The notes below the pieces were generated by a model that was not told where the DNA came from, ran no database searches, and worked only from the letters and a program-made list of their open reading frames with translations. DNA of 57,255 nt. Source: a virus. This document shows, one piece after another, positions 1 through 57,255 of the stretch. The stretch lies in the IMG/VR virus record IMGVR_UViG_3300042294_005616, positions 1 through 57,255 of that record; one strand, given 5' to 3'. How positions within the stretch are numbered: the stretch's first letter is position 1; each line of letters starts with the position of its first letter. A program made the position numbers and the translations under genes.

Positions 1-72
1 AAAAAAGCACTTGAGACTGCTTCTAGCAGAATCGTTAGTCGAATGATCACCAAAGGTATATTTACACATTGA
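1..72 (+). CDS. C-terminal end of an unidentified protein (cut by window edge)
   Basis: Frame 1 is open from the first base and encodes about 23 residues ending in SRMITKGIFTH before TGA at 70-72. The stop overlaps the TTG start proposed for the next gene, matching the overlap style seen elsewhere in the window. The fragment is too short to identify. Frame 2 also ends nearby (TGA at 44-46), so the frame choice is an inference. Confidence 0.4.
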   Translation, partial: KKALETASSRIVSRMITKGIFTH

Positions 73-1601
73 AACTTAATATAGTAATATCGCTTTTTTT
101 TGTATTTTTTGTAGGATTCTTTGGATACACTCAAACCTATAATTATACTTACACCGACCCTTGTACAGGTAATCTTAAAACTATAGTAGTCCCAATAAAC
201 GGAGAAATAACGGTTGGGTATTACGGTTTCACTGAAACATTTAGTTATAATGATTTCACCAGTGGTACATTTGAAACATGGGCAAGTGGGATTTTTGCAC
301 AATATGATGGAAATTCACCTTGTTCTGAAATTGTTGGGATTGGATCAGTAGTAACAGTAACACAAAATACTACATTTACTGTACTAGGTATTTTAAATTC
401 ATTAACAACAATATCAAGTATAGCAAGTAGTGGAACCTCAAACATTTTAGGAGGTTCAATCAACTCTCTCTCAACATCTTCAGGAGGGGGTGAAAATAAT
501 AATAATGAAGATAAAAACAATAACAATGGAAATAACAATGTCAATTCTAATCCTGTCAATCCTAGTGGGAATAGCAGTAATGTCGGTAGTAGCGGTGTTC
601 AAAACCCAACCACAGAAACAACAAGCCAAGAAGGAACAGAAACAGGCGGTAGCCAAACTAGTGGATCAACTGAAGAAAGCAGCAGTGCCAGTACTTCCGT
701 ACCCACTGGAGAAGGAAGCGGAGGAGAAACACCAACAACATCTGGAAGTGAAGGAACTAGTGGAGAAGGCAATGGCTCACAACAGCAAGGTTCTGAAGGT
801 CAAGAAACAACCCCAAACGGAGGTGTGGGTAGCGGAAACGAAGGAAACCAAACCCAAGAAAACCCGCAAACCACGTCAGAAGAAGGCGAAGGGAAAACAA
901 ATATAACAGCTGGAGCTACAACTACTACCAAAAACGCTCCTGGCAAATCAGAAGGCGGAAAACCAAGTGTTGTAGCTTCAAGTGACTTTGTTGGATTTAA
1001 CTTTAGAAATTCTGAAGTTAACTATGGAGCTAAAGCAACTGGTGGTTATACAGCATTAAGATGGGATGGCCAACGTAGTTGGGGTGCATTAGTAGATTAT
1101 ACCTCAGCTCTTAAAGGACCAAATATAACAGGTTTTTATGCTTGGGTTAAACCAAGATCAATCACTCTACTTTCAGGAACAGCAACTATAGGATTTGATG
1201 GAAATAAATCCTTGTATGGTACCATAGCAGGTGGGCAAATGCTTACATTTCCTAAAGTCCCAAAACTTAAAGTAGTTTATATGGGAACTGTTTCTTATGG
1301 TCATATTTTTAGAGAACAATTTATTGGAACCGCAGTAATTGCTGGAGCAATGTATGATTTAAAAGTAGGTAAACGAATAGATATTAAATTAATGAATTTA
1401 TTTGTTTATGCTCCTTATGTTTCATACTACAATGATATAGTTTTAGCTTCACCCTATGTGATGCTTCCTAGTATTGGTACAAACATAGGTATAACCAAAC
1501 GGTTCAAATTTAATATAAACGGAGGTGGTGCATGGGATTTAAAAACAGCAGCATTAAATTATACAGTAACATGTGGTACAAGATTGTTAATTGGGCAATA
1601 A
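69..1601 (+). CDS. Exported low-complexity protein with outer-membrane-barrel-like C-terminus
   Basis: The 510-residue protein begins with a clear signal peptide (about 1-21, hydrophobic core rich in F and V, cleavage probably after YTQ). An N-terminal globular part runs to about 130. Residues about 135-290 are a low-complexity linker rich in Ser, Thr, Gly, Glu, Gln and Asn. The last 200 residues alternate polar and hydrophobic residues with many Gly, Tyr and aromatic positions, as in an outer membrane beta-barrel, but I recognise no named family. The only plausible start is TTG at 69, since no in-frame ATG precedes the signal peptide. It opens a run of four exported proteins just before the lysis genes. 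A host-surface or tail-associated adhesin are both possible. Confidence 0.7.
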   Translation: MKLNIVISLFFVFFVGFFGYTQTYNYTYTDPCTGNLKTIVVPINGEITVGYYGFTETFSYNDFTSGTFETWASGIFAQYDGNSPCSEIVGIGSVVTVTQNTTFTVLGILNSLTTISSIASSGTSNILGGSINSLSTSSGGGENNNNEDKNNNNGNNNVNSNPVNPSGNSSNVGSSGVQNPTTETTSQEGTETGGSQTSGSTEESSSASTSVPTGEGSGGETPTTSGSEGTSGEGNGSQQQGSEGQETTPNGGVGSGNEGNQTQENPQTTSEEGEGKTNITAGATTTTKNAPGKSEGGKPSVVASSDFVGFNFRNSEVNYGAKATGGYTALRWDGQRSWGALVDYTSALKGPNITGFYAWVKPRSITLLSGTATIGFDGNKSLYGTIAGGQMLTFPKVPKLKVVYMGTVSYGHIFREQFIGTAVIAGAMYDLKVGKRIDIKLMNLFVYAPYVSYYNDIVLASPYVMLPSIGTNIGITKRFKFNINGGGAWDLKTAALNYTVTCGTRLLIGQ

Positions 1602-2650
1602 TATTTTTTGCTACTATTACAGTTTATTCACAATCCCCATTGTGTACTAGCTATCCGACATCATTTTGTTGTGAATATGTGGCTAGTGTTACTATAAATG
1701 GAATGACATTTAATGGAAGTACTGGTTTTGCTGCTACATCTGGTGGTACTGGTCCAAACGGATATTATGATTATACAAATCAATTGATTCCAACTATTAA
1801 CGCTGGTGATCAAATTACTATATCATATACTGCTAAAACTAATAGCAACTATATGGAATATTTTAAGTTATGGTTTGACTTTAATGGTAATGGTGTTTTA
1901 AGTGATGCTGGTGAATTAGTTCATCAATATAATTTTTCATGGAATGGAACACACACTAAAACAGCTACATTTACTGTACCTACTACTGTATTTAACGGAC
2001 AGGTTTACTTGCGTTTTATGATGGTATATGCTAATGTTCCTGCACTTTGTGGGACATATGCCTATGGTAATACATTTGATTTTAAAACTACAATCACCGG
2101 AGCAGTTAGCCCATACAACCATTCAGGATTTATTTATGGTTCTGAAGGAACAGGCATAGCAAATGTACCTGTTAAGTTATTTAAAAAATTAACAAGTGAA
2201 ACAACATATACTTTACATGGTACTTATAATACTAATGCAAACGGGCAATATTCAATTGTAACTAATTTAAATGCCCCCCTATATAATTTTCAAATTGTAG
2301 TAGATGCTTTAACAGTAGCTAATCCTGTAGTGTCTGATGCTCAATTTTTTAATCAAAAAGTACTTAACCAAAATTTTGGGTCAAAAGATTACTATAGAAT
2401 GGATATAAATCAAAATGGTATTTTAAGTATAACAGATGTTTATTTAGATTATATTAAAATATTAAATTTAGGATTCCCCTCAGGCACTCCTATTTATAGA
2501 ATATTTACCTCACCTCAATGGTCTACAATTAATTCCTCTACTAGTAACTTAACTTCATCTTTACCAGGTGTACAATCTTTAACAATAGATAACCCTACAA
2601 ATAGTGGTACAACTAATTTATATTTAATAAGAACAGGCTATGCAAATTAA
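1571..2650 (+). CDS. Secreted GEVED-domain protein with dockerin-like repeat
   Basis: I chose the ATG at 1571 because the protein (359 residues) then starts directly with a signal peptide ending near VYSQS; an upstream ATG at 1532 would bury it. Residues about 65-177 resemble a GEVED domain: FDFNGNGVL-type Asp/Asn loop at about 102-110 and the CGTYAYGN ending near 170-177. About 185-250 looks like a carboxypeptidase-regulatory or Ig-like beta domain. At about 278-297, DINQNGILSITDVYLDYI is a dockerin-type calcium loop followed by a helix. GEVED and dockerin modules are typical of Bacteroidota surface proteins. The start lies inside the end of the preceding gene (31-base overlap). An adhesin or receptor-binding role is inferred. 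Confidence 0.7.
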   Translation: MWYKIVNWAIIFFATITVYSQSPLCTSYPTSFCCEYVASVTINGMTFNGSTGFAATSGGTGPNGYYDYTNQLIPTINAGDQITISYTAKTNSNYMEYFKLWFDFNGNGVLSDAGELVHQYNFSWNGTHTKTATFTVPTTVFNGQVYLRFMMVYANVPALCGTYAYGNTFDFKTTITGAVSPYNHSGFIYGSEGTGIANVPVKLFKKLTSETTYTLHGTYNTNANGQYSIVTNLNAPLYNFQIVVDALTVANPVVSDAQFFNQKVLNQNFGSKDYYRMDINQNGILSITDVYLDYIKILNLGFPSGTPIYRIFTSPQWSTINSSTSNLTSSLPGVQSLTIDNPTNSGTTNLYLIRTGYAN

Positions 2651-3092
2651 AATATTTTTAACCTCTTTATTATTTCCGATTTTTACATTTGCTCAAAATT
2701 GTGTTTATGTAGATTCTGTTTACAACACAGCTAAATTGCGTGAACTTGGAACTCGAGATATTCGATTTGGAGTAAAACAAATTGTAGAAGATGAATTATC
2801 TGAAAAATATTGTATGCTAGAAACTGGAGACCCAGTTAAAGTAGAAATATTTTACTTTGGTATTCCAAAATATACAATTCGAATTGTTGGAGTTGAAAAA
2901 ACAAACCAAATTACCCAAGTTGGAGTTCGTATCTATTATAAAGGAAAATGTTATGAAGGTATAGGTGAATCTGAAACTGAAGTTAGAGCAGTAATGATTG
3001 AACTAGTAGACAATAAAGTACCCTTCTCTAAAATGACAGTATCCTCAGCACTTAAAAAAGCAATACATGAAGCAGTTATTATTATGCCTTAG
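2640..3092 (+). CDS. Small secreted protein of unknown function
   Basis: The 150-residue protein has a signal peptide at about 1-19 (MQIKIFLTSLLFPIFTFAQ), and the mature part starts at NCVYVDS. It is predicted to be periplasmic or extracellular. It has Cys residues at the mature N-terminus and at YCM and KCY, possibly disulphide-bonded. No family is recognised. It overlaps the GEVED gene by 11 bases and the next gene by 26, so the four exported proteins are probably co-translated. Confidence 0.65.
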   Translation: MQIKIFLTSLLFPIFTFAQNCVYVDSVYNTAKLRELGTRDIRFGVKQIVEDELSEKYCMLETGDPVKVEIFYFGIPKYTIRIVGVEKTNQITQVGVRIYYKGKCYEGIGESETEVRAVMIELVDNKVPFSKMTVSSALKKAIHEAVIIMP

Positions 3093-3519
3093 TTTATTTT
3101 TATCGTTTAATATGTTTAGTCAACTTCGAGTTGATGATGTTGGTGATGGTTGGAAACAAACCGTTGAACAAGCGATAGACTTAATAAAACAATACGATAC
3201 AGTACGTTATAATCTACTATTTGAAGTTTGTGATCAAATTAGTTATTCAACTGCCCCATTTTCAACTACTGAAATGGGAAATGTGATATTGATTTCCCAA
3301 AACGATATTAAAGCAAAGAACATAAACAATATAGCAGCAGTACTAGTTCATGAATCTTTACATTTATACTTCCAGAGACATGGATATAAAATGACCGAAC
3401 ACCAAGAAGAATTTCGATGTTATGTTACGGAAATGCAGTTTTTACTTTTGTTACCAAATGTTGAACCTTGGTTAATAGAGCATGCTCAAGGTCAAATTGA
3501 ATTTTATTCAAAGCCTTAA
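3067..3519 (+). CDS. Secreted zincin-like metallopeptidase
   Basis: The 150-residue protein has a signal peptide at about 1-18 (hydrophobic, ending NMFSQ). It carries an HExxH zinc motif, HESLH, at 95-99 within a hydrophobic helix, with a Glu-rich segment EHQEEF at 111-116 that could supply the third ligand, as in gluzincins. The fold is small, about one minimal zincin domain, and I cannot assign a MEROPS family by eye. It probably acts in the periplasm or outside the cell. It is the last of four exported proteins and lies directly before the lysis genes, so a role in host envelope breakdown is possible but inferred. Confidence 0.65.
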   Translation: MKQLLLCLSLFLSFNMFSQLRVDDVGDGWKQTVEQAIDLIKQYDTVRYNLLFEVCDQISYSTAPFSTTEMGNVILISQNDIKAKNINNIAAVLVHESLHLYFQRHGYKMTEHQEEFRCYVTEMQFLLLLPNVEPWLIEHAQGQIEFYSKP

Positions 3520-3533
3520 TATTTATAATAAAA
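3517..3533 (+). promoter_or_regulatory. TAATATTTATAATAAAA element (putative late promoter)
   Basis: This 17-base A/T element begins with the stop codon of the upstream gene and ends 9 bases before the holin-like start. An identical copy occurs at 26621-26637, also starting on a TAA stop. Shorter versions occur at 6087 and 46383. Use as a promoter is inferred from this recurrence. Confidence 0.4.
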
Positions 3534-3542
3534 GAAAACATT

Positions 3543-3794
3543 ATGAAAAAAGCACTTAATTGGGTAGCAGGTCTATTCCGTGATGAAAAAGGTAATCCTT
3601 CATCAAAACGATTTGTAGGTATCATTGCCGGTTTAACACTATGTATTACTATGTATGTAAATAGCTATACTCATGGTGATATTAAACCATCTGATACTTT
3701 AGTAAATGCTGTAGCTATGTTAGCATTTGGTTGTTTAGGACTAGCTTCAGTAGACAAAATCTGGGGTAAAAAAGAAGAAAAAACAGAAGAATAA
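3543..3794 (+). CDS. Holin-like small membrane protein
   Basis: The 83-residue protein has a short charged N-terminus (RDEKGNPSSKRF), two hydrophobic segments (about 25-41 and 54-70) and a strongly charged tail (KKEEKTEE). This layout is typical of phage holins, which open the inner membrane for the endolysin. It lies directly upstream of the GH19 endolysin, whose ATG overlaps its stop codon by one base (TAATG). The sequence alone does not name a holin family, so the call rests on topology and neighbours. Confidence 0.7.
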   Translation: MKKALNWVAGLFRDEKGNPSSKRFVGIIAGLTLCITMYVNSYTHGDIKPSDTLVNAVAMLAFGCLGLASVDKIWGKKEEKTEE

Positions 3795-4405
3795 TGAGTT
3801 TAAAAAGTTTACAAGAAAGAGCAGGAGTAGCCGCAGATGGTGCTTTTGGTCCTGGTACAATGAAAGCCGGAATGGCGTTATTGAAATTGTCCCCAATTCG
3901 TGCAGCACATTTCTTTGCACAAACATCACATGAAACAGGTGGTTTTAAAGCATTTAGTGAAAACCTAAATTACTCAGCACAAGGTTTGCAAGGTATCTTT
4001 GGAAAATATTTTCCTGGTACATTAGAAGAATCTTATGCACGTCAACCTGAAAAAATTGCTAACCGTGTCTATGCAGATAGAATGGGTAACGGAAATGAAG
4101 CTTCTGGTGATGGATGGAAATTTAGAGGTCGTGGTGCATTACAATTAACTGGTAAGTCAAATTACGAAGCGTTTGCAAAGTATTTAGGTAATAACGAAGT
4201 AATGGAAAATCCTGATTTAGTAGCTACAAAATATTCTTTTGAATCAGCAATGTTCTTCTTTGAAAGAAATAAATTGTGGGCTATTTGTGACCAAGGTATT
4301 AACGATGCTGCTATTTTAGCTTTGACTAAAAGAATCAACGGTGGTACTCATGGTTTAGAAGACCGTAAAGCAAAAACATACAAATATTACGAATACGTGA
4401 AATAA
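3794..4405 (+). CDS. Endolysin, GH19 chitinase/lysozyme-like
   Basis: This 203-residue enzyme matches the GH19 fold used by many phage lysins to cut the glycan strands of peptidoglycan. The N-terminal 25 residues resemble the end of a peptidoglycan-binding repeat (DGAFGPGT). The catalytic region includes SHETGGF near 45-51 (probable acid Glu47), SENLNYSAQGL near 55-65 and GRGALQLTG at about 112-120, a highly typical GH19 signature. It has no signal peptide, so it depends on the adjacent holin-like protein for export. It is followed with one-base overlap by a second wall-active-looking protein. Confidence 0.9.
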   Translation: MSLKSLQERAGVAADGAFGPGTMKAGMALLKLSPIRAAHFFAQTSHETGGFKAFSENLNYSAQGLQGIFGKYFPGTLEESYARQPEKIANRVYADRMGNGNEASGDGWKFRGRGALQLTGKSNYEAFAKYLGNNEVMENPDLVATKYSFESAMFFFERNKLWAICDQGINDAAILALTKRINGGTHGLEDRKAKTYKYYEYVK

Positions 4406-4995
4406 TGGCATATACAAGAGAACAAATTGAAACAGCTGTAAAAGCTAAAGGATACGCTTGGTTTGAAGGCGCAAAGGATTTTGATGTAAATATTGTTGGA
4501 GTTAGAAACTCTGCAACTGGTCAAGTAGTTACTAATGTTTTTGATGATACAATGACTGTATCTTATAAAGAAGGTGGAGAATGGAAATTCCATCAATGGC
4601 CTTGTACTACAGACCCAGGTAAAAAAGGTGTTAAAGAATACCATAACGCAGCAGGTGTTGCTCGTTTAGTTGAAGGTCAATACAGAGGTTCACATACCCT
4701 AGGCCTACATCAAGGAAAGTATGAAGCATTAAAACAAGCAAAAAACGTTAAAGTTTATCGTGATGCAAATCGTGATATGACTTACGATGAGACTAAAATT
4801 GCTGAAGGTGTATTTGGTATCAACATTCATAAAGCAGGTGTGGATTCTACTTATGTAGAAAACTGGTCTGAGGGATGTCAAGTATTTAAAAAAGCAACTG
4901 ATTTTGAAGCATTTATGGTTATTGCTCGTAAAGCAGCAGCTATTCATGGAAAATCATTTACTTATACACTTATTGAATCAGCAGATATTAAGTAA
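4405..4995 (+). CDS. L,D-transpeptidase-like wall enzyme
   Basis: In this 196-residue protein, a GINIHKAG segment at 138-145 is followed by WSEGCQVF at 154-161. The spacing of His and the S-x-GC-Q motif recalls the YkuD-type L,D-transpeptidase active site, in which Cys attacks the peptide stem of peptidoglycan. No signal peptide is visible, consistent with delivery during lysis. It sits third in the holin-endolysin cassette and ends at a strong terminator. It could act as a second lysin or a carboxypeptidase. The family match is by motif only. Confidence 0.6.
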   Translation: MAYTREQIETAVKAKGYAWFEGAKDFDVNIVGVRNSATGQVVTNVFDDTMTVSYKEGGEWKFHQWPCTTDPGKKGVKEYHNAAGVARLVEGQYRGSHTLGLHQGKYEALKQAKNVKVYRDANRDMTYDETKIAEGVFGINIHKAGVDSTYVENWSEGCQVFKKATDFEAFMVIARKAAAIHGKSFTYTLIESADIK

Positions 4996-5017
4996 TTAAA
5001 TTTTTTTAAAAAACCTT

Positions 5018-5045
5018 GGAGCCCCATTAGGGGCTCCTTATATTT
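5018..5045 (+). terminator. Intrinsic terminator after lysis cassette
   Basis: GGAGCCCC (5018-5025) pairs perfectly with GGGGCTCC (5030-5037) across an ATTA loop, followed by TTATATTT. It closes the exported-protein and lysis operon. Confidence 0.85.
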
Positions 5046-5051
5046 CCAACC

Positions 5052-6089
5052 ATGCAAAATAAATATTTACCTTGGTTTTTGCTGTTTTGTGCACTAGGTT
5101 TGTCAACAACAGCAGCTTATTATAGTGTTATCGGTTTATCTGTGGTATTTACCGGAGTAGCTATACCTGTTATTGTAATGGGGTCATTTTTAGAAGTATC
5201 TAAAATTGCAATTGCAACTTATTTACACAACACTTGGAAAAAAACATATGCTCTTTTAAAAGTATATTTAACTATAGCACTAGTAGTGTTATCGGTTATT
5301 ACTTCTATTGGAATCTATGGTTTGTTAAGTACAGGATTTCAAGAAAATATTGCTAAACTTGAAATTGGAACCAAACAAATCCAAAATATAGAAGTTAAAA
5401 AACAGAGATTTGAGGAAATCAAACTCGAATTATCCAAAGAAAAAACAACCCTAGACAAAGACATCTCCCAGTTACGTAATGCTCTATCTACAAACACAAC
5501 TACTCAATCAGTAGATGCTAGAACTGGGCAAGTAGTTACAAGAGCAAACAATGCTAATCGTAAATCATTTGAAACACAACTAGCAAGTGCACAAACAAAT
5601 AGAGATAAACTATCTACTAAAATAGATGCTTTAAACGATTCAATTACTCGTTTAGATATTCAAATTTTGGATATGGAATCTAAAGCAAGTGAAGGAAATG
5701 AACTAGGTGCTGTACAATATGTAAGTGAAATTACGGGAGCTGATATTAAAACTGTTGCAAATTGGTTCATATTTATGTTGATTTTTGTGTTTGATCCACT
5801 AGCCATTACCCTTGTTATTGCTACAAATCAAGCGTTTGAACAACGTAAACCCAAATTAAACATTTATGGTGAACCTAAACCAAGTGAACCCATCCAACCT
5901 GACCCTAACCCAGACCATACTCCAGTTGCCCCAGTAGTTAATATCCCATTTCAAAAAGAAAAAGAACGCATTCAAAATGAAATTCAAAAAATCCAAAATT
6001 CAGGAGTATCAGGAAGAAAAGCTGGGGTTGCTATTCAAGAACTAAAGAATAAACTAAAGGCATTAGACGAAAATAATAAGACGTACTAA
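5052..6089 (+). CDS. Multi-pass membrane protein with long coiled coil
   Basis: The 345-residue protein has three hydrophobic segments in the first 95 residues (about 7-27, 30-52, 70-92), a long charged coiled coil (about 98-215), a further membrane segment (about 237-260, WFIFMLIFVFDPLAITLVIA), a Pro-rich stretch (about 278-300) and a second short coiled coil at the C-terminus. It resembles Bacteroidota membrane/coiled-coil proteins of the DUF4407 type in layout, but I cannot confirm the family. It is transcribed after a terminator, between the lysis genes and a fibre-like gene. Function unknown. Confidence 0.65.
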   Translation: MQNKYLPWFLLFCALGLSTTAAYYSVIGLSVVFTGVAIPVIVMGSFLEVSKIAIATYLHNTWKKTYALLKVYLTIALVVLSVITSIGIYGLLSTGFQENIAKLEIGTKQIQNIEVKKQRFEEIKLELSKEKTTLDKDISQLRNALSTNTTTQSVDARTGQVVTRANNANRKSFETQLASAQTNRDKLSTKIDALNDSITRLDIQILDMESKASEGNELGAVQYVSEITGADIKTVANWFIFMLIFVFDPLAITLVIATNQAFEQRKPKLNIYGEPKPSEPIQPDPNPDHTPVAPVVNIPFQKEKERIQNEIQKIQNSGVSGRKAGVAIQELKNKLKALDENNKTY

Positions 6090-6100
6090 TATTTATAGTA
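6087..6100 (+). promoter_or_regulatory. TAATATTTATAGTA element (putative late promoter)
   Basis: The element starts on the TAA stop of the membrane protein gene and ends 4 bases before the ATG of the fibre-like gene. It matches the 3517 and 26621 elements in its first 11 bases. Such short spacing would leave little or no leader, so it may instead act within a longer transcript. Confidence 0.3.
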
Positions 6101-6104
6101 CGAC

Positions 6105-7145
6105 ATGGAAAATCTTCAAACAAAAAAACAAGTAGCCTGGGTAAAAAATATAAACCCAAGTACTGGAGTTGAGTTTTATACTCCTTTAGAAGGATCAACT
6201 ACTTTATTGAATACAACCGTTGGTTTAGCAATTACTGCATCCTATGCTTTAAACGCTGGTGGTGCTGTTAGTACTGGATCTTTTTTAACAACTGCTTCAT
6301 TTGCTAATCCTCGCATTACATTTACAAAAGGAGATGGAACTGATTTTTTTCTAAGTTTAGATACATTAGTTGCTAATAGTGCTTCTTATGCTACAACTGC
6401 TTCATATGTTAATCCCCTTAACCAAGCAGTAACAATTGGTAACATTACTAGTACTCCATCTACAGAAAATACATTAAATATATACCCTTCCCCTGCTGGA
6501 GGTACAGGTGAAGGAGGTCAAATATTATTAGCAGCATCTGGTGGATTATACACATCAGCATCCATGCTAGATACATGGCAAGACCAATTTAGAATTTTAC
6601 GAGGTAGTAATACCGGAGGAAGTAATGCAGGTTTAGTATATGTTAATTTACAAACCGGAAATACTCAATTTGTAGGAGCTGTAACAGCAAGTGCATATAG
6701 TGGATTACCAAATGCGTGGTTACTTGCAGCACGTAGTGGTAATCAAACTATTGGAAGTGGAACATGGGCTGATAGAGATATTATATTTAATCAATATTCA
6801 AGTAATAATTTTACATATAATTCATCAACTGGTATTGCAACTTTAAATGCTGGTAAAACTTATAGAATTACCGCAAGGTTAGCATGGTCTGCTGCCGGAA
6901 TATATACTCTTAAATTCCGTTTATATAACCAAACTACTAGTACATTTACAGGACCTACTGTTGAGTTAATACAATCACCAAATGGTACATTTAATGTAAG
7001 TGATAATACATTAGAAACTATATTTGCTGTTGGTGCATCTAATGTTGATATATCCATAAGAACCACCTCAGACACAAACGCATTATCAGGAGAATTCATT
7101 AGATCAGATTTAAATACTCAGCTAATTATTCAACAAATAGCTTAA
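6105..7145 (+). CDS. Fibre-like structural protein with beta-rich C-terminal head
   Basis: The 346-residue protein contains several short repeats of the type TASYA/TASFA/SASYATTASY (about 44-50, 63-68, 92-102), a repeat style common in tail fibre and collar proteins of marine and flavobacterial phages. The last about 140 residues (from GNQTIGSGTW) look like a C1q/TNF-type jelly-roll head, with repeated short beta strands. It has no signal peptide and is probably a trimeric virion appendage. It sits alone after the membrane protein gene, next to other late genes. Assignment as receptor-binding fibre is an inference from composition and repeats. Confidence 0.6.
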   Translation: MENLQTKKQVAWVKNINPSTGVEFYTPLEGSTTLLNTTVGLAITASYALNAGGAVSTGSFLTTASFANPRITFTKGDGTDFFLSLDTLVANSASYATTASYVNPLNQAVTIGNITSTPSTENTLNIYPSPAGGTGEGGQILLAASGGLYTSASMLDTWQDQFRILRGSNTGGSNAGLVYVNLQTGNTQFVGAVTASAYSGLPNAWLLAARSGNQTIGSGTWADRDIIFNQYSSNNFTYNSSTGIATLNAGKTYRITARLAWSAAGIYTLKFRLYNQTTSTFTGPTVELIQSPNGTFNVSDNTLETIFAVGASNVDISIRTTSDTNALSGEFIRSDLNTQLIIQQIA

Positions 7146-7168
7146 AAATACTTGTCTTCTCGCTAATT

Positions 7169-7190
7169 TTTTCGTATATTTCTATAAATT
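7169..7190 (+). promoter_or_regulatory. TTTTCGTATATT...TATAAATT promoter motif
   Basis: TTTTCGTATATT at 7169-7180 is followed by TATAAATT at 7183-7190, 7 bases before the next start codon at 7198. It is one of about a dozen copies of the motif in the window. Confidence 0.6.
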
Positions 7191-7197
7191 CAAGGAA

Positions 7198-7785
7198 ATG
7201 TACGCATTTATCAAAGAAAGTAGTATTCGCCACAGTAGAGAAACAGTTATGGGCCATATCAAAAAGCTCCAACCCCTCAACTATAATCGATTCATGTGGT
7301 GGAGAACACATACTGATAAAGTTACTCCATTAGGCAAACGTGCTTTACTCAAAGACCGTATTTTAAACGGTGATTTCAATCCATCTTCATATTTTTGGCA
7401 AGCACAATTAGCACTTTATGTTGCTAAAGACAAACTTGATTTAACAAAACACGATACTCGTTTTCAAATTGAAATTGCTGGTGTTGACTTTATGCGTTAC
7501 AAAAAGTTAATGGAAGACTTTGAAAAGGAAGAAACAACTCGTATGATTGCTTTATATGATGCTTTTACAACTGAATATAAGATCACAAAAGAGGAATTAG
7601 ATGAAAGATTCCTTAAATTCAATGGTACTGTTTTAGATTTTTATAACTATGCTGAAGAATTCTTATATAGAACCCCAGCTGCTAATAGAAAAGAAAACCG
7701 TGGCCGTCCTAAAAAAGTAAAAATTGAATCTACCCCTAGAGTTTTACTCCCAAAACGAGGTAGAGGTCGCCCTAAAAAATCATAA
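7198..7785 (+). CDS. Hypothetical protein with two C-terminal AT-hook-like motifs
   Basis: The 195-residue mostly helical protein has a basic tail with two GRPKK cores (NRGRPKK at about 167-173 and RGRGRPKK at about 187-194), matching the minor-groove-binding AT-hook. The rest (residues 1-160, rich in Tyr, Phe and Lys/Glu) is not recognised. It follows a copy of the TTTCGTATATT motif and could bind the A/T-rich phage or host DNA. The DNA-binding role is inferred from the hooks only. Confidence 0.6.
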   Translation: MYAFIKESSIRHSRETVMGHIKKLQPLNYNRFMWWRTHTDKVTPLGKRALLKDRILNGDFNPSSYFWQAQLALYVAKDKLDLTKHDTRFQIEIAGVDFMRYKKLMEDFEKEETTRMIALYDAFTTEYKITKEELDERFLKFNGTVLDFYNYAEEFLYRTPAANRKENRGRPKKVKIESTPRVLLPKRGRGRPKKS

Positions 7786-7786
7786 T

Positions 7787-7903
7787 ATGTGGTATAAATT
7801 AAAAAAATGGTTAGATTTGAACATTGTTTGGTTCTTTGTTCATCCTAGTAGACATGCTGCCTTAAAAAAACATTTAAAGAAAAAATATGGAAAAACAAAA
7901 TAA
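7787..7903 (+). CDS. Small basic protein (38 aa)
   Basis: It starts one base after the previous stop (TAATATG) and encodes MWYKLKKWLDLNIVWFFVHP then a Lys-rich tail. It overlaps the start of the next gene by 17 bases. The amphipathic Trp-rich head and basic tail could associate with membrane. Function unknown. Confidence 0.5.
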   Translation: MWYKLKKWLDLNIVWFFVHPSRHAALKKHLKKKYGKTK

Positions 7904-8138
7904 CCGGGGTCCTTACCCACAACCAAACGAAGTTTGGCAACATTACAAAGGTGGAAAATACCAAATTGTAGCAATGTGTAATCATACAACTACTGATGAA
8001 ATACTTGTGATATACAAATCACTTTCATTTGGAGGATTCCATGCTCGTCCGTATAGTGAATGGCATGAACAAGTTGGAGAAACAAAAGCAGCAGGATTTC
8101 CAATTTACCGATTTGAAAAATTAACTTACTCAATATGA
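7887..8138 (+). CDS. DUF1653 family protein
   Basis: The 83-residue protein has the DUF1653 pattern: a Y-x-HYKGGKYQIVA core (about 18-29), a CNHTTTDEILVIYKSL segment (about 31-46) and an ARPYSEWHEQV ending that corresponds to the family's xRPxxMFxE. The function of this small SH3-like domain is unknown. It is common in phages and bacteria, often among nucleotide-metabolism or modification genes. It overlaps its neighbours on both sides. Confidence 0.75.
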   Translation: MEKQNNRGPYPQPNEVWQHYKGGKYQIVAMCNHTTTDEILVIYKSLSFGGFHARPYSEWHEQVGETKAAGFPIYRFEKLTYSI

Positions 8139-8314
8139 AAATTAGATTTTATTTACACAGTACTCTGTGGAGTGATTTTATGCAAATGGCTCTTTGGCCC
8201 GCAATGTATGTAACACATAACAAAGTATCTCGCAATGTAAGAGTACTTTCTTTAAGTGCAAATATATTGTTTTGGGATTTTGGTTTTACAATTGAATGGA
8301 ACAAATATGAATAA
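8135..8314 (+). CDS. Small hypothetical protein (59 aa)
   Basis: The ATG at 8135 overlaps the previous stop (ATGA), and the reading frame ends 8 bases into ThyX. The product has a Trp/Met-rich middle and no recognisable domain. The overlaps on both sides, in the style of this genome, support it as a real gene. Confidence 0.5.
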   Translation: MKIRFYLHSTLWSDFMQMALWPAMYVTHNKVSRNVRVLSLSANILFWDFGFTIEWNKYE

Positions 8315-8930
8315 TACAGTAGAACTACTAGGCCACTATGGCGACGACTTAACTCATGCTTGTTCAGCCTGGACAAGTACATCACGTGAATTAAATGATG
8401 AAAAAATTGGACGTGTACCAAAACTACTAACTATGTTAGCAAGTGAAGGGCATCACACCCCATTTGAAAAATCTAGTTTACATTTTCTAGTAACAGTAGA
8501 CCAGGCAACACATATCCATTTACTTAAACACCGAATTGGAGTTTCAATTAATGGAGAAAGTGCTCGCTACAAAGAATTAAAAGAAGATAAAATGTATATT
8601 CCTTATGATTGGAGTAATTCATGGCACTTTAAACTTCAAAAATATGCTGAGGAAGGAAACAAGTTATACCATGAAGCACTTGAATACTTTACTCCTATTT
8701 TAGGCCGTAAACGTGCTAAAGAATCTGCTCGTTTCTTTAAAACATTTAACTCCCAGATCACAATGGATCTTATGTTTAACTGGAGAAGTTTTGCTCATTT
8801 CCAACAATTAAGAAATAGTGAACATGCTCAAGTTGAAGTAAGACAACTAGCTCAAGATATGCTTGATTTAGTTAAAAATATTGAAGGTAACCCATTTGAA
8901 CATACAATTAATGCTTTTGGTTTAAACTAA
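8307..8930 (+). CDS. thyX: FAD-dependent thymidylate synthase ThyX
   Basis: The 207-residue enzyme methylates dUMP to dTMP using methylene-tetrahydrofolate and reduced FAD. The ThyX signature RHRxxSxNxxSxR appears as KHRIGVSINGESARY (74-88), with Lys in place of the first Arg. A second hallmark, NWRSFAHFQQLRNSEHAQVEVR, spans about 160-180. Length fits the family. The start at 8307 (MNNTVELLGHYG) is preferred over the upstream extension because it begins at the conserved domain and overlaps the upstream gene. It supplies dTMP for phage replication; its end overlaps the thioesterase start by one base. Confidence 0.92.
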   Translation: MNNTVELLGHYGDDLTHACSAWTSTSRELNDEKIGRVPKLLTMLASEGHHTPFEKSSLHFLVTVDQATHIHLLKHRIGVSINGESARYKELKEDKMYIPYDWSNSWHFKLQKYAEEGNKLYHEALEYFTPILGRKRAKESARFFKTFNSQITMDLMFNWRSFAHFQQLRNSEHAQVEVRQLAQDMLDLVKNIEGNPFEHTINAFGLN

Positions 8931-9367
8931 TGGAAATATTAAACACTCACCCAATTAAAAAAAGCGACTTAGGTTTCCACGGCAATTTATTTGGTGGTAA
9001 ACTATTAAGTTGGATTGATGCTTCAGCTGCAGGTTATGCAATGCAGTTATGTGATACACCAAGAATGGTAACAGTATCAATTGATCAATGTAACTTTGAA
9101 CGCCCCGCTAAAGAATCTCAGTTATTAAAAATCTATGGTCGTCCACTTAAAGTAGGAAATAGTTCAATGACCTTGTATATGGAGGCAAGAGCACATAACG
9201 TTTACACAGGTAAACAGGACCTTATATTGAAAACAAATATTACATTTGTTCAAATTGATGAGGGTGGAAATGCTATACCTTTAGGTGAAAAAGCTAAAAC
9301 AAGAATTTCAAACATCTTGCAAAAAGAACTTGATTCTGATGAAAAACTTTCGTATATTAGAGTATAA
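8930..9367 (+). CDS. Hot-dog fold acyl-CoA thioesterase
   Basis: The 145-residue protein has the YciA-type signature GNLFGGKLLSWIDASAAGYA (18-37), the Asp of which is catalytic in this family, and the SIDQCNFERPA strand that follows. Such enzymes hydrolyse acyl-CoA to free fatty acid and CoA. One domain suggests a homohexamer or dimer as in the family. It is coupled to thyX by a one-base overlap (TAATGG). An acyl-CoA hydrolase is unusual in a phage; it may adjust host lipid metabolism, which is inference. Confidence 0.85.
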   Translation: MEILNTHPIKKSDLGFHGNLFGGKLLSWIDASAAGYAMQLCDTPRMVTVSIDQCNFERPAKESQLLKIYGRPLKVGNSSMTLYMEARAHNVYTGKQDLILKTNITFVQIDEGGNAIPLGEKAKTRISNILQKELDSDEKLSYIRV

Positions 9368-9378
9368 AAATAAGAGTT

Positions 9379-9630
9379 ATGACATTTAGAAAAAAAACAA
9401 AAGCTCGGTTCCAATCATTTCTAAGACGATTAGGTTTGCTTTGTAAAAAACCTACTGAACCAACTAAACGAATTCGTATTTCTAGAACTATTAATCCTGA
9501 TGGTAGTACTACTCAACATGAACGTTTAACTAAACAACCATTATTTGAAGGTAATACGTTTGAATCCGAATTACACATCTACAATGAGATTAAAAAAACA
9601 GTAAAGAAAACCCGTAAATCTAAAAAATAA
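9379..9630 (+). CDS. Basic hypothetical protein (83 aa)
   Basis: It begins and ends with Lys/Arg-rich segments (FRKKTKARFQSFLRR; KKTRKSKK) around a small polar middle. The ATG follows AGAGTT, a common start context in this genome (GTTATG). No family is recognised. The charge suggests nucleic-acid or membrane-surface binding. Confidence 0.55.
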   Translation: MTFRKKTKARFQSFLRRLGLLCKKPTEPTKRIRISRTINPDGSTTQHERLTKQPLFEGNTFESELHIYNEIKKTVKKTRKSKK

Positions 9631-9635
9631 AAGTT

Positions 9636-9959
9636 ATGAAAATCAACCAAGAAAAAGTTATGAACTTATTGAAACCGGCTATGAATTTAATTATTGTAGC
9701 AGCTGTAGGAACCCTTATGTTTCGTTTAGGAGCAGCATATCAAGCACATGAAGCTAAAGAAACCACTAAAGTAGAAAACCCATATGCACATGCATTTTCT
9801 CCTGAGGAAATTTCAATTGCAGTTAATGAATCAAATGAATTAATCATGATCGAACGTGCAACTGGAGATTACATTGTATATTCAGATCAAATTGGTCAAA
9901 CTATCTTTGGTATGTATGCCAATCGTATTCACCAAGAAGCAACTAATGTTAGTAAATAG
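9636..9959 (+). CDS. Single-pass membrane protein (107 aa)
   Basis: A hydrophobic segment at about 14-33 (NLIIVAAVGTLMFRLGAAY) is preceded by Lys, and the C-terminal domain of about 70 residues is acidic. It probably anchors in the inner membrane with the domain facing the periplasm. It overlaps the lytic transglycosylase gene by 14 bases, suggesting they work together at the envelope. Function unknown. Confidence 0.55.
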   Translation: MKINQEKVMNLLKPAMNLIIVAAVGTLMFRLGAAYQAHEAKETTKVENPYAHAFSPEEISIAVNESNELIMIERATGDYIVYSDQIGQTIFGMYANRIHQEATNVSK

Positions 9960-10467
9960 TATCAAAATCGGTATTGTAGCGGGGGCAGTTATTGCCACCG
10001 CTCTTACTGTTACTGAACCGGAAGTGCAATCAACTCAAGAAGTGCGCATTCCCGACAGTATCGATCAAGGATCACCACCATCATTGCAAATGTACAAGTA
10101 TATTAAAGCATACGCTGATACATTTGATATTCCATTGAATTATGCATTTGGAGTAGCATATTGTGAAACAAGATATGAAGGACCCTTCCAATGGAAATAC
10201 AACCCAGCTCAAACATCTTGTACAGGTGCTGAAGGTCCAATGCAGATTTTGCTTTCAACCGCACGTTATTTGAATAGAGATGGTGTTTCACGCCAACGTT
10301 TACGTACAGATATTGAATATAACGTAAAAACATCATTAGGATATGTAAGACGTTTATACAATCGCTATAAAAGTTGGCCAATTGTATTTGGATACTATAA
10401 TACAGGTTATCCTAGAATAAACGATTACGCAAGAAAGGTTGTAAACTTTAAAATAAATTGGAGATGA
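9946..10467 (+). CDS. Lytic transglycosylase (SLT-like), membrane-anchored or secreted
   Basis: I place the start at ATG 9946, which gives 173 residues with an N-terminal hydrophobic signal/anchor (about 5-22). The SLT/goose-lysozyme fold follows: AYCETRY at 71-77 (catalytic Glu74), GAEGPMQI at 94-101, and GYYNTG near 154-159. It should cleave the glycan strand of peptidoglycan without water, giving an anhydro product. The anchor points to the periplasm. It is far from the main lysis cassette, so it may be a local wall-opening enzyme used in entry or in superinfection control (inference). Confidence 0.82.
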   Translation: MLVNSIKIGIVAGAVIATALTVTEPEVQSTQEVRIPDSIDQGSPPSLQMYKYIKAYADTFDIPLNYAFGVAYCETRYEGPFQWKYNPAQTSCTGAEGPMQILLSTARYLNRDGVSRQRLRTDIEYNVKTSLGYVRRLYNRYKSWPIVFGYYNTGYPRINDYARKVVNFKINWR

Positions 10468-10712
10468 AACAAGTAGTTTGTATAAATGACAGTAGATTAC
10501 CTGAAGGTGCTCAAGTTATCAAAGGTAGAGAATATAATGTAGTAGATGAGTTTGTAAACAACTATGATCAACGAGTTTATATCATTGAAGGTATTGCAAA
10601 TGAAGGCACTACCAAAATGGGGTTACGTTGGATTGGTTATGATGCAAATCGCTTTGCAGAACCTGAATCATTAATGGAAGAAATACAAGAATACGCATAC
10701 GCAGAAGCATGA
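10464..10712 (+). CDS. Hypothetical protein (82 aa)
   Basis: The ATG at 10464 overlaps the previous TGA (ATGA), so I prefer it to the TTG six bases earlier. The sequence shows a small beta-rich domain with an acidic C-terminus (MEEIQEYAYAEA). The CINDSRLPEGAQVIKGREYNV opening resembles small phage proteins with an SH3-like barrel, but no function is known. It overlaps the DpdA-like gene by an ATGA. Confidence 0.55.
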   Translation: MKQVVCINDSRLPEGAQVIKGREYNVVDEFVNNYDQRVYIIEGIANEGTTKMGLRWIGYDANRFAEPESLMEEIQEYAYAEA

Positions 10713-11503
10713 AAAAAGTAAAAATTAGCCACGAGGTACCATTTTGCCTCTTAGAAAAAAGTAGAGAATTCAATGACTACGATTATTGTTTACCTCATCT
10801 AATGGATGAAAATGAAGAATATCGTAATTTCTTCTATGAATCAAAGAAAATGGGTCGCTACATTGTAATGGACAATTCACTCCATGAACTAGGTGAAGCA
10901 TATAATTCAGAACGTTTAATGTATTGGGTAAATGAAATTGAACCAAATGAATTTATTGTACCTGATGTTTGGGAAGATAAGACAGCATCAATTGTAAATG
11001 CTCGTTCTTGGGCTCATACTAAAATGCCTAAAAACACTACTAAAGTAGCTGTAGTACAAGCAAAAAATATTCATGAAGCTTATGAATGTGTGCAAATATA
11101 TAAAGATTTAGGTTATAAGAAAATAGCATTTTCATATGGTGCAGAATATTATCATGAAATGTGTCCACACCCAAACAAAGATTTAGGTAAAGCAATTGGA
11201 CGATATATAGTAGTTTCATCAATGTATAATGATAAAACATTACTTTATAACGATCGAGTACATTTACTTGGAACTGCAAGTCCTATTGAATTTGGAATGT
11301 ACAAAAATATTTCTTGCATTGAATCAATTGATACTTCAAATCCAATTATGGCTGGAATAGAAGGAATACCATATACAAAAATGGGGCTAGATTCAAAGCC
11401 AACGGCTAATATGAATAATTTCCAAGATAAACCAATCACAGAAACTCAAATGAAGTTTATTGAACATAACGTTATAAACTTTAGACAAATAAATGGACTC
11501 TAA
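10709..11503 (+). CDS. dpdA: DpdA-like DNA 7-deazaguanine transglycosylase (TGT family)
   Basis: The 264-residue protein shows the key marks of the tRNA-guanine transglycosylase superfamily. A nucleophile/acid-type Asp appears in YIVMDNSLHELG (Asp55), then FIVPDVW (Asp86), then HLLGTASPIEF (185-195), matching the family's hLxGvGsP, and SIDTSNP (Asp208), matching the second catalytic Asp. Phage DpdA proteins exchange guanine in DNA for a 7-deazaguanine. Its short length and divergence from tRNA TGT (no visible zinc CxCxxC) fit DpdA. It precedes queC, queD, queE and folE, which supply the base. A terminator hairpin encloses its stop codon. Confidence 0.75.
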   Translation: MKKVKISHEVPFCLLEKSREFNDYDYCLPHLMDENEEYRNFFYESKKMGRYIVMDNSLHELGEAYNSERLMYWVNEIEPNEFIVPDVWEDKTASIVNARSWAHTKMPKNTTKVAVVQAKNIHEAYECVQIYKDLGYKKIAFSYGAEYYHEMCPHPNKDLGKAIGRYIVVSSMYNDKTLLYNDRVHLLGTASPIEFGMYKNISCIESIDTSNPIMAGIEGIPYTKMGLDSKPTANMNNFQDKPITETQMKFIEHNVINFRQINGL

Positions 11504-11525
11504 TTTGGAGTCCATATTTTATTTT
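11493..11525 (+). terminator. Terminator whose loop holds the dpdA stop codon
   Basis: ATGGACTC (11493-11500) pairs with GAGTCCAT (11508-11515). The 7-base loop contains the TAA stop (11501-11503), and ATTTTATTTT follows. Confidence 0.75.
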
Positions 11526-11533
11526 AGTATATT
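11522..11533 (+). promoter_or_regulatory. TTTTAGTATATT promoter-like motif
   Basis: It matches TTTTCGTATATT except for A in place of C, followed by AATACAAATAATAAGTTATG at the next gene. It overlaps the T-tract of the terminator. Confidence 0.5.
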
Positions 11534-11550
11534 AATACAAATAATAAGTT

Positions 11551-11817
11551 ATGGAAATGTTAAGTTTATATGATTACCTAGGCAAAGCCGCAGGTGAAGA
11601 ATTAGGTAAAGAAGTTTGGACAGCAGCTGCAGAAGCTAATGTTCCAACACAACTTCGAGAAATTTCTAATCCAAAATACACAGGAAAAGTTACTTTATAC
11701 CCTAAAGATTTTCTTGATTTTTATTTTAGAGAACCTGCATCATATCAAATTGAAGATGCTTTACCTGAAGGACATGATTGGACCGGAAACCTTGAAGACG
11801 ATGACCTCCCTTTTTAA
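11551..11817 (+). CDS. Hypothetical protein (88 aa)
   Basis: It starts in the typical AAGTTATG context. The protein is acidic at its end (EDDDLPF) and starts with a short helix (LYDYLGKAAGEELGKEVW). The acidic DDDLPF tail recalls the C-terminal tip of bacterial SSB (DDDIPF), which recruits replication proteins. That resemblance is only in the last six residues and may be chance. No domain is recognised. It leads the preQ0 gene group. Confidence 0.55.
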   Translation: MEMLSLYDYLGKAAGEELGKEVWTAAAEANVPTQLREISNPKYTGKVTLYPKDFLDFYFREPASYQIEDALPEGHDWTGNLEDDDLPF

Positions 11818-11980
11818 TCATACTAAAGAAGAGTTTGAAAAACACCGTGAGATTTGGAAATCTGAATGGTATGATCATTGGAGACTCTTGGATATTGACT
11901 TTGAATGTTATATGTTGATGAGAGGATTAACAAAAGAAGAATTTAAAAAATTAAATAGCGAAATATGGCAAAACACGTAG
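11801..11980 (+). CDS. Small hypothetical protein (59 aa)
   Basis: It begins inside the end of the previous gene (17-base overlap) and ends 16 bases into queC. The product is helical and rich in Glu, Lys, Trp and Phe (EEFEKHREIWKSEWYDHW). No family is recognised. Overlap on both sides supports translational coupling. Confidence 0.5.
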   Translation: MTSLFNHTKEEFEKHREIWKSEWYDHWRLLDIDFECYMLMRGLTKEEFKKLNSEIWQNT

Positions 11981-12804
11981 TAGTATCCTTATCTGGAGGG
12001 ATGGATTCCTCCACATTGTTACTTCGTTGCTTGAAAGAGTACGATACAGTAACTGCACTTTCATTTGATTATGGACAAAAACATAGAGTTGAACTTGAAC
12101 GCGCTCAATCATTAGTAGATTATATTAATGAAACCTATTCCCCTATCCGTTACCGTCAAATCCAATTAAACGGATTATCTGATTTGTTAAATTCAGCACT
12201 TGTAACAGGTGGAGATGATGTACCTGAAGGACATTATGCTGAAGAAAACATGAAAGCAACAGTTGTTCCTAATCGAAATAAAATATTTGCTTCAATTATT
12301 CAAGCAGTTGCACTTTCAATTGCTGACGAAACAGATGAGCAATGTGACATTGCAATGGGAATCCATGCAGGTGATCATGCAATTTACCCAGATTGCCGTC
12401 AAGAATTTAGAGATGCAGACGATCATGCCTTTAGAGTAGGTAATTGGGGTTCTGAAAAAGTAGGTTACTTTACACCATATCTTGAAGGTGATAAATTTAC
12501 CATCTTACAAGATGGAGAAGTATTATGTGGTGAATTAGGTTTAGACTTCAATGAAGTATATAAACGTACAAACACTTCATACAAACCAATTTACCACGAA
12601 ATGGCATATGAAGAAGGAGCCGATATCATTGAAGTAAAAGAATGGTTCTCTGATTACAAATCAGCAAGTTCCGTGGAGCGAGTAGAAGCTTTTATTAAAT
12701 TAGGACGTCCTGATCCTGTAGCTTATGCAGACGAAGAAGGACCTGTAACATGGGAATATGTAGTAAAAGAAGTATCTAAAGTACTAGCAAGCCATGCAGG
12801 ATAA
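11965..12804 (+). CDS. queC: 7-cyano-7-deazaguanine (preQ0) synthase QueC, zinc site altered
   Basis: The 279-residue enzyme has the PP-loop SGGMDS (10-15), VPNRN (101-105) and the GIHAGDHAIYPDCR segment (132-145) typical of QueC, which converts 7-carboxy-7-deazaguanine to preQ0 with ATP and ammonia. Normal QueC ends with a zinc site of four Cys (SCY...CGxCxxC). Here the matching positions read TNTSYKP (202-208) and SASSVERVEAF (233-243), with no Cys. The residues flanking the lost ligands are kept, so this looks like real loss of zinc binding. It is followed by queD and queE, and it is the committed step for the DpdA base donor. Confidence 0.9.
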   Translation: MAKHVVVSLSGGMDSSTLLLRCLKEYDTVTALSFDYGQKHRVELERAQSLVDYINETYSPIRYRQIQLNGLSDLLNSALVTGGDDVPEGHYAEENMKATVVPNRNKIFASIIQAVALSIADETDEQCDIAMGIHAGDHAIYPDCRQEFRDADDHAFRVGNWGSEKVGYFTPYLEGDKFTILQDGEVLCGELGLDFNEVYKRTNTSYKPIYHEMAYEEGADIIEVKEWFSDYKSASSVERVEAFIKLGRPDPVAYADEEGPVTWEYVVKEVSKVLASHAG

Positions 12805-12973
12805 AAGTATTATAAATTGGGAACTACATCAAAAGCTAATGGCAAAGAAAAGAACAATTAAAATATGTACCGGAATTGGATTGAATATGTTCTTTCCTGA
12901 GTACGTAACTATCGAATTACAGAATATAGACACTGAAATTAGAAAACCTAAAACATCAAAGAAAAATGGCTAG
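12794..12973 (+). CDS. Small basic hypothetical protein (59 aa)
   Basis: It overlaps the end of queC by 11 bases and the start of queD by 8. Its middle contains MAKKRTIKICTGIGLNMFFP, and it ends in a Lys-rich tail. No family is recognised. The fit between two coupled genes is the main support. Confidence 0.5.
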   Translation: MQDKSIINWELHQKLMAKKRTIKICTGIGLNMFFPEYVTIELQNIDTEIRKPKTSKKNG

Positions 12974-13442
12974 ATACATTTCAACAAAATTATTTGACAA
13001 TTACTCAGTAGCAATTCGTCAATACAAAGCAGCCCATTCACATTGCCAGTTATTGCATGGTTATGCTTTGAAATTTAAAGTATGGTTTGCTTCAAACGAA
13101 CCATTAGAGGAAAATCAACTTGATGATATGAACTGGATTGTTGATTATGGAGGTTTTAAACCTGCACCTCAAGGTAATGGTTTGAAAGCTTGGATGGACC
13201 ATATGTGGGATCACACAACTTTAATTCAAGCAGACGATCCATACCGTGATTTGTTTGAACAAATGCAAATGGAAGGATTATGTAAAGTACATTTCCTAGA
13301 AAAAATGGGTGCTGAAAGTAATGCAAAACTTGTATTTGATCATTTCAATGAAGTACTAGCTAAAACAGATGCTGGGCGTTGTAAAGTAATTAAAGTAGAA
13401 TGTTTTGAAAACGATAAAAACTCTAGCATCTATGAAGAATAG
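12966..13442 (+). CDS. queD: 6-carboxy-tetrahydropterin synthase QueD (HGY subfamily)
   Basis: The 158-residue protein is in the QueD/6-PTP synthase family and converts the FolE product to 6-carboxytetrahydropterin. The zinc region reads AAHSHCQLLHGYALKF (22-37): His24, Cys27 and His31 align with the family pattern, but the usual HGH is HGY. A subfamily of QueD-like proteins in other bacteria and phages has the same HGYAL form, as I recall, so this is a variant rather than a broken gene. WIVDYG (57-62) and WDHTTL (81-86) are the other expected motifs. Confidence 0.85.
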   Translation: MARYISTKLFDNYSVAIRQYKAAHSHCQLLHGYALKFKVWFASNEPLEENQLDDMNWIVDYGGFKPAPQGNGLKAWMDHMWDHTTLIQADDPYRDLFEQMQMEGLCKVHFLEKMGAESNAKLVFDHFNEVLAKTDAGRCKVIKVECFENDKNSSIYEE

Positions 13443-13499
13443 TTATTATACGACAACCACCACTTTTGGTGACATTAAATTCACTTATACAATAATAAA

Positions 13500-13748
13500 A
13501 TGAAAGAAATTTTATACTTCTCTGCCCCTTGGTGTATGCCATGTAAAAACTTTAAACCCGTTATGGAACGTGTAGGGCAACAACATCCTGTTAAATTTAT
13601 TAACGTGGATGAAAATCCTCAAATGGCTGCACAATACAATATTCGAAGCGTACCTACGCTTGTATTTTTGAAAGACGGTCAAGAGGCAGACAAATCAATC
13701 GGAGTTTTAACTGAAGCACAAGTAAAAGAAAAATGGAATCTAGTCTAG
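13500..13748 (+). CDS. Thioredoxin
   Basis: The 82-residue protein is a short thioredoxin: APWCMPCK at 9-16 holds the redox Cys pair (WCMPC instead of WCGPC), and SVPTLVF near 50-56 contains the cis-Pro loop. It lacks the first strand and helix of full-length thioredoxin. It could reduce phage ribonucleotide reductase or support QueE/other enzymes. It lies in a gap of 57 bases after queD and overlaps queE by 16 bases. Confidence 0.9.
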   Translation: MKEILYFSAPWCMPCKNFKPVMERVGQQHPVKFINVDENPQMAAQYNIRSVPTLVFLKDGQEADKSIGVLTEAQVKEKWNLV

Positions 13749-14515
13749 GAAGAATAGAAGATTACAACAAAGTTTTACCAATTGTAGAATTATATCGTTG
13801 CGTTCAAAGCGAGGGATCTCGTTTTGGACGCCCAACGATTGCAGTTCGTACAACAGGTTGTACTCACCGCTGCTACTTTGGAGAAGGCGGATGGTGTGAT
13901 TCTTGGTATACAAGTATCCACCCAGAAAAAGGTACATTTACCTTTAATGATATTATCAAAATTTATGACGAAAACCCACACATCAAAGAAATGATGTTGA
14001 CGGGTGGCTCACCTACAATGCACCCTAAGCTTGTAAATGAGTTAACACATTTTGCTTATGAAAGAGGTATTCTTATTACTATTGAAACCGAAGGTTCTCA
14101 TTTCCTCGCTACTGACTATCCTATATCTCTTATATCTCTCAGTCCTAAATTTGGTAATAGTATTCCCGTACTTGGAGCTGTTACGCCTCAAGGAGCGATT
14201 GTGGACCAGAAAATGATTGATCAACATAATAAGTTCCGTCTTAAAATGGATACAATCAAACAAACACTCGATTATCACTTCGATTATCATTACAAACCAG
14301 TTTGGGATGGTACTGAAGAGAATTTAGCTGAAATTGAAGCATTTAGAGTTGCATTGGAAATCCCAAAATGGAAAACCTATATCATGCCAGCTGGTGATAC
14401 AAGAGATGAATTAATTAAAATGTATCCACTTGTATTTGATATGTGTGCTGAAAAAGGATACAACATGACAGGTAGAGATCATATTATTGCATTCGATACA
14501 AAAAGAGGAGTATGA
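13733..14515 (+). CDS. queE: 7-carboxy-7-deazaguanine synthase QueE (radical SAM)
   Basis: The 260-residue enzyme converts 6-carboxytetrahydropterin to 7-carboxy-7-deazaguanine. QSEGSRFGRPTIAVR near 25-39 is the typical QueE opening. The radical-SAM cluster site is Cys43, Cys47 and Cys55, a C-x3-C-x7-C spacing that is longer than the textbook CxxxCxxC; QueE proteins are known to tolerate such insertions. MLTGGSPT (88-95) corresponds to the SAM-binding GGEP motif. It overlaps thioredoxin and is followed by a phosphoribosyltransferase with ATGA overlap. Confidence 0.9.
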   Translation: MESSLGRIEDYNKVLPIVELYRCVQSEGSRFGRPTIAVRTTGCTHRCYFGEGGWCDSWYTSIHPEKGTFTFNDIIKIYDENPHIKEMMLTGGSPTMHPKLVNELTHFAYERGILITIETEGSHFLATDYPISLISLSPKFGNSIPVLGAVTPQGAIVDQKMIDQHNKFRLKMDTIKQTLDYHFDYHYKPVWDGTEENLAEIEAFRVALEIPKWKTYIMPAGDTRDELIKMYPLVFDMCAEKGYNMTGRDHIIAFDTKRGV

Positions 14516-15006
14516 TTCTATTTACTTCAGAGCAAATTCAAGAAAAAGTTAAAGAACTAGCCCACCGCATTTCATTTAAACATACTGTTGATGATGATGT
14601 AGTAATGATATGTGTATTAAATGGTGGGTTTATGTTTTTTAGTGATTTAGCTAAAGAAATGTCAATTGATTTTGAAGTTGACTTTATACGAGCCAAATCA
14701 TACAATGGACAAGATCAAGGTGTAGTTCATATCTTAAAAGATATTGAAACAAACATTGAAGGAAAATATGTATACGTAATAGATGATTTCTATGATACTG
14801 GAAATACTTTAAATAGAATTTTAGAGCATTTATCTGCTTTGAACCCTTTATCACTCCAAATGATTACTCTATTAACTCGAGATACTTCCCCTTTATCAGA
14901 ATATCATCATATTTCAGGTTTCATGATCCAAGATCAATGGGTAGTAGGTTATGGAATGGATAATAATTCAAAAGAGCGAAATTTAGATTATATTTACGCA
15001 CTTTAA
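14512..15006 (+). CDS. Purine (hypoxanthine/guanine) phosphoribosyltransferase
   Basis: This 164-residue type I PRTase carries VLNGGFMFFSDL (35-46), KSYNGQ (62-67), the PRPP loop VIDDFYDTGNTL (89-100) and the C-terminal VGYGMDNNSKERNLDYIYAL, all typical of Hpt. It should make IMP or GMP from the free base and PRPP. Position inside the deazaguanine cluster suggests guanine recycling (DpdA releases guanine from DNA) or salvage for GTP, the FolE substrate. That link is inference. It overlaps queE by four bases. Confidence 0.85.
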   Translation: MILFTSEQIQEKVKELAHRISFKHTVDDDVVMICVLNGGFMFFSDLAKEMSIDFEVDFIRAKSYNGQDQGVVHILKDIETNIEGKYVYVIDDFYDTGNTLNRILEHLSALNPLSLQMITLLTRDTSPLSEYHHISGFMIQDQWVVGYGMDNNSKERNLDYIYAL

Positions 15007-15026
15007 CTTGGAGATTAAAAATATTC

Positions 15027-15036
15027 TTCGTACATT
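15027..15036 (+). promoter_or_regulatory. TTCGTACATT...TATATAAAA promoter-like motif
   Basis: This variant of the TTCGTATATT motif has one change and is followed by TATATAAAAT, 20 bases before folE. It lies in the short gap after the PRTase gene. Confidence 0.45.
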
Positions 15037-15056
15037 TATATAAAATAATTAGTTAT

Positions 15057-15755
15057 ATGTCAGAAAACAATCGTAAAAAACAGCACACAGATTTAGAATG
15101 TGTAAAAATTGGTTTTGCAAATGGTGTTGCACCTGGTTTTCCACTTACCGAGAAAGAAAAGTGGGCAATGGTAGATGAAGCAGAAGAAGCTTATGGTAAG
15201 TTCTTAACTGCATTAGGTGTAGATTGGGAAAACGATCCAAACTCATCTGATACTCCACGTCGTGTAGCAAAAGCATATGTATTTGATTTATTTGCAGGTC
15301 GATATACTGCAATGTCCGATATTACTTCATTCCCTAGTGATGGTTATGATGGTATTGTAATCGAACGAAATATTCCTGTTACTTCAATGTGTTCACACCA
15401 CCACCAAACAATTGGAGGAGTAGTTCATATTGGTTATGTAGTTGGAAACGAAGGTAGAGTAATCGGCTTATCTAAATTGAACCGTATTGTAGAACTATTT
15501 GGTCGTAGAGGTGCTATCCAAGAACAATTAACTTCAGCAATCCACAATGCAGTAAACAAAATTTGTGAATTGAATAGAGGAGTAATCGTAACTGTAGTAG
15601 CAACCCACAACTGTGTATCTTGTAGAGGTGTAAAACACCAAGGTGCTTCAATGGTAACTACAAAAGCATCAGGTGTGTTCTTGGAAAATGATAATCAAGC
15701 ACGTAAAGAATTCTTCGATTCAATCAAAATCAATAACGGAGGACACCAGATATGA
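15057..15755 (+). CDS. folE: GTP cyclohydrolase I
   Basis: The 232-residue enzyme catalyses GTP to 7,8-dihydroneopterin triphosphate, the first step to preQ0. Motifs are strong: MCSHHHQTIGG (111-121; Cys112 and His115 region binds zinc), GLSKLNRIVELFGRR (137-151), IQEQLT (154-159) and HNCVSCRGVKHQ (184-195). Length is near the family norm, with a slightly extended N-terminus. It has its own promoter-like motif and overlaps the MazG-like gene by an ATGA. Confidence 0.95.
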   Translation: MSENNRKKQHTDLECVKIGFANGVAPGFPLTEKEKWAMVDEAEEAYGKFLTALGVDWENDPNSSDTPRRVAKAYVFDLFAGRYTAMSDITSFPSDGYDGIVIERNIPVTSMCSHHHQTIGGVVHIGYVVGNEGRVIGLSKLNRIVELFGRRGAIQEQLTSAIHNAVNKICELNRGVIVTVVATHNCVSCRGVKHQGASMVTTKASGVFLENDNQARKEFFDSIKINNGGHQI

Positions 15756-16369
15756 GCCCATTAGAAAAGAAACAAGCTGAGTTAATTTCATTATTAGCAG
15801 GCCAAGTAGTTGATCTTTCCCTAATGTCCAAAATTGAACTTGGAGACGATGTAGTTAAGGAATGGTCTAGGTTAAATATCGAGATTAGTAATCTAAAAGA
15901 AAACTATGTGCCATTTGTATCAGAAGTTGAAGAGTTCAATGCAGTTATGGGGAAGCCAAATAATTATGACCCGGTCATTCCCGACGAGAAGGAGTGGATG
16001 TTTGTCTATAATTTCATTTTGGAGGAACTCGAAGAATATAAGCATGCGTGTGAAACAGGCAATATTGTTGAAGTGCTTGATGCTCTATGTGACATTACCT
16101 ACGTATCGTTGGGTAACGGGGCTATGTTACATGGTCTTAAGGATAAAGTATGGCCCGCGTATCAAGAGGTTCAAGCGTCAAATCTTAGCAAAGCTTGTAC
16201 AAGTGAAGAAGAGGCACAAGAAACCGTTAGAGTTCGCTCCGCAGAGCAAGAGGAACCATGTCACTATGAACAGGTTGGTAAGTATTTTATCGTCTATAGA
16301 ACACGCGATCGCAAGGTTATGAAGAACATTAATTACTTCAGACCAGACCTTACCCAATTTTTTAAATAA
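15752..16369 (+). CDS. MazG/HisE-like NTP pyrophosphohydrolase
   Basis: The 205-residue protein has the all-alpha NTP-PPase pattern: FILEELEEYKHA (88-99), with the metal-binding Glu cluster, and EVLDALCDITYV (107-118), with Asp110 and Asp114. The C-terminal 50 residues (QVGKYFIVYRTRDRKVMKN...) are an added domain seen in phage proteins of this kind. Such enzymes hydrolyse (d)NTPs to monophosphates. The DNA is visibly richer in G+C, with codons such as CTC, GCG and CCG not common in its neighbours, which points to recent transfer. It overlaps folE by ATGA. Confidence 0.75.
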   Translation: MSPLEKKQAELISLLAGQVVDLSLMSKIELGDDVVKEWSRLNIEISNLKENYVPFVSEVEEFNAVMGKPNNYDPVIPDEKEWMFVYNFILEELEEYKHACETGNIVEVLDALCDITYVSLGNGAMLHGLKDKVWPAYQEVQASNLSKACTSEEEAQETVRVRSAEQEEPCHYEQVGKYFIVYRTRDRKVMKNINYFRPDLTQFFK

Positions 16370-16384
16370 AATATAAATCAAAAT

Positions 16385-16675
16385 ATGAAAACACCAAATC
16401 AAATTGTTAAAGAATTAAAACATGTTGTAGAATGGTCTCAACCTAATATTAGATATAATGAGATTATGTCTTTAATCAAACAACTAGAGATCTCTTTAAA
16501 CCCACCTACAAATAAACCAACTCCAATTATTGAAAAACCAGTTGTTAAAGCTCCTGTAGTAGAAACACCTGTAGAAGAACTTACAATTGAAGAAATATCT
16601 GCTGAAGTATTAAGTGCAGATGTAGATACAGTGGAAGAAACCCCAACCACTATCAAAACTACTAGAAAGAAGTAA
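16385..16675 (+). CDS. Hypothetical protein with Pro/Val/Glu-rich tail
   Basis: The 96-residue protein has a helical N-terminal half (about 1-38) and a low-complexity tail of PV/VE/TP repeats (PVVKAPVVETPVEELT), ending in TTRKK. The tail is likely disordered. Function unknown. It lies between the deazaguanine cluster and DNA polymerase. Confidence 0.5.
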   Translation: MKTPNQIVKELKHVVEWSQPNIRYNEIMSLIKQLEISLNPPTNKPTPIIEKPVVKAPVVETPVEELTIEEISAEVLSADVDTVEETPTTIKTTRKK

Positions 16676-16696
16676 TTTTAATATTAAATAAGAGTT

Positions 16697-19426
16697 ATGT
16701 ATCAATCGGTTTTCTATAATAGATTACCCGGAGAAGATCAGTGGCATTACTATCTCAGGGACGATAAAAAAGGAATACACAAATTCCAATATTGGCCTAC
16801 TGTATATAAACTTGACGAAGAGGGGGAATATGAAACACTATTTGGTGATAGATGTTCTGCCCTCCAAGGCAAGTATGATAGAAAAGATCATACTATTCTA
16901 GAAAAAGATATTGACCGTGAACTTGTATTGTTGAGGGATCTGTACTACAAGACGGATGAAATGCCTTCATACCACAATACAGTTTATCTGGATATTGAGA
17001 TTGAAATTTTAGGTGCACTTACACCAACCACAATTAAAGAAGCAAATGCTGAGATAACTGCAATTGCTTTAATTGATACTTCTACCAAAGAAAAAATATG
17101 TTTTATTTTAGACAAAGAAGGTAAAATAGAAGATATTGACCAAGATGGTAAAAAAGTAATTCCATGTGCAACTGAAGATACTTTACTACGTAAGTTTTTA
17201 TTGAAATGGGAACAAATGGATCCTACAATTGTTGTAGGTTACAACAGTGATTTCTTTGATATCCCATACTTGTACTACCGAATCAAGAAAAAACTAGGAG
17301 ATGAAGTATACCGCTTATCCCCAGTAGGTAAAATTGAAGAAGTTATATCCCAACCAAATTCCCCAATTCGTATTGGTTTAGTTAATAGTCTAGACTATAT
17401 GTTGTTGCTTCGTAAGTATATTATGAAGGAAGAACCATCATATAAACTAGGTGATATTGGAACCAAATATGCTAAGTTAGGTAAAATTGAATACAATGGT
17501 AGTTTGGATACATTGTTTAGAGAAGATCCAAACAAATTCATTGACTATAACATTCGAGATGTTGAAATCATTGAAGCGCTAGAGGAAAAACAGAAGTTTA
17601 TTGAATTGACTATCTTGATTTCCCACTTGTGCCATACACCATACGAATCAATTTACTATAATACTGCATTAAACGAGGGTGCTATTTTAACGTATCTAAA
17701 ACGTAAAAATATTATTGCACCAAACAAACCAACAACTACTAATCCTACAATTAGGGATTTGGAATTGGGTGATCATATTGTACATCAACGAGGTACTCCT
17801 ACAATTGAAGGTACAGTATATAGCTTTGAGGACAAGCAGATTATAGTCAAAACAATGGCTGGAAAATATATTTCTCGTAGTCCAAGAACAGTCAAGAAAA
17901 AAGACAGTTACGCAGGTGGATACTTACTTGATCCTATTCCAGGACTATATTCAGATGTGAGTGACCTTGACTTTACCTCACTATACCCTTCAATTATCAA
18001 ATCATTAAACTTGGGTGTTGAAACATTGGTAGGTAGAATTGTTACAAAAAACAATTACGAGCAATATAATTCACTCGAGCAATTAAAGAAACGTGATCCC
18101 GAAGAAAAAATACATATCCAAAAACTAAATAAGTATTCGTATCAACTTAAAGATGCTACTATATCTGTTGGTGCTTTAATTCGTTTAATTGAAGACAATA
18201 ACTGGACAATAGCAGCTAGTGGAGCGTTCTTTACTAATGATAAGAAAAGTATTGCTTGCGAGGTACTTGAGGATTGGTTCAATCAGCGAGAACATTATCG
18301 AGCACTCAAGAAAAGCGCAGGTAAAGCGGAAGATTGGGCCAATTACAAATTATATGACTTGTATCAAATGGCATTTAAAATCTTGCAAAATGCATTGTAT
18401 GGTACTTATGCTATCAACTCATGGCGCTTTACAGATGGATTTAAAATATGTTCTGCAGGTATTACAAATAGTGGTCAACGTTTAACTAAAGAATCTATTG
18501 CTTTTGTAAACAAATACATTTCGGATCAATTAGATATTGACCCTAGAGATTTTGTGATTGCATCTGATACCGATTCACTTTATATGGAATTGACTGATTT
18601 GCTTAAACATCGAAACCCTGATTTGAACTACGAGGACCGTGAAGAAAAAATCAAACGATTATTAGTTTTGACAGAGGAACTCCAAGATGTAGCAAACGCG
18701 AATCTAAACAATATTACGCAGGATCTGTACAATATGACTGGTGATCACCACTTCGTATTAAAACAAGAGGTAATCGCTGAAAAAGCGTATTGGTCTGGAA
18801 AACGCCGTTATGCAATGTATATTGTAAACAAAGAAGGTGTACCTATTGAGGAACTAGAGATGAAGGGACTAGACATTATGAAATCTAATTTCCCCCCTTA
18901 CTTTAGAAACTTTGGAGAAGAGCTAATCAAATCCATTCTATTCAGTAAACCAAAAGAAGACATTGATAAAGACGTAATGGACTTTAAAAATTCAATGCAA
19001 ACGGTAGAGTGGATTAAGTTGCTTAAACCAACTGGATTGAAAAAAATGGGTGAATATATTGAACGTAGACCTATGGCTGGTGAATTGTTCTCTAAATTGA
19101 AATTGAAATGTCCCGTAAATACAAAATCTGCTATAATCTATAACGATTTTTTACGTTACAAGAAACTCAATGTAAAGTATCCTGAATTTACAATTGGAGA
19201 TAAAATGTATATTGCTTATTTGAAACCAAACCCATATCAAATTGAGGTAATTGGTTACAATGGCTACAATGATCCACCTGAAATCACTGAGTTGATCAAC
19301 AAATATATTGATCGTGATGGTTTATTTGATAGTGTAATTCGAAATAAATTAGAAACAGTATACAATGATATTGGATGGGTGCTTAATTTGAACCCATTTA
19401 AAGCTAAATTCTTCAATTTCAGCTAG
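16697..19426 (+). CDS. Family B DNA polymerase (T4 gp43-like)
   Basis: The 909-residue replicative polymerase has a proofreading exonuclease: YLDIEIE (97-103, Exo I), VGYNSDFFDIPYL near 180-192 (Exo II) and DYNIRDVEII near 288-297 (Exo III). The polymerase domain follows: DLDFTSLYPSI near 423-433 (motif A), KILQNALYGTY near 561-571 (motif B) and SDTDSLY near 623-629 (motif C, both Asp kept). The C-terminus ends in hydrophobic KAKFFNFS, a plausible clamp-binding peptide. The start follows AGAGTTATG. The clamp gene follows after 32 bases. Confidence 0.96.
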   Translation: MYQSVFYNRLPGEDQWHYYLRDDKKGIHKFQYWPTVYKLDEEGEYETLFGDRCSALQGKYDRKDHTILEKDIDRELVLLRDLYYKTDEMPSYHNTVYLDIEIEILGALTPTTIKEANAEITAIALIDTSTKEKICFILDKEGKIEDIDQDGKKVIPCATEDTLLRKFLLKWEQMDPTIVVGYNSDFFDIPYLYYRIKKKLGDEVYRLSPVGKIEEVISQPNSPIRIGLVNSLDYMLLLRKYIMKEEPSYKLGDIGTKYAKLGKIEYNGSLDTLFREDPNKFIDYNIRDVEIIEALEEKQKFIELTILISHLCHTPYESIYYNTALNEGAILTYLKRKNIIAPNKPTTTNPTIRDLELGDHIVHQRGTPTIEGTVYSFEDKQIIVKTMAGKYISRSPRTVKKKDSYAGGYLLDPIPGLYSDVSDLDFTSLYPSIIKSLNLGVETLVGRIVTKNNYEQYNSLEQLKKRDPEEKIHIQKLNKYSYQLKDATISVGALIRLIEDNNWTIAASGAFFTNDKKSIACEVLEDWFNQREHYRALKKSAGKAEDWANYKLYDLYQMAFKILQNALYGTYAINSWRFTDGFKICSAGITNSGQRLTKESIAFVNKYISDQLDIDPRDFVIASDTDSLYMELTDLLKHRNPDLNYEDREEKIKRLLVLTEELQDVANANLNNITQDLYNMTGDHHFVLKQEVIAEKAYWSGKRRYAMYIVNKEGVPIEELEMKGLDIMKSNFPPYFRNFGEELIKSILFSKPKEDIDKDVMDFKNSMQTVEWIKLLKPTGLKKMGEYIERRPMAGELFSKLKLKCPVNTKSAIIYNDFLRYKKLNVKYPEFTIGDKMYIAYLKPNPYQIEVIGYNGYNDPPEITELINKYIDRDGLFDSVIRNKLETVYNDIGWVLNLNPFKAKFFNFS

Positions 19427-19458
19427 GATATTTAAAATATTTTTCTTATCTTTAACAC

Positions 19459-20193
19459 ATGGTAAATAAATTAGTTCTACAATCGGTTATAAACAAATAC
19501 TACTTAGGCGAAAACGAATCCGTTAAGTGGAAAATCAAAGACAAAACATTATCTATTGACTTTATGTCTGTAAACAAAGAAGTCATAGGTAAAGTTATTC
19601 ATACAGGTTTTGATGTTGAAGACAGTGAATTAGCTATCTTTGACACCAAAAAACTACTTAACCTACTTAGCATCACTCAAGGTGATCTAATCTTTGAATT
19701 AGAGAAAGGCAAATCGGTTTATACCAAAATGAAATTTGCAGATGAGTCATTTAACTTGACTTATGCACTTGCCGATCCACTTTTGATTGGTAAAGTAGGT
19801 TCTGTAACTGAACCGCAATGGGATGCAGTTTTACCTCTAGAAAAAGAACATGTCGATAATTTAGTTAAAGCAAAGAATGCTTTAGCAGGTATTGGTTCAA
19901 TGACACTTTCAATTGATATTGATTTAAATGGAGATAATATGTGTGTATTCACATTTGGAGATGAGCAAGGCCACAACAACAAAATCACCTACCAAATGTA
20001 TGGTACAATTAAACAAGAGAAAGTTGAAATCCCATTCAACTCAGACATGTTTAGAAACATACTCAAAGAAAACAAAGACCTAGAAAGTGGAAATATCTAC
20101 TTGAGCTACCAGGGCCTAATGAAACTTGAATTCAAATCAGAAGACACAACATGCGAATACTATATGGTTCGTAGAGAAGAAAGTGCCTTCTAA
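19459..20193 (+). CDS. Sliding clamp (T4 gp45-like)
   Basis: The 244-residue protein is the length of T4-type clamps and has a two-domain beta pattern. It contains KLLNLLSITQGDLIFEL and a C-terminal YYMVRREESAF like other T4-type clamps. It should trimerise around DNA and tether the polymerase encoded immediately upstream. It is preceded by a TTTTCTTATCTTTAA stretch that resembles a weaker form of the window's promoter motif. Identity rests on length, general pattern and position. Confidence 0.8.
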   Translation: MVNKLVLQSVINKYYLGENESVKWKIKDKTLSIDFMSVNKEVIGKVIHTGFDVEDSELAIFDTKKLLNLLSITQGDLIFELEKGKSVYTKMKFADESFNLTYALADPLLIGKVGSVTEPQWDAVLPLEKEHVDNLVKAKNALAGIGSMTLSIDIDLNGDNMCVFTFGDEQGHNNKITYQMYGTIKQEKVEIPFNSDMFRNILKENKDLESGNIYLSYQGLMKLEFKSEDTTCEYYMVRREESAF

Positions 20194-20225
20194 TATGTAT
20201 AATAGAATTAGGAAATTCAAATTAG

Positions 20226-20237
20226 TTTTCGTATATT
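20226..20237 (+). promoter_or_regulatory. TTTTCGTATATT...TATAAATT promoter motif
   Basis: An exact TTTTCGTATATT is followed by TATAAATTAAAAG, and the next start is at 20262 after GTT. It probably drives the gene group that includes the chaperonins. Confidence 0.6.
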
Positions 20238-20261
20238 ATAGTTATAAATTAAAAGTTAGTT

Positions 20262-20614
20262 ATGCAAGAAACAAAACGACGAGGTCGTCCTGCTCGGGAC
20301 GAAAATGACACACAATCAAACTTATGTACAATTAAAGACCCCGCAATGGAGCCTTTTTATATTGTAAAGGATGCTACAAACTTTACAGTAATGGAAAGAT
20401 CTGTTGCTACAAGAGGTTTTGGAGGTGGTAAAGCATCTGGTAAAGAAACTGAAAAAGTAGTAGGCTACTACAGTAACTTTGCAAATGCTGTAAACCGCAT
20501 CTCAAAAGAAAAGTTTTATCAAAATCAAGGTGAGTACGAAACCATTCAAGAGTACCTCAACACCTGGAATACAGTTAAAGAAGGAATGGAATCAATGTTA
20601 AACAAATTAGAAAT

Positions 20615-20618
<4 letters not shown>
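20262..20618 (+). CDS. Hypothetical protein with N-terminal AT-hook-like motif
   Basis: The 118-residue protein opens with KRRGRPARDE (5-14), an AT-hook-type GRP core. The remainder includes KDPAMEPFYIVKDATNFTV, GFGGGKASGKE and a Tyr-rich helical end. No known domain is recognised. It overlaps groES by four bases (ATGA), so it is probably co-translated with it. Confidence 0.55.
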
Positions 20619-22550
<1,932 letters not shown>

Positions 22551-22551
22551 T

Positions 22552-22815
22552 ATGAAAACTGAACAAGTAGAATATAACGAACTTATCGCAACACGAGTAC
22601 CCCCTGGAGATCAGTGGGTGCTCGTAAACGATAAAAGTAAAGTCATTCACAAGTCACTTACTGATGCTTTAGAGGCATGGTTTGAAGCAAACCAAGAAAA
22701 GGCAGAGTTCCGTTTAGCTCCTTTGGACAGTAAACTATATGTTATTCGAAGTGAGGTAAAAGAAATTCAACCCGAACCAGTTAAACGCTTTAACATTTAC
22801 GGAGACCCACAGTAA
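22552..22815 (+). CDS. Hypothetical protein (87 aa)
   Basis: The start lies one base after groEL (TAATATG). The protein has one mixed alpha/beta domain and a Pro-rich end (IQPEPVKRFNIYGDPQ). The closing segment NIYGDPQ resembles the NIYGEPKP in the membrane protein encoded at 5052. No function is known. The stop codon lies within a terminator loop. Confidence 0.5.
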   Translation: MKTEQVEYNELIATRVPPGDQWVLVNDKSKVIHKSLTDALEAWFEANQEKAEFRLAPLDSKLYVIRSEVKEIQPEPVKRFNIYGDPQ

Positions 22816-22830
22816 CGGGTCTCCTTTTTT
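22801..22830 (+). terminator. Terminator after chaperonin group, stop codon in loop
   Basis: GGAGACCC (22801-22808) pairs with GGGTCTCC (22817-22824), followed by six T. The TAA stop (22813-22815) is in the loop. A TATTTATAAT stretch after the T-run precedes the next gene. Confidence 0.85.
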
Positions 22831-22844
22831 ACATATTTATAATT

Positions 22845-23807
22845 ATGAAATTGACAGACATTCTACGCGAAATCGAAGGAGAAGAAGATGGTATGCAACA
22901 AGTAAAGGTTCGTTATGACCTTGCTGTTGAACCTGCTGATCTCGACAAAGCATTAGCTGCTTTAAACGATCCTAAAACATATGGTATCTACGCACAAAAC
23001 ATGCGAGATCCAAAAGCTATTGTAAAAGCATTCGGACCTTCAATTCCTGCACAAAAAGCAGGAGCTGCTTGGAAAGATTGGGATTCTCGCTCGGATGATG
23101 AAAAAGCATTCAAAATAATTGATATCAAAAACAGAGTACCTGAAGCATGGGCTAAAGCAGAAGCTGAAGCAGAAGCAGGCTATGAAAAATGGCAAGCAGA
23201 AGGAAATGATGGTAGCTTAAACGACTATTTATTTTCACTTTCAGGTAAAGAACTTCCAAAAGACATTATCGGAAAATACGGAGCCAATTATTACCCAATG
23301 AAAACCCCAGACAATTTGAAAAAATATGGTGGTAAATTGGAACAAGACATTCACTATGTAGTAAAAGATGGTAAAATTGTTTTTCCTTCAACACTAGAAA
23401 ATCCATATAAAACAAAACCATACTTGTCCAAAGTATTGAAAACAATTATGGACAATGCAGGAGTGGATTTTAAACTAGTAGATGTTGAACAAGATGTAGA
23501 AGCACCTAAAACTGTAGAAAAACCAAAAGCAGAAACAGTTGCTCCCTTATCTTACACAGCTGACACCTTAGACAAAGCAGAAAAAGCAAGAACTGCATTC
23601 CAAAAAGAAATTGGAGATGTTCCAACAGCAAAATACGAAATTGAACCTGTTAAAGCAGACGGAGAAACCAAATACAAACTTGTAGTAACAGGCATCTCAG
23701 CTGACCAAAGAGCAAAACTATTTACTAAGAAAACAACGTTAAAAGAAGAGCAAGATTTTGACCTTGAAAGATATCAAATGTTAAGACGAGCTGGAATAAT
23801 TAAGTAA
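22845..23807 (+). CDS. Unidentified protein with C-terminal MLRRAGIIK motif
   Basis: The 320-residue protein is acidic, with an Ala/Glu-rich helix (about 105-118, AEAEAEAGYEKWQAE) and a linker of EKPKAETV type (about 225-235). It ends LERYQMLRRAGIIK, a form of a motif shared with three genes just downstream. The start MKLTDILREIEGE is reminiscent in style of short N-terminal targeting peptides of T4 internal head proteins, which is inference. It may be a virion or head-core protein. Confidence 0.5.
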   Translation: MKLTDILREIEGEEDGMQQVKVRYDLAVEPADLDKALAALNDPKTYGIYAQNMRDPKAIVKAFGPSIPAQKAGAAWKDWDSRSDDEKAFKIIDIKNRVPEAWAKAEAEAEAGYEKWQAEGNDGSLNDYLFSLSGKELPKDIIGKYGANYYPMKTPDNLKKYGGKLEQDIHYVVKDGKIVFPSTLENPYKTKPYLSKVLKTIMDNAGVDFKLVDVEQDVEAPKTVEKPKAETVAPLSYTADTLDKAEKARTAFQKEIGDVPTAKYEIEPVKADGETKYKLVVTGISADQRAKLFTKKTTLKEEQDFDLERYQMLRRAGIIK

Positions 23808-23808
23808 G

Positions 23809-24540
23809 ATGAAACAAAAAGAATTAAAAGAAGCTATTTTTGATATGTTTAGAAAGTCTAAAGAGACTTCTAGCGAACCTCAAGCACCAAAATTCAAATC
23901 TATCGACTCAATGTTGGGTGGTAAAATGAATTTAACTGCAGGTGATTTTGCTCAATTAAATCCAAATACACCAGCTGATGAGCTTAAAAAAGCTTTTAGA
24001 ACAGCATATTTGAGAGGTAATATTGAAAGTCAAAAAAGTTTAAAATCGTTACTTGATAAAGAACCTTACAGTGAGTTAAAAGATTTAGTAGATCAAATCG
24101 ATAATGCTAAATTAGAAAAACCAATGTCTAAACTAGGAGCTTCAGACACTCAATCAGTTAGAAGAAGCAGCAGTGGTTTTCCTGGTTTAAGTGAAGAACT
24201 TTTACGTATGCAAAAACTAGCTGGTATTATTACTGAAGCTGAAGGTAGAAATTTATACACTACAGCTGGTCAAATGATTTCTCAAGTTGGGTTATTTACC
24301 CAAGAACTAGCAGACGAATTAGAAGCAGAAGGTAGAGGAAACTTATATCGTTTCTTTGACACCCCAGAAGAAAAAGCTGAGTTAATTAAAATCTCAGAAG
24401 GATACCAAGCATACTTAGCTAAAGTAAAAGCAATGATGGATGAATTAATGAGTGATCCAATGTACCAAGTTGCAGTAGGTGATGCAGGTAGAAATACCAA
24501 TCCATTAGAAAAAGCTTATATGAGAGCAAAAAATATTTAA
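23809..24540 (+). CDS. Unidentified protein with internal RMQKLAGIITEA motif
   Basis: The 243-residue helical protein begins one base after the previous stop. It contains LRMQKLAGIITEAEGR at about 141-156, the clearest form of the motif shared with its neighbours; the ITE/A step matches the L/I-x-E consensus of the T4 prohead protease. The N-terminal half is basic and Ser/Lys-rich. No domain is recognised. It is closed by a terminator. Confidence 0.5.
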   Translation: MKQKELKEAIFDMFRKSKETSSEPQAPKFKSIDSMLGGKMNLTAGDFAQLNPNTPADELKKAFRTAYLRGNIESQKSLKSLLDKEPYSELKDLVDQIDNAKLEKPMSKLGASDTQSVRRSSSGFPGLSEELLRMQKLAGIITEAEGRNLYTTAGQMISQVGLFTQELADELEAEGRGNLYRFFDTPEEKAELIKISEGYQAYLAKVKAMMDELMSDPMYQVAVGDAGRNTNPLEKAYMRAKNI

Positions 24541-24546
24541 ATAAAG

Positions 24547-24571
24547 AGCTTGTCTATGACAAGCTTTTTTT
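24547..24571 (+). terminator. Terminator fused to next promoter region
   Basis: AGCTTGTC (24547-24554) pairs with GACAAGCT (24558-24565) over TAT. Seven T in a row end at 24571, and GTATAATACGGTTATG follows at once, so the T-tract may double as the upstream part of a promoter. Confidence 0.85.
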
Positions 24572-24584
24572 GTATAATACGGTT

Positions 24585-25493
24585 ATGAAAGAAAATACGT
24601 TATATGTAGAACGTTTTCGCCCTACTGAACTACAATATTATGTAGGTAATGAAAACGTCAAAGAAACAATTCAAAAATACCTTGATCAAGGTGATATTCA
24701 AAATTTCATTTTTTATGGACCTGCAGGTACAGGTAAAACTACCCTAGCTAAAATTATCGTTAAAAATCTAGATTGCGATTATCTTTATATAAACGCATCT
24801 GATGAAAACGGAATCGATACTATTCGAGAGAAAGTAAAGGGGTTTGCTAGTGCTGCATCTTGGAAAGGTATTAAAGTAGTAATCCTAGATGAAGCAGATT
24901 TTATTACCATCCAGGGACAAGCCGCTTTACGAAACGTAATCGAAACATTCTCTCGCTCAACTCGTTTTATCTTAACTTGTAACTTTGTAGAGCGAATCAT
25001 TGACCCACTCCAATCACGTTGCCAGGTACTTAAAATTGTACCACCAACAAAAATGGATGTGTACAACCATTTAACTTGGATATTAGCTGATCAATTGAGC
25101 TTGTCTTATACACCCGAAGATATCAAGTCACTGATTTTAAAGTACTATCCCGATATGCGTAAAATGTTAAACGTTTTACAAATGTCTGTAAAGGATGATG
25201 CTGTTGTACTTGATGAAACAGTATTGACCTCTACAAGCTATATCAAAGAGGTATTAAAAGAACTAGCAGGCAAGAAAAACTGGATTGCTATTAGACAAAT
25301 TATAGCAGATTCGAATACAAAGGACTTTGAGGAACTATATCGTTCACTATTTGAATACAGTTCAAAATATGCTCCAGGCAAAGAAGGTTCTGTTGCAATT
25401 ATATTAAACGAACACCTTTATCAAGCAAATTTCCGAATTGACAAAGAAATTAACGTAATGTCTGCAATTGCTAAGATAATTGAAGTAATATGA
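24585..25493 (+). CDS. Clamp loader large subunit (T4 gp44-like AAA+ ATPase)
   Basis: The 302-residue AAA+ ATPase has the Walker A motif GPAGTGKTT (45-53), the Walker B VVILDEADF (98-106) and the SRC motif PLQSRCQ (141-147). This is the RFC/gp44 pattern; the clamp loader opens the gp45-like ring and places it at primer ends. I chose the ATG at 24585 (GGTTATG context) because the only alternative is a TTG in the T-tract of the terminator. A probable small subunit lies three genes downstream. Confidence 0.92.
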   Translation: MKENTLYVERFRPTELQYYVGNENVKETIQKYLDQGDIQNFIFYGPAGTGKTTLAKIIVKNLDCDYLYINASDENGIDTIREKVKGFASAASWKGIKVVILDEADFITIQGQAALRNVIETFSRSTRFILTCNFVERIIDPLQSRCQVLKIVPPTKMDVYNHLTWILADQLSLSYTPEDIKSLILKYYPDMRKMLNVLQMSVKDDAVVLDETVLTSTSYIKEVLKELAGKKNWIAIRQIIADSNTKDFEELYRSLFEYSSKYAPGKEGSVAIILNEHLYQANFRIDKEINVMSAIAKIIEVI

Positions 25494-25696
25494 AGCACCT
25501 ATTAAGATATACTCTTTCGTGGATATCTCAAAATTTGGCCGTACCTTTCTGGACAATCGGTCATATCCACTTGATGACAACAATATACGCTGACATACAT
25601 GAAATATTGATGTCGCTCGGAATGAACATAATTGTGGCAGCTGGGTTTATAGCTGACTTTATAGATTATAGAAAAGATAAGTTAAACAATAAATAA
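25490..25696 (+). CDS. Small membrane protein (68 aa)
   Basis: The ATG overlaps the clamp loader stop (ATGA). The product has hydrophobic stretches at about 8-30 and 40-57 and a charged tail (DYRKDKLNNK), as in a two-pass membrane protein. Function unknown. Confidence 0.5.
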   Translation: MKHLLRYTLSWISQNLAVPFWTIGHIHLMTTIYADIHEILMSLGMNIIVAAGFIADFIDYRKDKLNNK

Positions 25697-25702
25697 AACA
25701 AA

Positions 25703-25948
25703 ATGCAAGAACAACCTAGATTAAACATTGATTTCAAAAACACAACAGCCGTAACTGGTTTTGATGGTGGACAATTGTTTGGACAAGCAGTTATCCTCCG
25801 TAAAGTGTCTAAATTCTTGATTGGAGCAGATGAAGATTCACTCATTCCGATCCCAGTATTCTATGATTTGGAAAGTAAAAAAATCATCCTAGATACACTT
25901 CCTCCAGACATTCGTGAAGAATATAAAGACATTGCCCTTGACCTCTAA
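25703..25948 (+). CDS. Conserved-looking hypothetical protein (81 aa)
   Basis: The protein begins with a short polar lead and contains DGGQLFGQAVILRKVSKF and IPIPVFYDLESKKI, a compact alpha/beta domain. It sits between the two clamp loader genes, where T4 has regulators of replication, but it does not look like RegA. It overlaps the next gene by up to 35 bases. Function unknown. Confidence 0.5.
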   Translation: MQEQPRLNIDFKNTTAVTGFDGGQLFGQAVILRKVSKFLIGADEDSLIPIPVFYDLESKKIILDTLPPDIREEYKDIALDL

Positions 25949-26372
25949 GAAGCAAATAAAAGATATATGGGGGTGGTTGAATGAAATCACCCTCTATAAA
26001 ACTCCCATCGAAAATATTTCGGAAGAATCATGGGACAAATGGAACTCTTACATGATACATCGATATGTATCTATGAATATAAATTATGTTGAACTAGCTA
26101 ATTTTGTTCAAACTCTACCCTACGAGAACAAGCAACAAACATATACAATTTATAGAGAGATGATTCCAAAAGCAAAAACGTTCTTGAAGTATGTCAAGTC
26201 AAGAACAAAGAGACAGCCTGCAACGTTGGTAGAGTACGTAGCAAAACATTTTGAATGTAGTTTAGGCGAAGCAGAAGAGTATATTGACCTTTTACGCGAA
26301 CATGGTGTACGACAAGTGTTGTACTCTATGGGTATAGAGGATAAAGAAGTAACTAAGTTATTAAAGAAATGA
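25914..26372 (+). CDS. Probable clamp loader small subunit (T4 gp62-like)
   Basis: The product of up to 152 residues includes SYMIHRYVSMNINYVELANFVQ (about 45-66), which resembles the MIxRxxSMN pattern of phage gp62 proteins, then IPKAKTFLKYVK. In T4-type phages gp62 forms a 1:4 complex with gp44. The start is uncertain: GTG at 25914 is used here, but TTG at 25932 or 25938 would reduce the overlap with the previous gene. The location two genes after gp44 supports the call. Confidence 0.6.
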   Translation: MKNIKTLPLTSKKQIKDIWGWLNEITLYKTPIENISEESWDKWNSYMIHRYVSMNINYVELANFVQTLPYENKQQTYTIYREMIPKAKTFLKYVKSRTKRQPATLVEYVAKHFECSLGEAEEYIDLLREHGVRQVLYSMGIEDKEVTKLLKK

Positions 26373-26623
26373 CCGCAAATAGAGAAACATTTGGAACAAA
26401 CCCAAACAACCCCCTTCAAACAAGATCAATCCATAAAACAGACTCAATTGTTGATTCAGTAATTGATCAATTTGTAAGTAGAGCCCGCTTTGGAAAAGAA
26501 AAATATGGTACTGATTTAGATAGAAACGATTTAAGTGTTTTAGATTGGATTGAACATGCCAAGCAAGAACATATGGATGCCATATTATATTTGGAAAAAC
26601 TTGAACGAATACTAAAGGGCTAA
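26369..26623 (+). CDS. Small NTP pyrophosphohydrolase-like protein
   Basis: The 84-residue protein contains RARFGKEKYGTDLDRNDLSVLDWIEHAKQEHMDAILYLEKLE in one run of helices. The KYG-x-D, DW-x-xHA-x-(E)-x-xDA-x-LYL pattern is common in phage proteins of the dATP/dGTP diphosphohydrolase or MazG-related all-alpha fold. It may clean up dNTP pools. It overlaps the clamp loader gene by ATGA, so it belongs to the replication operon. Confidence 0.6.
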   Translation: MTANRETFGTNPNNPLQTRSIHKTDSIVDSVIDQFVSRARFGKEKYGTDLDRNDLSVLDWIEHAKQEHMDAILYLEKLERILKG

Positions 26624-26637
26624 TATTTATAATAAAA
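26621..26637 (+). promoter_or_regulatory. TAATATTTATAATAAAA element (putative late promoter)
   Basis: It is identical over 17 bases to the element at 3517-3533 and again starts on the TAA stop of the preceding gene. The next gene starts at 26647. Confidence 0.45.
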
Positions 26638-26646
26638 TACTTTAAA

Positions 26647-27336
26647 ATGGATAAAGAAACTTTCCGCATGCAAATGCTTGCTGGTGTGATCACAGAGGGT
26701 CAATACAAAGCAAAATTAGAAGAAATTGAAGCTAAAGAAAAAGAATCACTCAACGAACATGCTATTGGTGGTATTGTAGGAATTGGAGCTATTAACCAAA
26801 TCCCATCTCGCGCTAAAGAAGTATACGAAGATGCTTTTGAACATTTCTTAGGTGAACGTTACGAAATAAAACCAAACAGAGAAAGAGATGATATCAAAGA
26901 TATTAACGAAGAGGATGATGCTACTGCTGTAGGTGAAAAAGTTGAAGCTGCTGTAGAAGATAAATTAGAAGCAACAGTTGATAACTTATCTGACGAACAG
27001 AAAGATCAATTAAGAGCTGAATTAGCTAAAGCAGGTATTACTGCAGATTCAAAAATTGAAGATGTAGCTGGTAAACTTGACGAGTCATTATATGAAGCTG
27101 AAGGTGATACTAAAGCAAAAGTAGCTAGTGCTTTAAGTGATATAGGTGGTGGTTTAATGAAATCCCTTCTTGTGCCTATTATTCCAGTAGCTATTGGAAG
27201 TATGGGTCCTGGTGTTGCAGCTGGATTTGCAATTACTGCTGGAACTGCTGGTATCTTAATTGCTTTAGCTAAAGCGTTAGGTGCTGAAAAATCAATGGAA
27301 GAAGGTAAAGAAGTAGAAGAACCATACAACTACTAA
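26647..27336 (+). CDS. Unidentified protein with N-terminal RMQMLAGVITEG motif and membrane hairpin
   Basis: The 229-residue protein opens with FRMQMLAGVITEGQYKAK (6-23), the same motif as the 23809 gene but at the N-terminus. Residues about 75-155 are acidic and helical. Residues about 170-212 are a Gly/Ala-rich hydrophobic pair (LVPIIPVAIGSMGPGVAAGF, then an Ala-rich segment), suitable for a membrane hairpin. The C-terminus is acidic. A role as internal head or membrane-active protein is possible; no family is recognised. Confidence 0.5.
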   Translation: MDKETFRMQMLAGVITEGQYKAKLEEIEAKEKESLNEHAIGGIVGIGAINQIPSRAKEVYEDAFEHFLGERYEIKPNRERDDIKDINEEDDATAVGEKVEAAVEDKLEATVDNLSDEQKDQLRAELAKAGITADSKIEDVAGKLDESLYEAEGDTKAKVASALSDIGGGLMKSLLVPIIPVAIGSMGPGVAAGFAITAGTAGILIALAKALGAEKSMEEGKEVEEPYNY

Positions 27337-27337
27337 T

Positions 27338-27571
27338 ATGAACCCAAAAGACGTAATCACAGTAGACGTTCCTCTATTTATTCGTTTACTCGAATATGCT
27401 AGAGAAGATGCTCAAACAGACATGGATTTACATGATGTGGCAGACAATATCATCTCATTAGCAGCTTCAGGTAAAACGTTAACAATGGACGACTACAGTT
27501 CTATTGTTGGATCTCAAGAAGATATTGCTGAAATTCGAATGATGCAAGTAAGAGCTGGAATCATTAAATAA
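27338..27571 (+). CDS. Small protein ending in MMQVRAGIIK
   Basis: The 77-residue helical protein starts one base after the previous stop (TAATATG). It ends IRMMQVRAGIIK, the C-terminal form of the shared motif seen also at the end of the 22845 gene. It contains Asp/Glu-rich helices. Function unknown. Confidence 0.5.
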   Translation: MNPKDVITVDVPLFIRLLEYAREDAQTDMDLHDVADNIISLAASGKTLTMDDYSSIVGSQEDIAEIRMMQVRAGIIK

Positions 27572-27577
27572 GACAAG

Positions 27578-27691
27578 ATGGCAAAGGCAAGAAAAGACGG
27601 CAAGAAAAAACGCAATAAAACAAATTTGGCCAAGTATCTTAAAATGATCGCTCACAACGAACAATTGATCAGCCAGTACAAAACGGCTTAG
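27578..27691 (+). CDS. Small basic protein (37 aa)
   Basis: The ATG at 27578 follows AAG. The product is Lys/Arg-rich in its first 20 residues (MAKARKDGKKKRNKTNLAKY) and ends ISQYKTA. The basic N-terminus suggests nucleic-acid binding. Function unknown. The following 68 bases hold a weak TTGCT/AGCAA hairpin and no further gene. Confidence 0.45.
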   Translation: MAKARKDGKKKRNKTNLAKYLKMIAHNEQLISQYKTA

Positions 27692-27759
27692 GACCGTTTG
27701 CTAGTTATAGCAAGAGAATACTTTTCACCGCTATCAAAGGTATTTTCAAAAGATTAAGA

Positions 27760-27787
27760 GAGCTTGGATTTTCCAAGCTCTTTTTTT
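27760..27787 (+). terminator. Terminator before nuclease gene
   Basis: GAGCTTGG (27760-27767) pairs with CCAAGCTC (27773-27780) over ATTTT, followed by seven T. TATCTTTAAGTTATG follows directly, a variant promoter and start context. Confidence 0.85.
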
Positions 27788-27798
27788 ATCTTTAAGTT

Positions 27799-28734
27799 AT
27801 GAGAAAAAAACCTCCTGTTATACTCAAAGAAATAAGAGAAAAAAAACTACCCGAAATTGACTATGCAACTCAAAAGTCTATTTCATACTCTCAAATGTCT
27901 ATGTTCAATGAGTGTCCTAAAAAATGGTCACTTCAATATAGAGAAGGACATAAGTCATTTACCTCTTCAATTCACACTGTTTTTGGAACTGCTTTACACG
28001 AAACACTTCAACATTACCTTACAGTAATGTATGAGCAAAGTGGGGCAGCAGCTGATCGACTCAATACCTCTGAAATGCTAGAGGAAAATCTCCGTGAAGA
28101 ATATAAAAAACAATACAAAGCAAACAACAACCAACACTTTGTAACCCCAGATGAATTAAGAGAGTTCTATGAAGACGGAGTAGAAATTATTCGAGAGTTT
28201 TCCAAAGACAAAACAAAATACTTCGGTAAACGAGGATGGCATTTAATTGGATGTGAAGTACCTATTATTCTAACTCCACATTCAAAATACCAAAACGTAA
28301 TGTTTCAAGGGTATTTAGATGTTGTTTTGTATCATGAACCAACAAACAAAATTAAAATCATAGATATTAAAACAAGTAGACAAGGTTGGGGTAAAAAGGA
28401 GAAATCTGATGAAAACAAACAAGCCCAACTTGTTATCTATAAAAAATATTTTTCTGAACTATATAATGTTCCAATAGAGAATATTGAAATTGAGTTTATG
28501 ATTGTGAAACGTAAGGTATTTGAAAGTGATATTTATGTTATCAAACGTGTACAACAATTCAAACCTGCGTCGGGTAAAGTGAAACTAAACAAAGTCACTA
28601 AATCAATCGATGAATTTATAGAACGCGCATTTGATCGCAATGGTTATAAAGAAGTAGACCACCAACCAAAACTAAATGGAAATTGTAAATGGTGCCCATT
28701 TTACAAGACTCATTTATGTTCTGCGACCTACTGA
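27799..28734 (+). CDS. Cas4/RecB-like PD-(D/E)XK nuclease with Fe-S cysteines
   Basis: The 311-residue nuclease has the PDDEXK_1 core: GYLDVVL (171-177, Asp174), IIDIKTS (187-193, Asp189 and Lys191), then QAQLVIYKKY (208-217, the QxxxY motif). Cys39 and the C-terminal Cys296, Cys299 and Cys307 fit the four-cysteine iron-sulphur cluster of Cas4/AddB-type nucleases. Such proteins act as 5'-3' exonucleases in replication or recombination. No CRISPR genes are near, so a replication or end-processing role is likelier. Confidence 0.88.
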   Translation: MRKKPPVILKEIREKKLPEIDYATQKSISYSQMSMFNECPKKWSLQYREGHKSFTSSIHTVFGTALHETLQHYLTVMYEQSGAAADRLNTSEMLEENLREEYKKQYKANNNQHFVTPDELREFYEDGVEIIREFSKDKTKYFGKRGWHLIGCEVPIILTPHSKYQNVMFQGYLDVVLYHEPTNKIKIIDIKTSRQGWGKKEKSDENKQAQLVIYKKYFSELYNVPIENIEIEFMIVKRKVFESDIYVIKRVQQFKPASGKVKLNKVTKSIDEFIERAFDRNGYKEVDHQPKLNGNCKWCPFYKTHLCSATY

Positions 28735-28776
28735 TCTCCTCATATATGTATATCCGATAATAATAAAATAAAATTT

Positions 28777-28974
28777 ATGAGTGAAAAAAATCAACAATTA
28801 ACAAGTGTCAAACTAGACAAGGATCTGTTTGAGCAATTTAAAGTAGAGTGCATTAAACGAAAATTTAGCTTCCAAAAATTGAGTGAACGAGCTGTTCACC
28901 TATATTTAACAAGCGATGATTTCAGAAAACAAATTCATAATCACAGTGATTTGAATTTGGCCATTGAAGAGTAA
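28777..28974 (+). CDS. Small ribbon-helix-helix-like regulator
   Basis: The 65-residue protein contains TSVKLDKDLFEQFKVECIKRKFSFQKLSERAVHLYLTS as strand-helix-helix, the RHH/Arc-type DNA-binding layout: an N-terminal strand and two helices with a hydrophobic face. It lies directly upstream of the glycan operon and could regulate it (inference). It ends 29 bases before the first glycosyltransferase. Confidence 0.6.
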   Translation: MSEKNQQLTSVKLDKDLFEQFKVECIKRKFSFQKLSERAVHLYLTSDDFRKQIHNHSDLNLAIEE

Positions 28975-29002
28975 TTTCTTACATTTAAAACAAAATAGTT
29001 AT

Positions 29003-30442
29003 ATGAATTCAAGTTTTAAGTACTTACCGCAAAACGAGCGGAAAAAAATCTTACTAATTTGTGATGACATTCGAGTACACTCAGGTGTAGCGACTGTAGC
29101 ACGTGAATTAGTTTTGAACACAGCCCAACATTTTAACTGGGTAAACATTGCAGGTGCAATTAAACACCCAGAACAAGGTAAACGTTTTGATATTTCTCAA
29201 GATACAAACCAAAATACAGGTTTGACTGATACTTCTGTTTTCCTTTATCCAGTGGATGGATATGGCAATCCTGATTTAATCCGTCAGTTAATTATGATGG
29301 AAAAACCAGATGCGATCATGTTAATCACAGATCCAAGGTATTTTGAATGGTTATTTCAAATCGAAAATGAGATTAGAAAACACATGCCAATCATTTACCT
29401 TAACATTTGGGATGATTACCCAGCTCCATTGTATAATAAAGCATTTTATGAGTCATGTGATGCGTTATTAGCAATTTCAAAACAAACTAAGTTAATCAAT
29501 GAGCTTGTTTTAGGTGAGAAAGCAAATAAGAAAGTAATTGAGTATGTTCCCCATGGTCTAAACCATGAAATTTATTATCCAATTGAAAAAGAGGATGAAT
29601 TAAAAGAATTGGAGCAATTTAAGTCAAATTTGTTTGGTGGTAAAGAAAAGGATTTTGTTGTATTCTTTAATTCAAGAAATATCCGACGTAAACAAATTCC
29701 GGATACAATGCTTGCCTTTAGAATTTTCTTAGATACATTACCTAAAGAAAAAGCAGAAAAATGTGCTATGATAATGCATACTGAAATTGTAAGTGAACAT
29801 GGTACTGATTTAGAAGCAGTTAGAAAAATCTTATTTCCAAATTACCCAGAAGCAATTTACTTCTCAACAAACCGTTTAGACAATAAACAATTGAATCAGC
29901 TATACAATATTGCAGATGCTCAAATCTTATTGACATCAAACGAAGGTTGGGGATTGAGTTTAACTGAAGCAATTTTAGCAGGAACAGTTATTATTGCTAA
30001 TGTAACTGGTGGAATGCAAGACCAAATGAAATTTGAAGACGAATATGGTAATTGGTTTAATCCAACTCCAAAACTACCTTCAAACCATACAGGCCGTTTA
30101 AGAAACCATGGTTGTTGGGCGTTTCCGGTTTATCCAACAAATCGCTCAATTCAAGGTTCTCCTAAAACACCTTATATTTGGGATGATAGATGTACAGCTG
30201 AAGATGCTGCTGCTAGAATTTCTGAAGTATATGCTTTGGATAAAGAAATACGAGATGGTCTTGGTAAAACAGGTCGTCATTGGGTATTAAATGAAGCAGG
30301 TTTCACAGCAGAAGCTATGGGAGAAAGAGCAATTAACGCGATAGATCAATTATTTAACACGTGGACTCCACGAGAAAAATATGAGCTAATCAACGTTAAT
30401 GACGTTAAAGAAGACACAATTGATCACGAATTTGTATATTAA
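29003..30442 (+). CDS. GT-B glycosyltransferase (GT4-like)
   Basis: The 479-residue protein has two Rossmann domains. KKILLICDDIRVHSGVATVARELV near 12-35 is the N-terminal acceptor side. The donor-site signature LTSNEGWGLSLTEAILAG lies near 312-329 with the Glu-x7-Glu pattern. I place the start at ATG 29003 (GTTATATG context) because the upstream ATG at 28964 lies in the RHH gene. It opens the glycan operon and probably transfers a sugar from an NDP donor in the cytoplasm. Confidence 0.85.
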   Translation: MNSSFKYLPQNERKKILLICDDIRVHSGVATVARELVLNTAQHFNWVNIAGAIKHPEQGKRFDISQDTNQNTGLTDTSVFLYPVDGYGNPDLIRQLIMMEKPDAIMLITDPRYFEWLFQIENEIRKHMPIIYLNIWDDYPAPLYNKAFYESCDALLAISKQTKLINELVLGEKANKKVIEYVPHGLNHEIYYPIEKEDELKELEQFKSNLFGGKEKDFVVFFNSRNIRRKQIPDTMLAFRIFLDTLPKEKAEKCAMIMHTEIVSEHGTDLEAVRKILFPNYPEAIYFSTNRLDNKQLNQLYNIADAQILLTSNEGWGLSLTEAILAGTVIIANVTGGMQDQMKFEDEYGNWFNPTPKLPSNHTGRLRNHGCWAFPVYPTNRSIQGSPKTPYIWDDRCTAEDAAARISEVYALDKEIRDGLGKTGRHWVLNEAGFTAEAMGERAINAIDQLFNTWTPREKYELINVNDVKEDTIDHEFVY

Positions 30443-30448
30443 AAAGTT

Positions 30449-31741
30449 ATGGACAAACCAGTATTTGTAATTAGTTGCCCAATCGACACTTATAGTGGAT
30501 ATGGAGCACGTTCTCGCGATATCGTTAAAGCGATTATTGAAATGGATAAATATGATGTGAAAATTCTTTCACAACGTTGGGGAGCAACCCCATTTGGGTT
30601 CCTTCAAAACCATAAAGAATGGGAATTTTTAATCCCATATCTCCTCCAATCTCCACAATTACCAGCACAACCTGAAATTTGGATGCAAATTACAGTTCCA
30701 AATGAATTCCAACCAATAGGAAAATTCAATATTGGATGTACAGCTGGAATTGAAACAACAGTAGCACCTGCTGAATGGATTGAAGGTTGTAGTCGAATGA
30801 ATTTGATTCTAGGTTCTTCTGAACACACAATCAAAGTACTTAAAGAAAGTAAATTTGAAAAACGTGATCAAAAAACTAACCAAACAGTAGGACAAATTGA
30901 ATGGAAAGGAGATGGTGTAGTAATGTTTGAAGGTGCTAACACCGATGTTTACAAACCAATTAAATCAACTTTCGATTTATCTAATGTGAAGGAAGAATTT
31001 GCTTATTTATTTGTAGGGCATTGGATTAATGGGGATTTAGGAGAAGATAGAAAAAATGTAGGTTTGTTAGTTAAAGCGTTTTATGAGACGTTTAAAAATA
31101 AAAGCAAAAAACCTGCACTTATCTTGAAAACAACTCAAGTAGGAGCATCTTATATGGATCGAGATGAATTAATCAAACGTATTAAAGCAATCCGAGCTAC
31201 AGTAAAATCAAATAATGTTCCAAATATTTATTTGTTACATGGTGAATTTAGTGATGAAGAAATGAATCAAATTTACAACCATTCTAAAGTTAAAGCTATG
31301 GTTAGCTTAACTAAAGGAGAAGGATTTGGTCGTCCATTACTTGAATTTTCACTTGTAAACAAACCCATCATTACAACAAATTGGAGTGGACATATTGACT
31401 ATTTAAACCCAGAATTCACAACATTACTCCCAGGTGAACTTGCAAATGTACATCCATCTGCTGCAAATCATATGTTGATGAAAGAAGCACAATGGTTTAA
31501 TGTAGATACAGGTCATATAGGTCATTATTTGAAAGATGTATTTGAAAACTATAAAGGATATGCTGAAAATGCTAAACGACAAGGTTTCCATTCCCGTACT
31601 AAGTTTTCATATGACGCTATGAAAGAAAAATTAGGTAAATTGTTTGAGGAAAAAATCCCTGAATTCCCAAAACAAGTTCAATTACAATTACCTAAATTAC
31701 AAAAACTTGAATTACCAAAACTTAAAAAAGTAGAACAATAA
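30449..31741 (+). CDS. GT-B glycosyltransferase (GT4-like)
   Basis: The 430-residue protein contains LTKGEGFGRPLLEFSLVNKP near 288-307, the donor-binding Glu-x7-Glu motif of GT4. The N-terminal domain opens SGYGARSRDIVKAI (17-30), typical of this class. The C-terminus has a small LQLPKLQKLELPKLKK repeat. It follows the first glycosyltransferase after 6 bases and shares its stop/start base with the next gene. The sugar is not deducible. Confidence 0.85.
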   Translation: MDKPVFVISCPIDTYSGYGARSRDIVKAIIEMDKYDVKILSQRWGATPFGFLQNHKEWEFLIPYLLQSPQLPAQPEIWMQITVPNEFQPIGKFNIGCTAGIETTVAPAEWIEGCSRMNLILGSSEHTIKVLKESKFEKRDQKTNQTVGQIEWKGDGVVMFEGANTDVYKPIKSTFDLSNVKEEFAYLFVGHWINGDLGEDRKNVGLLVKAFYETFKNKSKKPALILKTTQVGASYMDRDELIKRIKAIRATVKSNNVPNIYLLHGEFSDEEMNQIYNHSKVKAMVSLTKGEGFGRPLLEFSLVNKPIITTNWSGHIDYLNPEFTTLLPGELANVHPSAANHMLMKEAQWFNVDTGHIGHYLKDVFENYKGYAENAKRQGFHSRTKFSYDAMKEKLGKLFEEKIPEFPKQVQLQLPKLQKLELPKLKKVEQ

Positions 31742-32190
31742 TGCAACACGAAGAAATCATTAATTGTCCTAAATCCGGAGGTGACTTGTGCTATAAAGTA
31801 CAAGTTGCCCCTGAAATTTATAACTACATGAGTTTATCTTGTGGTTTTTGGACAAATTCATTTATGACTGAAGATCATGAATTTTATATGAAACAAATGG
31901 AAACTTTACCTGAGTTATATAAAGATTTAGCTTGGAAAGATCCTCAAACAGGTTTAATTTGGTTACCAAACACCATTAATAACCCTGAACAAGGTATGAT
32001 CTTTGCTAATGGACAAAATGCTTCAAACTGGAAATGGGCTGCTGTTAAAGCAATTGAAATTCCTGAAGGTGAAAGAAAAGAAGTTATGGGGAAACTCCAA
32101 ACTCACAAAATGGATATGAAGAACATGCAGCTTTTCGAAGAGCGTGACTATATTGAAGCTCTTTCATATATTGGAATATTACCAAATTAA
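31741..32190 (+). CDS. Unidentified protein in glycan operon (149 aa)
   Basis: The protein starts on the last base of the previous stop (TAATG). Cys residues at CPKSGGDLC and SCGFW could bind metal. The middle includes TGLIWLPNTINNPEQGMIFANG, suggestive of beta-rich folding. I do not recognise a family. Its location among glycosyltransferases suggests a partner role. Confidence 0.5.
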   Translation: MQHEEIINCPKSGGDLCYKVQVAPEIYNYMSLSCGFWTNSFMTEDHEFYMKQMETLPELYKDLAWKDPQTGLIWLPNTINNPEQGMIFANGQNASNWKWAAVKAIEIPEGERKEVMGKLQTHKMDMKNMQLFEERDYIEALSYIGILPN

Positions 32191-32195
32191 GATAT

Positions 32196-32843
32196 ATGAA
32201 AATAAGTTATGCCGTTACAGTTTGCAATGAGTTTCTTGAAATACAGAGACTCATTACATTCTTACTAGAAAATAAAAGACCACAAGATGAGATCGTAGCC
32301 CAAATGGATCTTAATCTAGATGATCTTAAAAATCAACCAGAGGATAAGAACCAAGTGTTCGCTTATCTTATGAAACATCAAGAGCAAGGACATCTCAGAG
32401 TAATCTTTAATCCACTAAACAACGATTTTGGAGCATTTAAAAATCACCTTACTAACCAATGTAAAGGAGATTATATATTCCAAATTGATGCAGATGAATT
32501 ACCAAATGAAAATCTGATTGCTGTTTTACCTGAGTTGCTAAAAGAAAATAATGAAATTGATGTTTTTCTAGTTCCACGAGTAAACACAGTAGAAGGTTTA
32601 ACTCAAGAACATATTGCAAAATGGGGTTGGAGAGTAAACGATGCTGGTTGGGTTAATTGGCCTGATTACCAATGGCGTATTTGGAAAAATAAACCTGAAA
32701 TTCAATGGGTGAATAAAGTACATGAGCGTTTAGATGGTTTTAAACAATATACAGCAATGCCGGATGTAGAGTACTTTGCTTTATATCACCCAAAAACAAT
32801 AGACAAACAAGAAAAACAAAATCAGTTATACGATACAATATGA
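32196..32843 (+). CDS. Family 2 (GT-A) glycosyltransferase
   Basis: The 215-residue protein begins ISYAVTVCNEFLEIQRLI and has FQIDADELPNENLI near 96-109, the DxD metal/nucleotide-sugar motif of GT2. A later RIWKNKPEIQWVNKVHERLDG segment resembles GT2 proteins that modify lipooligosaccharide cores (WaaE-like). It should transfer one sugar from an NDP donor. It overlaps the next gene by ATGA. Confidence 0.85.
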   Translation: MKISYAVTVCNEFLEIQRLITFLLENKRPQDEIVAQMDLNLDDLKNQPEDKNQVFAYLMKHQEQGHLRVIFNPLNNDFGAFKNHLTNQCKGDYIFQIDADELPNENLIAVLPELLKENNEIDVFLVPRVNTVEGLTQEHIAKWGWRVNDAGWVNWPDYQWRIWKNKPEIQWVNKVHERLDGFKQYTAMPDVEYFALYHPKTIDKQEKQNQLYDTI

Positions 32844-33670
32844 GTCAAGTAGATGAATATAGAAATCAAGTCCTTGAAGTACTAAAACAAAGTAACAATC
32901 ATTATCCCACTAACATTATTAACTTACAAGTAGGGGATAAACAAATTAATTACCATAGATGGATGCATCCTTGGCAAGGTGATTGGGAAATAAAAGCATT
33001 ATTCAATGAAAAAATCCTTACTAATCTTTCCCAAATTATCACCCCAGGTAGTACTGTAATTGATATTGGAGCACAAGCTGGAAATATGTCTGTAGCATAT
33101 TCTTTATTTGCAGAAAAAGTAATTTCATTTGAACCCAACCCAGCTACATTTGAGGTACTTGAAAAAAATTCTGAATTAAATCCAAATATAATTCCATTCA
33201 ATTACGCTATATCAGATGAAGAAGGCCCATTAACATTCCATTATTCAGATTATGGTTTTTGCAATGGTGGTTTTGCTACACGTACTCAAGTTGGAGTTGG
33301 TGTAACAGGTCATAACATTCCAATTGATGTTTGGGCTATTAACTTTGAAAAATTTATTCAAGAAAATAACATTGAAGTTGGAAATATTTCACTTATTAAA
33401 ATAGATGCTGAAGGGCATGATAAGGATATTTTGAAAACCCTTACAAACACCATCTCCACCCATAAACCAGTTTTAATTACCGAAATTTATAATGGTTTAA
33501 ATCCAAATGAAATAACTGATCTACTTGATACTATCCATTCATTGGGTTATAAAGCATATGATGAAGAAATAAATCATTTAGATTTAAACAACCTAGGGAA
33601 AGAAATTAAATCAGTTTTAGATATCAACCCAAATTCAGGTCATAATTTAATTTGTATTTATGGTTCCTAA
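32840..33670 (+). CDS. FkbM-family SAM methyltransferase
   Basis: The 276-residue protein has the SAM-binding VIDIGAQAGNMSVAYSLFA (72-90), FEPNPATFEVLEKN (97-110) and the family C-terminal IKIDAEGHDKDILKTL near 191-206. FkbM enzymes O-methylate sugars or other glycan parts. It sits in a glycosyltransferase operon, so a sugar O-methylation is likely. It overlaps its neighbours on both sides. Confidence 0.88.
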   Translation: MSQVDEYRNQVLEVLKQSNNHYPTNIINLQVGDKQINYHRWMHPWQGDWEIKALFNEKILTNLSQIITPGSTVIDIGAQAGNMSVAYSLFAEKVISFEPNPATFEVLEKNSELNPNIIPFNYAISDEEGPLTFHYSDYGFCNGGFATRTQVGVGVTGHNIPIDVWAINFEKFIQENNIEVGNISLIKIDAEGHDKDILKTLTNTISTHKPVLITEIYNGLNPNEITDLLDTIHSLGYKAYDEEINHLDLNNLGKEIKSVLDINPNSGHNLICIYGS

Positions 33671-34412
33671 TATACTACATTACATCCATTTAAGTGAAGG
33701 TGGTAGAGAATGGAAACTCCATCACTACCTTTCAGTAAAATCTGCTTATGTGAGAAGTGGGGTAGATAAAATTTTTATATGGATAGATAAAGAACCAATA
33801 GGAGAATGGTGGGAAAAAACAAAACCACTAATTGAAACTATTCAAATTACTCCTCCATCAGAAATATTTGGAATCCCTATTACTCAACAAGCCCATAAAA
33901 GTGATGTTTTAAGATTACAAATCCTTTTAGAATATGGGGGAATTTATGTTGATACTGATACTATATTTGTAAAATCATATGAACCATTACTAAATAATAG
34001 TTTTGTATTAGGGCAACAAGGAACAGATGGGGTTGAAGGATTATGTCCTGCAGTTATATTATCTAAACCAAATTCATTTTTTGGTCAATCTTGGTTGGCA
34101 GGTTTTAAAGACTCTTTTAAAGGAGGCCCTCCAGGAAGTGATACTTGGTGTACCCATTCAGTTAGATATCCAGTATGGTTAGCAAAACAAATACCTGATG
34201 AGGTTACCATTTTAAACCATGAAGCCTTTTTCTGGCCTTTATATCATCAAAACCATATTGAAGCTATGTTTGAACAAAAATATAATTTCCCAAATGCATA
34301 TTCACATCATTTATGGGAAAGTAGTGGAAAAAAATATTTGGATGAATTAACAGAAGATATTATCTTTACTAAAGATACTACATTTACCAATTTAGTAAAA
34401 GATTTAATATGA
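33660..34412 (+). CDS. GT32-like glycosyltransferase (DxD type)
   Basis: The 250-residue protein contains HKSDVLRLQILLEYGGIYVDTDTIFVK (about 79-105), the Gly-transf-sug/GT32 core with its DxD as DTD. It starts with PNILHYIHLSEGG, as in related capsule enzymes. It overlaps the previous gene by 11 bases and the next by ATGA. The product is likely a mannosyl- or galactosyl-type transferase; the exact sugar is not deducible. Confidence 0.85.
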   Translation: MVPNILHYIHLSEGGREWKLHHYLSVKSAYVRSGVDKIFIWIDKEPIGEWWEKTKPLIETIQITPPSEIFGIPITQQAHKSDVLRLQILLEYGGIYVDTDTIFVKSYEPLLNNSFVLGQQGTDGVEGLCPAVILSKPNSFFGQSWLAGFKDSFKGGPPGSDTWCTHSVRYPVWLAKQIPDEVTILNHEAFFWPLYHQNHIEAMFEQKYNFPNAYSHHLWESSGKKYLDELTEDIIFTKDTTFTNLVKDLI

Positions 34413-35632
34413 ATATAGTAATTTATGCTGGGGATAGAAAATATTATTCTGTATTAGAACCTATTTCTGAGGAATTAAAAAATACAAACCATAGCTTCTT
34501 ATTCTACTATACAAAACAAACCCAATTACTCCATCCAACCCATCCAGACCATAAACCGTATTTTGAATATGATGGACAAATAGGAGAAGAAAACCCTAAT
34601 ATTTCAGAAACTTTAGGATTACAACTTCCATTCAAACCAGATGTTTTAATATTAGCTAGAGAAAGATGGCAACCCGAACAATCTATAATCCATGAGTTTA
34701 AAACAAAATGGAATTGTATTATTTGTTGTGTTGAGGTAAGTAGTCATTTAACTAATAATATTGAAAACCGTCTTGAAATGCTTTCAAGAACTCAATATCC
34801 TCAAAATTTAGTAGATTACTTTTTTGAACATAGTGAATGGGCTAAACAAAGAAGAATAGATTGTTTAGATGAATCTTATAAAGCAAAAACAATTGTAGTA
34901 GGAAATACTCGTAATTTTAAATCTAATGAAATAGAATTTCTTAAAGAAAAATATAAAATAGATTCAAATAAACAACAAATCCTATTTTGGGGTGTAATTA
35001 ATACAACTAGGAAAACAGCATTTGATGCTTTAAAAACACTTAGAGAAAAAACAAAAGATACTCACCAAATATTTTACAAATGTTATCCTGGAGAACCTTA
35101 CAATGAACGATTCCAAAAAGATTTTAATCCATTTTGTGTTGAAGGAGTAGAAGTAATATATGATGAAAATGATATCTACGGTATGGCTGAAATATGTGAT
35201 ACACATATAGCGGCAGCTAGTAGTGTATTTAATTTTGCTTTTGCTCATAATAAAAAGATAGTTAATCTTGATAATATTTGTCAAGCAAGTGATAAAATGA
35301 ATGATATTAATATTTACCTTCAAGAAACTAATAATGGAGTTGAAGATTCAGCTAGATTTTGGATGGGGGTTTGGAAGTTAAATTCAATAGAAGAATTTAA
35401 GAACTTGGTTGACTTAAAAAGAATTGATATATTTAAGAAAACAAATTCTAAATATGTTGATTGTATAAGAAAAAATACTATTGATTTTGATTGGGGTTGT
35501 AATTTTTTAAATGCACCTAAAAAAGATTATAAAGATTTAATCAATTATTTTGATGAATATAAATTTGATGGGAAGGCCCCTAAAAGAATAATAAATTTTT
35601 TAATAAATGGAAACAACAACAAAACAACATAA
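34409..35632 (+). CDS. Putative GT-B-like glycosyl or glycerophosphate transferase
   Basis: The 407-residue protein opens MNIVIYAGDRKYYSVLEPIS and shows a two-domain alternation: an N-terminal Rossmann-like half, then ILFWGVINTTRKTAFDALKTL (about 191-211) and DTHIAAASSVFNFAFAHNKKIVNLD (about 266-290), which resembles the donor half of CDP-glycerol/WecB-type GT-B enzymes. No firm family. The DNA is notably A/T-rich. It overlaps the next methyltransferase by 26 bases. Confidence 0.55.
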   Translation: MNIVIYAGDRKYYSVLEPISEELKNTNHSFLFYYTKQTQLLHPTHPDHKPYFEYDGQIGEENPNISETLGLQLPFKPDVLILARERWQPEQSIIHEFKTKWNCIICCVEVSSHLTNNIENRLEMLSRTQYPQNLVDYFFEHSEWAKQRRIDCLDESYKAKTIVVGNTRNFKSNEIEFLKEKYKIDSNKQQILFWGVINTTRKTAFDALKTLREKTKDTHQIFYKCYPGEPYNERFQKDFNPFCVEGVEVIYDENDIYGMAEICDTHIAAASSVFNFAFAHNKKIVNLDNICQASDKMNDINIYLQETNNGVEDSARFWMGVWKLNSIEEFKNLVDLKRIDIFKKTNSKYVDCIRKNTIDFDWGCNFLNAPKKDYKDLINYFDEYKFDGKAPKRIINFLINGNNNKTT

Positions 35633-36287
35633 GTTTTTAGACCAAACTTTAACTTTAACCTGTCAATCAACAGAACATACTATTGGTTTAATTCAACAAG
35701 AAATATCAACATATAAATCATTATTCAAAGTTGATTTCCAACCCGGAGATATAATTTTAGATTTAGGAGCTAATTTAGGAATAATATCTATTCTTTTATC
35801 TAAAAAATTTCCATTTACTAAAATATATTCTTTTGAAGCATCTCCTATTAATTTTCAAAATTTTGTAAAAAATATAGAAGATAATAATTGTACCAATATT
35901 ACTCCATTTAATCTAGCAGTTTGGTCTACTACAGACGATACAATAGAAATCCCTACTTCCCCTACAAACTCAGGAGGATCTTCAATTTACTACAAACCAG
36001 AATTTTTTGACCAATATCCAGTTTCAAAAGTAAAAACTATATCTCTTGAAGACATATTATCTCAAAATAATATTGAAGATTGTAAATTATTAAAAATTGA
36101 TGTTGAAGGAGCAGAATATGAAATCTTCAAATCATTCCCAGAAGAAAAACTAAATATTATTAAAAACATAGGAATAGAATTTCATAGATGTGATGCGTCT
36201 AAATTAATCGATCTAAAACAAGTGTTAAAAAACAATCAAATTAATATAGTTTGTGAATTTAATGCTGGTGGTGGTAAATTAAAATAA
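35607..36287 (+). CDS. FkbM-family SAM methyltransferase
   Basis: The 226-residue protein has ILDLGANLGIISILLSKKFP (50-69) as the SAM site, FEASPINFQNFVKN near 77-90, and LLKIDVEGAEYEIFKSFP near 160-177, all typical of FkbM. It is the second FkbM in the operon; the two differ clearly, so they may methylate different positions. Confidence 0.88.
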   Translation: METTTKQHKFLDQTLTLTCQSTEHTIGLIQQEISTYKSLFKVDFQPGDIILDLGANLGIISILLSKKFPFTKIYSFEASPINFQNFVKNIEDNNCTNITPFNLAVWSTTDDTIEIPTSPTNSGGSSIYYKPEFFDQYPVSKVKTISLEDILSQNNIEDCKLLKIDVEGAEYEIFKSFPEEKLNIIKNIGIEFHRCDASKLIDLKQVLKNNQINIVCEFNAGGGKLK

Positions 36288-36288
36288 A

Positions 36289-36582
36289 ATGAATATTTAC
36301 GTAGACATTGATGAAACAATTTGTTTCTATGAAGGAGAACGAGATTATAATCTTGCTAAACCATCCGTGGAAAATATAGAAAAGATTAATATATTATTTG
36401 AAAAAGGTAATGAAATTACATACTGGACTGCTAGGGGATCAGTAACTAAGATTGATTGGTTTGATGTAACCAAAAAGCAGTTAGATGAATGGGGTTGTAA
36501 ATATCATAGACTTATTACAGGAGAAAAACCAGCTTATGATTTATTAATTTGTGATAAAACAAAACGAATAGAGGAAATATGA
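36289..36582 (+). CDS. HAD-like phosphatase, capsule-type
   Basis: The 97-residue protein has YVDIDETIC at 4-12, with Asp6 and Asp8 as nucleophile and acid, then ITYWTARGS near 43-51 (motif II Thr) and DLLICDKTK near 85-93. This matches small HAD proteins found in capsule and LPS gene clusters. It probably removes phosphate from a sugar phosphate precursor, for example the NeuB product step. It starts one base after the previous stop. Confidence 0.75.
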   Translation: MNIYVDIDETICFYEGERDYNLAKPSVENIEKINILFEKGNEITYWTARGSVTKIDWFDVTKKQLDEWGCKYHRLITGEKPAYDLLICDKTKRIEEI

Positions 36583-36899
36583 GTCAAATATATTTTACAA
36601 AAATAAAAGATAATACCTGTTTAGCTGAAGGTCACCGTGATCATATTGATATTCAATATATAACTAAAGGGATAGAAGTAATAGAAGTTTATTCTAAAGA
36701 TGAAGTTGAATTGGTCCAAGAATACGACCCTGAAAAAGATTATGCTTTGTATCGTCCTATTAAACCTGGAAGAAAAATCATACTTAAACCTTATGAATTT
36801 GCCATTCTATACCCTGAAGATCTACACATCCCAGGATTAGCTTTAGATGAATCAATAGAAGTAGAAAAAATAGTAATAAAAATCCCATATAACAAATGA
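36579..36899 (+). CDS. YhcH/NanQ-like sialic-acid anomerase family protein
   Basis: The 106-residue cupin-like protein has AEGHRDHIDIQYITKGIEVIEV (16-37), with His19 and His22 as likely metal ligands, and LYPEDLHIPGLAL (77-89, His83). This is the YhcH/YjgK/YiaL pattern. E. coli YhcH (NanQ) speeds interconversion of sialic acid anomers. Here it directly precedes a NeuB-family synthase with ATGA overlap, a context that supports a sialic-acid-type role. Confidence 0.75.
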   Translation: MSQIYFTKIKDNTCLAEGHRDHIDIQYITKGIEVIEVYSKDEVELVQEYDPEKDYALYRPIKPGRKIILKPYEFAILYPEDLHIPGLALDESIEVEKIVIKIPYNK

Positions 36900-37726
36900 A
36901 AAAAACGTATATCATCGCTGAAATCGGAATCAACCATAACGGTGATTTAGATATAGCAAAAAGATTAATTGATATAGCATCCTTATCAGGATGTGATGCA
37001 GTTAAGTTCCAAAAACGTAATCCTGATGTTTGTGTTCCTGAACATCAAAAGAATGTAATGAGGGATACTCCTTGGGGAACAATGACTTATCTTGAGTACA
37101 AGTATAAGGTTGAATTTGAAAAAGCAGAATACGATGAGATAGATAGTTATTGTAAAGAAAAAGGTATTGCTTGGTCTGCTTCACCTTGGGATTTAGATTC
37201 ACTTGAATTCCTAAACCAATATGATCTCCCATTTATCAAACTACCCTCAGCAATGCTAACAAATACTCCATTAGTTGAAGCATGTGCTAAAAGTGGTAAA
37301 AAAGTAATTCTATCAACGGGGATGAGTACAGAGGAAGAAATTGATGAGGCAATTAATACTATAAAACAATTTACAGACAATTTCGCAATCCTCCATTGTA
37401 ACTCCACTTACCCAGCTCCATTAAATGAACTCAATTTATCTACAATCACTACTTTAAAAAATAAATATAATTGCGAAGTAGGATATTCAGGACATGAGTT
37501 TAGAATTGGAACTACAGTAGCTTCAGTTTATTTAGGAGCAACAATCATTGAACGTCATATTACTCTAGATAGAACAATGTGGGGAACAGACCATTTATCC
37601 TCAGTTGAACCTCAAGGTTTAATTAAACTTGTAAAAGGTATTCGTGAACTAGAAGAAGCATTTGGTGATGGAGTAATCCAAGTAACAGAATCAGAAAAAA
37701 TAATCAGAAATAAATTAAGAGGATGA
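36896..37726 (+). CDS. NeuB-family nonulosonic acid synthase lacking SAF domain
   Basis: The 276-residue protein has the NeuB TIM-barrel marks: IIAEIGINHNGDLDIAKRLID (5-25), AVKFQKR (35-41), GMSTEEEIDEA (142-152), LHCNSTYPAPLNELNL (165-180), GYSGHE (195-200) and IERHITLDRTMWGTDHLSS (218-236). NeuB enzymes condense PEP with a six-carbon aminosugar to give a nine-carbon sugar acid. It ends where the C-terminal antifreeze-like SAF domain of standard NeuB would begin. It overlaps its neighbours by ATGA. Confidence 0.88.
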   Translation: MKKTYIIAEIGINHNGDLDIAKRLIDIASLSGCDAVKFQKRNPDVCVPEHQKNVMRDTPWGTMTYLEYKYKVEFEKAEYDEIDSYCKEKGIAWSASPWDLDSLEFLNQYDLPFIKLPSAMLTNTPLVEACAKSGKKVILSTGMSTEEEIDEAINTIKQFTDNFAILHCNSTYPAPLNELNLSTITTLKNKYNCEVGYSGHEFRIGTTVASVYLGATIIERHITLDRTMWGTDHLSSVEPQGLIKLVKGIRELEEAFGDGVIQVTESEKIIRNKLRG

Positions 37727-38700
37727 TGAGTTTTAACTACAAAACAATTTTTATTACCGGAGGCACTGGTTCACTAGGAAAAGCGCTTATTAAACGTTTA
37801 AAACAATTTGATTGTAAGATAATTGTTTATAGTAGAGATGAAGGTAAACAAGCATTAGAATTTGGAAATGATCCTTCAATTATCCGAGTTATTGGAGATA
37901 TTCGTGATTTTGATAAACTAAATATTACCCTTAAACGCTATAAACCAGATTATATCATCCATACAGCTGCATTGAAACGCATTGACGATATGGAATTTTA
38001 CCCAGATGAATGTGTTAAAACAAATATCAACGGTTCGGAAAATGTAGCTCGAGCAGCTTTAGAAAACAATATTCAAAAGTGTATTTTAGTTTCAACTGAT
38101 AAAGCATGTCAACCTGTAAACGTATATGGTTCAAGTAAATTCATTGCTGAACGTATATTTACAAACTATGACTATCATTCTAAATCAACAATTTTTGCTT
38201 CTGTTCGTTATGGAAATGTAATTGCATCACGTGGATCATTTATCCCACTTTGGATTAATATGATTAACAATGATCAAATATTAAAAGTAACATCTGAAGA
38301 TATGACTCGATTCTTGTTTACTTTGGATGATGCTGTTGATACTGTTTTGGGAGCATTAGAGAATGCTATTGGTGGTGAAGTATTTGTTCCTCAAATCAAT
38401 TCATACACATTGCCTACTTGTATTAAGGCATTAGGTAAAATGCTTGATAAAGAACCGAAAACCTCATTAGTAGGTCTTCGTCCTGGAGAAAAACTTCATG
38501 AAGATATGTTAGCCAAAACAGAACTTGATTTTACCTACCAAGTACCAGGAATTAATCTACTTCAAATTCGTCCTCAATACACAAATAAAACCCATCAAAC
38601 CTTTGAAAAATACACAGGCCCTGAATTTAACTCAGAATTGTGGGTAAAAGAAAATATTGAAGAATTAACTGAATTAATTAAAAAAGGATTATCTTGTTAA
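37723..38700 (+). CDS. UDP-GlcNAc 4,6-dehydratase (PseB/FlaA1-like)
   Basis: The 325-residue short-chain dehydrogenase-like enzyme has GGTGSLGKALIKRL (13-26), HTAALKRIDDMEFYPDE (91-107), VSTDKACQPVNVYGSSK (124-140; Tyr136 and Lys140) and GLRPGEKLHEDML near 253-265. This matches PseB, which starts pseudaminic acid synthesis by removing water and inverting C5 of UDP-GlcNAc. Whether it inverts C5 cannot be read from sequence alone. The next gene is a DegT-type aminotransferase, the usual second step. Confidence 0.88.
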   Translation: MMSFNYKTIFITGGTGSLGKALIKRLKQFDCKIIVYSRDEGKQALEFGNDPSIIRVIGDIRDFDKLNITLKRYKPDYIIHTAALKRIDDMEFYPDECVKTNINGSENVARAALENNIQKCILVSTDKACQPVNVYGSSKFIAERIFTNYDYHSKSTIFASVRYGNVIASRGSFIPLWINMINNDQILKVTSEDMTRFLFTLDDAVDTVLGALENAIGGEVFVPQINSYTLPTCIKALGKMLDKEPKTSLVGLRPGEKLHEDMLAKTELDFTYQVPGINLLQIRPQYTNKTHQTFEKYTGPEFNSELWVKENIEELTELIKKGLSC

Positions 38701-38701
38701 T

Positions 38702-39706
38702 ATGAAAGTCTTACAACATACTTTTTCACCAACAGCTTTAGATAATATTCAACAAGTTGTTCAATCTGGAGATATGGGATTTGGATCAAATGTAAATATA
38801 TTTGAAACCGCTATTAAATCCTCCACTAATAAAAACCATAATATTGCCCTCAATTCAGCTTCTGCTGCTGCATTTATAGTTTTTGCTTATTTAAAAGAAA
38901 AGTATGGTGTTTGTGATGTATATGTTCCTTCTTTAACATTTACTTCTCCTGTTTGGTCTGCAAAACATTTTGGACATAATGTAATTTTTGTAGATGTAAA
39001 TGATGAGTTACTATTTGATTTAACTCATTATAAAAAATTAAGACAAATTTGTAGTGAACGTTATGTTGATACTGGGGTTAAACCTGTATTAATGCCTACT
39101 CTTTATGGAGGTGTTTCAAACATTGATGGATTTGACTCTCTTCATTTAGATAATTATAATGAAATAGTAGTTGTAGATGCAGCACATTGTCCTCATCCAA
39201 CTATAAAAAGTGATTTTGTATTTACTTCATTCCACCCCACAAAACCTATTTGCAGTCCTGATGGGGGAATGCTTTCAACCGATATAGAAGAAGCAGCTGA
39301 ATATTTTAGAAGCTATAGAAATTTTGGACGCCAACCAGCTCAAGGAGGATATGATATAACTCAGGAAGGATTTAAATTTTATATGAATAATTTAAGTGCT
39401 ACTATTGCTCTAGAAAGTTTTAAAACGTATGAAAATAACCTTGCTAACCGAATTAAAACTTTTGAATTTATTCAAGATAAATTTGAAGGTAGATTTTTAA
39501 AACATGACCCAAAATCTTCCTATTACTTTGCTACTTTGATTACAGATGAAGCAGAACAAATAAACTCAAAATATGGTTTAGCAGTCCATTACCCTTTACT
39601 CCATAAAACTCAGTATTATGGGGATTGTACTTTACCTAATACAGAACGATTACATTCAAAAATAGTTAATTTGCCTTTATATGACATCAACATTTATAAT
39701 AGCTGA
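38702..39706 (+). CDS. DegT/DnrJ/EryC1-family sugar aminotransferase
   Basis: The 334-residue PLP enzyme has NSASAAAFIVFAYL (58-71), VYVPSLTFTSPVWSAKHFGH (78-97), VVDAAHCPHP near 159-168 and SFHPTKPICSPDGGML (177-192), with Lys182 as PLP lysine. It should convert the keto group of the dehydratase product to an amine, as PseC does. It is shorter at the C-terminus than usual, ending inside the start of the next gene by 26 bases. The start lies one base after the previous stop. Confidence 0.85.
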   Translation: MKVLQHTFSPTALDNIQQVVQSGDMGFGSNVNIFETAIKSSTNKNHNIALNSASAAAFIVFAYLKEKYGVCDVYVPSLTFTSPVWSAKHFGHNVIFVDVNDELLFDLTHYKKLRQICSERYVDTGVKPVLMPTLYGGVSNIDGFDSLHLDNYNEIVVVDAAHCPHPTIKSDFVFTSFHPTKPICSPDGGMLSTDIEEAAEYFRSYRNFGRQPAQGGYDITQEGFKFYMNNLSATIALESFKTYENNLANRIKTFEFIQDKFEGRFLKHDPKSSYYFATLITDEAEQINSKYGLAVHYPLLHKTQYYGDCTLPNTERLHSKIVNLPLYDINIYNS

Positions 39707-40655
39707 AGCAGGAGCTAATCATAATAAAAATTTTAATCAAGCCCTTGCTTTGATTGATGTAGCCGTTGAATCAGGAGCATCCGCTTGTAAATTTCAAACA
39801 TATTCATCAAATACACTTTATAGTAAAAATACTCCTAATTTTGCAGGTTATACAAATATTAATAAATTAATTGATGATATAGCTTTACCTCGTGAATGGC
39901 AAAAAGATTTAAAACAATATTGTGATAAAAAAGGTATTGAATTTATGTCAACACCATTTGATGAGCAAGCAGTTGATGAATTAGTCAGTTTAGGAGTTAA
40001 ACGATTAAAAATTGCTGGGTTTGAATCAACTGATTTTCGATTTGTTGAAATGGTTGCTTCAACTAAATTACCTTTAGTTGTATCTTTAGGTATTGGGTTT
40101 GAAATGAATTACTTAGGTAAAATATTTGAAATAGCAGATAAATACGGAAATGATTTAACATTAATGCATTGTAATAATGCTTATCCTACTCCAATGAAAG
40201 ATGTAGGATTAAAAACAATTCAATCACTAGCACTTAATCATAGATATAAAACTGGATTTTCTGATCATACAATGTCTACTTTAACTCCTGCTTTAGCTGT
40301 AGTTATGGGAGCAACAGTAATCGAAAAACATTTCACATTAAGCCAACATTTACCAGGCCCTGATCATCCATTTGCTTTAGAACCAAATCAATTGAAAGAA
40401 ATGGTTGATTTAATTAAACAAGCAGAATTAACTCTCATACCTCAATTAAGTACATTTTCCGAATCAGAACAAGCATTCAAACCAGCAATGCGTTCAGTAG
40501 TAGCTAAAACTAACATTAAAAAAGGAGATATATTAACTACAGATAATATTACTACTAAACGTCCATTTTTAGAAGGTAATACACCCGCAAAACATTTTGA
40601 ATTTACTTTAGGTAAAATAGCTGATAAAGATTATAACGAAGACGATTTTATATGA
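39681..40655 (+). CDS. NeuB/PseI nonulosonic acid synthase with SAF domain
   Basis: The 324-residue protein has a NeuB barrel (FIIAEAGANHNKNFNQALALI, 5-25; CKFQTYSS, 36-43; MSTPFDEQAV, 90-99; HCNNAYPTP near 160-168; KHFTLSQHLPGPDHPFALEP near 222-241) and a complete C-terminal SAF/antifreeze-like domain (about 265-324, RSVVAKTNIKKGDILTTDNI). It is a canonical PEP-dependent synthase, and its position after the dehydratase and aminotransferase makes it the likely catalyst of the C9 sugar step. Pse versus Neu versus Leg is not resolved. Confidence 0.9.
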   Translation: MTSTFIIAEAGANHNKNFNQALALIDVAVESGASACKFQTYSSNTLYSKNTPNFAGYTNINKLIDDIALPREWQKDLKQYCDKKGIEFMSTPFDEQAVDELVSLGVKRLKIAGFESTDFRFVEMVASTKLPLVVSLGIGFEMNYLGKIFEIADKYGNDLTLMHCNNAYPTPMKDVGLKTIQSLALNHRYKTGFSDHTMSTLTPALAVVMGATVIEKHFTLSQHLPGPDHPFALEPNQLKEMVDLIKQAELTLIPQLSTFSESEQAFKPAMRSVVAKTNIKKGDILTTDNITTKRPFLEGNTPAKHFEFTLGKIADKDYNEDDFI

Positions 40656-41380
40656 AAATACTTTATTTAGGATATCCTGAAAATCCAATTCATTTATTTT
40701 TAAAAACAAAAGGCACGGTATTCCAAACCCAAGAAAAAATGTCTTTTGAAATTAGTCAATTTGACTGGGTAGTTAGTTACGGGTATTCTCATATTATTAA
40801 ACAAGAGATAATTGATAAAGCAAAAAATCCAATTATTAATCTACATATTTCATATTTACCTTTTAATAGGGGTGCAGATCCTAATTTTTGGAGTTGGTTT
40901 GAAAATACTCCAAAAGGAGTTACTATTCATCAAATTGATAAAGGAATTGATACAGGGGATATTTTTATTCAAAAAGAAGTATATTTTAAAGGAAATGAAA
41001 CTTTATCTTCTTCATATGAAATGTTAAAAAAAGAAATTGAAGATTTATTTATAGAAAACTTTGATAACATAATTCAAGGTATTATATTCCCTAAAAAACA
41101 AAATGGAAAAGGTACTTTCCACTCAAAAAGAGATTTAGACAAATACACCTATTTATTTACCCAAGGTTGGAATACACCTGTTAATCAAATTAAAATGACT
41201 GATTTAGAAATTATTGATGAAATTGAAAAAGTAAGAAGTAAAAACAATGTAAATTGGATGGATATTTTACGTTTAGCTTTTCAACATGCCCCTAGTGAAG
41301 CTAGAAAAATTATGGCTAAGATTAATAAAGATGATAATAGAATTTCTGAACTTTTAGAACAACTCTCAAACAATGGATAA
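40652..41380 (+). CDS. Sugar N-formyltransferase-like enzyme with C-terminal helical domain
   Basis: The 242-residue protein has the formyltransferase core with IINLHISYLPFNRGADP (61-77; Asn63 and His65) and HQIDKGIDTGDIF (93-105; Asp100), the catalytic Asn-His-Asp set. These enzymes use N10-formyl-tetrahydrofolate. The C-terminal about 45 residues (NWMDILRLAFQHAPSEARKIM...) form a helical add-on. In a pseudaminic-type pathway the C4 amine is usually N-acetylated by PseH; no acetyltransferase is present, so N-formylation is a likely replacement (inference). Confidence 0.75.
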   Translation: MKILYLGYPENPIHLFLKTKGTVFQTQEKMSFEISQFDWVVSYGYSHIIKQEIIDKAKNPIINLHISYLPFNRGADPNFWSWFENTPKGVTIHQIDKGIDTGDIFIQKEVYFKGNETLSSSYEMLKKEIEDLFIENFDNIIQGIIFPKKQNGKGTFHSKRDLDKYTYLFTQGWNTPVNQIKMTDLEIIDEIEKVRSKNNVNWMDILRLAFQHAPSEARKIMAKINKDDNRISELLEQLSNNG

Positions 41381-42059
41381 TAAAAACATAAACGACATTT
41401 GTATTATAGTTCAAGCAAGAATGGGTTCCCAACGTGTACCTGGTAAAATGCTTAGACCATTTGCAGATACTACTTTAACAGATATTCTGTTTGACAAGTT
41501 AACTAAATCAACCATCATCCCTAAATCCAATATTTACTTTTCAGCTTATGAAGATGAATTGAAAGAAGTAGGAAAAAAACATGGAATTAATATTTTTGAT
41601 CGTTCTAAAGAATCAGCATTTGCTGAAACTGATATGAAATTGATTTATGAATGGTATAACAAACTTCCATTTAAATATATTGTTTTAGTTAGTGCTTGTA
41701 ATCCACTCTTAACAATTGAAACAATTGATGGATTTCTCAAATCATTTATTGAGTCAGATAAAGAAGGAGCATTTGCTGTGTTTGAGAAAAAAACATATTA
41801 TTGGGATAAACAAGGTAAGCCCATTACTGACTGGCAAGGGGTTAGTATCATGAATACAAAAAATGTTGAACCAATATATGAAGCTGCTCATTGCTTATAC
41901 GCCAGCCGTTTAGACATTATTGAACAAGGATATTGGATGGATACAAATTATCCCCCACAACCCGAATTATTTGTAATGAAAGAACTCGAAGCATTCGATA
42001 TTGATTATGAATGGCAATTCCAGTTAGGAGAACAACTTTATAAAATGGATATATGTTAA
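41373..42059 (+). CDS. NeuA/SpsF-like CMP-sugar cytidylyltransferase
   Basis: The 228-residue protein opens IIVQARMGSQRVPGKMLRPF (11-30), the nucleotidyltransferase loop of SpsF/NeuA-type enzymes (QARxGSxRxPGK). A later CNPLLTIETIDGFL segment fits the family. It should activate the nonulosonic acid as a CMP-sugar. It overlaps the formyltransferase by 8 bases and the next gene by 7. It is nearer to the SpsF group than to the best-studied NeuA. Confidence 0.8.
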   Translation: MDNKNINDICIIVQARMGSQRVPGKMLRPFADTTLTDILFDKLTKSTIIPKSNIYFSAYEDELKEVGKKHGINIFDRSKESAFAETDMKLIYEWYNKLPFKYIVLVSACNPLLTIETIDGFLKSFIESDKEGAFAVFEKKTYYWDKQGKPITDWQGVSIMNTKNVEPIYEAAHCLYASRLDIIEQGYWMDTNYPPQPELFVMKELEAFDIDYEWQFQLGEQLYKMDIC

Positions 42060-42772
42060 AATTTTTAGAAACTAATTCAACAGTAATATCCCAAGATACT
42101 TTTACCAATAAATTTACAGGTAAAAAAGTATTAGTAATGGGTTCTGGTCCGTCTGTTAATTTAGTAAATTGGAAAAATTTAGATCATGATTGTATTGTAA
42201 CTACAAGTTTTTTCTATTTAAATGATGAAATTCGAAATTTACCCAATATAACTCATATTACTTTAACTGATATAGTAGATTTAGAGCATCCTAATTTGAT
42301 TGAATTTTTAACCAAAAACCCTACTTGTACAGTAGCATTTGAACCTAAATCTCATCCATTTTACGAAACTGAAAAATATAAAAAATTTATTCAAAAGTAT
42401 AAAGAACAAATCATTTACTACAATACTCAATATGGTAAAAAAGAAGGTGTGGCAGGAAGAGTATGCTATTTTGTAATCCAATTTTCCCCATCAGATTTGT
42501 ATTACGTAGGTATAGATGGAAAAAGTCCAAATCCTGAAAGTGATCCTCAAAATGCTTTTCGAACTCATTTAAGAGGGGATGCAGATGGATACCCACAAAA
42601 AGAATTTGTTGAATCTCATGAATATTTTACAAATATATTATATCAAACAAGTTTACAAACAGAAACAAAAATATACAATTTAGGAGAAGGATTTGAATTT
42701 AATTGCTCAACTCCATACAGTCAACAATATTTCCCATTAAGTGAAGAAATTAAACAAAAAATAAAATTATGA
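42053..42772 (+). CDS. GT42 sialyltransferase-like / DUF115-like protein
   Basis: The 239-residue protein has a Rossmann-type VLVMGSGPSVNLVNW (26-40), which matches the NGPS loop of CST-type sialyltransferases, and EGVAGRVCYFVIQFSPSDLYYVGIDG (about 131-156), which matches their (S)GxxxCxxAxxxGxxxIYLxGID core. DUF115/Maf proteins, which add nonulosonic acids to flagellin, share this fold. It follows the CMP-sugar synthetase directly, so it may be the transferase for the new sugar. No clear catalytic His can be placed by eye. Confidence 0.55.
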   Translation: MLKFLETNSTVISQDTFTNKFTGKKVLVMGSGPSVNLVNWKNLDHDCIVTTSFFYLNDEIRNLPNITHITLTDIVDLEHPNLIEFLTKNPTCTVAFEPKSHPFYETEKYKKFIQKYKEQIIYYNTQYGKKEGVAGRVCYFVIQFSPSDLYYVGIDGKSPNPESDPQNAFRTHLRGDADGYPQKEFVESHEYFTNILYQTSLQTETKIYNLGEGFEFNCSTPYSQQYFPLSEEIKQKIKL

Positions 42773-43725
42773 TTGACTTAGAAAACAAAGATATTTTTGA
42801 AATCTCAGAAATCCTTTTAGCTGATGTAAAAGATACACTAAAAGATATAAGTGGATATTCATTAGAAGAATTATTTAATGAAATGGTAAATTCAACCCCT
42901 TCCATTATTAATGATATCTTTTCATCAGAAAAAATAATTAAAAGTTCACCTTTAGTAAAAAAAGGTATTTACCCATACAGAGCAATTTTAAGTGAAAAAA
43001 CAGTCCAGTATAGAAGAGAAAAATTAGGATTGCATACCCATCCTAAATTCAATGAGTGGGATAAAACAGGATGTGTTATTATTGAAAATTTTCTAAACCA
43101 AGATTATTTCACTCAATTACAAAACCATTTAAACCAGGATAAAAAATCAGGATTTTCTATTGATTTTTCTCAAAATAAAGAATTTATTGATTTAGTTAAA
43201 ATGTGTTTAGCCACCCCTGAAAATGAAGGTTATCATCCCTCATTAGGTTCAGAACACATCATTCACTATTCTAATGATGATCAAGTAAACCTCCACTCAG
43301 ACATTTTTCATCCAAATCTTAAAATCTGGTTATATGTGAATGATTGTAATCTAGAAAATGGTCCATATTCATTTGTATTTGGTAGTCATAAAAAGACCCC
43401 AGAAATGTTAGAATTTATTCATAAACAAGGATTAATATGGGATGAAGGTCCTTCCCATCCAGAATTTTTTAATTATAATTCTTCCCCAACAGCTATAGGT
43501 TCTCCTAGGGTATTTCGAAGTGAAAATTGTGACAACAACAATATAGAACAAACAAATCAAGAACTTCAAAAATTAAATTTACCCCCAACTACTGTAATAG
43601 AAGCTAAACAAAATACAATTATATTTACAGATACTACAGGTTTTCATGCCCGTGGATATGCAAATCCTGGAGCTGAAAGATATTCTTTGAGAAATACATT
43701 TCGAATTAATCCTTTTATGATATGA
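42769..43725 (+). CDS. PhyH-like Fe(II)/2-oxoglutarate dioxygenase
   Basis: The 318-residue protein has NLHSDIFHPNLKIWLYVND near 174-192, with His176 and Asp178 as iron ligands, GPYSFVFGSHKKTP near 198-211, and DTTGFHARGYANPG near 288-301, with distal His293 and a 2-oxoglutarate-binding Arg. It is of the phytanoyl-CoA hydroxylase family. It may hydroxylate a sugar or other group during glycan finishing. It overlaps its neighbours by ATGA. Confidence 0.82.
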   Translation: MIDLENKDIFEISEILLADVKDTLKDISGYSLEELFNEMVNSTPSIINDIFSSEKIIKSSPLVKKGIYPYRAILSEKTVQYRREKLGLHTHPKFNEWDKTGCVIIENFLNQDYFTQLQNHLNQDKKSGFSIDFSQNKEFIDLVKMCLATPENEGYHPSLGSEHIIHYSNDDQVNLHSDIFHPNLKIWLYVNDCNLENGPYSFVFGSHKKTPEMLEFIHKQGLIWDEGPSHPEFFNYNSSPTAIGSPRVFRSENCDNNNIEQTNQELQKLNLPPTTVIEAKQNTIIFTDTTGFHARGYANPGAERYSLRNTFRINPFMI

Positions 43726-44894
43726 AACAAATAACATTTTGCATCCCCAGTAAAACAAACTTACGTTACCTTAAAACATGTATTCCTTCAATTCGAGAAA
43801 ATGCATCTCGAAATGACCATGAAATCATCATTTTTGTTGATTCAGATGAAGATGGAACGATTGAATGGTTAGAGCAAGTAAAAGACGAGTATAACTTAAG
43901 ATATTTTGTTAATCCAAATTTAGGTGAAAGTCTATATGGGATTGGTAAAGCATATGATTACTGTGTTGAACAATCTACAACAGATGTTTTCATGATATTC
44001 CATGCTGATATGATGTTGGGTAAAGATGCTGATTTAAAAGCATTTAACCATTTAAAATCTAAAACCGTTGTATGTGCCACTCGCATTGAACCACCTTTAC
44101 ATCCAAATAATGGTGAAAAGATATTGATTGATTTTGGAATGTACCCCGAAGAATTTAAACAAGATGAGTTTAATCAGTATGTAAACGAACACCTTGAAGA
44201 TAATAAAATCACAAATGGTATTTTTGCACCTTGGATGATGTATAAAGAAGAATTTTTGGAAATGGGTGGACATGATCCAATTATGCATTCATGTAGAGAA
44301 GATTCGGATGTATTTAATCGAATGAAGCTGAATGGATTTGAATTTATTCAACCTTGGAATTCATTAGTATATCACTTAACAGGTAGAGGAGCAGGTAGTT
44401 TTGATGGTGATAAAGAAAGACATGAGCAGTGGAGAAAAGATATGGATAAATCTACGTTAGAATTTATTCGTAAATGGGGTTCAAACGTAAATCATACTGC
44501 ATTGATGGAACCTATCGTTGTACCAAAATATAATATTGCTTATGTAGTTAAAAATTGTCCTGGTCAATTACTCTCTACTCTAGAACCATGGTGTGATCGT
44601 ATTTATATTGAAAACCAAGAAATAGTAGATATCTATATTGATCGAGAACAAGAAAATACTTCATTTGATTTAACTAAACGAGTATTCTCCCTAAACCTTA
44701 ATACCCCAGAATGGGAAAATGATATAGTAATTGAATTTGATGCTATTAAATTAAACCAACAAAATTTTCAACTATTAATGCAAATGCCTGGTATTATTCA
44801 AGATAGTGGAGAGGTTGGAGAATTTGAAATCGACATATTTAGAGTCATAATAAACCATGTTGAAGAATATCAAAATAATCTAATTAAATTATGA
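43722..44894 (+). CDS. Family 2 (GT-A) glycosyltransferase with C-terminal extension
   Basis: The 390-residue protein begins ITFCIPSKTNLRYLKTCIPSI (4-24) and has FMIFHADMMLG near 89-99 (DxD-like HAD) and HDPIMHSCREDSDVFNRM near 185-202 (the ED motif with catalytic acid). The C-terminal 130 residues are a separate alpha/beta module of unknown role. It closes the glycan operon. The small gene that follows overlaps it by ATGA. Confidence 0.83.
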   Translation: MKQITFCIPSKTNLRYLKTCIPSIRENASRNDHEIIIFVDSDEDGTIEWLEQVKDEYNLRYFVNPNLGESLYGIGKAYDYCVEQSTTDVFMIFHADMMLGKDADLKAFNHLKSKTVVCATRIEPPLHPNNGEKILIDFGMYPEEFKQDEFNQYVNEHLEDNKITNGIFAPWMMYKEEFLEMGGHDPIMHSCREDSDVFNRMKLNGFEFIQPWNSLVYHLTGRGAGSFDGDKERHEQWRKDMDKSTLEFIRKWGSNVNHTALMEPIVVPKYNIAYVVKNCPGQLLSTLEPWCDRIYIENQEIVDIYIDREQENTSFDLTKRVFSLNLNTPEWENDIVIEFDAIKLNQQNFQLLMQMPGIIQDSGEVGEFEIDIFRVIINHVEEYQNNLIKL

Positions 44895-45067
44895 AACCAT
44901 TTATCTATTACAGCAAATTTGACCCAAAACAAGAACCACACGGTAAACTTGAAGCAATTAACCTAGAAGATGCTATATTGTTAGCATCTCATTATAAAGA
45001 AATGTCTGTAGAAGATTTTCTTAAAATATTTGAAGTAAAAGAATGGAAGAGAAATTCAAAAATTTAA
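44891..45067 (+). CDS. Small hypothetical protein (58 aa)
   Basis: The ATG overlaps the previous stop (TTATGA). The product starts MKPFIYYSKFDPKQEPHGK and has a helical C-terminal part. It overlaps the next gene by 25 bases. The coupling on both sides supports it. No function known. Confidence 0.5.
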   Translation: MKPFIYYSKFDPKQEPHGKLEAINLEDAILLASHYKEMSVEDFLKIFEVKEWKRNSKI

Positions 45068-45426
45068 GTGATGTATTTGGGAACCTATCTAAAGTAGAAG
45101 AAAGTCCAAAATCAATCAAGAAAAAAGACGAAACGTTTTTGATGGATTTGCTTGAGCAACTTTGTCAAATTGAAGCAGTAAGTGCTGTAGTTCGTACAAT
45201 TGGCATTCAAGCAGATAAATACGAAAACCCATTTTATATCTCAATTAAAATGTTAATGCAAAAGCATTATGGTGATATGAAAACAGAAATTATTTTGTGG
45301 TGGGTATTTGACAGTTTAACACCTGAGGGAGATGTTTATCCATTAGTAGATGAAGATGGAACTAAACACATCTTAAAAACCCCTCAGCAATTATGGAAAT
45401 TTTTAAAAAAATATGATGGAAAGTAG
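45043..45426 (+). CDS. Hypothetical phage protein (127 aa)
   Basis: The protein has a helical middle (DLLEQLCQIEAVSAVVRTIG) and a C-terminal domain with EIILWWVFDSLTPEGDVYPL. Such a WW-rich stretch near the end is common in conserved phage proteins of unknown role. It lies before a zinc-finger gene and overlaps it by 14 bases. Confidence 0.5.
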   Translation: MEEKFKNLSDVFGNLSKVEESPKSIKKKDETFLMDLLEQLCQIEAVSAVVRTIGIQADKYENPFYISIKMLMQKHYGDMKTEIILWWVFDSLTPEGDVYPLVDEDGTKHILKTPQQLWKFLKKYDGK

Positions 45427-45730
45427 ATTATGCATTAAATGTAGACAGGAAATTAACCCACTACGTTTGAAAGCACTCCCAACAGCTAAAACATGTGTTG
45501 ATTGCTCAACAACAGGAGCAAAACGAGGAGTACCAATGATGTTTGGAGAGAAAGATCATACATGGACAGACATGGTAATCATGGAGGCAGATGAATTTGA
45601 CCGCTTTGAAAAAGCAGCTAAACAAAAAGCAACATTTGACACTCTAGATAAAACAGAAATGAATATGGATGGCGATGATGATGGGTCCTCTTGGGACAAC
45701 ACATTGCTTGATGGATTAGAAGACATGTAA
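45413..45730 (+). CDS. DksA/TraR-type zinc finger protein
   Basis: The 105-residue protein has CIKCRQEI (7-14) and TCVDCS (27-32), a C-x2-C...C-x2-C zinc site spaced as in DksA/TraR proteins, with RLKALPTAK between. The long coiled coil of DksA is missing, and the C-terminal half is acidic. TraR-like phage proteins bind the RNA polymerase secondary channel; that role is inferred. The start could also be the second ATG at 45416. Confidence 0.7.
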   Translation: MMESRLCIKCRQEINPLRLKALPTAKTCVDCSTTGAKRGVPMMFGEKDHTWTDMVIMEADEFDRFEKAAKQKATFDTLDKTEMNMDGDDDGSSWDNTLLDGLEDM

Positions 45731-45731
45731 T

Positions 45732-46385
45732 ATGGCACAAGCAAAACCGATATCAAAAGAGGATTGCCTACGAGCAATGAGACATACTCGCTCGGTTAAA
45801 GCAGCTGCTCGTTACTTAAATTGTTCTTACCAGCATCTCAAACCATTTATGAAGGCATACAAGGATGAAGCCACAGGTGAATCCTTGTTTGACATGCACA
45901 AAAACCAATCAGGTAAAGGTATTCCAAAATTCATGAGTCATACTCCATTTGGAAAAAAATTACCTGCAATTGAGGATATTGTTAATGGAATAGAAGACCC
46001 ATCATCATTCTCCCCTGAAAAACTCAAATTCAGGCTGGTTGAAGCTGGTTATATGATTGAACAGTGTTATTGGTGTGGATATGATGAAAAACGTGAATCG
46101 GATGGTAAAATTCCATTAATCATGTTCTTTAAAGATGGAAACAAGCACAACTATCGAGATGGAAACTCCCAATTATCGTGCTATAACTGTTATTTTCTGC
46201 GCTTAGGAAACGTGTTTACTGAACGTGACATAGAATCGATTGAAGGTCATCAAACGGTTTATAAAACAACTGAAATGGTAGATTTTCAATTAGATGATTA
46301 TCAACAAAAACGTTTAAAAGAACTAGGTTTGTGGGATGGTAAAGTAGAAGATGACCCTTATTCACTCGTTTCCAGAAAAAAATAA
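45732..46385 (+). CDS. HTH plus four-Cys zinc protein (HNH-like without catalytic His)
   Basis: The 217-residue protein has an N-terminal helix-turn-helix-like region (SVKAAARYLNCSYQHLKPFM, 21-40). Cys112/Cys115 (QCYWCGYDE) and Cys150/Cys153 (LSCYNCYF) flank FFKDGNKHNYRDGNSQ, which resembles the DHIDGNxxNN segment of HNH endonucleases but has Phe/Lys where the catalytic His would be. So it may be a DNA-binding protein that lost nuclease activity. The start lies one base after the previous stop (TAATATG). Confidence 0.55.
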   Translation: MAQAKPISKEDCLRAMRHTRSVKAAARYLNCSYQHLKPFMKAYKDEATGESLFDMHKNQSGKGIPKFMSHTPFGKKLPAIEDIVNGIEDPSSFSPEKLKFRLVEAGYMIEQCYWCGYDEKRESDGKIPLIMFFKDGNKHNYRDGNSQLSCYNCYFLRLGNVFTERDIESIEGHQTVYKTTEMVDFQLDDYQQKRLKELGLWDGKVEDDPYSLVSRKK

Positions 46386-46398
46386 TATTTATTACTGA

Positions 46399-46554
46399 AT
46401 GAAAAAGAAAAAACATAGCAAAATAGTAAATGACTATGATAAGCAAAAGTCAAAACATCTTGAGCGTTTAGCCAATAAGATGTTGGAGAATGACGAAAAG
46501 CTTAGTAAATTGAAGGGAAAAAATATTAACACCGACTTTTTAAATTTATTTTGA
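46399..46554 (+). CDS. Small basic protein (51 aa)
   Basis: It begins KKKKHSK and is helical, with regularly spaced Leu/Lys/Glu. It ends INTDFLNLF. The TAATATTTATTACTG element precedes it. Function unknown; the TGA is one base before the next ATG. Confidence 0.5.
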   Translation: MKKKKHSKIVNDYDKQKSKHLERLANKMLENDEKLSKLKGKNINTDFLNLF

Positions 46555-46555
46555 T

Positions 46556-46861
46556 ATGGCAGAGGAAATTAGTGTATTCGACAGTGATGAATTTGAACAG
46601 TTGGTTGCTAGCCGCGACTTGAGAATTTCAAAAGCATTAGTAGAAACAATCTTGAAAAACCTAAACGGTAGAAAAAGACACATTCACGCTCTATCTGTTC
46701 TAGTTGAGCAAGAACAAACCATGTACGATATAACCATTGATCGTCAAGAATTTATAACCACATTAGAACAAAACCTACCAGTTTATGAAAAACATGAACT
46801 GTATGAGGGATGTGCTGAGATAGTTAATGCAATTAAGGTTTTAAAAGAAAAGAAAAAATAA
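46556..46861 (+). CDS. Hypothetical phage protein (101 aa)
   Basis: The protein is mostly helical, with NGRKRHIHALSVLVEQEQTMYDITIDRQEFITTLEQN. The ATG is one base after the previous stop. No family is recognised. Confidence 0.5.
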   Translation: MAEEISVFDSDEFEQLVASRDLRISKALVETILKNLNGRKRHIHALSVLVEQEQTMYDITIDRQEFITTLEQNLPVYEKHELYEGCAEIVNAIKVLKEKKK

Positions 46862-46881
46862 TTTGGTTATCTGATCTTTTG

Positions 46882-46891
46882 TTCGTATATT
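46882..46891 (+). promoter_or_regulatory. TTCGTATATT promoter motif
   Basis: TTCGTATATT is followed by AAAGCAAATAAAAGG and then GTTATG at 46909. It leads the SWIM-domain gene and probably the structured RNA downstream. Confidence 0.55.
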
Positions 46892-46908
46892 AAAGCAAAT
46901 AAAAGGTT

Positions 46909-47358
46909 ATGTTAAAGGAATTAAGAATAGTTTATGAAGATGGTACAAAATATACAAAAATTGTTCATAACAGTAATGCTAGTATTAAGCCTAGACGTGA
47001 CAAGATTAGACATTGTGAGTGTGGACCATTCAAATATAGAGTAGAAAAACATCCATACCTTTGTGTTTCAATCATTAAATTTGGAAACAGACATTTCATT
47101 TACCCAGCAGGTATACCTTGTATCCCTGAAACAACGTTAGATGATATTGAGGTAATTGAAAGCAACAAACCAAAAGTGGTTGTTGAAAAACCACAAAAAC
47201 CAAAATGGATGTTTGAATCATCAAGCGGAGATGGTTTCTATCAAGTAATTGAAAACATGGGTAAACTAAAATGTAATTGCCCTGGAACTTGGAGAGCCAA
47301 AGACAGAAGATGTAAACACATAAAAGAAGTAGAACAAGAACTAAATAAAACAAAATGA
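46909..47358 (+). CDS. SWIM-type zinc finger protein
   Basis: The 149-residue protein has KCNCPGTWRAKDRRCKHI at about 121-138: Cys122, Cys124, Cys135 and His137 form the CxCx(n)CxH SWIM motif, which binds zinc and often DNA or proteins. The N-terminal half has a further HCEC pair (35-38). It starts in AAGGTTATG. It overlaps a small gene by four bases. Confidence 0.7.
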   Translation: MLKELRIVYEDGTKYTKIVHNSNASIKPRRDKIRHCECGPFKYRVEKHPYLCVSIIKFGNRHFIYPAGIPCIPETTLDDIEVIESNKPKVVVEKPQKPKWMFESSSGDGFYQVIENMGKLKCNCPGTWRAKDRRCKHIKEVEQELNKTK

Positions 47359-47450
47359 GTAAAACAAGTGCAAAACAAAAAGTAGAACAATTAAAAGAAT
47401 GGATTAGTTGGATTACATTTCAAGCAAAAAAGAATAGTAAACGTAAGTAA
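47355..47450 (+). CDS. Tiny basic protein (31 aa)
   Basis: The ATG overlaps the previous stop (ATGA). The product is Lys-rich with a Trp pair (MSKTSAKQKVEQLKEWISWI...). It ends at the TAA directly before the structured RNA. It may be real or may be the edge of the RNA leader. Confidence 0.4.
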   Translation: MSKTSAKQKVEQLKEWISWITFQAKKNSKRK

Positions 47451-47477
47451 GATACCCTGTCAAGGTAGGTTAAAAAA

Positions 47478-47541
47478 ATCGCTGATGGAAACATCGAAGG
47501 TGTGTAATGCTAGCAGCACCGCAGGTTAAGCGATGTCCTGC
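47478..47541 (+). ncRNA. Pseudoknotted RNA directly upstream of tRNA-like element
   Basis: ATCGCT (47478-47483) pairs with AGCGAT (47529-47534) and encloses GATG-GAAA-CATC and GGTG/CACC (47499-47502 with 47517-47520). GCAGG (47521-47525), inside the helix, pairs with CCTGC (47537-47541), outside it, giving a pseudoknot. It ends 5 bases before the tRNA-like acceptor stem. It could be a processing or folding module of the large RNA. Confidence 0.55.
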
Positions 47542-47546
47542 AACAT

Positions 47547-47664
47547 AGTCAGGTGGCGGAATTGGTAGACGCTATGAGTAGAACACAGCCTAGTCCCGAT
47601 TTGCGTGGATACACAGGTTAATCATAAAGTGCGTTCATAACAGGTTCGATTCCTGTCCTGACTA
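47547..47664 (+). tRNA. tRNA-Leu-like (class II) element with expanded anticodon arm
   Basis: The acceptor stem AGTCAGG/CCTGACT (47547-47553 with 47657-47663), D-arm GCGGAATTGGTAGACGC (3 bp, Leu-style) and T-arm ACAGG-TTCGATT-CCTGT are all perfect. The anticodon stem TATGA/TCATA (47573-47577 with 47622-47626) encloses 44 nt instead of 7, and that insert folds further (AGCCT/AGGTT, GTCC/GGAT). So either about 37 nt are removed, or the element is not a normal tRNA. CCA is not encoded. No anticodon is readable with confidence. Confidence 0.55.
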
Positions 47665-47668
47665 CAAA

Positions 47669-47766
47669 GGGTGGTATTTAGACGAAAATGGAATTCCTGC
47701 TGTGATGTCGACTCAATCAGCATATCCAGAATGTAGAAATGAATAATCGCAAGTTATTCGCCACCC
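47669..47766 (+). other. Closed multibranch RNA domain downstream of tRNA-like element
   Basis: GGGTGGT (47669-47675) pairs with GCCACCC (47760-47766), next to a GAATAA/TTATTC hairpin with a TCGCAAG loop (47741-47759) and GCTG/CAGC (47699-47702 with 47718-47721). The 7-bp end helix plus adjacent hairpin imitate acceptor and T-arm, but the loop lacks TTC and there is no D or anticodon arm. It is treated as a domain of the large RNA. Confidence 0.5.
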
Positions 47767-47960
47767 ATATTTATTAATACCCCACCATGGATAGTATCCA
47801 TGGCCCCTCTGAAGATACTGTTTTCAGAGTCGTAAAAGTACCTCTGACGCATACCATAAGAACTGCGCACCAGCCGAGGTCATTCCGTTATTGGGAAGTT
47901 GGGAGGACTTATAGGTGCAAACGCGTTGCCTTTATAAGCGCCCATATAACCACATAACAC

Positions 47961-48006
47961 CCCCAAGTAAGACTACCTGATCAGTAGAAACTGCTTGGGG
48001 TTTTTT
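47961..48006 (+). terminator. Terminator of the large RNA
   Basis: CCCCAAG (47961-47967) pairs with CTTGGGG (47994-48000), with an inner CTAC/GTAG, followed by six T. Confidence 0.85.
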
Positions 48007-48029
48007 AGTAACCAAATAAAATAAAATAT

Positions 48030-48305
48030 ATGTTATTATTTATTACCGGAGCGCTTTGTGTTGGAATGGCTTACACAATGTTTACTACAGCTCGCCTATT
48101 AAGTCGAATTTCTAGTCTAGAAAAAGATGTAAGAGAATTTCATGAATGTGTTAAAGAGATTTCTCGTGACATTAATATGGTAGAACATACCATTATGAAT
48201 AAAATTGACCATGTTGATCAACTTCATACAAAAGTTGAAGAAGAAATCAAACAAGTCATTACAGGTTCAATGAAAAGTTCAAATAAGCGATTGTTAAAAG
48301 GGTAG
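48030..48305 (+). CDS. Membrane-anchored coiled-coil protein (91 aa)
   Basis: The N-terminal hydrophobic stretch (about 1-20, MLLFITGALCVGMAYTMFTT) is a membrane anchor. The remainder is a heptad-rich coiled coil (SRISSLEKDVREF...DINMVEH). This layout recalls phage spanin or lysis-regulator proteins, but no partner is nearby. The stop codon lies in the stem of the terminator. Confidence 0.6.
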   Translation: MLLFITGALCVGMAYTMFTTARLLSRISSLEKDVREFHECVKEISRDINMVEHTIMNKIDHVDQLHTKVEEEIKQVITGSMKSSNKRLLKG

Positions 48306-48324
48306 GCTTTCGCCTACCTTTTTT
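48301..48324 (+). terminator. Terminator including the stop codon in its stem
   Basis: GGTAGGC (48301-48307) pairs with GCCTACC (48312-48318) over TTTC, followed by six T. The TAG stop (48303-48305) lies in the stem. GTATATTTATCC follows the T-run, so it is also fused to a promoter-like motif. Confidence 0.85.
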
Positions 48325-48349
48325 GTATATTTATCCTAAAACAGGAAAT

Positions 48350-48433
48350 ATGAAAAAAGATGAACTAGCAACCATCATAGCCGTAATAGGTATTTTTATT
48401 ACCATGGGGATAGTTGCATTTATACTAGCTTAA
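48350..48433 (+). CDS. Tiny single-pass membrane protein (27 aa)
   Basis: MKKDELATIIAVIGIFITMG and a short hydrophobic end make almost the whole protein a membrane helix. It starts about 24 bases after a terminator/promoter junction and ends 10 bases before the phosphoesterase gene. Such tiny helices may regulate membrane enzymes; function unknown. Confidence 0.5.
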   Translation: MKKDELATIIAVIGIFITMGIVAFILA

Positions 48434-48443
48434 AACAAAACAA

Positions 48444-49160
48444 ATGAAGGTTACGTTAATTTCAGATACACATACAAAACACCTATATTGTGAAAACGAT
48501 CTACCAGGTGGTGACTTGCTTATCCATGCTGGTGATTTTATGAGTTCAGGTTACTCTATACAAGAGGTCTATGAATTTTTCAATTGGTTTGATAGTATAA
48601 ATAATTACGATACAAAAGTATTAATTGCTGGTAACCATGACCGTTTAATGGAAAATGATCCTGAAAAAATGTTAGGGGTGTTAACTGGATATAAAACAAT
48701 TGAATATCTTCAAGATGAAGAAATGGTATTGTATTTTGATGGACCAAATGGAGACTACCCAGAAGAAAATGTTCGCATCTATGGTTCACCTTGGCAACCG
48801 GAATTTTACAATTGGGCATTTAATTTGCCTCGAAACGGAGAAGAATTAAAAGCAAAATGGGATGCAATTCCAGACAACACAGATATTTTAATTACACATG
48901 GTCCTGCTCAAACATATTTAGATACAGCAGGTTACCCACACAACACTCCATTACTTGGATGTGAATTGCTAAAAGAGCGAATTGAATTGATTAAACCAAA
49001 AATCCACGTTTGTGGACATATTCATGGTGGTTATGGATACTATTACAATGGTCATACCCATTTTTTCAACGCTTCAATTTTGAATGAACAATACAATTAT
49101 GCAAACAAACCATTCCATTTTGAATGGGATCAAGTAACAAATGAAATAAATTGGATATGA
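48444..49160 (+). CDS. Calcineurin-like metallophosphoesterase (MPPED-like)
   Basis: The 238-residue enzyme has all the metallophosphoesterase motifs: LISDTHTKH (5-13), IHAGDFMSSG (27-36), VLIAGNHDRLME (59-70), ILITHGPAQTYLD near 147-159 and VCGHIHGGYG near 190-199. These bind two metal ions and hydrolyse phosphoesters. Pro and Tyr-rich segments match the class III MPPED group. Substrate unknown; nucleic acid end processing or cyclic nucleotide removal are possible. Confidence 0.88.
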   Translation: MKVTLISDTHTKHLYCENDLPGGDLLIHAGDFMSSGYSIQEVYEFFNWFDSINNYDTKVLIAGNHDRLMENDPEKMLGVLTGYKTIEYLQDEEMVLYFDGPNGDYPEENVRIYGSPWQPEFYNWAFNLPRNGEELKAKWDAIPDNTDILITHGPAQTYLDTAGYPHNTPLLGCELLKERIELIKPKIHVCGHIHGGYGYYYNGHTHFFNASILNEQYNYANKPFHFEWDQVTNEINWI

Positions 49161-49522
49161 TAGGAGGAGTACAACCAAAAGTATTAGTTTCACTGAATGA
49201 AAACGGGGAACTTGAAATGGATGTAAATCAAGCTGAATTGCTAGGTTTAGTTGATAATGAATTTAACTGGAGATTAGTTAGAGAAGGAGATGGCTTAACT
49301 AAAAAATCTAAAGCAATAATTTGGATAGAGTGGAATGAAGATGGTACATTTAATTCAAAACATGATAAACCAGCAGTTGGTCGTTCATTACTTATGTCTC
49401 CATTCAACCATTTCTTTACTTGGCAAACAACAGTAATTACTGAAATCCTTGATTTATCCATTGATCTTTTGTATATTAAATTTAAAACAAAAAATAGCAC
49501 ATATGAATTGTTCAAATTATAG
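49157..49522 (+). CDS. Hypothetical protein (121 aa)
   Basis: I chose the ATG at 49157 because it overlaps the previous TGA and a GGAGGA-type sequence sits nearby. The first about 85 residues form a mixed domain (WRLVREGDGLTKKSKAIIWIEW). A copy of TTTTGTATATT occurs inside the last part of this gene (49467-49477), and the next gene starts within its end. Function unknown. Confidence 0.55.
   Translation: MIGGVQPKVLVSLNENGELEMDVNQAELLGLVDNEFNWRLVREGDGLTKKSKAIIWIEWNEDGTFNSKHDKPAVGRSLLMSPFNHFFTWQTTVITEILDLSIDLLYIKFKTKNSTYELFKL
49467..49477 (+). promoter_or_regulatory. TTTTGTATATT promoter motif inside upstream gene
   Basis: TTTTGTATATT is followed by AAATTTAAAAC, 25 bases before the lipoprotein start at 49503. 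It differs from the consensus by loss of C. Confidence 0.5.
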
Positions 49523-49784
49523 TAAAGTACTTCATTTATTAGCAGGAATTGCTATTGGTTTTTTATTGTTTGGATGCAAATCAACAAAACCAAGCTGCGA
49601 TGCCTACTCATATGTAGAAGGATACAAATATTGTATTGAAGGTAGAAAAGTAGTTGATGGTGATACAGTTGAAGTAATTGCATTTACAGATAGTTACTCA
49701 ATGGCTTGTGATAGTATTTTCTATTACAATTCAGATTCATCTATTCTTTCACTTTTATCCCCATATTCAGTACATGAGAATTAA
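49503..49784 (+). CDS. Small lipoprotein (93 aa)
   Basis: I place the start at ATG 49503 because it gives a clean lipoprotein signal: hydrophobic LLAGIAIGFLLFG then Cys25 (LFGC, followed by KSTKP). The mature part of about 68 residues has several Cys and acidic residues. It would be lipid-modified and anchored in the host envelope, possibly to block superinfection (inference). It overlaps the next gene by 11 bases. Confidence 0.65.
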   Translation: MNCSNYSKVLHLLAGIAIGFLLFGCKSTKPSCDAYSYVEGYKYCIEGRKVVDGDTVEVIAFTDSYSMACDSIFYYNSDSSILSLLSPYSVHEN

Positions 49785-50010
49785 TCACGAAAGTAAAGGT
49801 AGACCAGCCGAAAAGAAACTAATCACAGTAGTGGTTTACAAAAAACCAACAGGTAAAAAATACTACCTATTTACTACTGAATCGGAAATTGATGAGGTGT
49901 TGAGTAATTCAAAACGCAAACCACTGATTCCAAACAACTATGAAATAGTTGATATGGGGATTGGAGAAGCATTTATCAAACAGTTTAAAAAACAATACGA
50001 TATAAAATGA
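49774..50010 (+). CDS. Hypothetical protein with KGRPAEKK motif (78 aa)
   Basis: The start at ATG 49774 is preferred over the upstream ATG because the intervening stretch is out-of-frame lipoprotein sequence. SKGRPAEKK near the N-terminus is a weak AT-hook-type core. The rest is a small alpha/beta domain ending FIKQFKKQYDIK. Function unknown. It overlaps the next gene by ATGA. Confidence 0.5.
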   Translation: MRINHESKGRPAEKKLITVVVYKKPTGKKYYLFTTESEIDEVLSNSKRKPLIPNNYEIVDMGIGEAFIKQFKKQYDIK

Positions 50011-50234
50011 GTTTCTATAAACACAACGACAAGTACTATATCATTCATAGGCAGGTCCGAATAGATCACCTTACAGATAAAGAAGGCAAAGTTAACTTAG
50101 ACTTGGTTAAGGATGGAAGAGATAATATATTTAAAGTAGACCATGTATTACGAAATGAAACACATTTTTTATTCGCTGAAACAATCCAGGATGCTGAAAT
50201 CATTGAAGAGGTGGTGGAAGAAACACATAGCTGA
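50007..50234 (+). CDS. Hypothetical protein (75 aa)
   Basis: It has a basic, Tyr-rich start (MSFYKHNDKYYIIHRQVRID) and acidic end (EEVVEETHS). No family is recognised. It is coupled to the gene before by ATGA. Confidence 0.5.
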   Translation: MSFYKHNDKYYIIHRQVRIDHLTDKEGKVNLDLVKDGRDNIFKVDHVLRNETHFLFAETIQDAEIIEEVVEETHS

Positions 50235-50271
50235 TGATTGCCCTGAACATTTAAACGATATATTTTAAGTT

Positions 50272-50811
50272 ATGTTAGAAAAAATTAAGTTATGGTGGAA
50301 ATTTGAAGGTAGATACTACCACAGAGATTTCATTATTGGAATAAAAAATTTATGGAATTGGTTCCCTGTTATTTGGAAAGATAGAGATTGGGACGATTCA
50401 TTTATCTATGAAGTGCTAATTCATAAATTGGAAAAACAAGCCAAATATATTGGAGAAAGAGATTTCCATACTAGAGCAAAACGCGATGCTGAATTAATGT
50501 TGTTATGTGCTCGTTTAGCTCGTATTCAACAACAGGAATTGTATTCAATGGAATACACGGATTATTTAGACCAGGATTTTGAATTTGTTCCAACTGATGA
50601 AACAGAAAAATGGTTTACAATGGAATCTACTGTTACACGAGATGACTTAATTGACTATTTCTACAAATATAGACGTCAACATAGATTACTTGACAAAACA
50701 GATAAAGACAATCATCACATTGCAATGGAAATCGCTCTCAACAACCAAGAACGTTCTCGTAAATTGTTATTTAAGATAATGGAAGAGAATATTAGTGGAT
50801 GGTGGGATTAA
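50272..50811 (+). CDS. Hypothetical phage protein (179 aa), Trp-rich
   Basis: The N-terminal half is Trp/Phe-rich (KLWWKFEGRYYHRDF, NLWNWFPVIWKDRDW), followed by long helices. The repeated charged helical segments (RRQHRLLDKTDKDNHH) resemble proteins seen widely in phages with no assigned role. It starts in TTAAGTTATG. Function unknown. Confidence 0.55.
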   Translation: MLEKIKLWWKFEGRYYHRDFIIGIKNLWNWFPVIWKDRDWDDSFIYEVLIHKLEKQAKYIGERDFHTRAKRDAELMLLCARLARIQQQELYSMEYTDYLDQDFEFVPTDETEKWFTMESTVTRDDLIDYFYKYRRQHRLLDKTDKDNHHIAMEIALNNQERSRKLLFKIMEENISGWWD

Positions 50812-50821
50812 AACAAAACAT

Positions 50822-51079
50822 ATGATATCACCACAATCAATCAGAAAAGGAATCATCATCAAATTTGATGGTGTAGAAGTAGACAAAAAAACAGTCATCG
50901 ATGCTAGTGAAGGATGGAGTCCAAATCATGAAATTCTATTCAAAAAACTACTTAAACAAGGTGGCCAATTCAAAATCAATGGAGTATTAGTTTCAGTTAC
51001 ACCTGAAGAAAAAACATTTAACTCGAGAGGCGAAACCGATGGGGGCGCTCCAAAAGTAGATCCATTAGCAAGATTTTAA
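50822..51079 (+). CDS. Hypothetical protein (85 aa)
   Basis: ATG at 50822 is chosen because it follows an A-rich gap and begins at ISPQSIRKG; an earlier ATG at 50795 lies in the end of the previous gene. The domain is small and beta-rich with a disordered C-terminus (NSRGETDGGAPKVDPLARF). Function unknown. A strong terminator follows. Confidence 0.5.
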   Translation: MISPQSIRKGIIIKFDGVEVDKKTVIDASEGWSPNHEILFKKLLKQGGQFKINGVLVSVTPEEKTFNSRGETDGGAPKVDPLARF

Positions 51080-51089
51080 TTAAGGAAGA

Positions 51090-51109
51090 GGGGGCGTAAG
51101 CCCCCTTTT
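51090..51109 (+). terminator. Terminator fused to promoter motif
   Basis: GGGGGC (51090-51095) pairs with GCCCCC (51100-51105) over GTAA, then TTTT. The T-run is part of TTTTGTATATT, so terminator and promoter overlap. Confidence 0.85.
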
Positions 51110-51116
51110 GTATATT
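51106..51116 (+). promoter_or_regulatory. TTTTGTATATT promoter motif on a terminator T-tract
   Basis: It begins on the four T that end the terminator and is followed by TATACAAATTTAAG before the start at 51133. Confidence 0.5.
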
Positions 51117-51132
51117 TATACAAATTTAAGAA

Positions 51133-51342
51133 ATGAAGGTTTTATTAGATAGAAAAAATAGAGTAGCCCCAACACGACAATTCATCTTGTTAAACGAGTA
51201 TTGTCAGGTATATTGTGGATTGCAAGGTGGCTACCCAGCATTCAGTGATAATATTGATGAAGGAAAATGGCTTGAAAATGATGAACAAGTAAAAATGATT
51301 CAACAAGGGACTTCATTTAAGTTAGAAAAAGAATTTATCTAA
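51133..51342 (+). CDS. Hypothetical protein (69 aa)
   Basis: The product contains ILLNEYCQVYCGLQGGYPAF and is likely a small beta-rich domain. It starts after AAGAA with no Shine-Dalgarno. No family is recognised. Confidence 0.5.
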   Translation: MKVLLDRKNRVAPTRQFILLNEYCQVYCGLQGGYPAFSDNIDEGKWLENDEQVKMIQQGTSFKLEKEFI

Positions 51343-51364
51343 GGACAAAGAGATTAAAAAGAAA

Positions 51365-51375
51365 TTTCGTATATT
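51365..51375 (+). promoter_or_regulatory. TTTCGTATATT...TATAAAAAG promoter motif
   Basis: A perfect copy of the motif with TATAAAAAG 6 bases after it; the RadA-like gene starts at 51403. Confidence 0.6.
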
Positions 51376-51402
51376 GATTGTATAAAAAGAAAAGAAAAAG
51401 TT

Positions 51403-52221
51403 ATGAATATTACAAAAAGACAAACAACAGGAAAACGAGGACGACCAGCTAAAGTACAAAATTTAACTCCGGTTCCATCCATTATTGATTTCTCCCAAAT
51501 CACTAAACTAAACAAATTAGACATTGACAAGCGAATGCTCGAATCAATGACAACTGGAGTACCAGTAGTGGATGAATTATTTTCACATGAAGGTGGTGTC
51601 CCATGTTCAACAAATATTATGGCAATTGGTGATCCAGGTGTAGGTAAAACTACAGTAATGCTAGATGTTTTAGCATCTGTTCAAAACAAAGGACGTAAAT
51701 GTCTATTTGTTTCAGGTGAAATGGGTCGCAAACAAATGTTCAAATATACTGAGCGATTCAAGCAATTTGGAATTGTAGATACTTTGTTTACATCCGACTA
51801 CATGCAATACAATACAAAAGATGTTGTTGAGCAAGCATTTGATCTTGGATATGACTTGGTTTTGATTGATTCAATTGCTGAAATCATTGAAGGTGCTCGT
51901 GATGACAATGGTTGGGATCGTAAAACAGCTGAATCATGGTTGGTAGAGGTTTGTGTTCGAAACAATAAAGGCGAAAACAAACAAAACAAATTTACTTCAT
52001 TCCTATTGATCCAGCAAGTAACTAAATCAGGCGAGTTTGTAGGTTCAAATAAGCTGAAGCATATGACTGACGCCATGCTAGAAATGCGACGTGAATCAGA
52101 ACGTGATGGTGGAGGTTGCTTCATGATGTTCAACAAAAACAGAAACGGAAACGTAAACAAGAAATTGTCGTTTGCACTTTCAAACAACAAAATCGATTAC
52201 GGAATTTTAGTAGATGCTTAA
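51403..52221 (+). CDS. RadA/Sms-like recombination ATPase
   Basis: The 272-residue ATPase has Walker A GDPGVGKTT (76-84), CLFVSGEM (100-107; RadA has YVSGEES), Walker B LVLIDSI (152-158), the KSGEFVGSNKLKHMTDAML segment (about 208-226; RadA has G-x-x-G-x-x-x-LEHMVD) and NKNRNG near 244-249, corresponding to the KNRFG motif that marks RadA. The N-terminal zinc finger and C-terminal Lon-like domain of bacterial RadA are missing. The start TGKRGRPAKVQN (9-20) is an AT-hook core. It probably serves recombination or branch migration. Confidence 0.82.
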   Translation: MNITKRQTTGKRGRPAKVQNLTPVPSIIDFSQITKLNKLDIDKRMLESMTTGVPVVDELFSHEGGVPCSTNIMAIGDPGVGKTTVMLDVLASVQNKGRKCLFVSGEMGRKQMFKYTERFKQFGIVDTLFTSDYMQYNTKDVVEQAFDLGYDLVLIDSIAEIIEGARDDNGWDRKTAESWLVEVCVRNNKGENKQNKFTSFLLIQQVTKSGEFVGSNKLKHMTDAMLEMRRESERDGGGCFMMFNKNRNGNVNKKLSFALSNNKIDYGILVDA

Positions 52222-52233
52222 TTTTCGTATATT
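52222..52233 (+). promoter_or_regulatory. TTTTCGTATATT...TATAAAAAG promoter motif
   Basis: A perfect copy with TATAAAAAG following it. It starts one base after the stop of the RadA-like gene and precedes the gene at 52255. Confidence 0.6.
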
Positions 52234-52254
52234 GAATGTATAAAAAGAGAAAAA

Positions 52255-52509
52255 ATGGAAGAATTTGAAGATGAATTACCAGATGAAGCATATGAGTTAC
52301 TAGCAAAAGTACTCCCACTTCACCCAGCAATTGCAAATAGTGGTTTAGATGGAAAAAACAAATGTTATTTACAATATGCTTTAGAAGAAGAATTTGACAA
52401 TGATATTGAAAAATTATTAGAGGATATTCAAAAGTTTGCTGTTGAAGCAGAAGAATATGAAATAGCAGCAATTATTAGAGACGCATTAAACAAAGAAACA
52501 AATGGCTAA
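52255..52509 (+). CDS. Small acidic protein with UVR-like motif
   Basis: The 84-residue acidic protein contains FAVEAEEYEIAAIIRDAL near its end, resembling the UvrB/UvrC A-x-x-x-E-x-YExAAxIRD motif used in protein contacts. The preceding part is helical (LLEDIQKFAVEA). It overlaps the next gene by 8 bases. Function unknown. Confidence 0.5.
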   Translation: MEEFEDELPDEAYELLAKVLPLHPAIANSGLDGKNKCYLQYALEEEFDNDIEKLLEDIQKFAVEAEEYEIAAIIRDALNKETNG

Positions 52510-52846
52510 GAAAGAAAAACACACAATTGAAGTAAAATTTTTGGATTTGAAAACACGTTTCAAATCAGGTGAAATGAGTATTGAAGAAGTTGATCAAGTT
52601 ACTTGTGAATTGATTGCTGAATTAGCCGTTTTGACTACAAAAGGTTATACTGAAATCAATGGAACATCAATCGACTTATACAAAGATAGAGTTTGGTGGA
52701 TTGTAGAGAAAGCAGGACTACTCCCAGAATATAGAGACGATGAAGACTTTGTTGATGAGGAAATGGATGATGAAGAAGATGATTACTACAACGATGATGA
52801 GTACGAATACTCCATTGAAATAGATGATAGTAAATTTTATAGATAA
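52502..52846 (+). CDS. Acidic hypothetical protein (114 aa)
   Basis: The N-terminal 75 residues form a helical domain, with a C-terminal tail of Asp/Glu/Tyr repeats (DDEEDDYYNDDEYEYS), probably disordered and DNA-mimic-like in charge. No family is recognised. Confidence 0.5.
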   Translation: MAKKEKHTIEVKFLDLKTRFKSGEMSIEEVDQVTCELIAELAVLTTKGYTEINGTSIDLYKDRVWWIVEKAGLLPEYRDDEDFVDEEMDDEEDDYYNDDEYEYSIEIDDSKFYR

Positions 52847-52866
52847 ATTTGGAGATCTGAAAAAGA

Positions 52867-52877
52867 TTTCGTATGTT
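52867..52877 (+). promoter_or_regulatory. TTTCGTATGTT promoter motif
   Basis: It differs from the consensus by one base and is followed by TATAAGAAAAG; the DUF932-like gene starts at 52920. Confidence 0.55.
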
Positions 52878-52919
52878 GAGGTATAAGAAAAGAAAGAAAT
52901 AAATTAAAAAAAGAAAGTT

Positions 52920-53729
52920 ATGTTAGATTTAAGCACAAATGAGTTTTTGACGTTAGATGAAGTAAAACAACGCGCTAGCTCAATTTTTAGTAAAACAGCC
53001 GCTCCAACGGTTTCAGACAAGTTTACACACATCCCAACATTCAAAGTAATTGAAGACATGGAACAATTAGGTTGGAGTGTAGTTGATGCCAAACAAGTAA
53101 AGGCACGTACAGAAGGAACTAAAGGTTTCCAAAAACACCTAGTAGTGTTCCGTAACCCAGATGTAGTAATCAATGGTGCTGACGGTGATACAGTATTTCC
53201 ACAAATCCTATTGACCAATTCAAACGATGGTAAAAACGCATTTACATTTACTGCAGGTTTATTCCGAATGGTATGTGAGAATGGTTTAGTTATTTCAACC
53301 GAGCAATTCAACGATGTGAAAATGCGTCACATGGGTTACACATTTGAGGAATTGCAATCGCAAATTCGTGAAATGGTTGAGCAATTGCCTTTGACAGTTG
53401 AGTCAATGAACAAAATGAAACAAATCCAATTGAACGAAGAACAAGCAAAAGCATTAGCTAAAAAAGCATTGACAACTCGATTCACTGAAGAGCAAGTCAA
53501 AGATGTACAAGTTGATTTAGATGAATTGCTCAAACCAACTCGTGCTGAAGATAAAGGTACTGATTTATGGACTGTCTTCAATGTGATTCAAGAAAAAATA
53601 TTAAACGGTGATTTCAATTACATTTCAGGTGTGAAACAACGTAAAGCACGTAAAGTGAAGAATTTCAAACAAGATATGGAAATCAACCAAAAATTATTTG
53701 CAATGGCAGCTGAATTCGTAGCTGCCTAA
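52920..53729 (+). CDS. DUF932-like protein
   Basis: The 269-residue protein has the layout of the DUF932 (plasmid/phage) family: KFTHIPTFKVIEDMEQLGW (34-52), HLVVFRNPD (73-81), GLFRMVCENGLVIS (113-126) and ALTTRFTEEQVKDV. The role of the family is unknown; members are common on plasmids and phages. A GGCAGCT/AGCTGCC hairpin (53705-53726) forms at its very end. It is followed by a structured RNA locus. Confidence 0.8.
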   Translation: MLDLSTNEFLTLDEVKQRASSIFSKTAAPTVSDKFTHIPTFKVIEDMEQLGWSVVDAKQVKARTEGTKGFQKHLVVFRNPDVVINGADGDTVFPQILLTNSNDGKNAFTFTAGLFRMVCENGLVISTEQFNDVKMRHMGYTFEELQSQIREMVEQLPLTVESMNKMKQIQLNEEQAKALAKKALTTRFTEEQVKDVQVDLDELLKPTRAEDKGTDLWTVFNVIQEKILNGDFNYISGVKQRKARKVKNFKQDMEINQKLFAMAAEFVAA

Positions 53730-53738
53730 GCATAAAAA

Positions 53739-53816
53739 AAGTGGATGACCATGAAGTGAAACCAAACAAACTAAAAGCGCCCTCAGTGGTACATGGATCA
53801 GGCGCTTTATCCACTT
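53739..53816 (+). ncRNA. Pseudoknotted small RNA upstream of second tRNA-like element
   Basis: AAGTGGAT (53739-53746) pairs with ATCCACTT (53809-53816), and AAAGCGCC (53774-53781) pairs with GGCGCTTT (53801-53808), so the two helices stack end to end. CCATG (53749-53753) pairs with CATGG (53792-53796) inside the hairpin loop, giving a pseudoknot. It ends two bases before the tRNA-like acceptor. No known riboswitch or ribozyme core was recognised. Confidence 0.55.
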
Positions 53817-53818
53817 AT

Positions 53819-53899
53819 AGTCAGGTATTGCGTAATGTGAAAGCGGCTATCACATCCTATAAGGTTGCAATGTCGCAGGTTCGAATCCTGTCCTGACTA
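53819..53899 (+). tRNA. tRNA-like element, non-standard middle
   Basis: Acceptor stem AGTCAGG/CCTGACT (53819-53825 with 53892-53898) and T-arm GCAGG-TTCGAAT-CCTGT (53875-53891) are tRNA-like, and the acceptor is identical to the element at 47547. The middle does not form D and anticodon arms; instead ATTGC/GCAAT (53827-53831 with 53867-53871) encloses a TGTGA/TCACA hairpin (53836-53840 with 53850-53854). It may be a decayed tRNA or a tRNA mimic. Confidence 0.45.
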
Positions 53900-53929
53900 C
53901 GCTGCTTCATAACCAGTTTTCTTTTTTAC

Positions 53930-53959
53930 CCTGCCTCGCTTATGCGGGGCAGGTTTTTT
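53930..53959 (+). terminator. Strong terminator after second RNA locus
   Basis: CCTGCCTCGC (53930-53939) pairs with GCGGGGCAGG (53944-53953) over TTAT, followed by six T. Confidence 0.9.
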
Positions 53960-53988
53960 GAACAAAGGAATGGTTTTAGCAAAAGAGA

Positions 53989-53999
53989 TTTCGTATATT
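53989..53999 (+). promoter_or_regulatory. TTTCGTATATT...TATAAAAAAAAG promoter motif
   Basis: A perfect copy, with TATAAA 7 bases on; the next gene starts at 54019. Confidence 0.6.
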
Positions 54000-54018
54000 A
54001 ATTGTATAAAAAAAAGAA

Positions 54019-54423
54019 ATGAACATTCAAAATTTGAATCCACAAGAACTAGAGCAATTACAGACATTGCTCAATAAAATGAACCCTCAACCAATTGAAA
54101 TCGATCCAGTTGAGAAAATGATTGAGGGTATCATAGATAATTTTGACTTTAATCAAGTTCAACATGCAATGGATTTGTTGGATTGGAAATGGCGTGGTGA
54201 ATATGTTACAGTTGATATGCTTAAAGAAACCGCTAAACAATTACTTCGTGGCGCAATGAAATCTCGTTTGGGTGAATTTAAAAATGAACATTATGAAATG
54301 GGAATCGTTAATGGTACAGGTGGATTTGAAGCTAAAGCATGGTGTGACGAAACCAAAACAAAAATTGTAGCACTTGATCTCAAATTCATATTGGAAAGTT
54401 GGGACGAATCAATTGAAGAATGA
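54019..54423 (+). CDS. Hypothetical phage protein (134 aa)
   Basis: The protein contains FNQVQHAMDLLDWKWRGEYVTVDMLKETAKQLLRGAM, with a Trp-rich core, and GTGGFEAKAWCDE. It resembles conserved phage proteins without known role. It overlaps the next gene by ATGA. Confidence 0.55.
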   Translation: MNIQNLNPQELEQLQTLLNKMNPQPIEIDPVEKMIEGIIDNFDFNQVQHAMDLLDWKWRGEYVTVDMLKETAKQLLRGAMKSRLGEFKNEHYEMGIVNGTGGFEAKAWCDETKTKIVALDLKFILESWDESIEE

Positions 54424-54698
54424 AAAAAAGAAAGTTATTACCTGTAGTTGAAGCATTTGGTCGTAACAGAATTACTCCACGTTACGACCAGGACTATAAC
54501 ATGAAAAAAATGGTTGGACGTACACTACGTTGTAATATGTTTCCAACTTTTCTAGGTAGGTTACTTTATACACATGATGAACGTTGCTACTTTGTAATGG
54601 TGGAAAACCCAACATTTACCAAATACAATCATTGTGCTGGACAAGTAGAGTATCTAAATGAATATACCGTGATGACAATGAAATTTGAGGAGGAATAG
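54420..54698 (+). CDS. Hypothetical protein (92 aa)
   Basis: The product is small and basic, with CNMFPTFLGRLLYTHDERCYFVM, perhaps a beta-barrel fold. It starts with ATGA overlap on the previous stop. No family is recognised. Confidence 0.5.
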   Translation: MKKRKLLPVVEAFGRNRITPRYDQDYNMKKMVGRTLRCNMFPTFLGRLLYTHDERCYFVMVENPTFTKYNHCAGQVEYLNEYTVMTMKFEEE

Positions 54699-54713
54699 TG
54701 ATCATCAAATAAA

Positions 54714-54724
54714 TTTCGTATATT
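54714..54724 (+). promoter_or_regulatory. TTTCGTATATT promoter motif
   Basis: A perfect copy, 18 bases before the ATG at 54742. Its position decides the start of the phosphoesterase, because an upstream in-frame ATG lies before it. Confidence 0.6.
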
Positions 54725-54741
54725 CCAATAAATTAAAGAAA

Positions 54742-55248
54742 ATGAGTATTGTTCGATTTATAGCAGATTTACACTTATCACACCAAAACATGGCTAAGCG
54801 ACGTGGTTTCTCAACTGTAGAGGAACACGACGAGCACATCATTGCTAAATGGAATAGTGTTGTAAACAAACGAGACGTTACCTATATTTTAGGTGATGTG
54901 ACTATGGAGAAATCAGCTCCATACCATTTACTTGATCGTCTAAATGGTATAAAACATATTGTGTTAGGAAACCACGATCGCCGTCAAGACACTAAAAAAC
55001 TATTTCAATACGCTGAAAGTGTAGGTGGTATGATCAACTATAAAGGTGTTTTCCTTACTCACTGCCCAATTCACTCAGATGAACTTGAGTATGGTATCGT
55101 AAAAAACATTCACGGACACATCCATGATAAAGTAGTGATGAAGATGCTTGATGGATGGGAAGTACCAGATGAACGTTATTTTTGTGTTTCGTGTGAGCAA
55201 GTAGATTATTTACCTAAATCACTTGAGGACTTAGGTATTGAAAGATAA
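54742..55248 (+). CDS. Calcineurin-like metallophosphoesterase
   Basis: The 168-residue enzyme has FIADLHLSHQNM (6-17), YILGDVTME near 49-57, HIVLGNHDRR near 73-82, LTHCPIHSDE near 107-116 and IHGHIHDK near 124-131, the full metal-binding set. The start at 54742 is supported by the promoter motif just upstream. It is shorter and different from the other phosphoesterase at 48444. Substrate unknown. Confidence 0.87.
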   Translation: MSIVRFIADLHLSHQNMAKRRGFSTVEEHDEHIIAKWNSVVNKRDVTYILGDVTMEKSAPYHLLDRLNGIKHIVLGNHDRRQDTKKLFQYAESVGGMINYKGVFLTHCPIHSDELEYGIVKNIHGHIHDKVVMKMLDGWEVPDERYFCVSCEQVDYLPKSLEDLGIER

Positions 55249-55249
55249 A

Positions 55250-55259
55250 TTCGTATATT
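55250..55259 (+). promoter_or_regulatory. TTCGTATATT...TATAAATAAGGG promoter motif
   Basis: The motif begins two bases after the stop of the phosphoesterase and is followed by TATAAATA; the next gene starts at 55278. Confidence 0.6.
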
Positions 55260-55277
55260 AAAGTATAAATAAGGGTT

Positions 55278-55511
55278 ATGAAAGAAAAAGCATTTAAAAC
55301 AAAAGTAAGTTTAGTAATTCAAAGTCACTTAAGTGATGCAATAATAAAATCTAATCATCTAACATTGATAGAAGAAGCTCAAGAACATTTATATTTTGTG
55401 AAGTATTTAGTTACTAATTTTCCAAATACTAATAAAAAAATAGATGTTGATGTACTTTATGATCAATGGAAGACATGTTACCTTTCTATACCTACTAAAA
55501 CTAATATTTAA
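55278..55511 (+). CDS. Hypothetical protein (77 aa) starting MKEKAFKTKV
   Basis: The protein is helical (LIEEAQEHLYFVKYLVTNFP). The first 20 bases of the coding region and the leader GGGTT closely match those of the next gene (MKEKAFETHV), suggesting a duplication of the initiation region. Function unknown. Confidence 0.5.
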   Translation: MKEKAFKTKVSLVIQSHLSDAIIKSNHLTLIEEAQEHLYFVKYLVTNFPNTNKKIDVDVLYDQWKTCYLSIPTKTNI

Positions 55512-55524
55512 AGAAAAAAAGGTT

Positions 55525-55809
55525 ATGAAAGAAAAAGCATTTGAAACACACGTAGATAAAGAATATGGTAGGGATGGATTCCAAATGACATTCGCCAATG
55601 GTTGTACCATTAGTGTTATATTTGGAAAACACACTTACAGCGATAACGGAGAAACAACAGCTGAAGTTGCTGCTTGGCACTCAAATGGAAATTGGATGTA
55701 TCATCAAGAAGGTGATTGGATTGAAATTCGAAACAGTTCAGATGTAATGCCTCGCAGAACAGCAGATGAAGTTGCAAAATTAATTTATTCACTCAGTCAA
55801 TACAAATAG
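55525..55809 (+). CDS. Hypothetical protein (94 aa) starting MKEKAFETHV
   Basis: The start at ATG 55525 (AAAAGGTTATG) is chosen over the upstream ATG because of the duplicated start with the previous gene. It contains DGFQMTFANGCTISVIFGKHTYSDN and a Trp-rich MYHQEGDWIEIRN segment, likely a beta-rich domain. It overlaps no neighbour. Function unknown. Confidence 0.55.
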   Translation: MKEKAFETHVDKEYGRDGFQMTFANGCTISVIFGKHTYSDNGETTAEVAAWHSNGNWMYHQEGDWIEIRNSSDVMPRRTADEVAKLIYSLSQYK

Positions 55810-55811
55810 AT

Positions 55812-55907
55812 ATGTTTTACGTTATATTAGGAATAACTGGATTAACAGTATGTGTAGTTTTATTTGTAGCATCAGTTGCTGAAATAGTTTCTTCAATGAA
55901 GGAATAG
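55812..55907 (+). CDS. Tiny membrane protein (31 aa)
   Basis: The product is a single hydrophobic helix (FYVILGITGLTVCVVLFVAS) with a short charged end. It starts two bases after the previous stop. Confidence 0.5.
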   Translation: MFYVILGITGLTVCVVLFVASVAEIVSSMKE

Positions 55908-55922
55908 AAGATATAAGAGATA

Positions 55923-55933
55923 TTTCGTATATT
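55923..55933 (+). promoter_or_regulatory. TTTCGTATATT...TATAAAAAAG promoter motif
   Basis: A perfect copy, followed by GAGGATATAAAAAAG; the next gene starts at 55955. Confidence 0.6.
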
Positions 55934-55954
55934 GAGGATATAAAAAAGAAAGTT

Positions 55955-56686
55955 ATGGAAGGAAAACAGTTAGATTTATTTGAAGGTGTGTTGTTAACAG
56001 CCGATCAACAAGAAAAAGTAAACACATATATTGAAAACTGTAAGAAAAATTCAGAGTTCACTCAAAAGAAACACCTCAACATTGTAGGATTGTTGCTTAT
56101 GAATGGTTTTTGTAAGGATGTTCATTTTGAAGAAAGTTGCAAAACAACTATTGAAACACGTACTGTAAAATTAGGTTATACCTATAATAATACTGATTTT
56201 GAAACAGAAGTTACAGCTGAATATAGCCAATCAGATATTTATCTATTAGGGCAAAGGTTTGATTCATATGAAGGCAAAGTTAAACCATCCAAGTTTTACT
56301 TTGATGTTGAAAAAGATAAGATTCAATGTGGTTCAATCACAGAACAATATCGATTCTACAAACCAAGAACACTACTTGAAAAACTCAAATATCACAATGA
56401 AAATGCTGTGTATCGATTTGAGGAACATCAAAAGAAAACAAACCTAGAAAAAAACGTTATTGAAAAATATTCAAAACTATACCCAAATGCTACAATAGAA
56501 GCTAAAGATGATTGGAGCAAATATGGTGGTTCATATCGAATAGTAGAAGTTAAATTTGAATCAGGCAGTTATATTCAGTTTAAGTTAGATACTTACAACC
56601 TCAAAGAATATCTATACAAGAAATATGACGCTGCATTTGAAAAACTTACAACAGAAGAATTGTTAGATAGATTCTCAAAACAGTAA
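55955..56686 (+). CDS. Hypothetical protein (243 aa)
   Basis: The protein starts in AAAGTTATG and opens MEGKQLDLFEGVLLTADQQEK; QLDLFEG resembles short peptides that bind sliding clamps (QLxLF), so a clamp-interacting role is conceivable. It continues through a mixed domain with several Cys and long charged segments. No family is recognised. A terminator follows. Confidence 0.55.
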   Translation: MEGKQLDLFEGVLLTADQQEKVNTYIENCKKNSEFTQKKHLNIVGLLLMNGFCKDVHFEESCKTTIETRTVKLGYTYNNTDFETEVTAEYSQSDIYLLGQRFDSYEGKVKPSKFYFDVEKDKIQCGSITEQYRFYKPRTLLEKLKYHNENAVYRFEEHQKKTNLEKNVIEKYSKLYPNATIEAKDDWSKYGGSYRIVEVKFESGSYIQFKLDTYNLKEYLYKKYDAAFEKLTTEELLDRFSKQ

Positions 56687-56692
56687 AAAAGG

Positions 56693-56715
56693 AAGCCCTC
56701 AATTAAGAGGGCTTT
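56693..56715 (+). terminator. Terminator overlapped by the next promoter
   Basis: AAGCCCTC (56693-56700) pairs with GAGGGCTT (56707-56714); the last T of the stem are the first T of TTTCGTATATT. The T-tract is short, so termination may be partial. Confidence 0.65.
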
Positions 56716-56723
56716 CGTATATT
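56713..56723 (+). promoter_or_regulatory. TTTCGTATATT promoter motif on terminator arm
   Basis: The motif shares its first two T with the terminator stem; ATG follows at 56746. Confidence 0.6.
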
Positions 56724-56745
56724 TCAGTAAATAAAAAAGAAAGTT

Positions 56746-57030
56746 ATGAAATTTGATTTTGAAAGAGGTAAACAACAATTGATAGAGTGGATGGATGCTG
56801 AATTTGACTGTACATATGGTTATTCACTTCAGTATATTAAAGAACTAAGTACTATAGAAGATGTTCAATATGAAGTAGAATCGTTTCGTCGATTTGAAGA
56901 AAGTTGGGTTGGTAAAACAGCAGCTGTTAATAGAGCTACTACAATGAGAGAAATTTTTGAAGCATTGAAAGACACTGCTATTGAAGATGATGATAATTTT
57001 ATTATTGAACTTTTTACAACTGAGCAATGA
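56746..57030 (+). CDS. Hypothetical protein (94 aa)
   Basis: The acidic helical protein starts in AAAGTTATG and contains a Trp/Phe pair and EDVQYEVESFRRFEESWVGK. It overlaps the next gene by ATGA. No family is recognised. Confidence 0.5.
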   Translation: MKFDFERGKQQLIEWMDAEFDCTYGYSLQYIKELSTIEDVQYEVESFRRFEESWVGKTAAVNRATTMREIFEALKDTAIEDDDNFIIELFTTEQ

Positions 57031-57255
57031 AAACAATAGACAAAGAAGGATTAGAATGGTTAGTAGAAATGGATGTACTACAACCAAACCTTGAAACAAG
57101 AACAATGACAACCGCAGTAGAATTTTTAGAAAGTGTTGAGGTTGATAAGTTTGCTAAAGATAGTATTAAACATAGATACAATAGTTATGGTGAAAACATA
57201 ACTTCAGAAACTCAAAAATTAGATACAATTTATGGATTTAAACAAGGATTCCAAA
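57027..57255 (+). CDS. Hypothetical protein, cut by window edge
   Basis: The frame is open from ATG 57027 (ATGA overlap) to the end of the window, giving at least 76 residues (MKTIDKEGLEWLVEMDV...). It is helical and acidic, with no recognised domain. Confidence 0.45.
   Translation, partial: MKTIDKEGLEWLVEMDVLQPNLETRTMTTAVEFLESVEVDKFAKDSIKHRYNSYGENITSETQKLDTIYGFKQGFQ

Follow-up and report, generated by a model that had tools for sequence, protein, structure and literature searches.

A putative array of small structured RNAs and tRNA-like elements in the tRNA cluster region of uncultivated phages

What is encoded in the gap that follows the SWIM-like gene of an uncultivated phage, at positions 47455-48006 of a virus record of 57,255 bases (the whole stretch analysed, hereafter the window)? 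The original prediction took this interval for one ornate non-coding RNA of about 550 nt, possibly belonging to GOLLD or ROOL. Its observation was partly right and its interpretation mostly wrong. Comparison with related phages indicates that the interval is an array of at least four independent small RNAs (modules A, C and E, and a tRNA-like element, TLS1), which are gained, lost and reordered.

The phage and the region around the array

The DNA polymerase (PolB) of the window has its closest cultured-phage match in Microcystis phage Mel-JY01, at about 31% identity. The nearest relative found, IMGVR_UViG_3300028025_000091 (G001), has a PolB 88% identical to that of the window and carries a T4-type gp23 capsid gene. 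Because obvious Shine-Dalgarno sequences are missing at the gene starts of the window, and because the few bacterial contigs with a tRNA-like element (TLS) are mostly Bacteroidota MAG contigs, the host is likely a member of the Bacteroidota. Two other features of the window were recognized by eye: a GroEL-like chaperonin gene (20913-22550) and a run of QueC-, QueD-, QueE- and GTP cyclohydrolase-like genes of queuosine/preQ type (11965-15755).

The SWIM-like protein encoded next to the array displays a CxC...CxH motif by eye and gave no hit in Pfam and PHROGs searches. Upstream of its gene lies the motif TTCGTATATT, which at up to one mismatch has 24 matches in the window against 8.7 expected. 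Ten further exact copies were found, all eleven on the + strand and several standing about 27-37 nt 5′ of an ATG, and the motif looks like a promoter motif of this phage. Between the SWIM-like gene and the array, a 31-aa basic ORF gave no match in PHROGs; similar sequences occupy the same position in three related loci (L240, L245 and L255). A short conserved element, ACCCTGTCAAGGTAG, is located just 5′ of module A (47454-47470) and is also found in L253, L255 and L317.

As predicted, the interval contains no conserved reading frame: a 56-aa ATG ORF (47787-47957) falls inside module E, whose homologues show indels of 1-2 nt. The claim that the region is richly structured fared differently according to the method. 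The whole region (561 nt) folded modestly better than shuffled sequences (z = -2.05, with 4 of 100 shuffles equally good), so that the structure is supported by comparison and not by folding. The features are listed in Table 1.

Table 1. Features of the array, of its upstream region and of the unit 3′ of the DUF932 gene (window coordinates)
Feature	Position	Strand	Observation
Promoter-like motif TTCGTATATT	46882..46891	+	Upstream of the gene preceding the array; putative promoter
31-aa basic ORF MSKTSAKQKVEQLKEWISWITFQAKKNSKRK	47355..47450	+	Between SWIM-like gene and array; kept in relatives
Module A: A-tract and H-type pseudoknot frame, variable inner hairpins	47473..47542	+	Iterated HMM hits in other contigs
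TLS1: acceptor stem, D-arm, T-arm, elbow; ~65-nt domain in place of the anticodon arm	47547..47664	+	Rfam tRNA, 35.6 bits
Module C: closed stem GGGUGGU/GCCACCC, inner hairpins	47670..47765	+	Homologues in L255, L067
Palindromic hairpin CCATGGATA-gta-TCCATGG between C and E	47785..47803	+	Read from sequence
Module E: ~200-nt structured RNA, last hairpin doubling as terminator here	47804..48006	+	16-sequence alignment
Module N, 3′ UTR of DUF932 gene	53739..53816	+	Same-place homologues in G003 (L284), G008 (L288)
TLS2: short, without canonical D-arm; acceptor and T-arm as TLS1	53819..53899	+	25-nt match to TLS1
Conserved CUUCAUAAC hairpin and terminator 3′ of TLS2	53901..53966	+	Present in the relatives examined

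Module order in relatives and the modules A, C and E

Relatives were fetched through the SWIM-like protein, without using the RNA as a query, which yielded 10 syntenic uncultivated phages; every relative is a contig from a metagenome, and in some cases one contig supplies several loci. The gap 3′ of the SWIM-like gene harbors differing strings of modules across these ten phages. Its order is A-TLS-C-E in the window, C-tRNAThr-A-E-tRNAMet in G016, A-F-TLS-tRNAMet-E-tRNAGln in G001, tRNAGlu-K-TLS-A-TLS-H-tRNATrp in G003 and tRNAGlu-L-tRNALeu-A-M-tRNAGln-G-TLS-F-TLS-H...P...E in G015. Neighbouring modules and tRNAs are separated by a median of 4 nt, with 48 of the 53 spacers measuring 10 nt or less. 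The content of the array differs even between the window and G001 or G004, two phages with 87-88% DNA polymerase identity to it. Module C lies 3′ of A in the window and 5′ of A in G016, with a tRNA between them; therefore A and C are not domains of one conserved RNA. These arrangements indicate that the modules fill slots of what is, in relatives, a tRNA gene cluster.

The shuffled order contradicts a single RNA of about 550 nt. Its size, its tRNA-like part and its phage origin would fit a relative of GOLLD or ROOL, which are found near tRNA islands, with GOLLD linkers that sometimes contain tRNAs (PMC12286853). However, relatives lack some of the modules or have them in other orders and with real tRNAs in between, the entire region folds only modestly better than shuffles, and membership of GOLLD or ROOL was not borne out, with no match to these or to other large-RNA families of Rfam at gathering score in the window or at E ≤ 5 in 47200-48300. 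We therefore give this explanation almost no weight. GOLLD and ROOL resemble the arrays described here as structured phage non-coding RNAs near tRNA islands, but each is a single RNA of ~600-800+ nt that would assemble into a homo-oligomeric cage, whereas the arrays consist of several short separate RNAs without a covariance-model match. The suggestion of a new RNA class survives insofar as new classes are involved, though not as one RNA of about 550 nt. With parts that are separate and reordered in relatives, the region partly resembles the unrelated short transcripts that had been named as the counter-case.

Iterated HMM searches located the modules at further loci, some of them on the same contig (28 for E, 28 for F, 25 for H, 46 for M and 17 for A). 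The frame of module A reads AAAAAAAUCG ... AGCAGGUUAAGCGAU-A/G-UCCUGC. The pseudoknot that had been noticed in the region is supported here: AUCG(C) forms a helix with (G)CGAU, which lies in the loop enclosed by GCAGG...CCUGC, and this pairing is conserved, some relatives having ACGC with GCGU, in which one pair is missing from both strands at once. Regarding the GNRA-type loop, GAAA is indeed present in module A of the window but is not conserved, other loops being found in relatives. The hairpin just 5′ of GCAGG varies by phage yet pairs with itself. As MAFFT misaligned this variable stem and simple shuffles gave little, an alignment-free test was used, in which a stem of at least 5 bp was formed with the sequence's own partner in 79% of cases versus 32% in a cross-control that took the partner from another sequence (14 sequences). 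The IMG/VR scan revealed 20 distinct real instances of module A, many of them wedged between tRNA genes or TLS; in at least 10, a tRNA gene or TLS starts within 7 nt on the 3′ side. About seven pattern matches in coding sequence, devoid of the A-tract and the AUCG strand, were discarded as chance.

Module C folds with z -2.50, and 4 of its 27 pairs are changed on both sides, in an alignment of three sequences only. The palindromic hairpin that follows it is possibly a small module of its own; a similar CCCCACC-hairpin stands 5′ of module E in L255.

Module E displayed strong covariation in related phages, the absence of which had also been named as a counter-case. Among 16 aligned sequences, 28 of 41 pairs were changed on both sides, and 94.5% of the cells were paired, compared with 28-41% when the structure was slid by 1-3 columns. 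None of 500 shuffles, which ignore phylogeny, reached any of the five measures. The covariance model recognized members outside its training set, L336 with 207 bits, L334 with 131, and L308 and L320 with 98.5; L308 had been retrieved for module A, not for E, yet matches the E model. By this alignment, module E is a new family of RNAs with covarying pairs. Like modules A and C, it can be put forward as a new family within an established type, that of structured non-coding RNAs encoded by phages near tRNAs. The terminator that had been predicted at the end of the region exists in the window, where the last hairpin of E is followed by TTTTTT (at about 47961-48006), but not in G001, where the U-run is missing and a tRNA gene comes next.

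The tRNA frame of the TLS family and its exchangeable middles

The tRNA-like element that had been noticed inside the region corresponds to TLS1 (Rfam tRNA, E 1.6e-5). Its score was obtained in a sensitive scan of the region, a scan of the whole window with default filters missing it, and the Rfam alignment leaves 46 nt unaccounted for at the position of the anticodon loop. The 7-bp acceptor, the D-stem and the T-stem all form, the constrained cloverleaf reaching -31.1 kcal/mol versus -32.0 kcal/mol for the free fold. ARAGORN called no tRNA and no tmRNA in the window; a tmRNA was rejected on the lack of such a call and of an Rfam match. A short peptide encoded in the middle of TLS1 (ATG AGT AGA ... 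TAA, 15 codons) was also rejected, its frame being broken by an indel in the close homologue L006.

Two IMG/VR scans, one with the acceptor/D-arm and one with the T-arm/acceptor of TLS, each returned at least 119 stretches. Elements were collected with a generic finder, which imposes a 7-bp acceptor, U8 and a T-arm, and the TLS family was defined by the acceptor AGTCAGG. This family comprises at least 343 distinct elements among the matches listed, with a median length of 104 nt (range 62-181). The same matches provided a comparison set of 459 elements whose acceptors fall outside AGTCAGG and two near variants. A 3-nt anticodon was readable in 48 of the 343 TLS versus 400 of the 459 other elements listed, and an anticodon together with U33 in 26 versus 394. 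Positions left free in the finder are tRNA-like among the listed TLS: A14 in 90%, A73 in 91%, U-1 in 79% and, after the discriminator, C74 in 99%, compared with 100% of the real tRNAs of the same phages. At the 15/48 tertiary pair, 276 of these elements have A-U, and 14 of the 15 elements with G15 have C48; G18G19 and the T-loop are likewise kept. An acceptor extended to 8 bp by pairing of -1 with 73 was rejected, as the two positions do not covary.

The T-stem [A/G]CAGG was found in 127 of 151 TLS fetched via their 5′ end only (among the matches listed) and in 20 of 23 fetched via the neighbouring protein or taken from the window, while any single T-stem accounts for at most 22 of 392 real tRNAs. 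Being kept in both sets, it is therefore not a search artefact. In the protein-fetched loci, the AGTCAGG acceptor was present in 14 of 14 newly counted non-tRNA elements. The TLS keep the parts used by RNase P, RNase Z and the CCA enzyme without those that the ribosome needs. With a structured domain in place of the anticodon arm, a TLS cannot decode, but it should be stable. We know of no natural counterpart of a tRNA-framed RNA family with swapped domains, and no earlier description of one was found in the literature (open-licence papers).

Could TLS simply be pseudogenes of a tRNA-Leu-like gene? Most of them lack the anticodon arm, and their D-loop, GGCGGAATTGGTAGACGC, reads like that of tRNA-Leu. 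We judge such decay very improbable, because the acceptor, the T-arm and the tertiary pairs are near-invariant over hundreds of TLS, the anticodon arm alone being different, and because several copies are maintained per phage with middles that are folded and locally conserved. The middle could also be an intron spliced out to give normal tRNAs, being inserted at a common position for tRNA introns. We find this scarcely credible: no conserved anticodon-arm halves flank the middle, conservation breaks off at the D-stem and returns only with the T-stem, and no Rfam intron family reached the gathering score in 12 relatives.

Among the matches listed, 313 middles fell into 236 clusters, 183 of which are singletons. 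The folds of these middles are better than those of genomic controls (mean z -0.78 versus -0.17, p = 3.6e-12), and several helices inside clusters show double changes; the shuffle controls of this analysis ignore phylogeny. The middle of TLS1 recurs with 95% identity in G016, in the TLS 3′ of the DUF932 gene, the site at which the window has TLS2 with a different middle from that of G016. At the level of sequence, this case is direct evidence that middles are exchanged between TLS copies.

In the window, the 3′ UTR of the DUF932 gene forms a second non-coding RNA unit (53739-53966), composed of module N (fold z -2.28), TLS2, the CUUCAUAAC hairpin and a terminator. The sequence CTTCATAAC occurs once on the + strand of the window, in the hairpin/terminator unit after TLS2. 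The relatives examined carry a TLS at the DUF932 locus, and its middle takes at least five different forms across them.

Copy numbers reach 15 TLS in G046, 14 in G052 and G060 and 12 in G064, as counted by matching a 24-mer with no more than 3 mismatches; the 33 large contigs counted were nearly all picked for having TLS. The PolB of TLS contigs ranges from 88% identity with that of the window down to none detectable, and 19 of 26 such contigs carry gp23, TLS being carried mainly by large phages of this T4-like type. The open reading frames of at least 100 aa that flank a TLS are both co-directional with it in 161 of the 186 cases in which both neighbours are known, and both opposite in one, and in some arrays genes and TLS alternate (L192, L212). 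A search of 50,697 phage records with the whole region gave no similar non-coding RNA, and no TLS was found in cultured phages; a second blastn query was a weak test because of a run of N. Bacterial and archaeal genomes totalling 257 Gb contained TLS in six contigs only.

These features also bear on a possible role at the DNA level, with the TLS ends as recombination or mobility sites, comparable to attC-like cassettes, and a tRNA shape retained by descent. Common ends with unrelated middles, the presence of one middle at two loci in different phages and the up to 15 copies per phage would all suit such an element. On the other hand, the RNA tertiary features (A14, G18G19, the 15/48 pair and the T-loop) are retained, the near-constant co-direction with genes is not needed for DNA recombination, and homologous recombination over the shared ends suffices to exchange the middles. 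We consider a DNA-level element improbable.

Proposed processing and possible functions

The explanation that we favour, with moderate confidence, is that of a tRNA-punctuated array cut by the tRNA enzymes of the host, in which TLS would be natural tRNA scaffolds displaying variable domains. The promoter-like motif at 46882, the SWIM-like gene, the 31-aa ORF, the array and the terminator at 48006 would form one transcription unit. Its transcript would be cut like a tRNA precursor, by host RNase P on the 5′ side and RNase Z on the 3′ side of each tRNA or TLS, and the CCA enzyme would complete the 3′ ends. Cutting would thus free the tRNAs, the TLS and the RNAs in between with defined ends. In T-even phages, RNase P cuts tRNA precursors with spacers below 5 nt, as well as some non-tRNA substrates (PMC11143913). 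The anatomy of TLS, established by comparison, is that of the tRNA scaffolds used in the laboratory, in which the acceptor, D- and T-arms are retained and a structured insert replaces the anticodon arm to give a stable RNA in cells (PMC3753655); the scaffold role itself would follow by analogy, with middles swapped through the common ends. The laboratory scaffolds differ in being engineered, in carrying one insert at a time and in lacking a conserved phage-specific acceptor.

The same conserved parts, which are the contacts of RNase P and RNase Z, would equally serve pure punctuation, where TLS are cutting and 3′-end signals and the middles are neutral, drifting filler. C74, U-1 and the co-orientation match tRNAs in this respect, and the alternation of TLS with small genes points the same way. 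Filler, however, does not require 60-100 nt, the middles out-fold their controls, and clustered middles are conserved over 40-75 nt between contigs, with some compensatory changes. Pure punctuation is in our opinion unlikely.

As for what a displayed domain would do, the scaffold reading suggests domains that act on factors of the host or of rivals, the likeliest mode being that of a decoy or an inhibitor of anti-phage systems that act on RNA or tRNA. This counter-defence role is a first guess, of low confidence, which we base on the rapid turnover between phages with polymerases 87-88% identical and on the finding that phage tRNAs counter defences that cut tRNAs (PMC11555353). It would explain why the content of the array turns over faster than core genes. 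The phage tRNAs that counter such defences (PMC11555353) share with TLS the tRNA form, the tRNA-rich regions and a possible role in an arms race, but they decode, whereas TLS have no anticodon.

The near-invariant acceptor and T-arm call for a further element. RNase P and RNase Z are not known to need a particular acceptor sequence, and this invariance is therefore not explained by processing; it points to a partner that reads the sequence or to strong gene conversion. Several further readings were rejected. Mimicry of a host tRNA through the acceptor was not encountered: no host tRNA with the TLS acceptor was detected in 199 genomes of the family of the Flavobacterium MAG and 296 Bacteroidota genomes taken phylum-wide, where matches to the T-arm with the CCTGACT acceptor lay in phage-like MAG contigs, plus four that do not look like tRNAs. 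A YrlA-type Y RNA would have a phage-encoded Ro60/TROVE partner, and one was found in 2 of 20 TLS contigs and in neither the window nor its nearest relatives. A phage-encoded CCA-adding enzyme was found in only 4 of 26 contigs and was rejected as the TLS partner. No protein emerged as a partner of the TLS. Pairing of the modules with the phage's own + strand was likewise dismissed, as their longest complementary matches were no longer than those of random pieces of the window. A bolder extension, which we put forward tentatively and hold to be possible rather than expected, is that large T4-like phages of Bacteroidota possess a natural RNA-display system: a near-invariant chassis read by a dedicated partner would carry hundreds of swappable effector domains directed against systems of the host or of rivals and exchanged by recombination over the shared ends, beside the fixed-frame modules A, K and M.

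Phage tRNA islands are usually taken as a supply of tRNAs, and the T4 tRNA cluster contains two non-tRNA stable RNAs among its tRNAs. Here, such islands also carry a large, fast-changing set of non-coding RNAs, mostly unknown to Rfam. The likeness with T4 is one of position and spacing, in phages that are themselves T4-like; in T4, RNase P processes the tRNAs from multimeric precursors with spacers below 5 nt (PMC11143913), and the arrays would be processed likewise. Unlike the T4 cluster, the arrays draw on over ten different RNA families, which are shuffled from one relative to the next, and on multi-copy TLS with swapped domains. From the sequences compared, the TLS array appears to be a means, not described before, by which phages produce and diversify small RNAs, and it provides a concrete, testable hypothesis for the non-tRNA RNAs in the tRNA clusters of T4-like phages. 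If true, naturally occurring tRNA scaffolds whose domains can be swapped would offer a new principle for making stable RNA effectors, and might yield anti-defence RNAs, aptamers and scaffolds for expression.

Other members of these arrays were also observed. In module M, a fixed frame, GUGUUGUUCCCUUGAGAAAGGAA ... ACAACACAGAGGACUUCUCAUCCUC, surrounds an insert that varies by phage (L254:1766-1855 and 45 other loci), and a GAGA loop may pair with the UCUC of the 3′ hairpin; module K follows the same plan of a fixed frame with a variable insert. Inside the G004 array, an HNH-like ORF recognized by eye (L243:4560-5370) adjoins a broken copy of tRNA-Glu and suggests that a homing endonuclease has inserted into a tRNA gene. 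Finally, the environmental RNA family freshwater-1 (RF02979) is shared with these arrays through module I, a larger covarying module inside which it lies (L213:1167-1228 and L253:1435-1496), and this position suggests that the orphan family freshwater-1 is of phage origin. It is missing from the window and, in 12 related loci, is the sole Rfam family besides tRNA above the gathering score.
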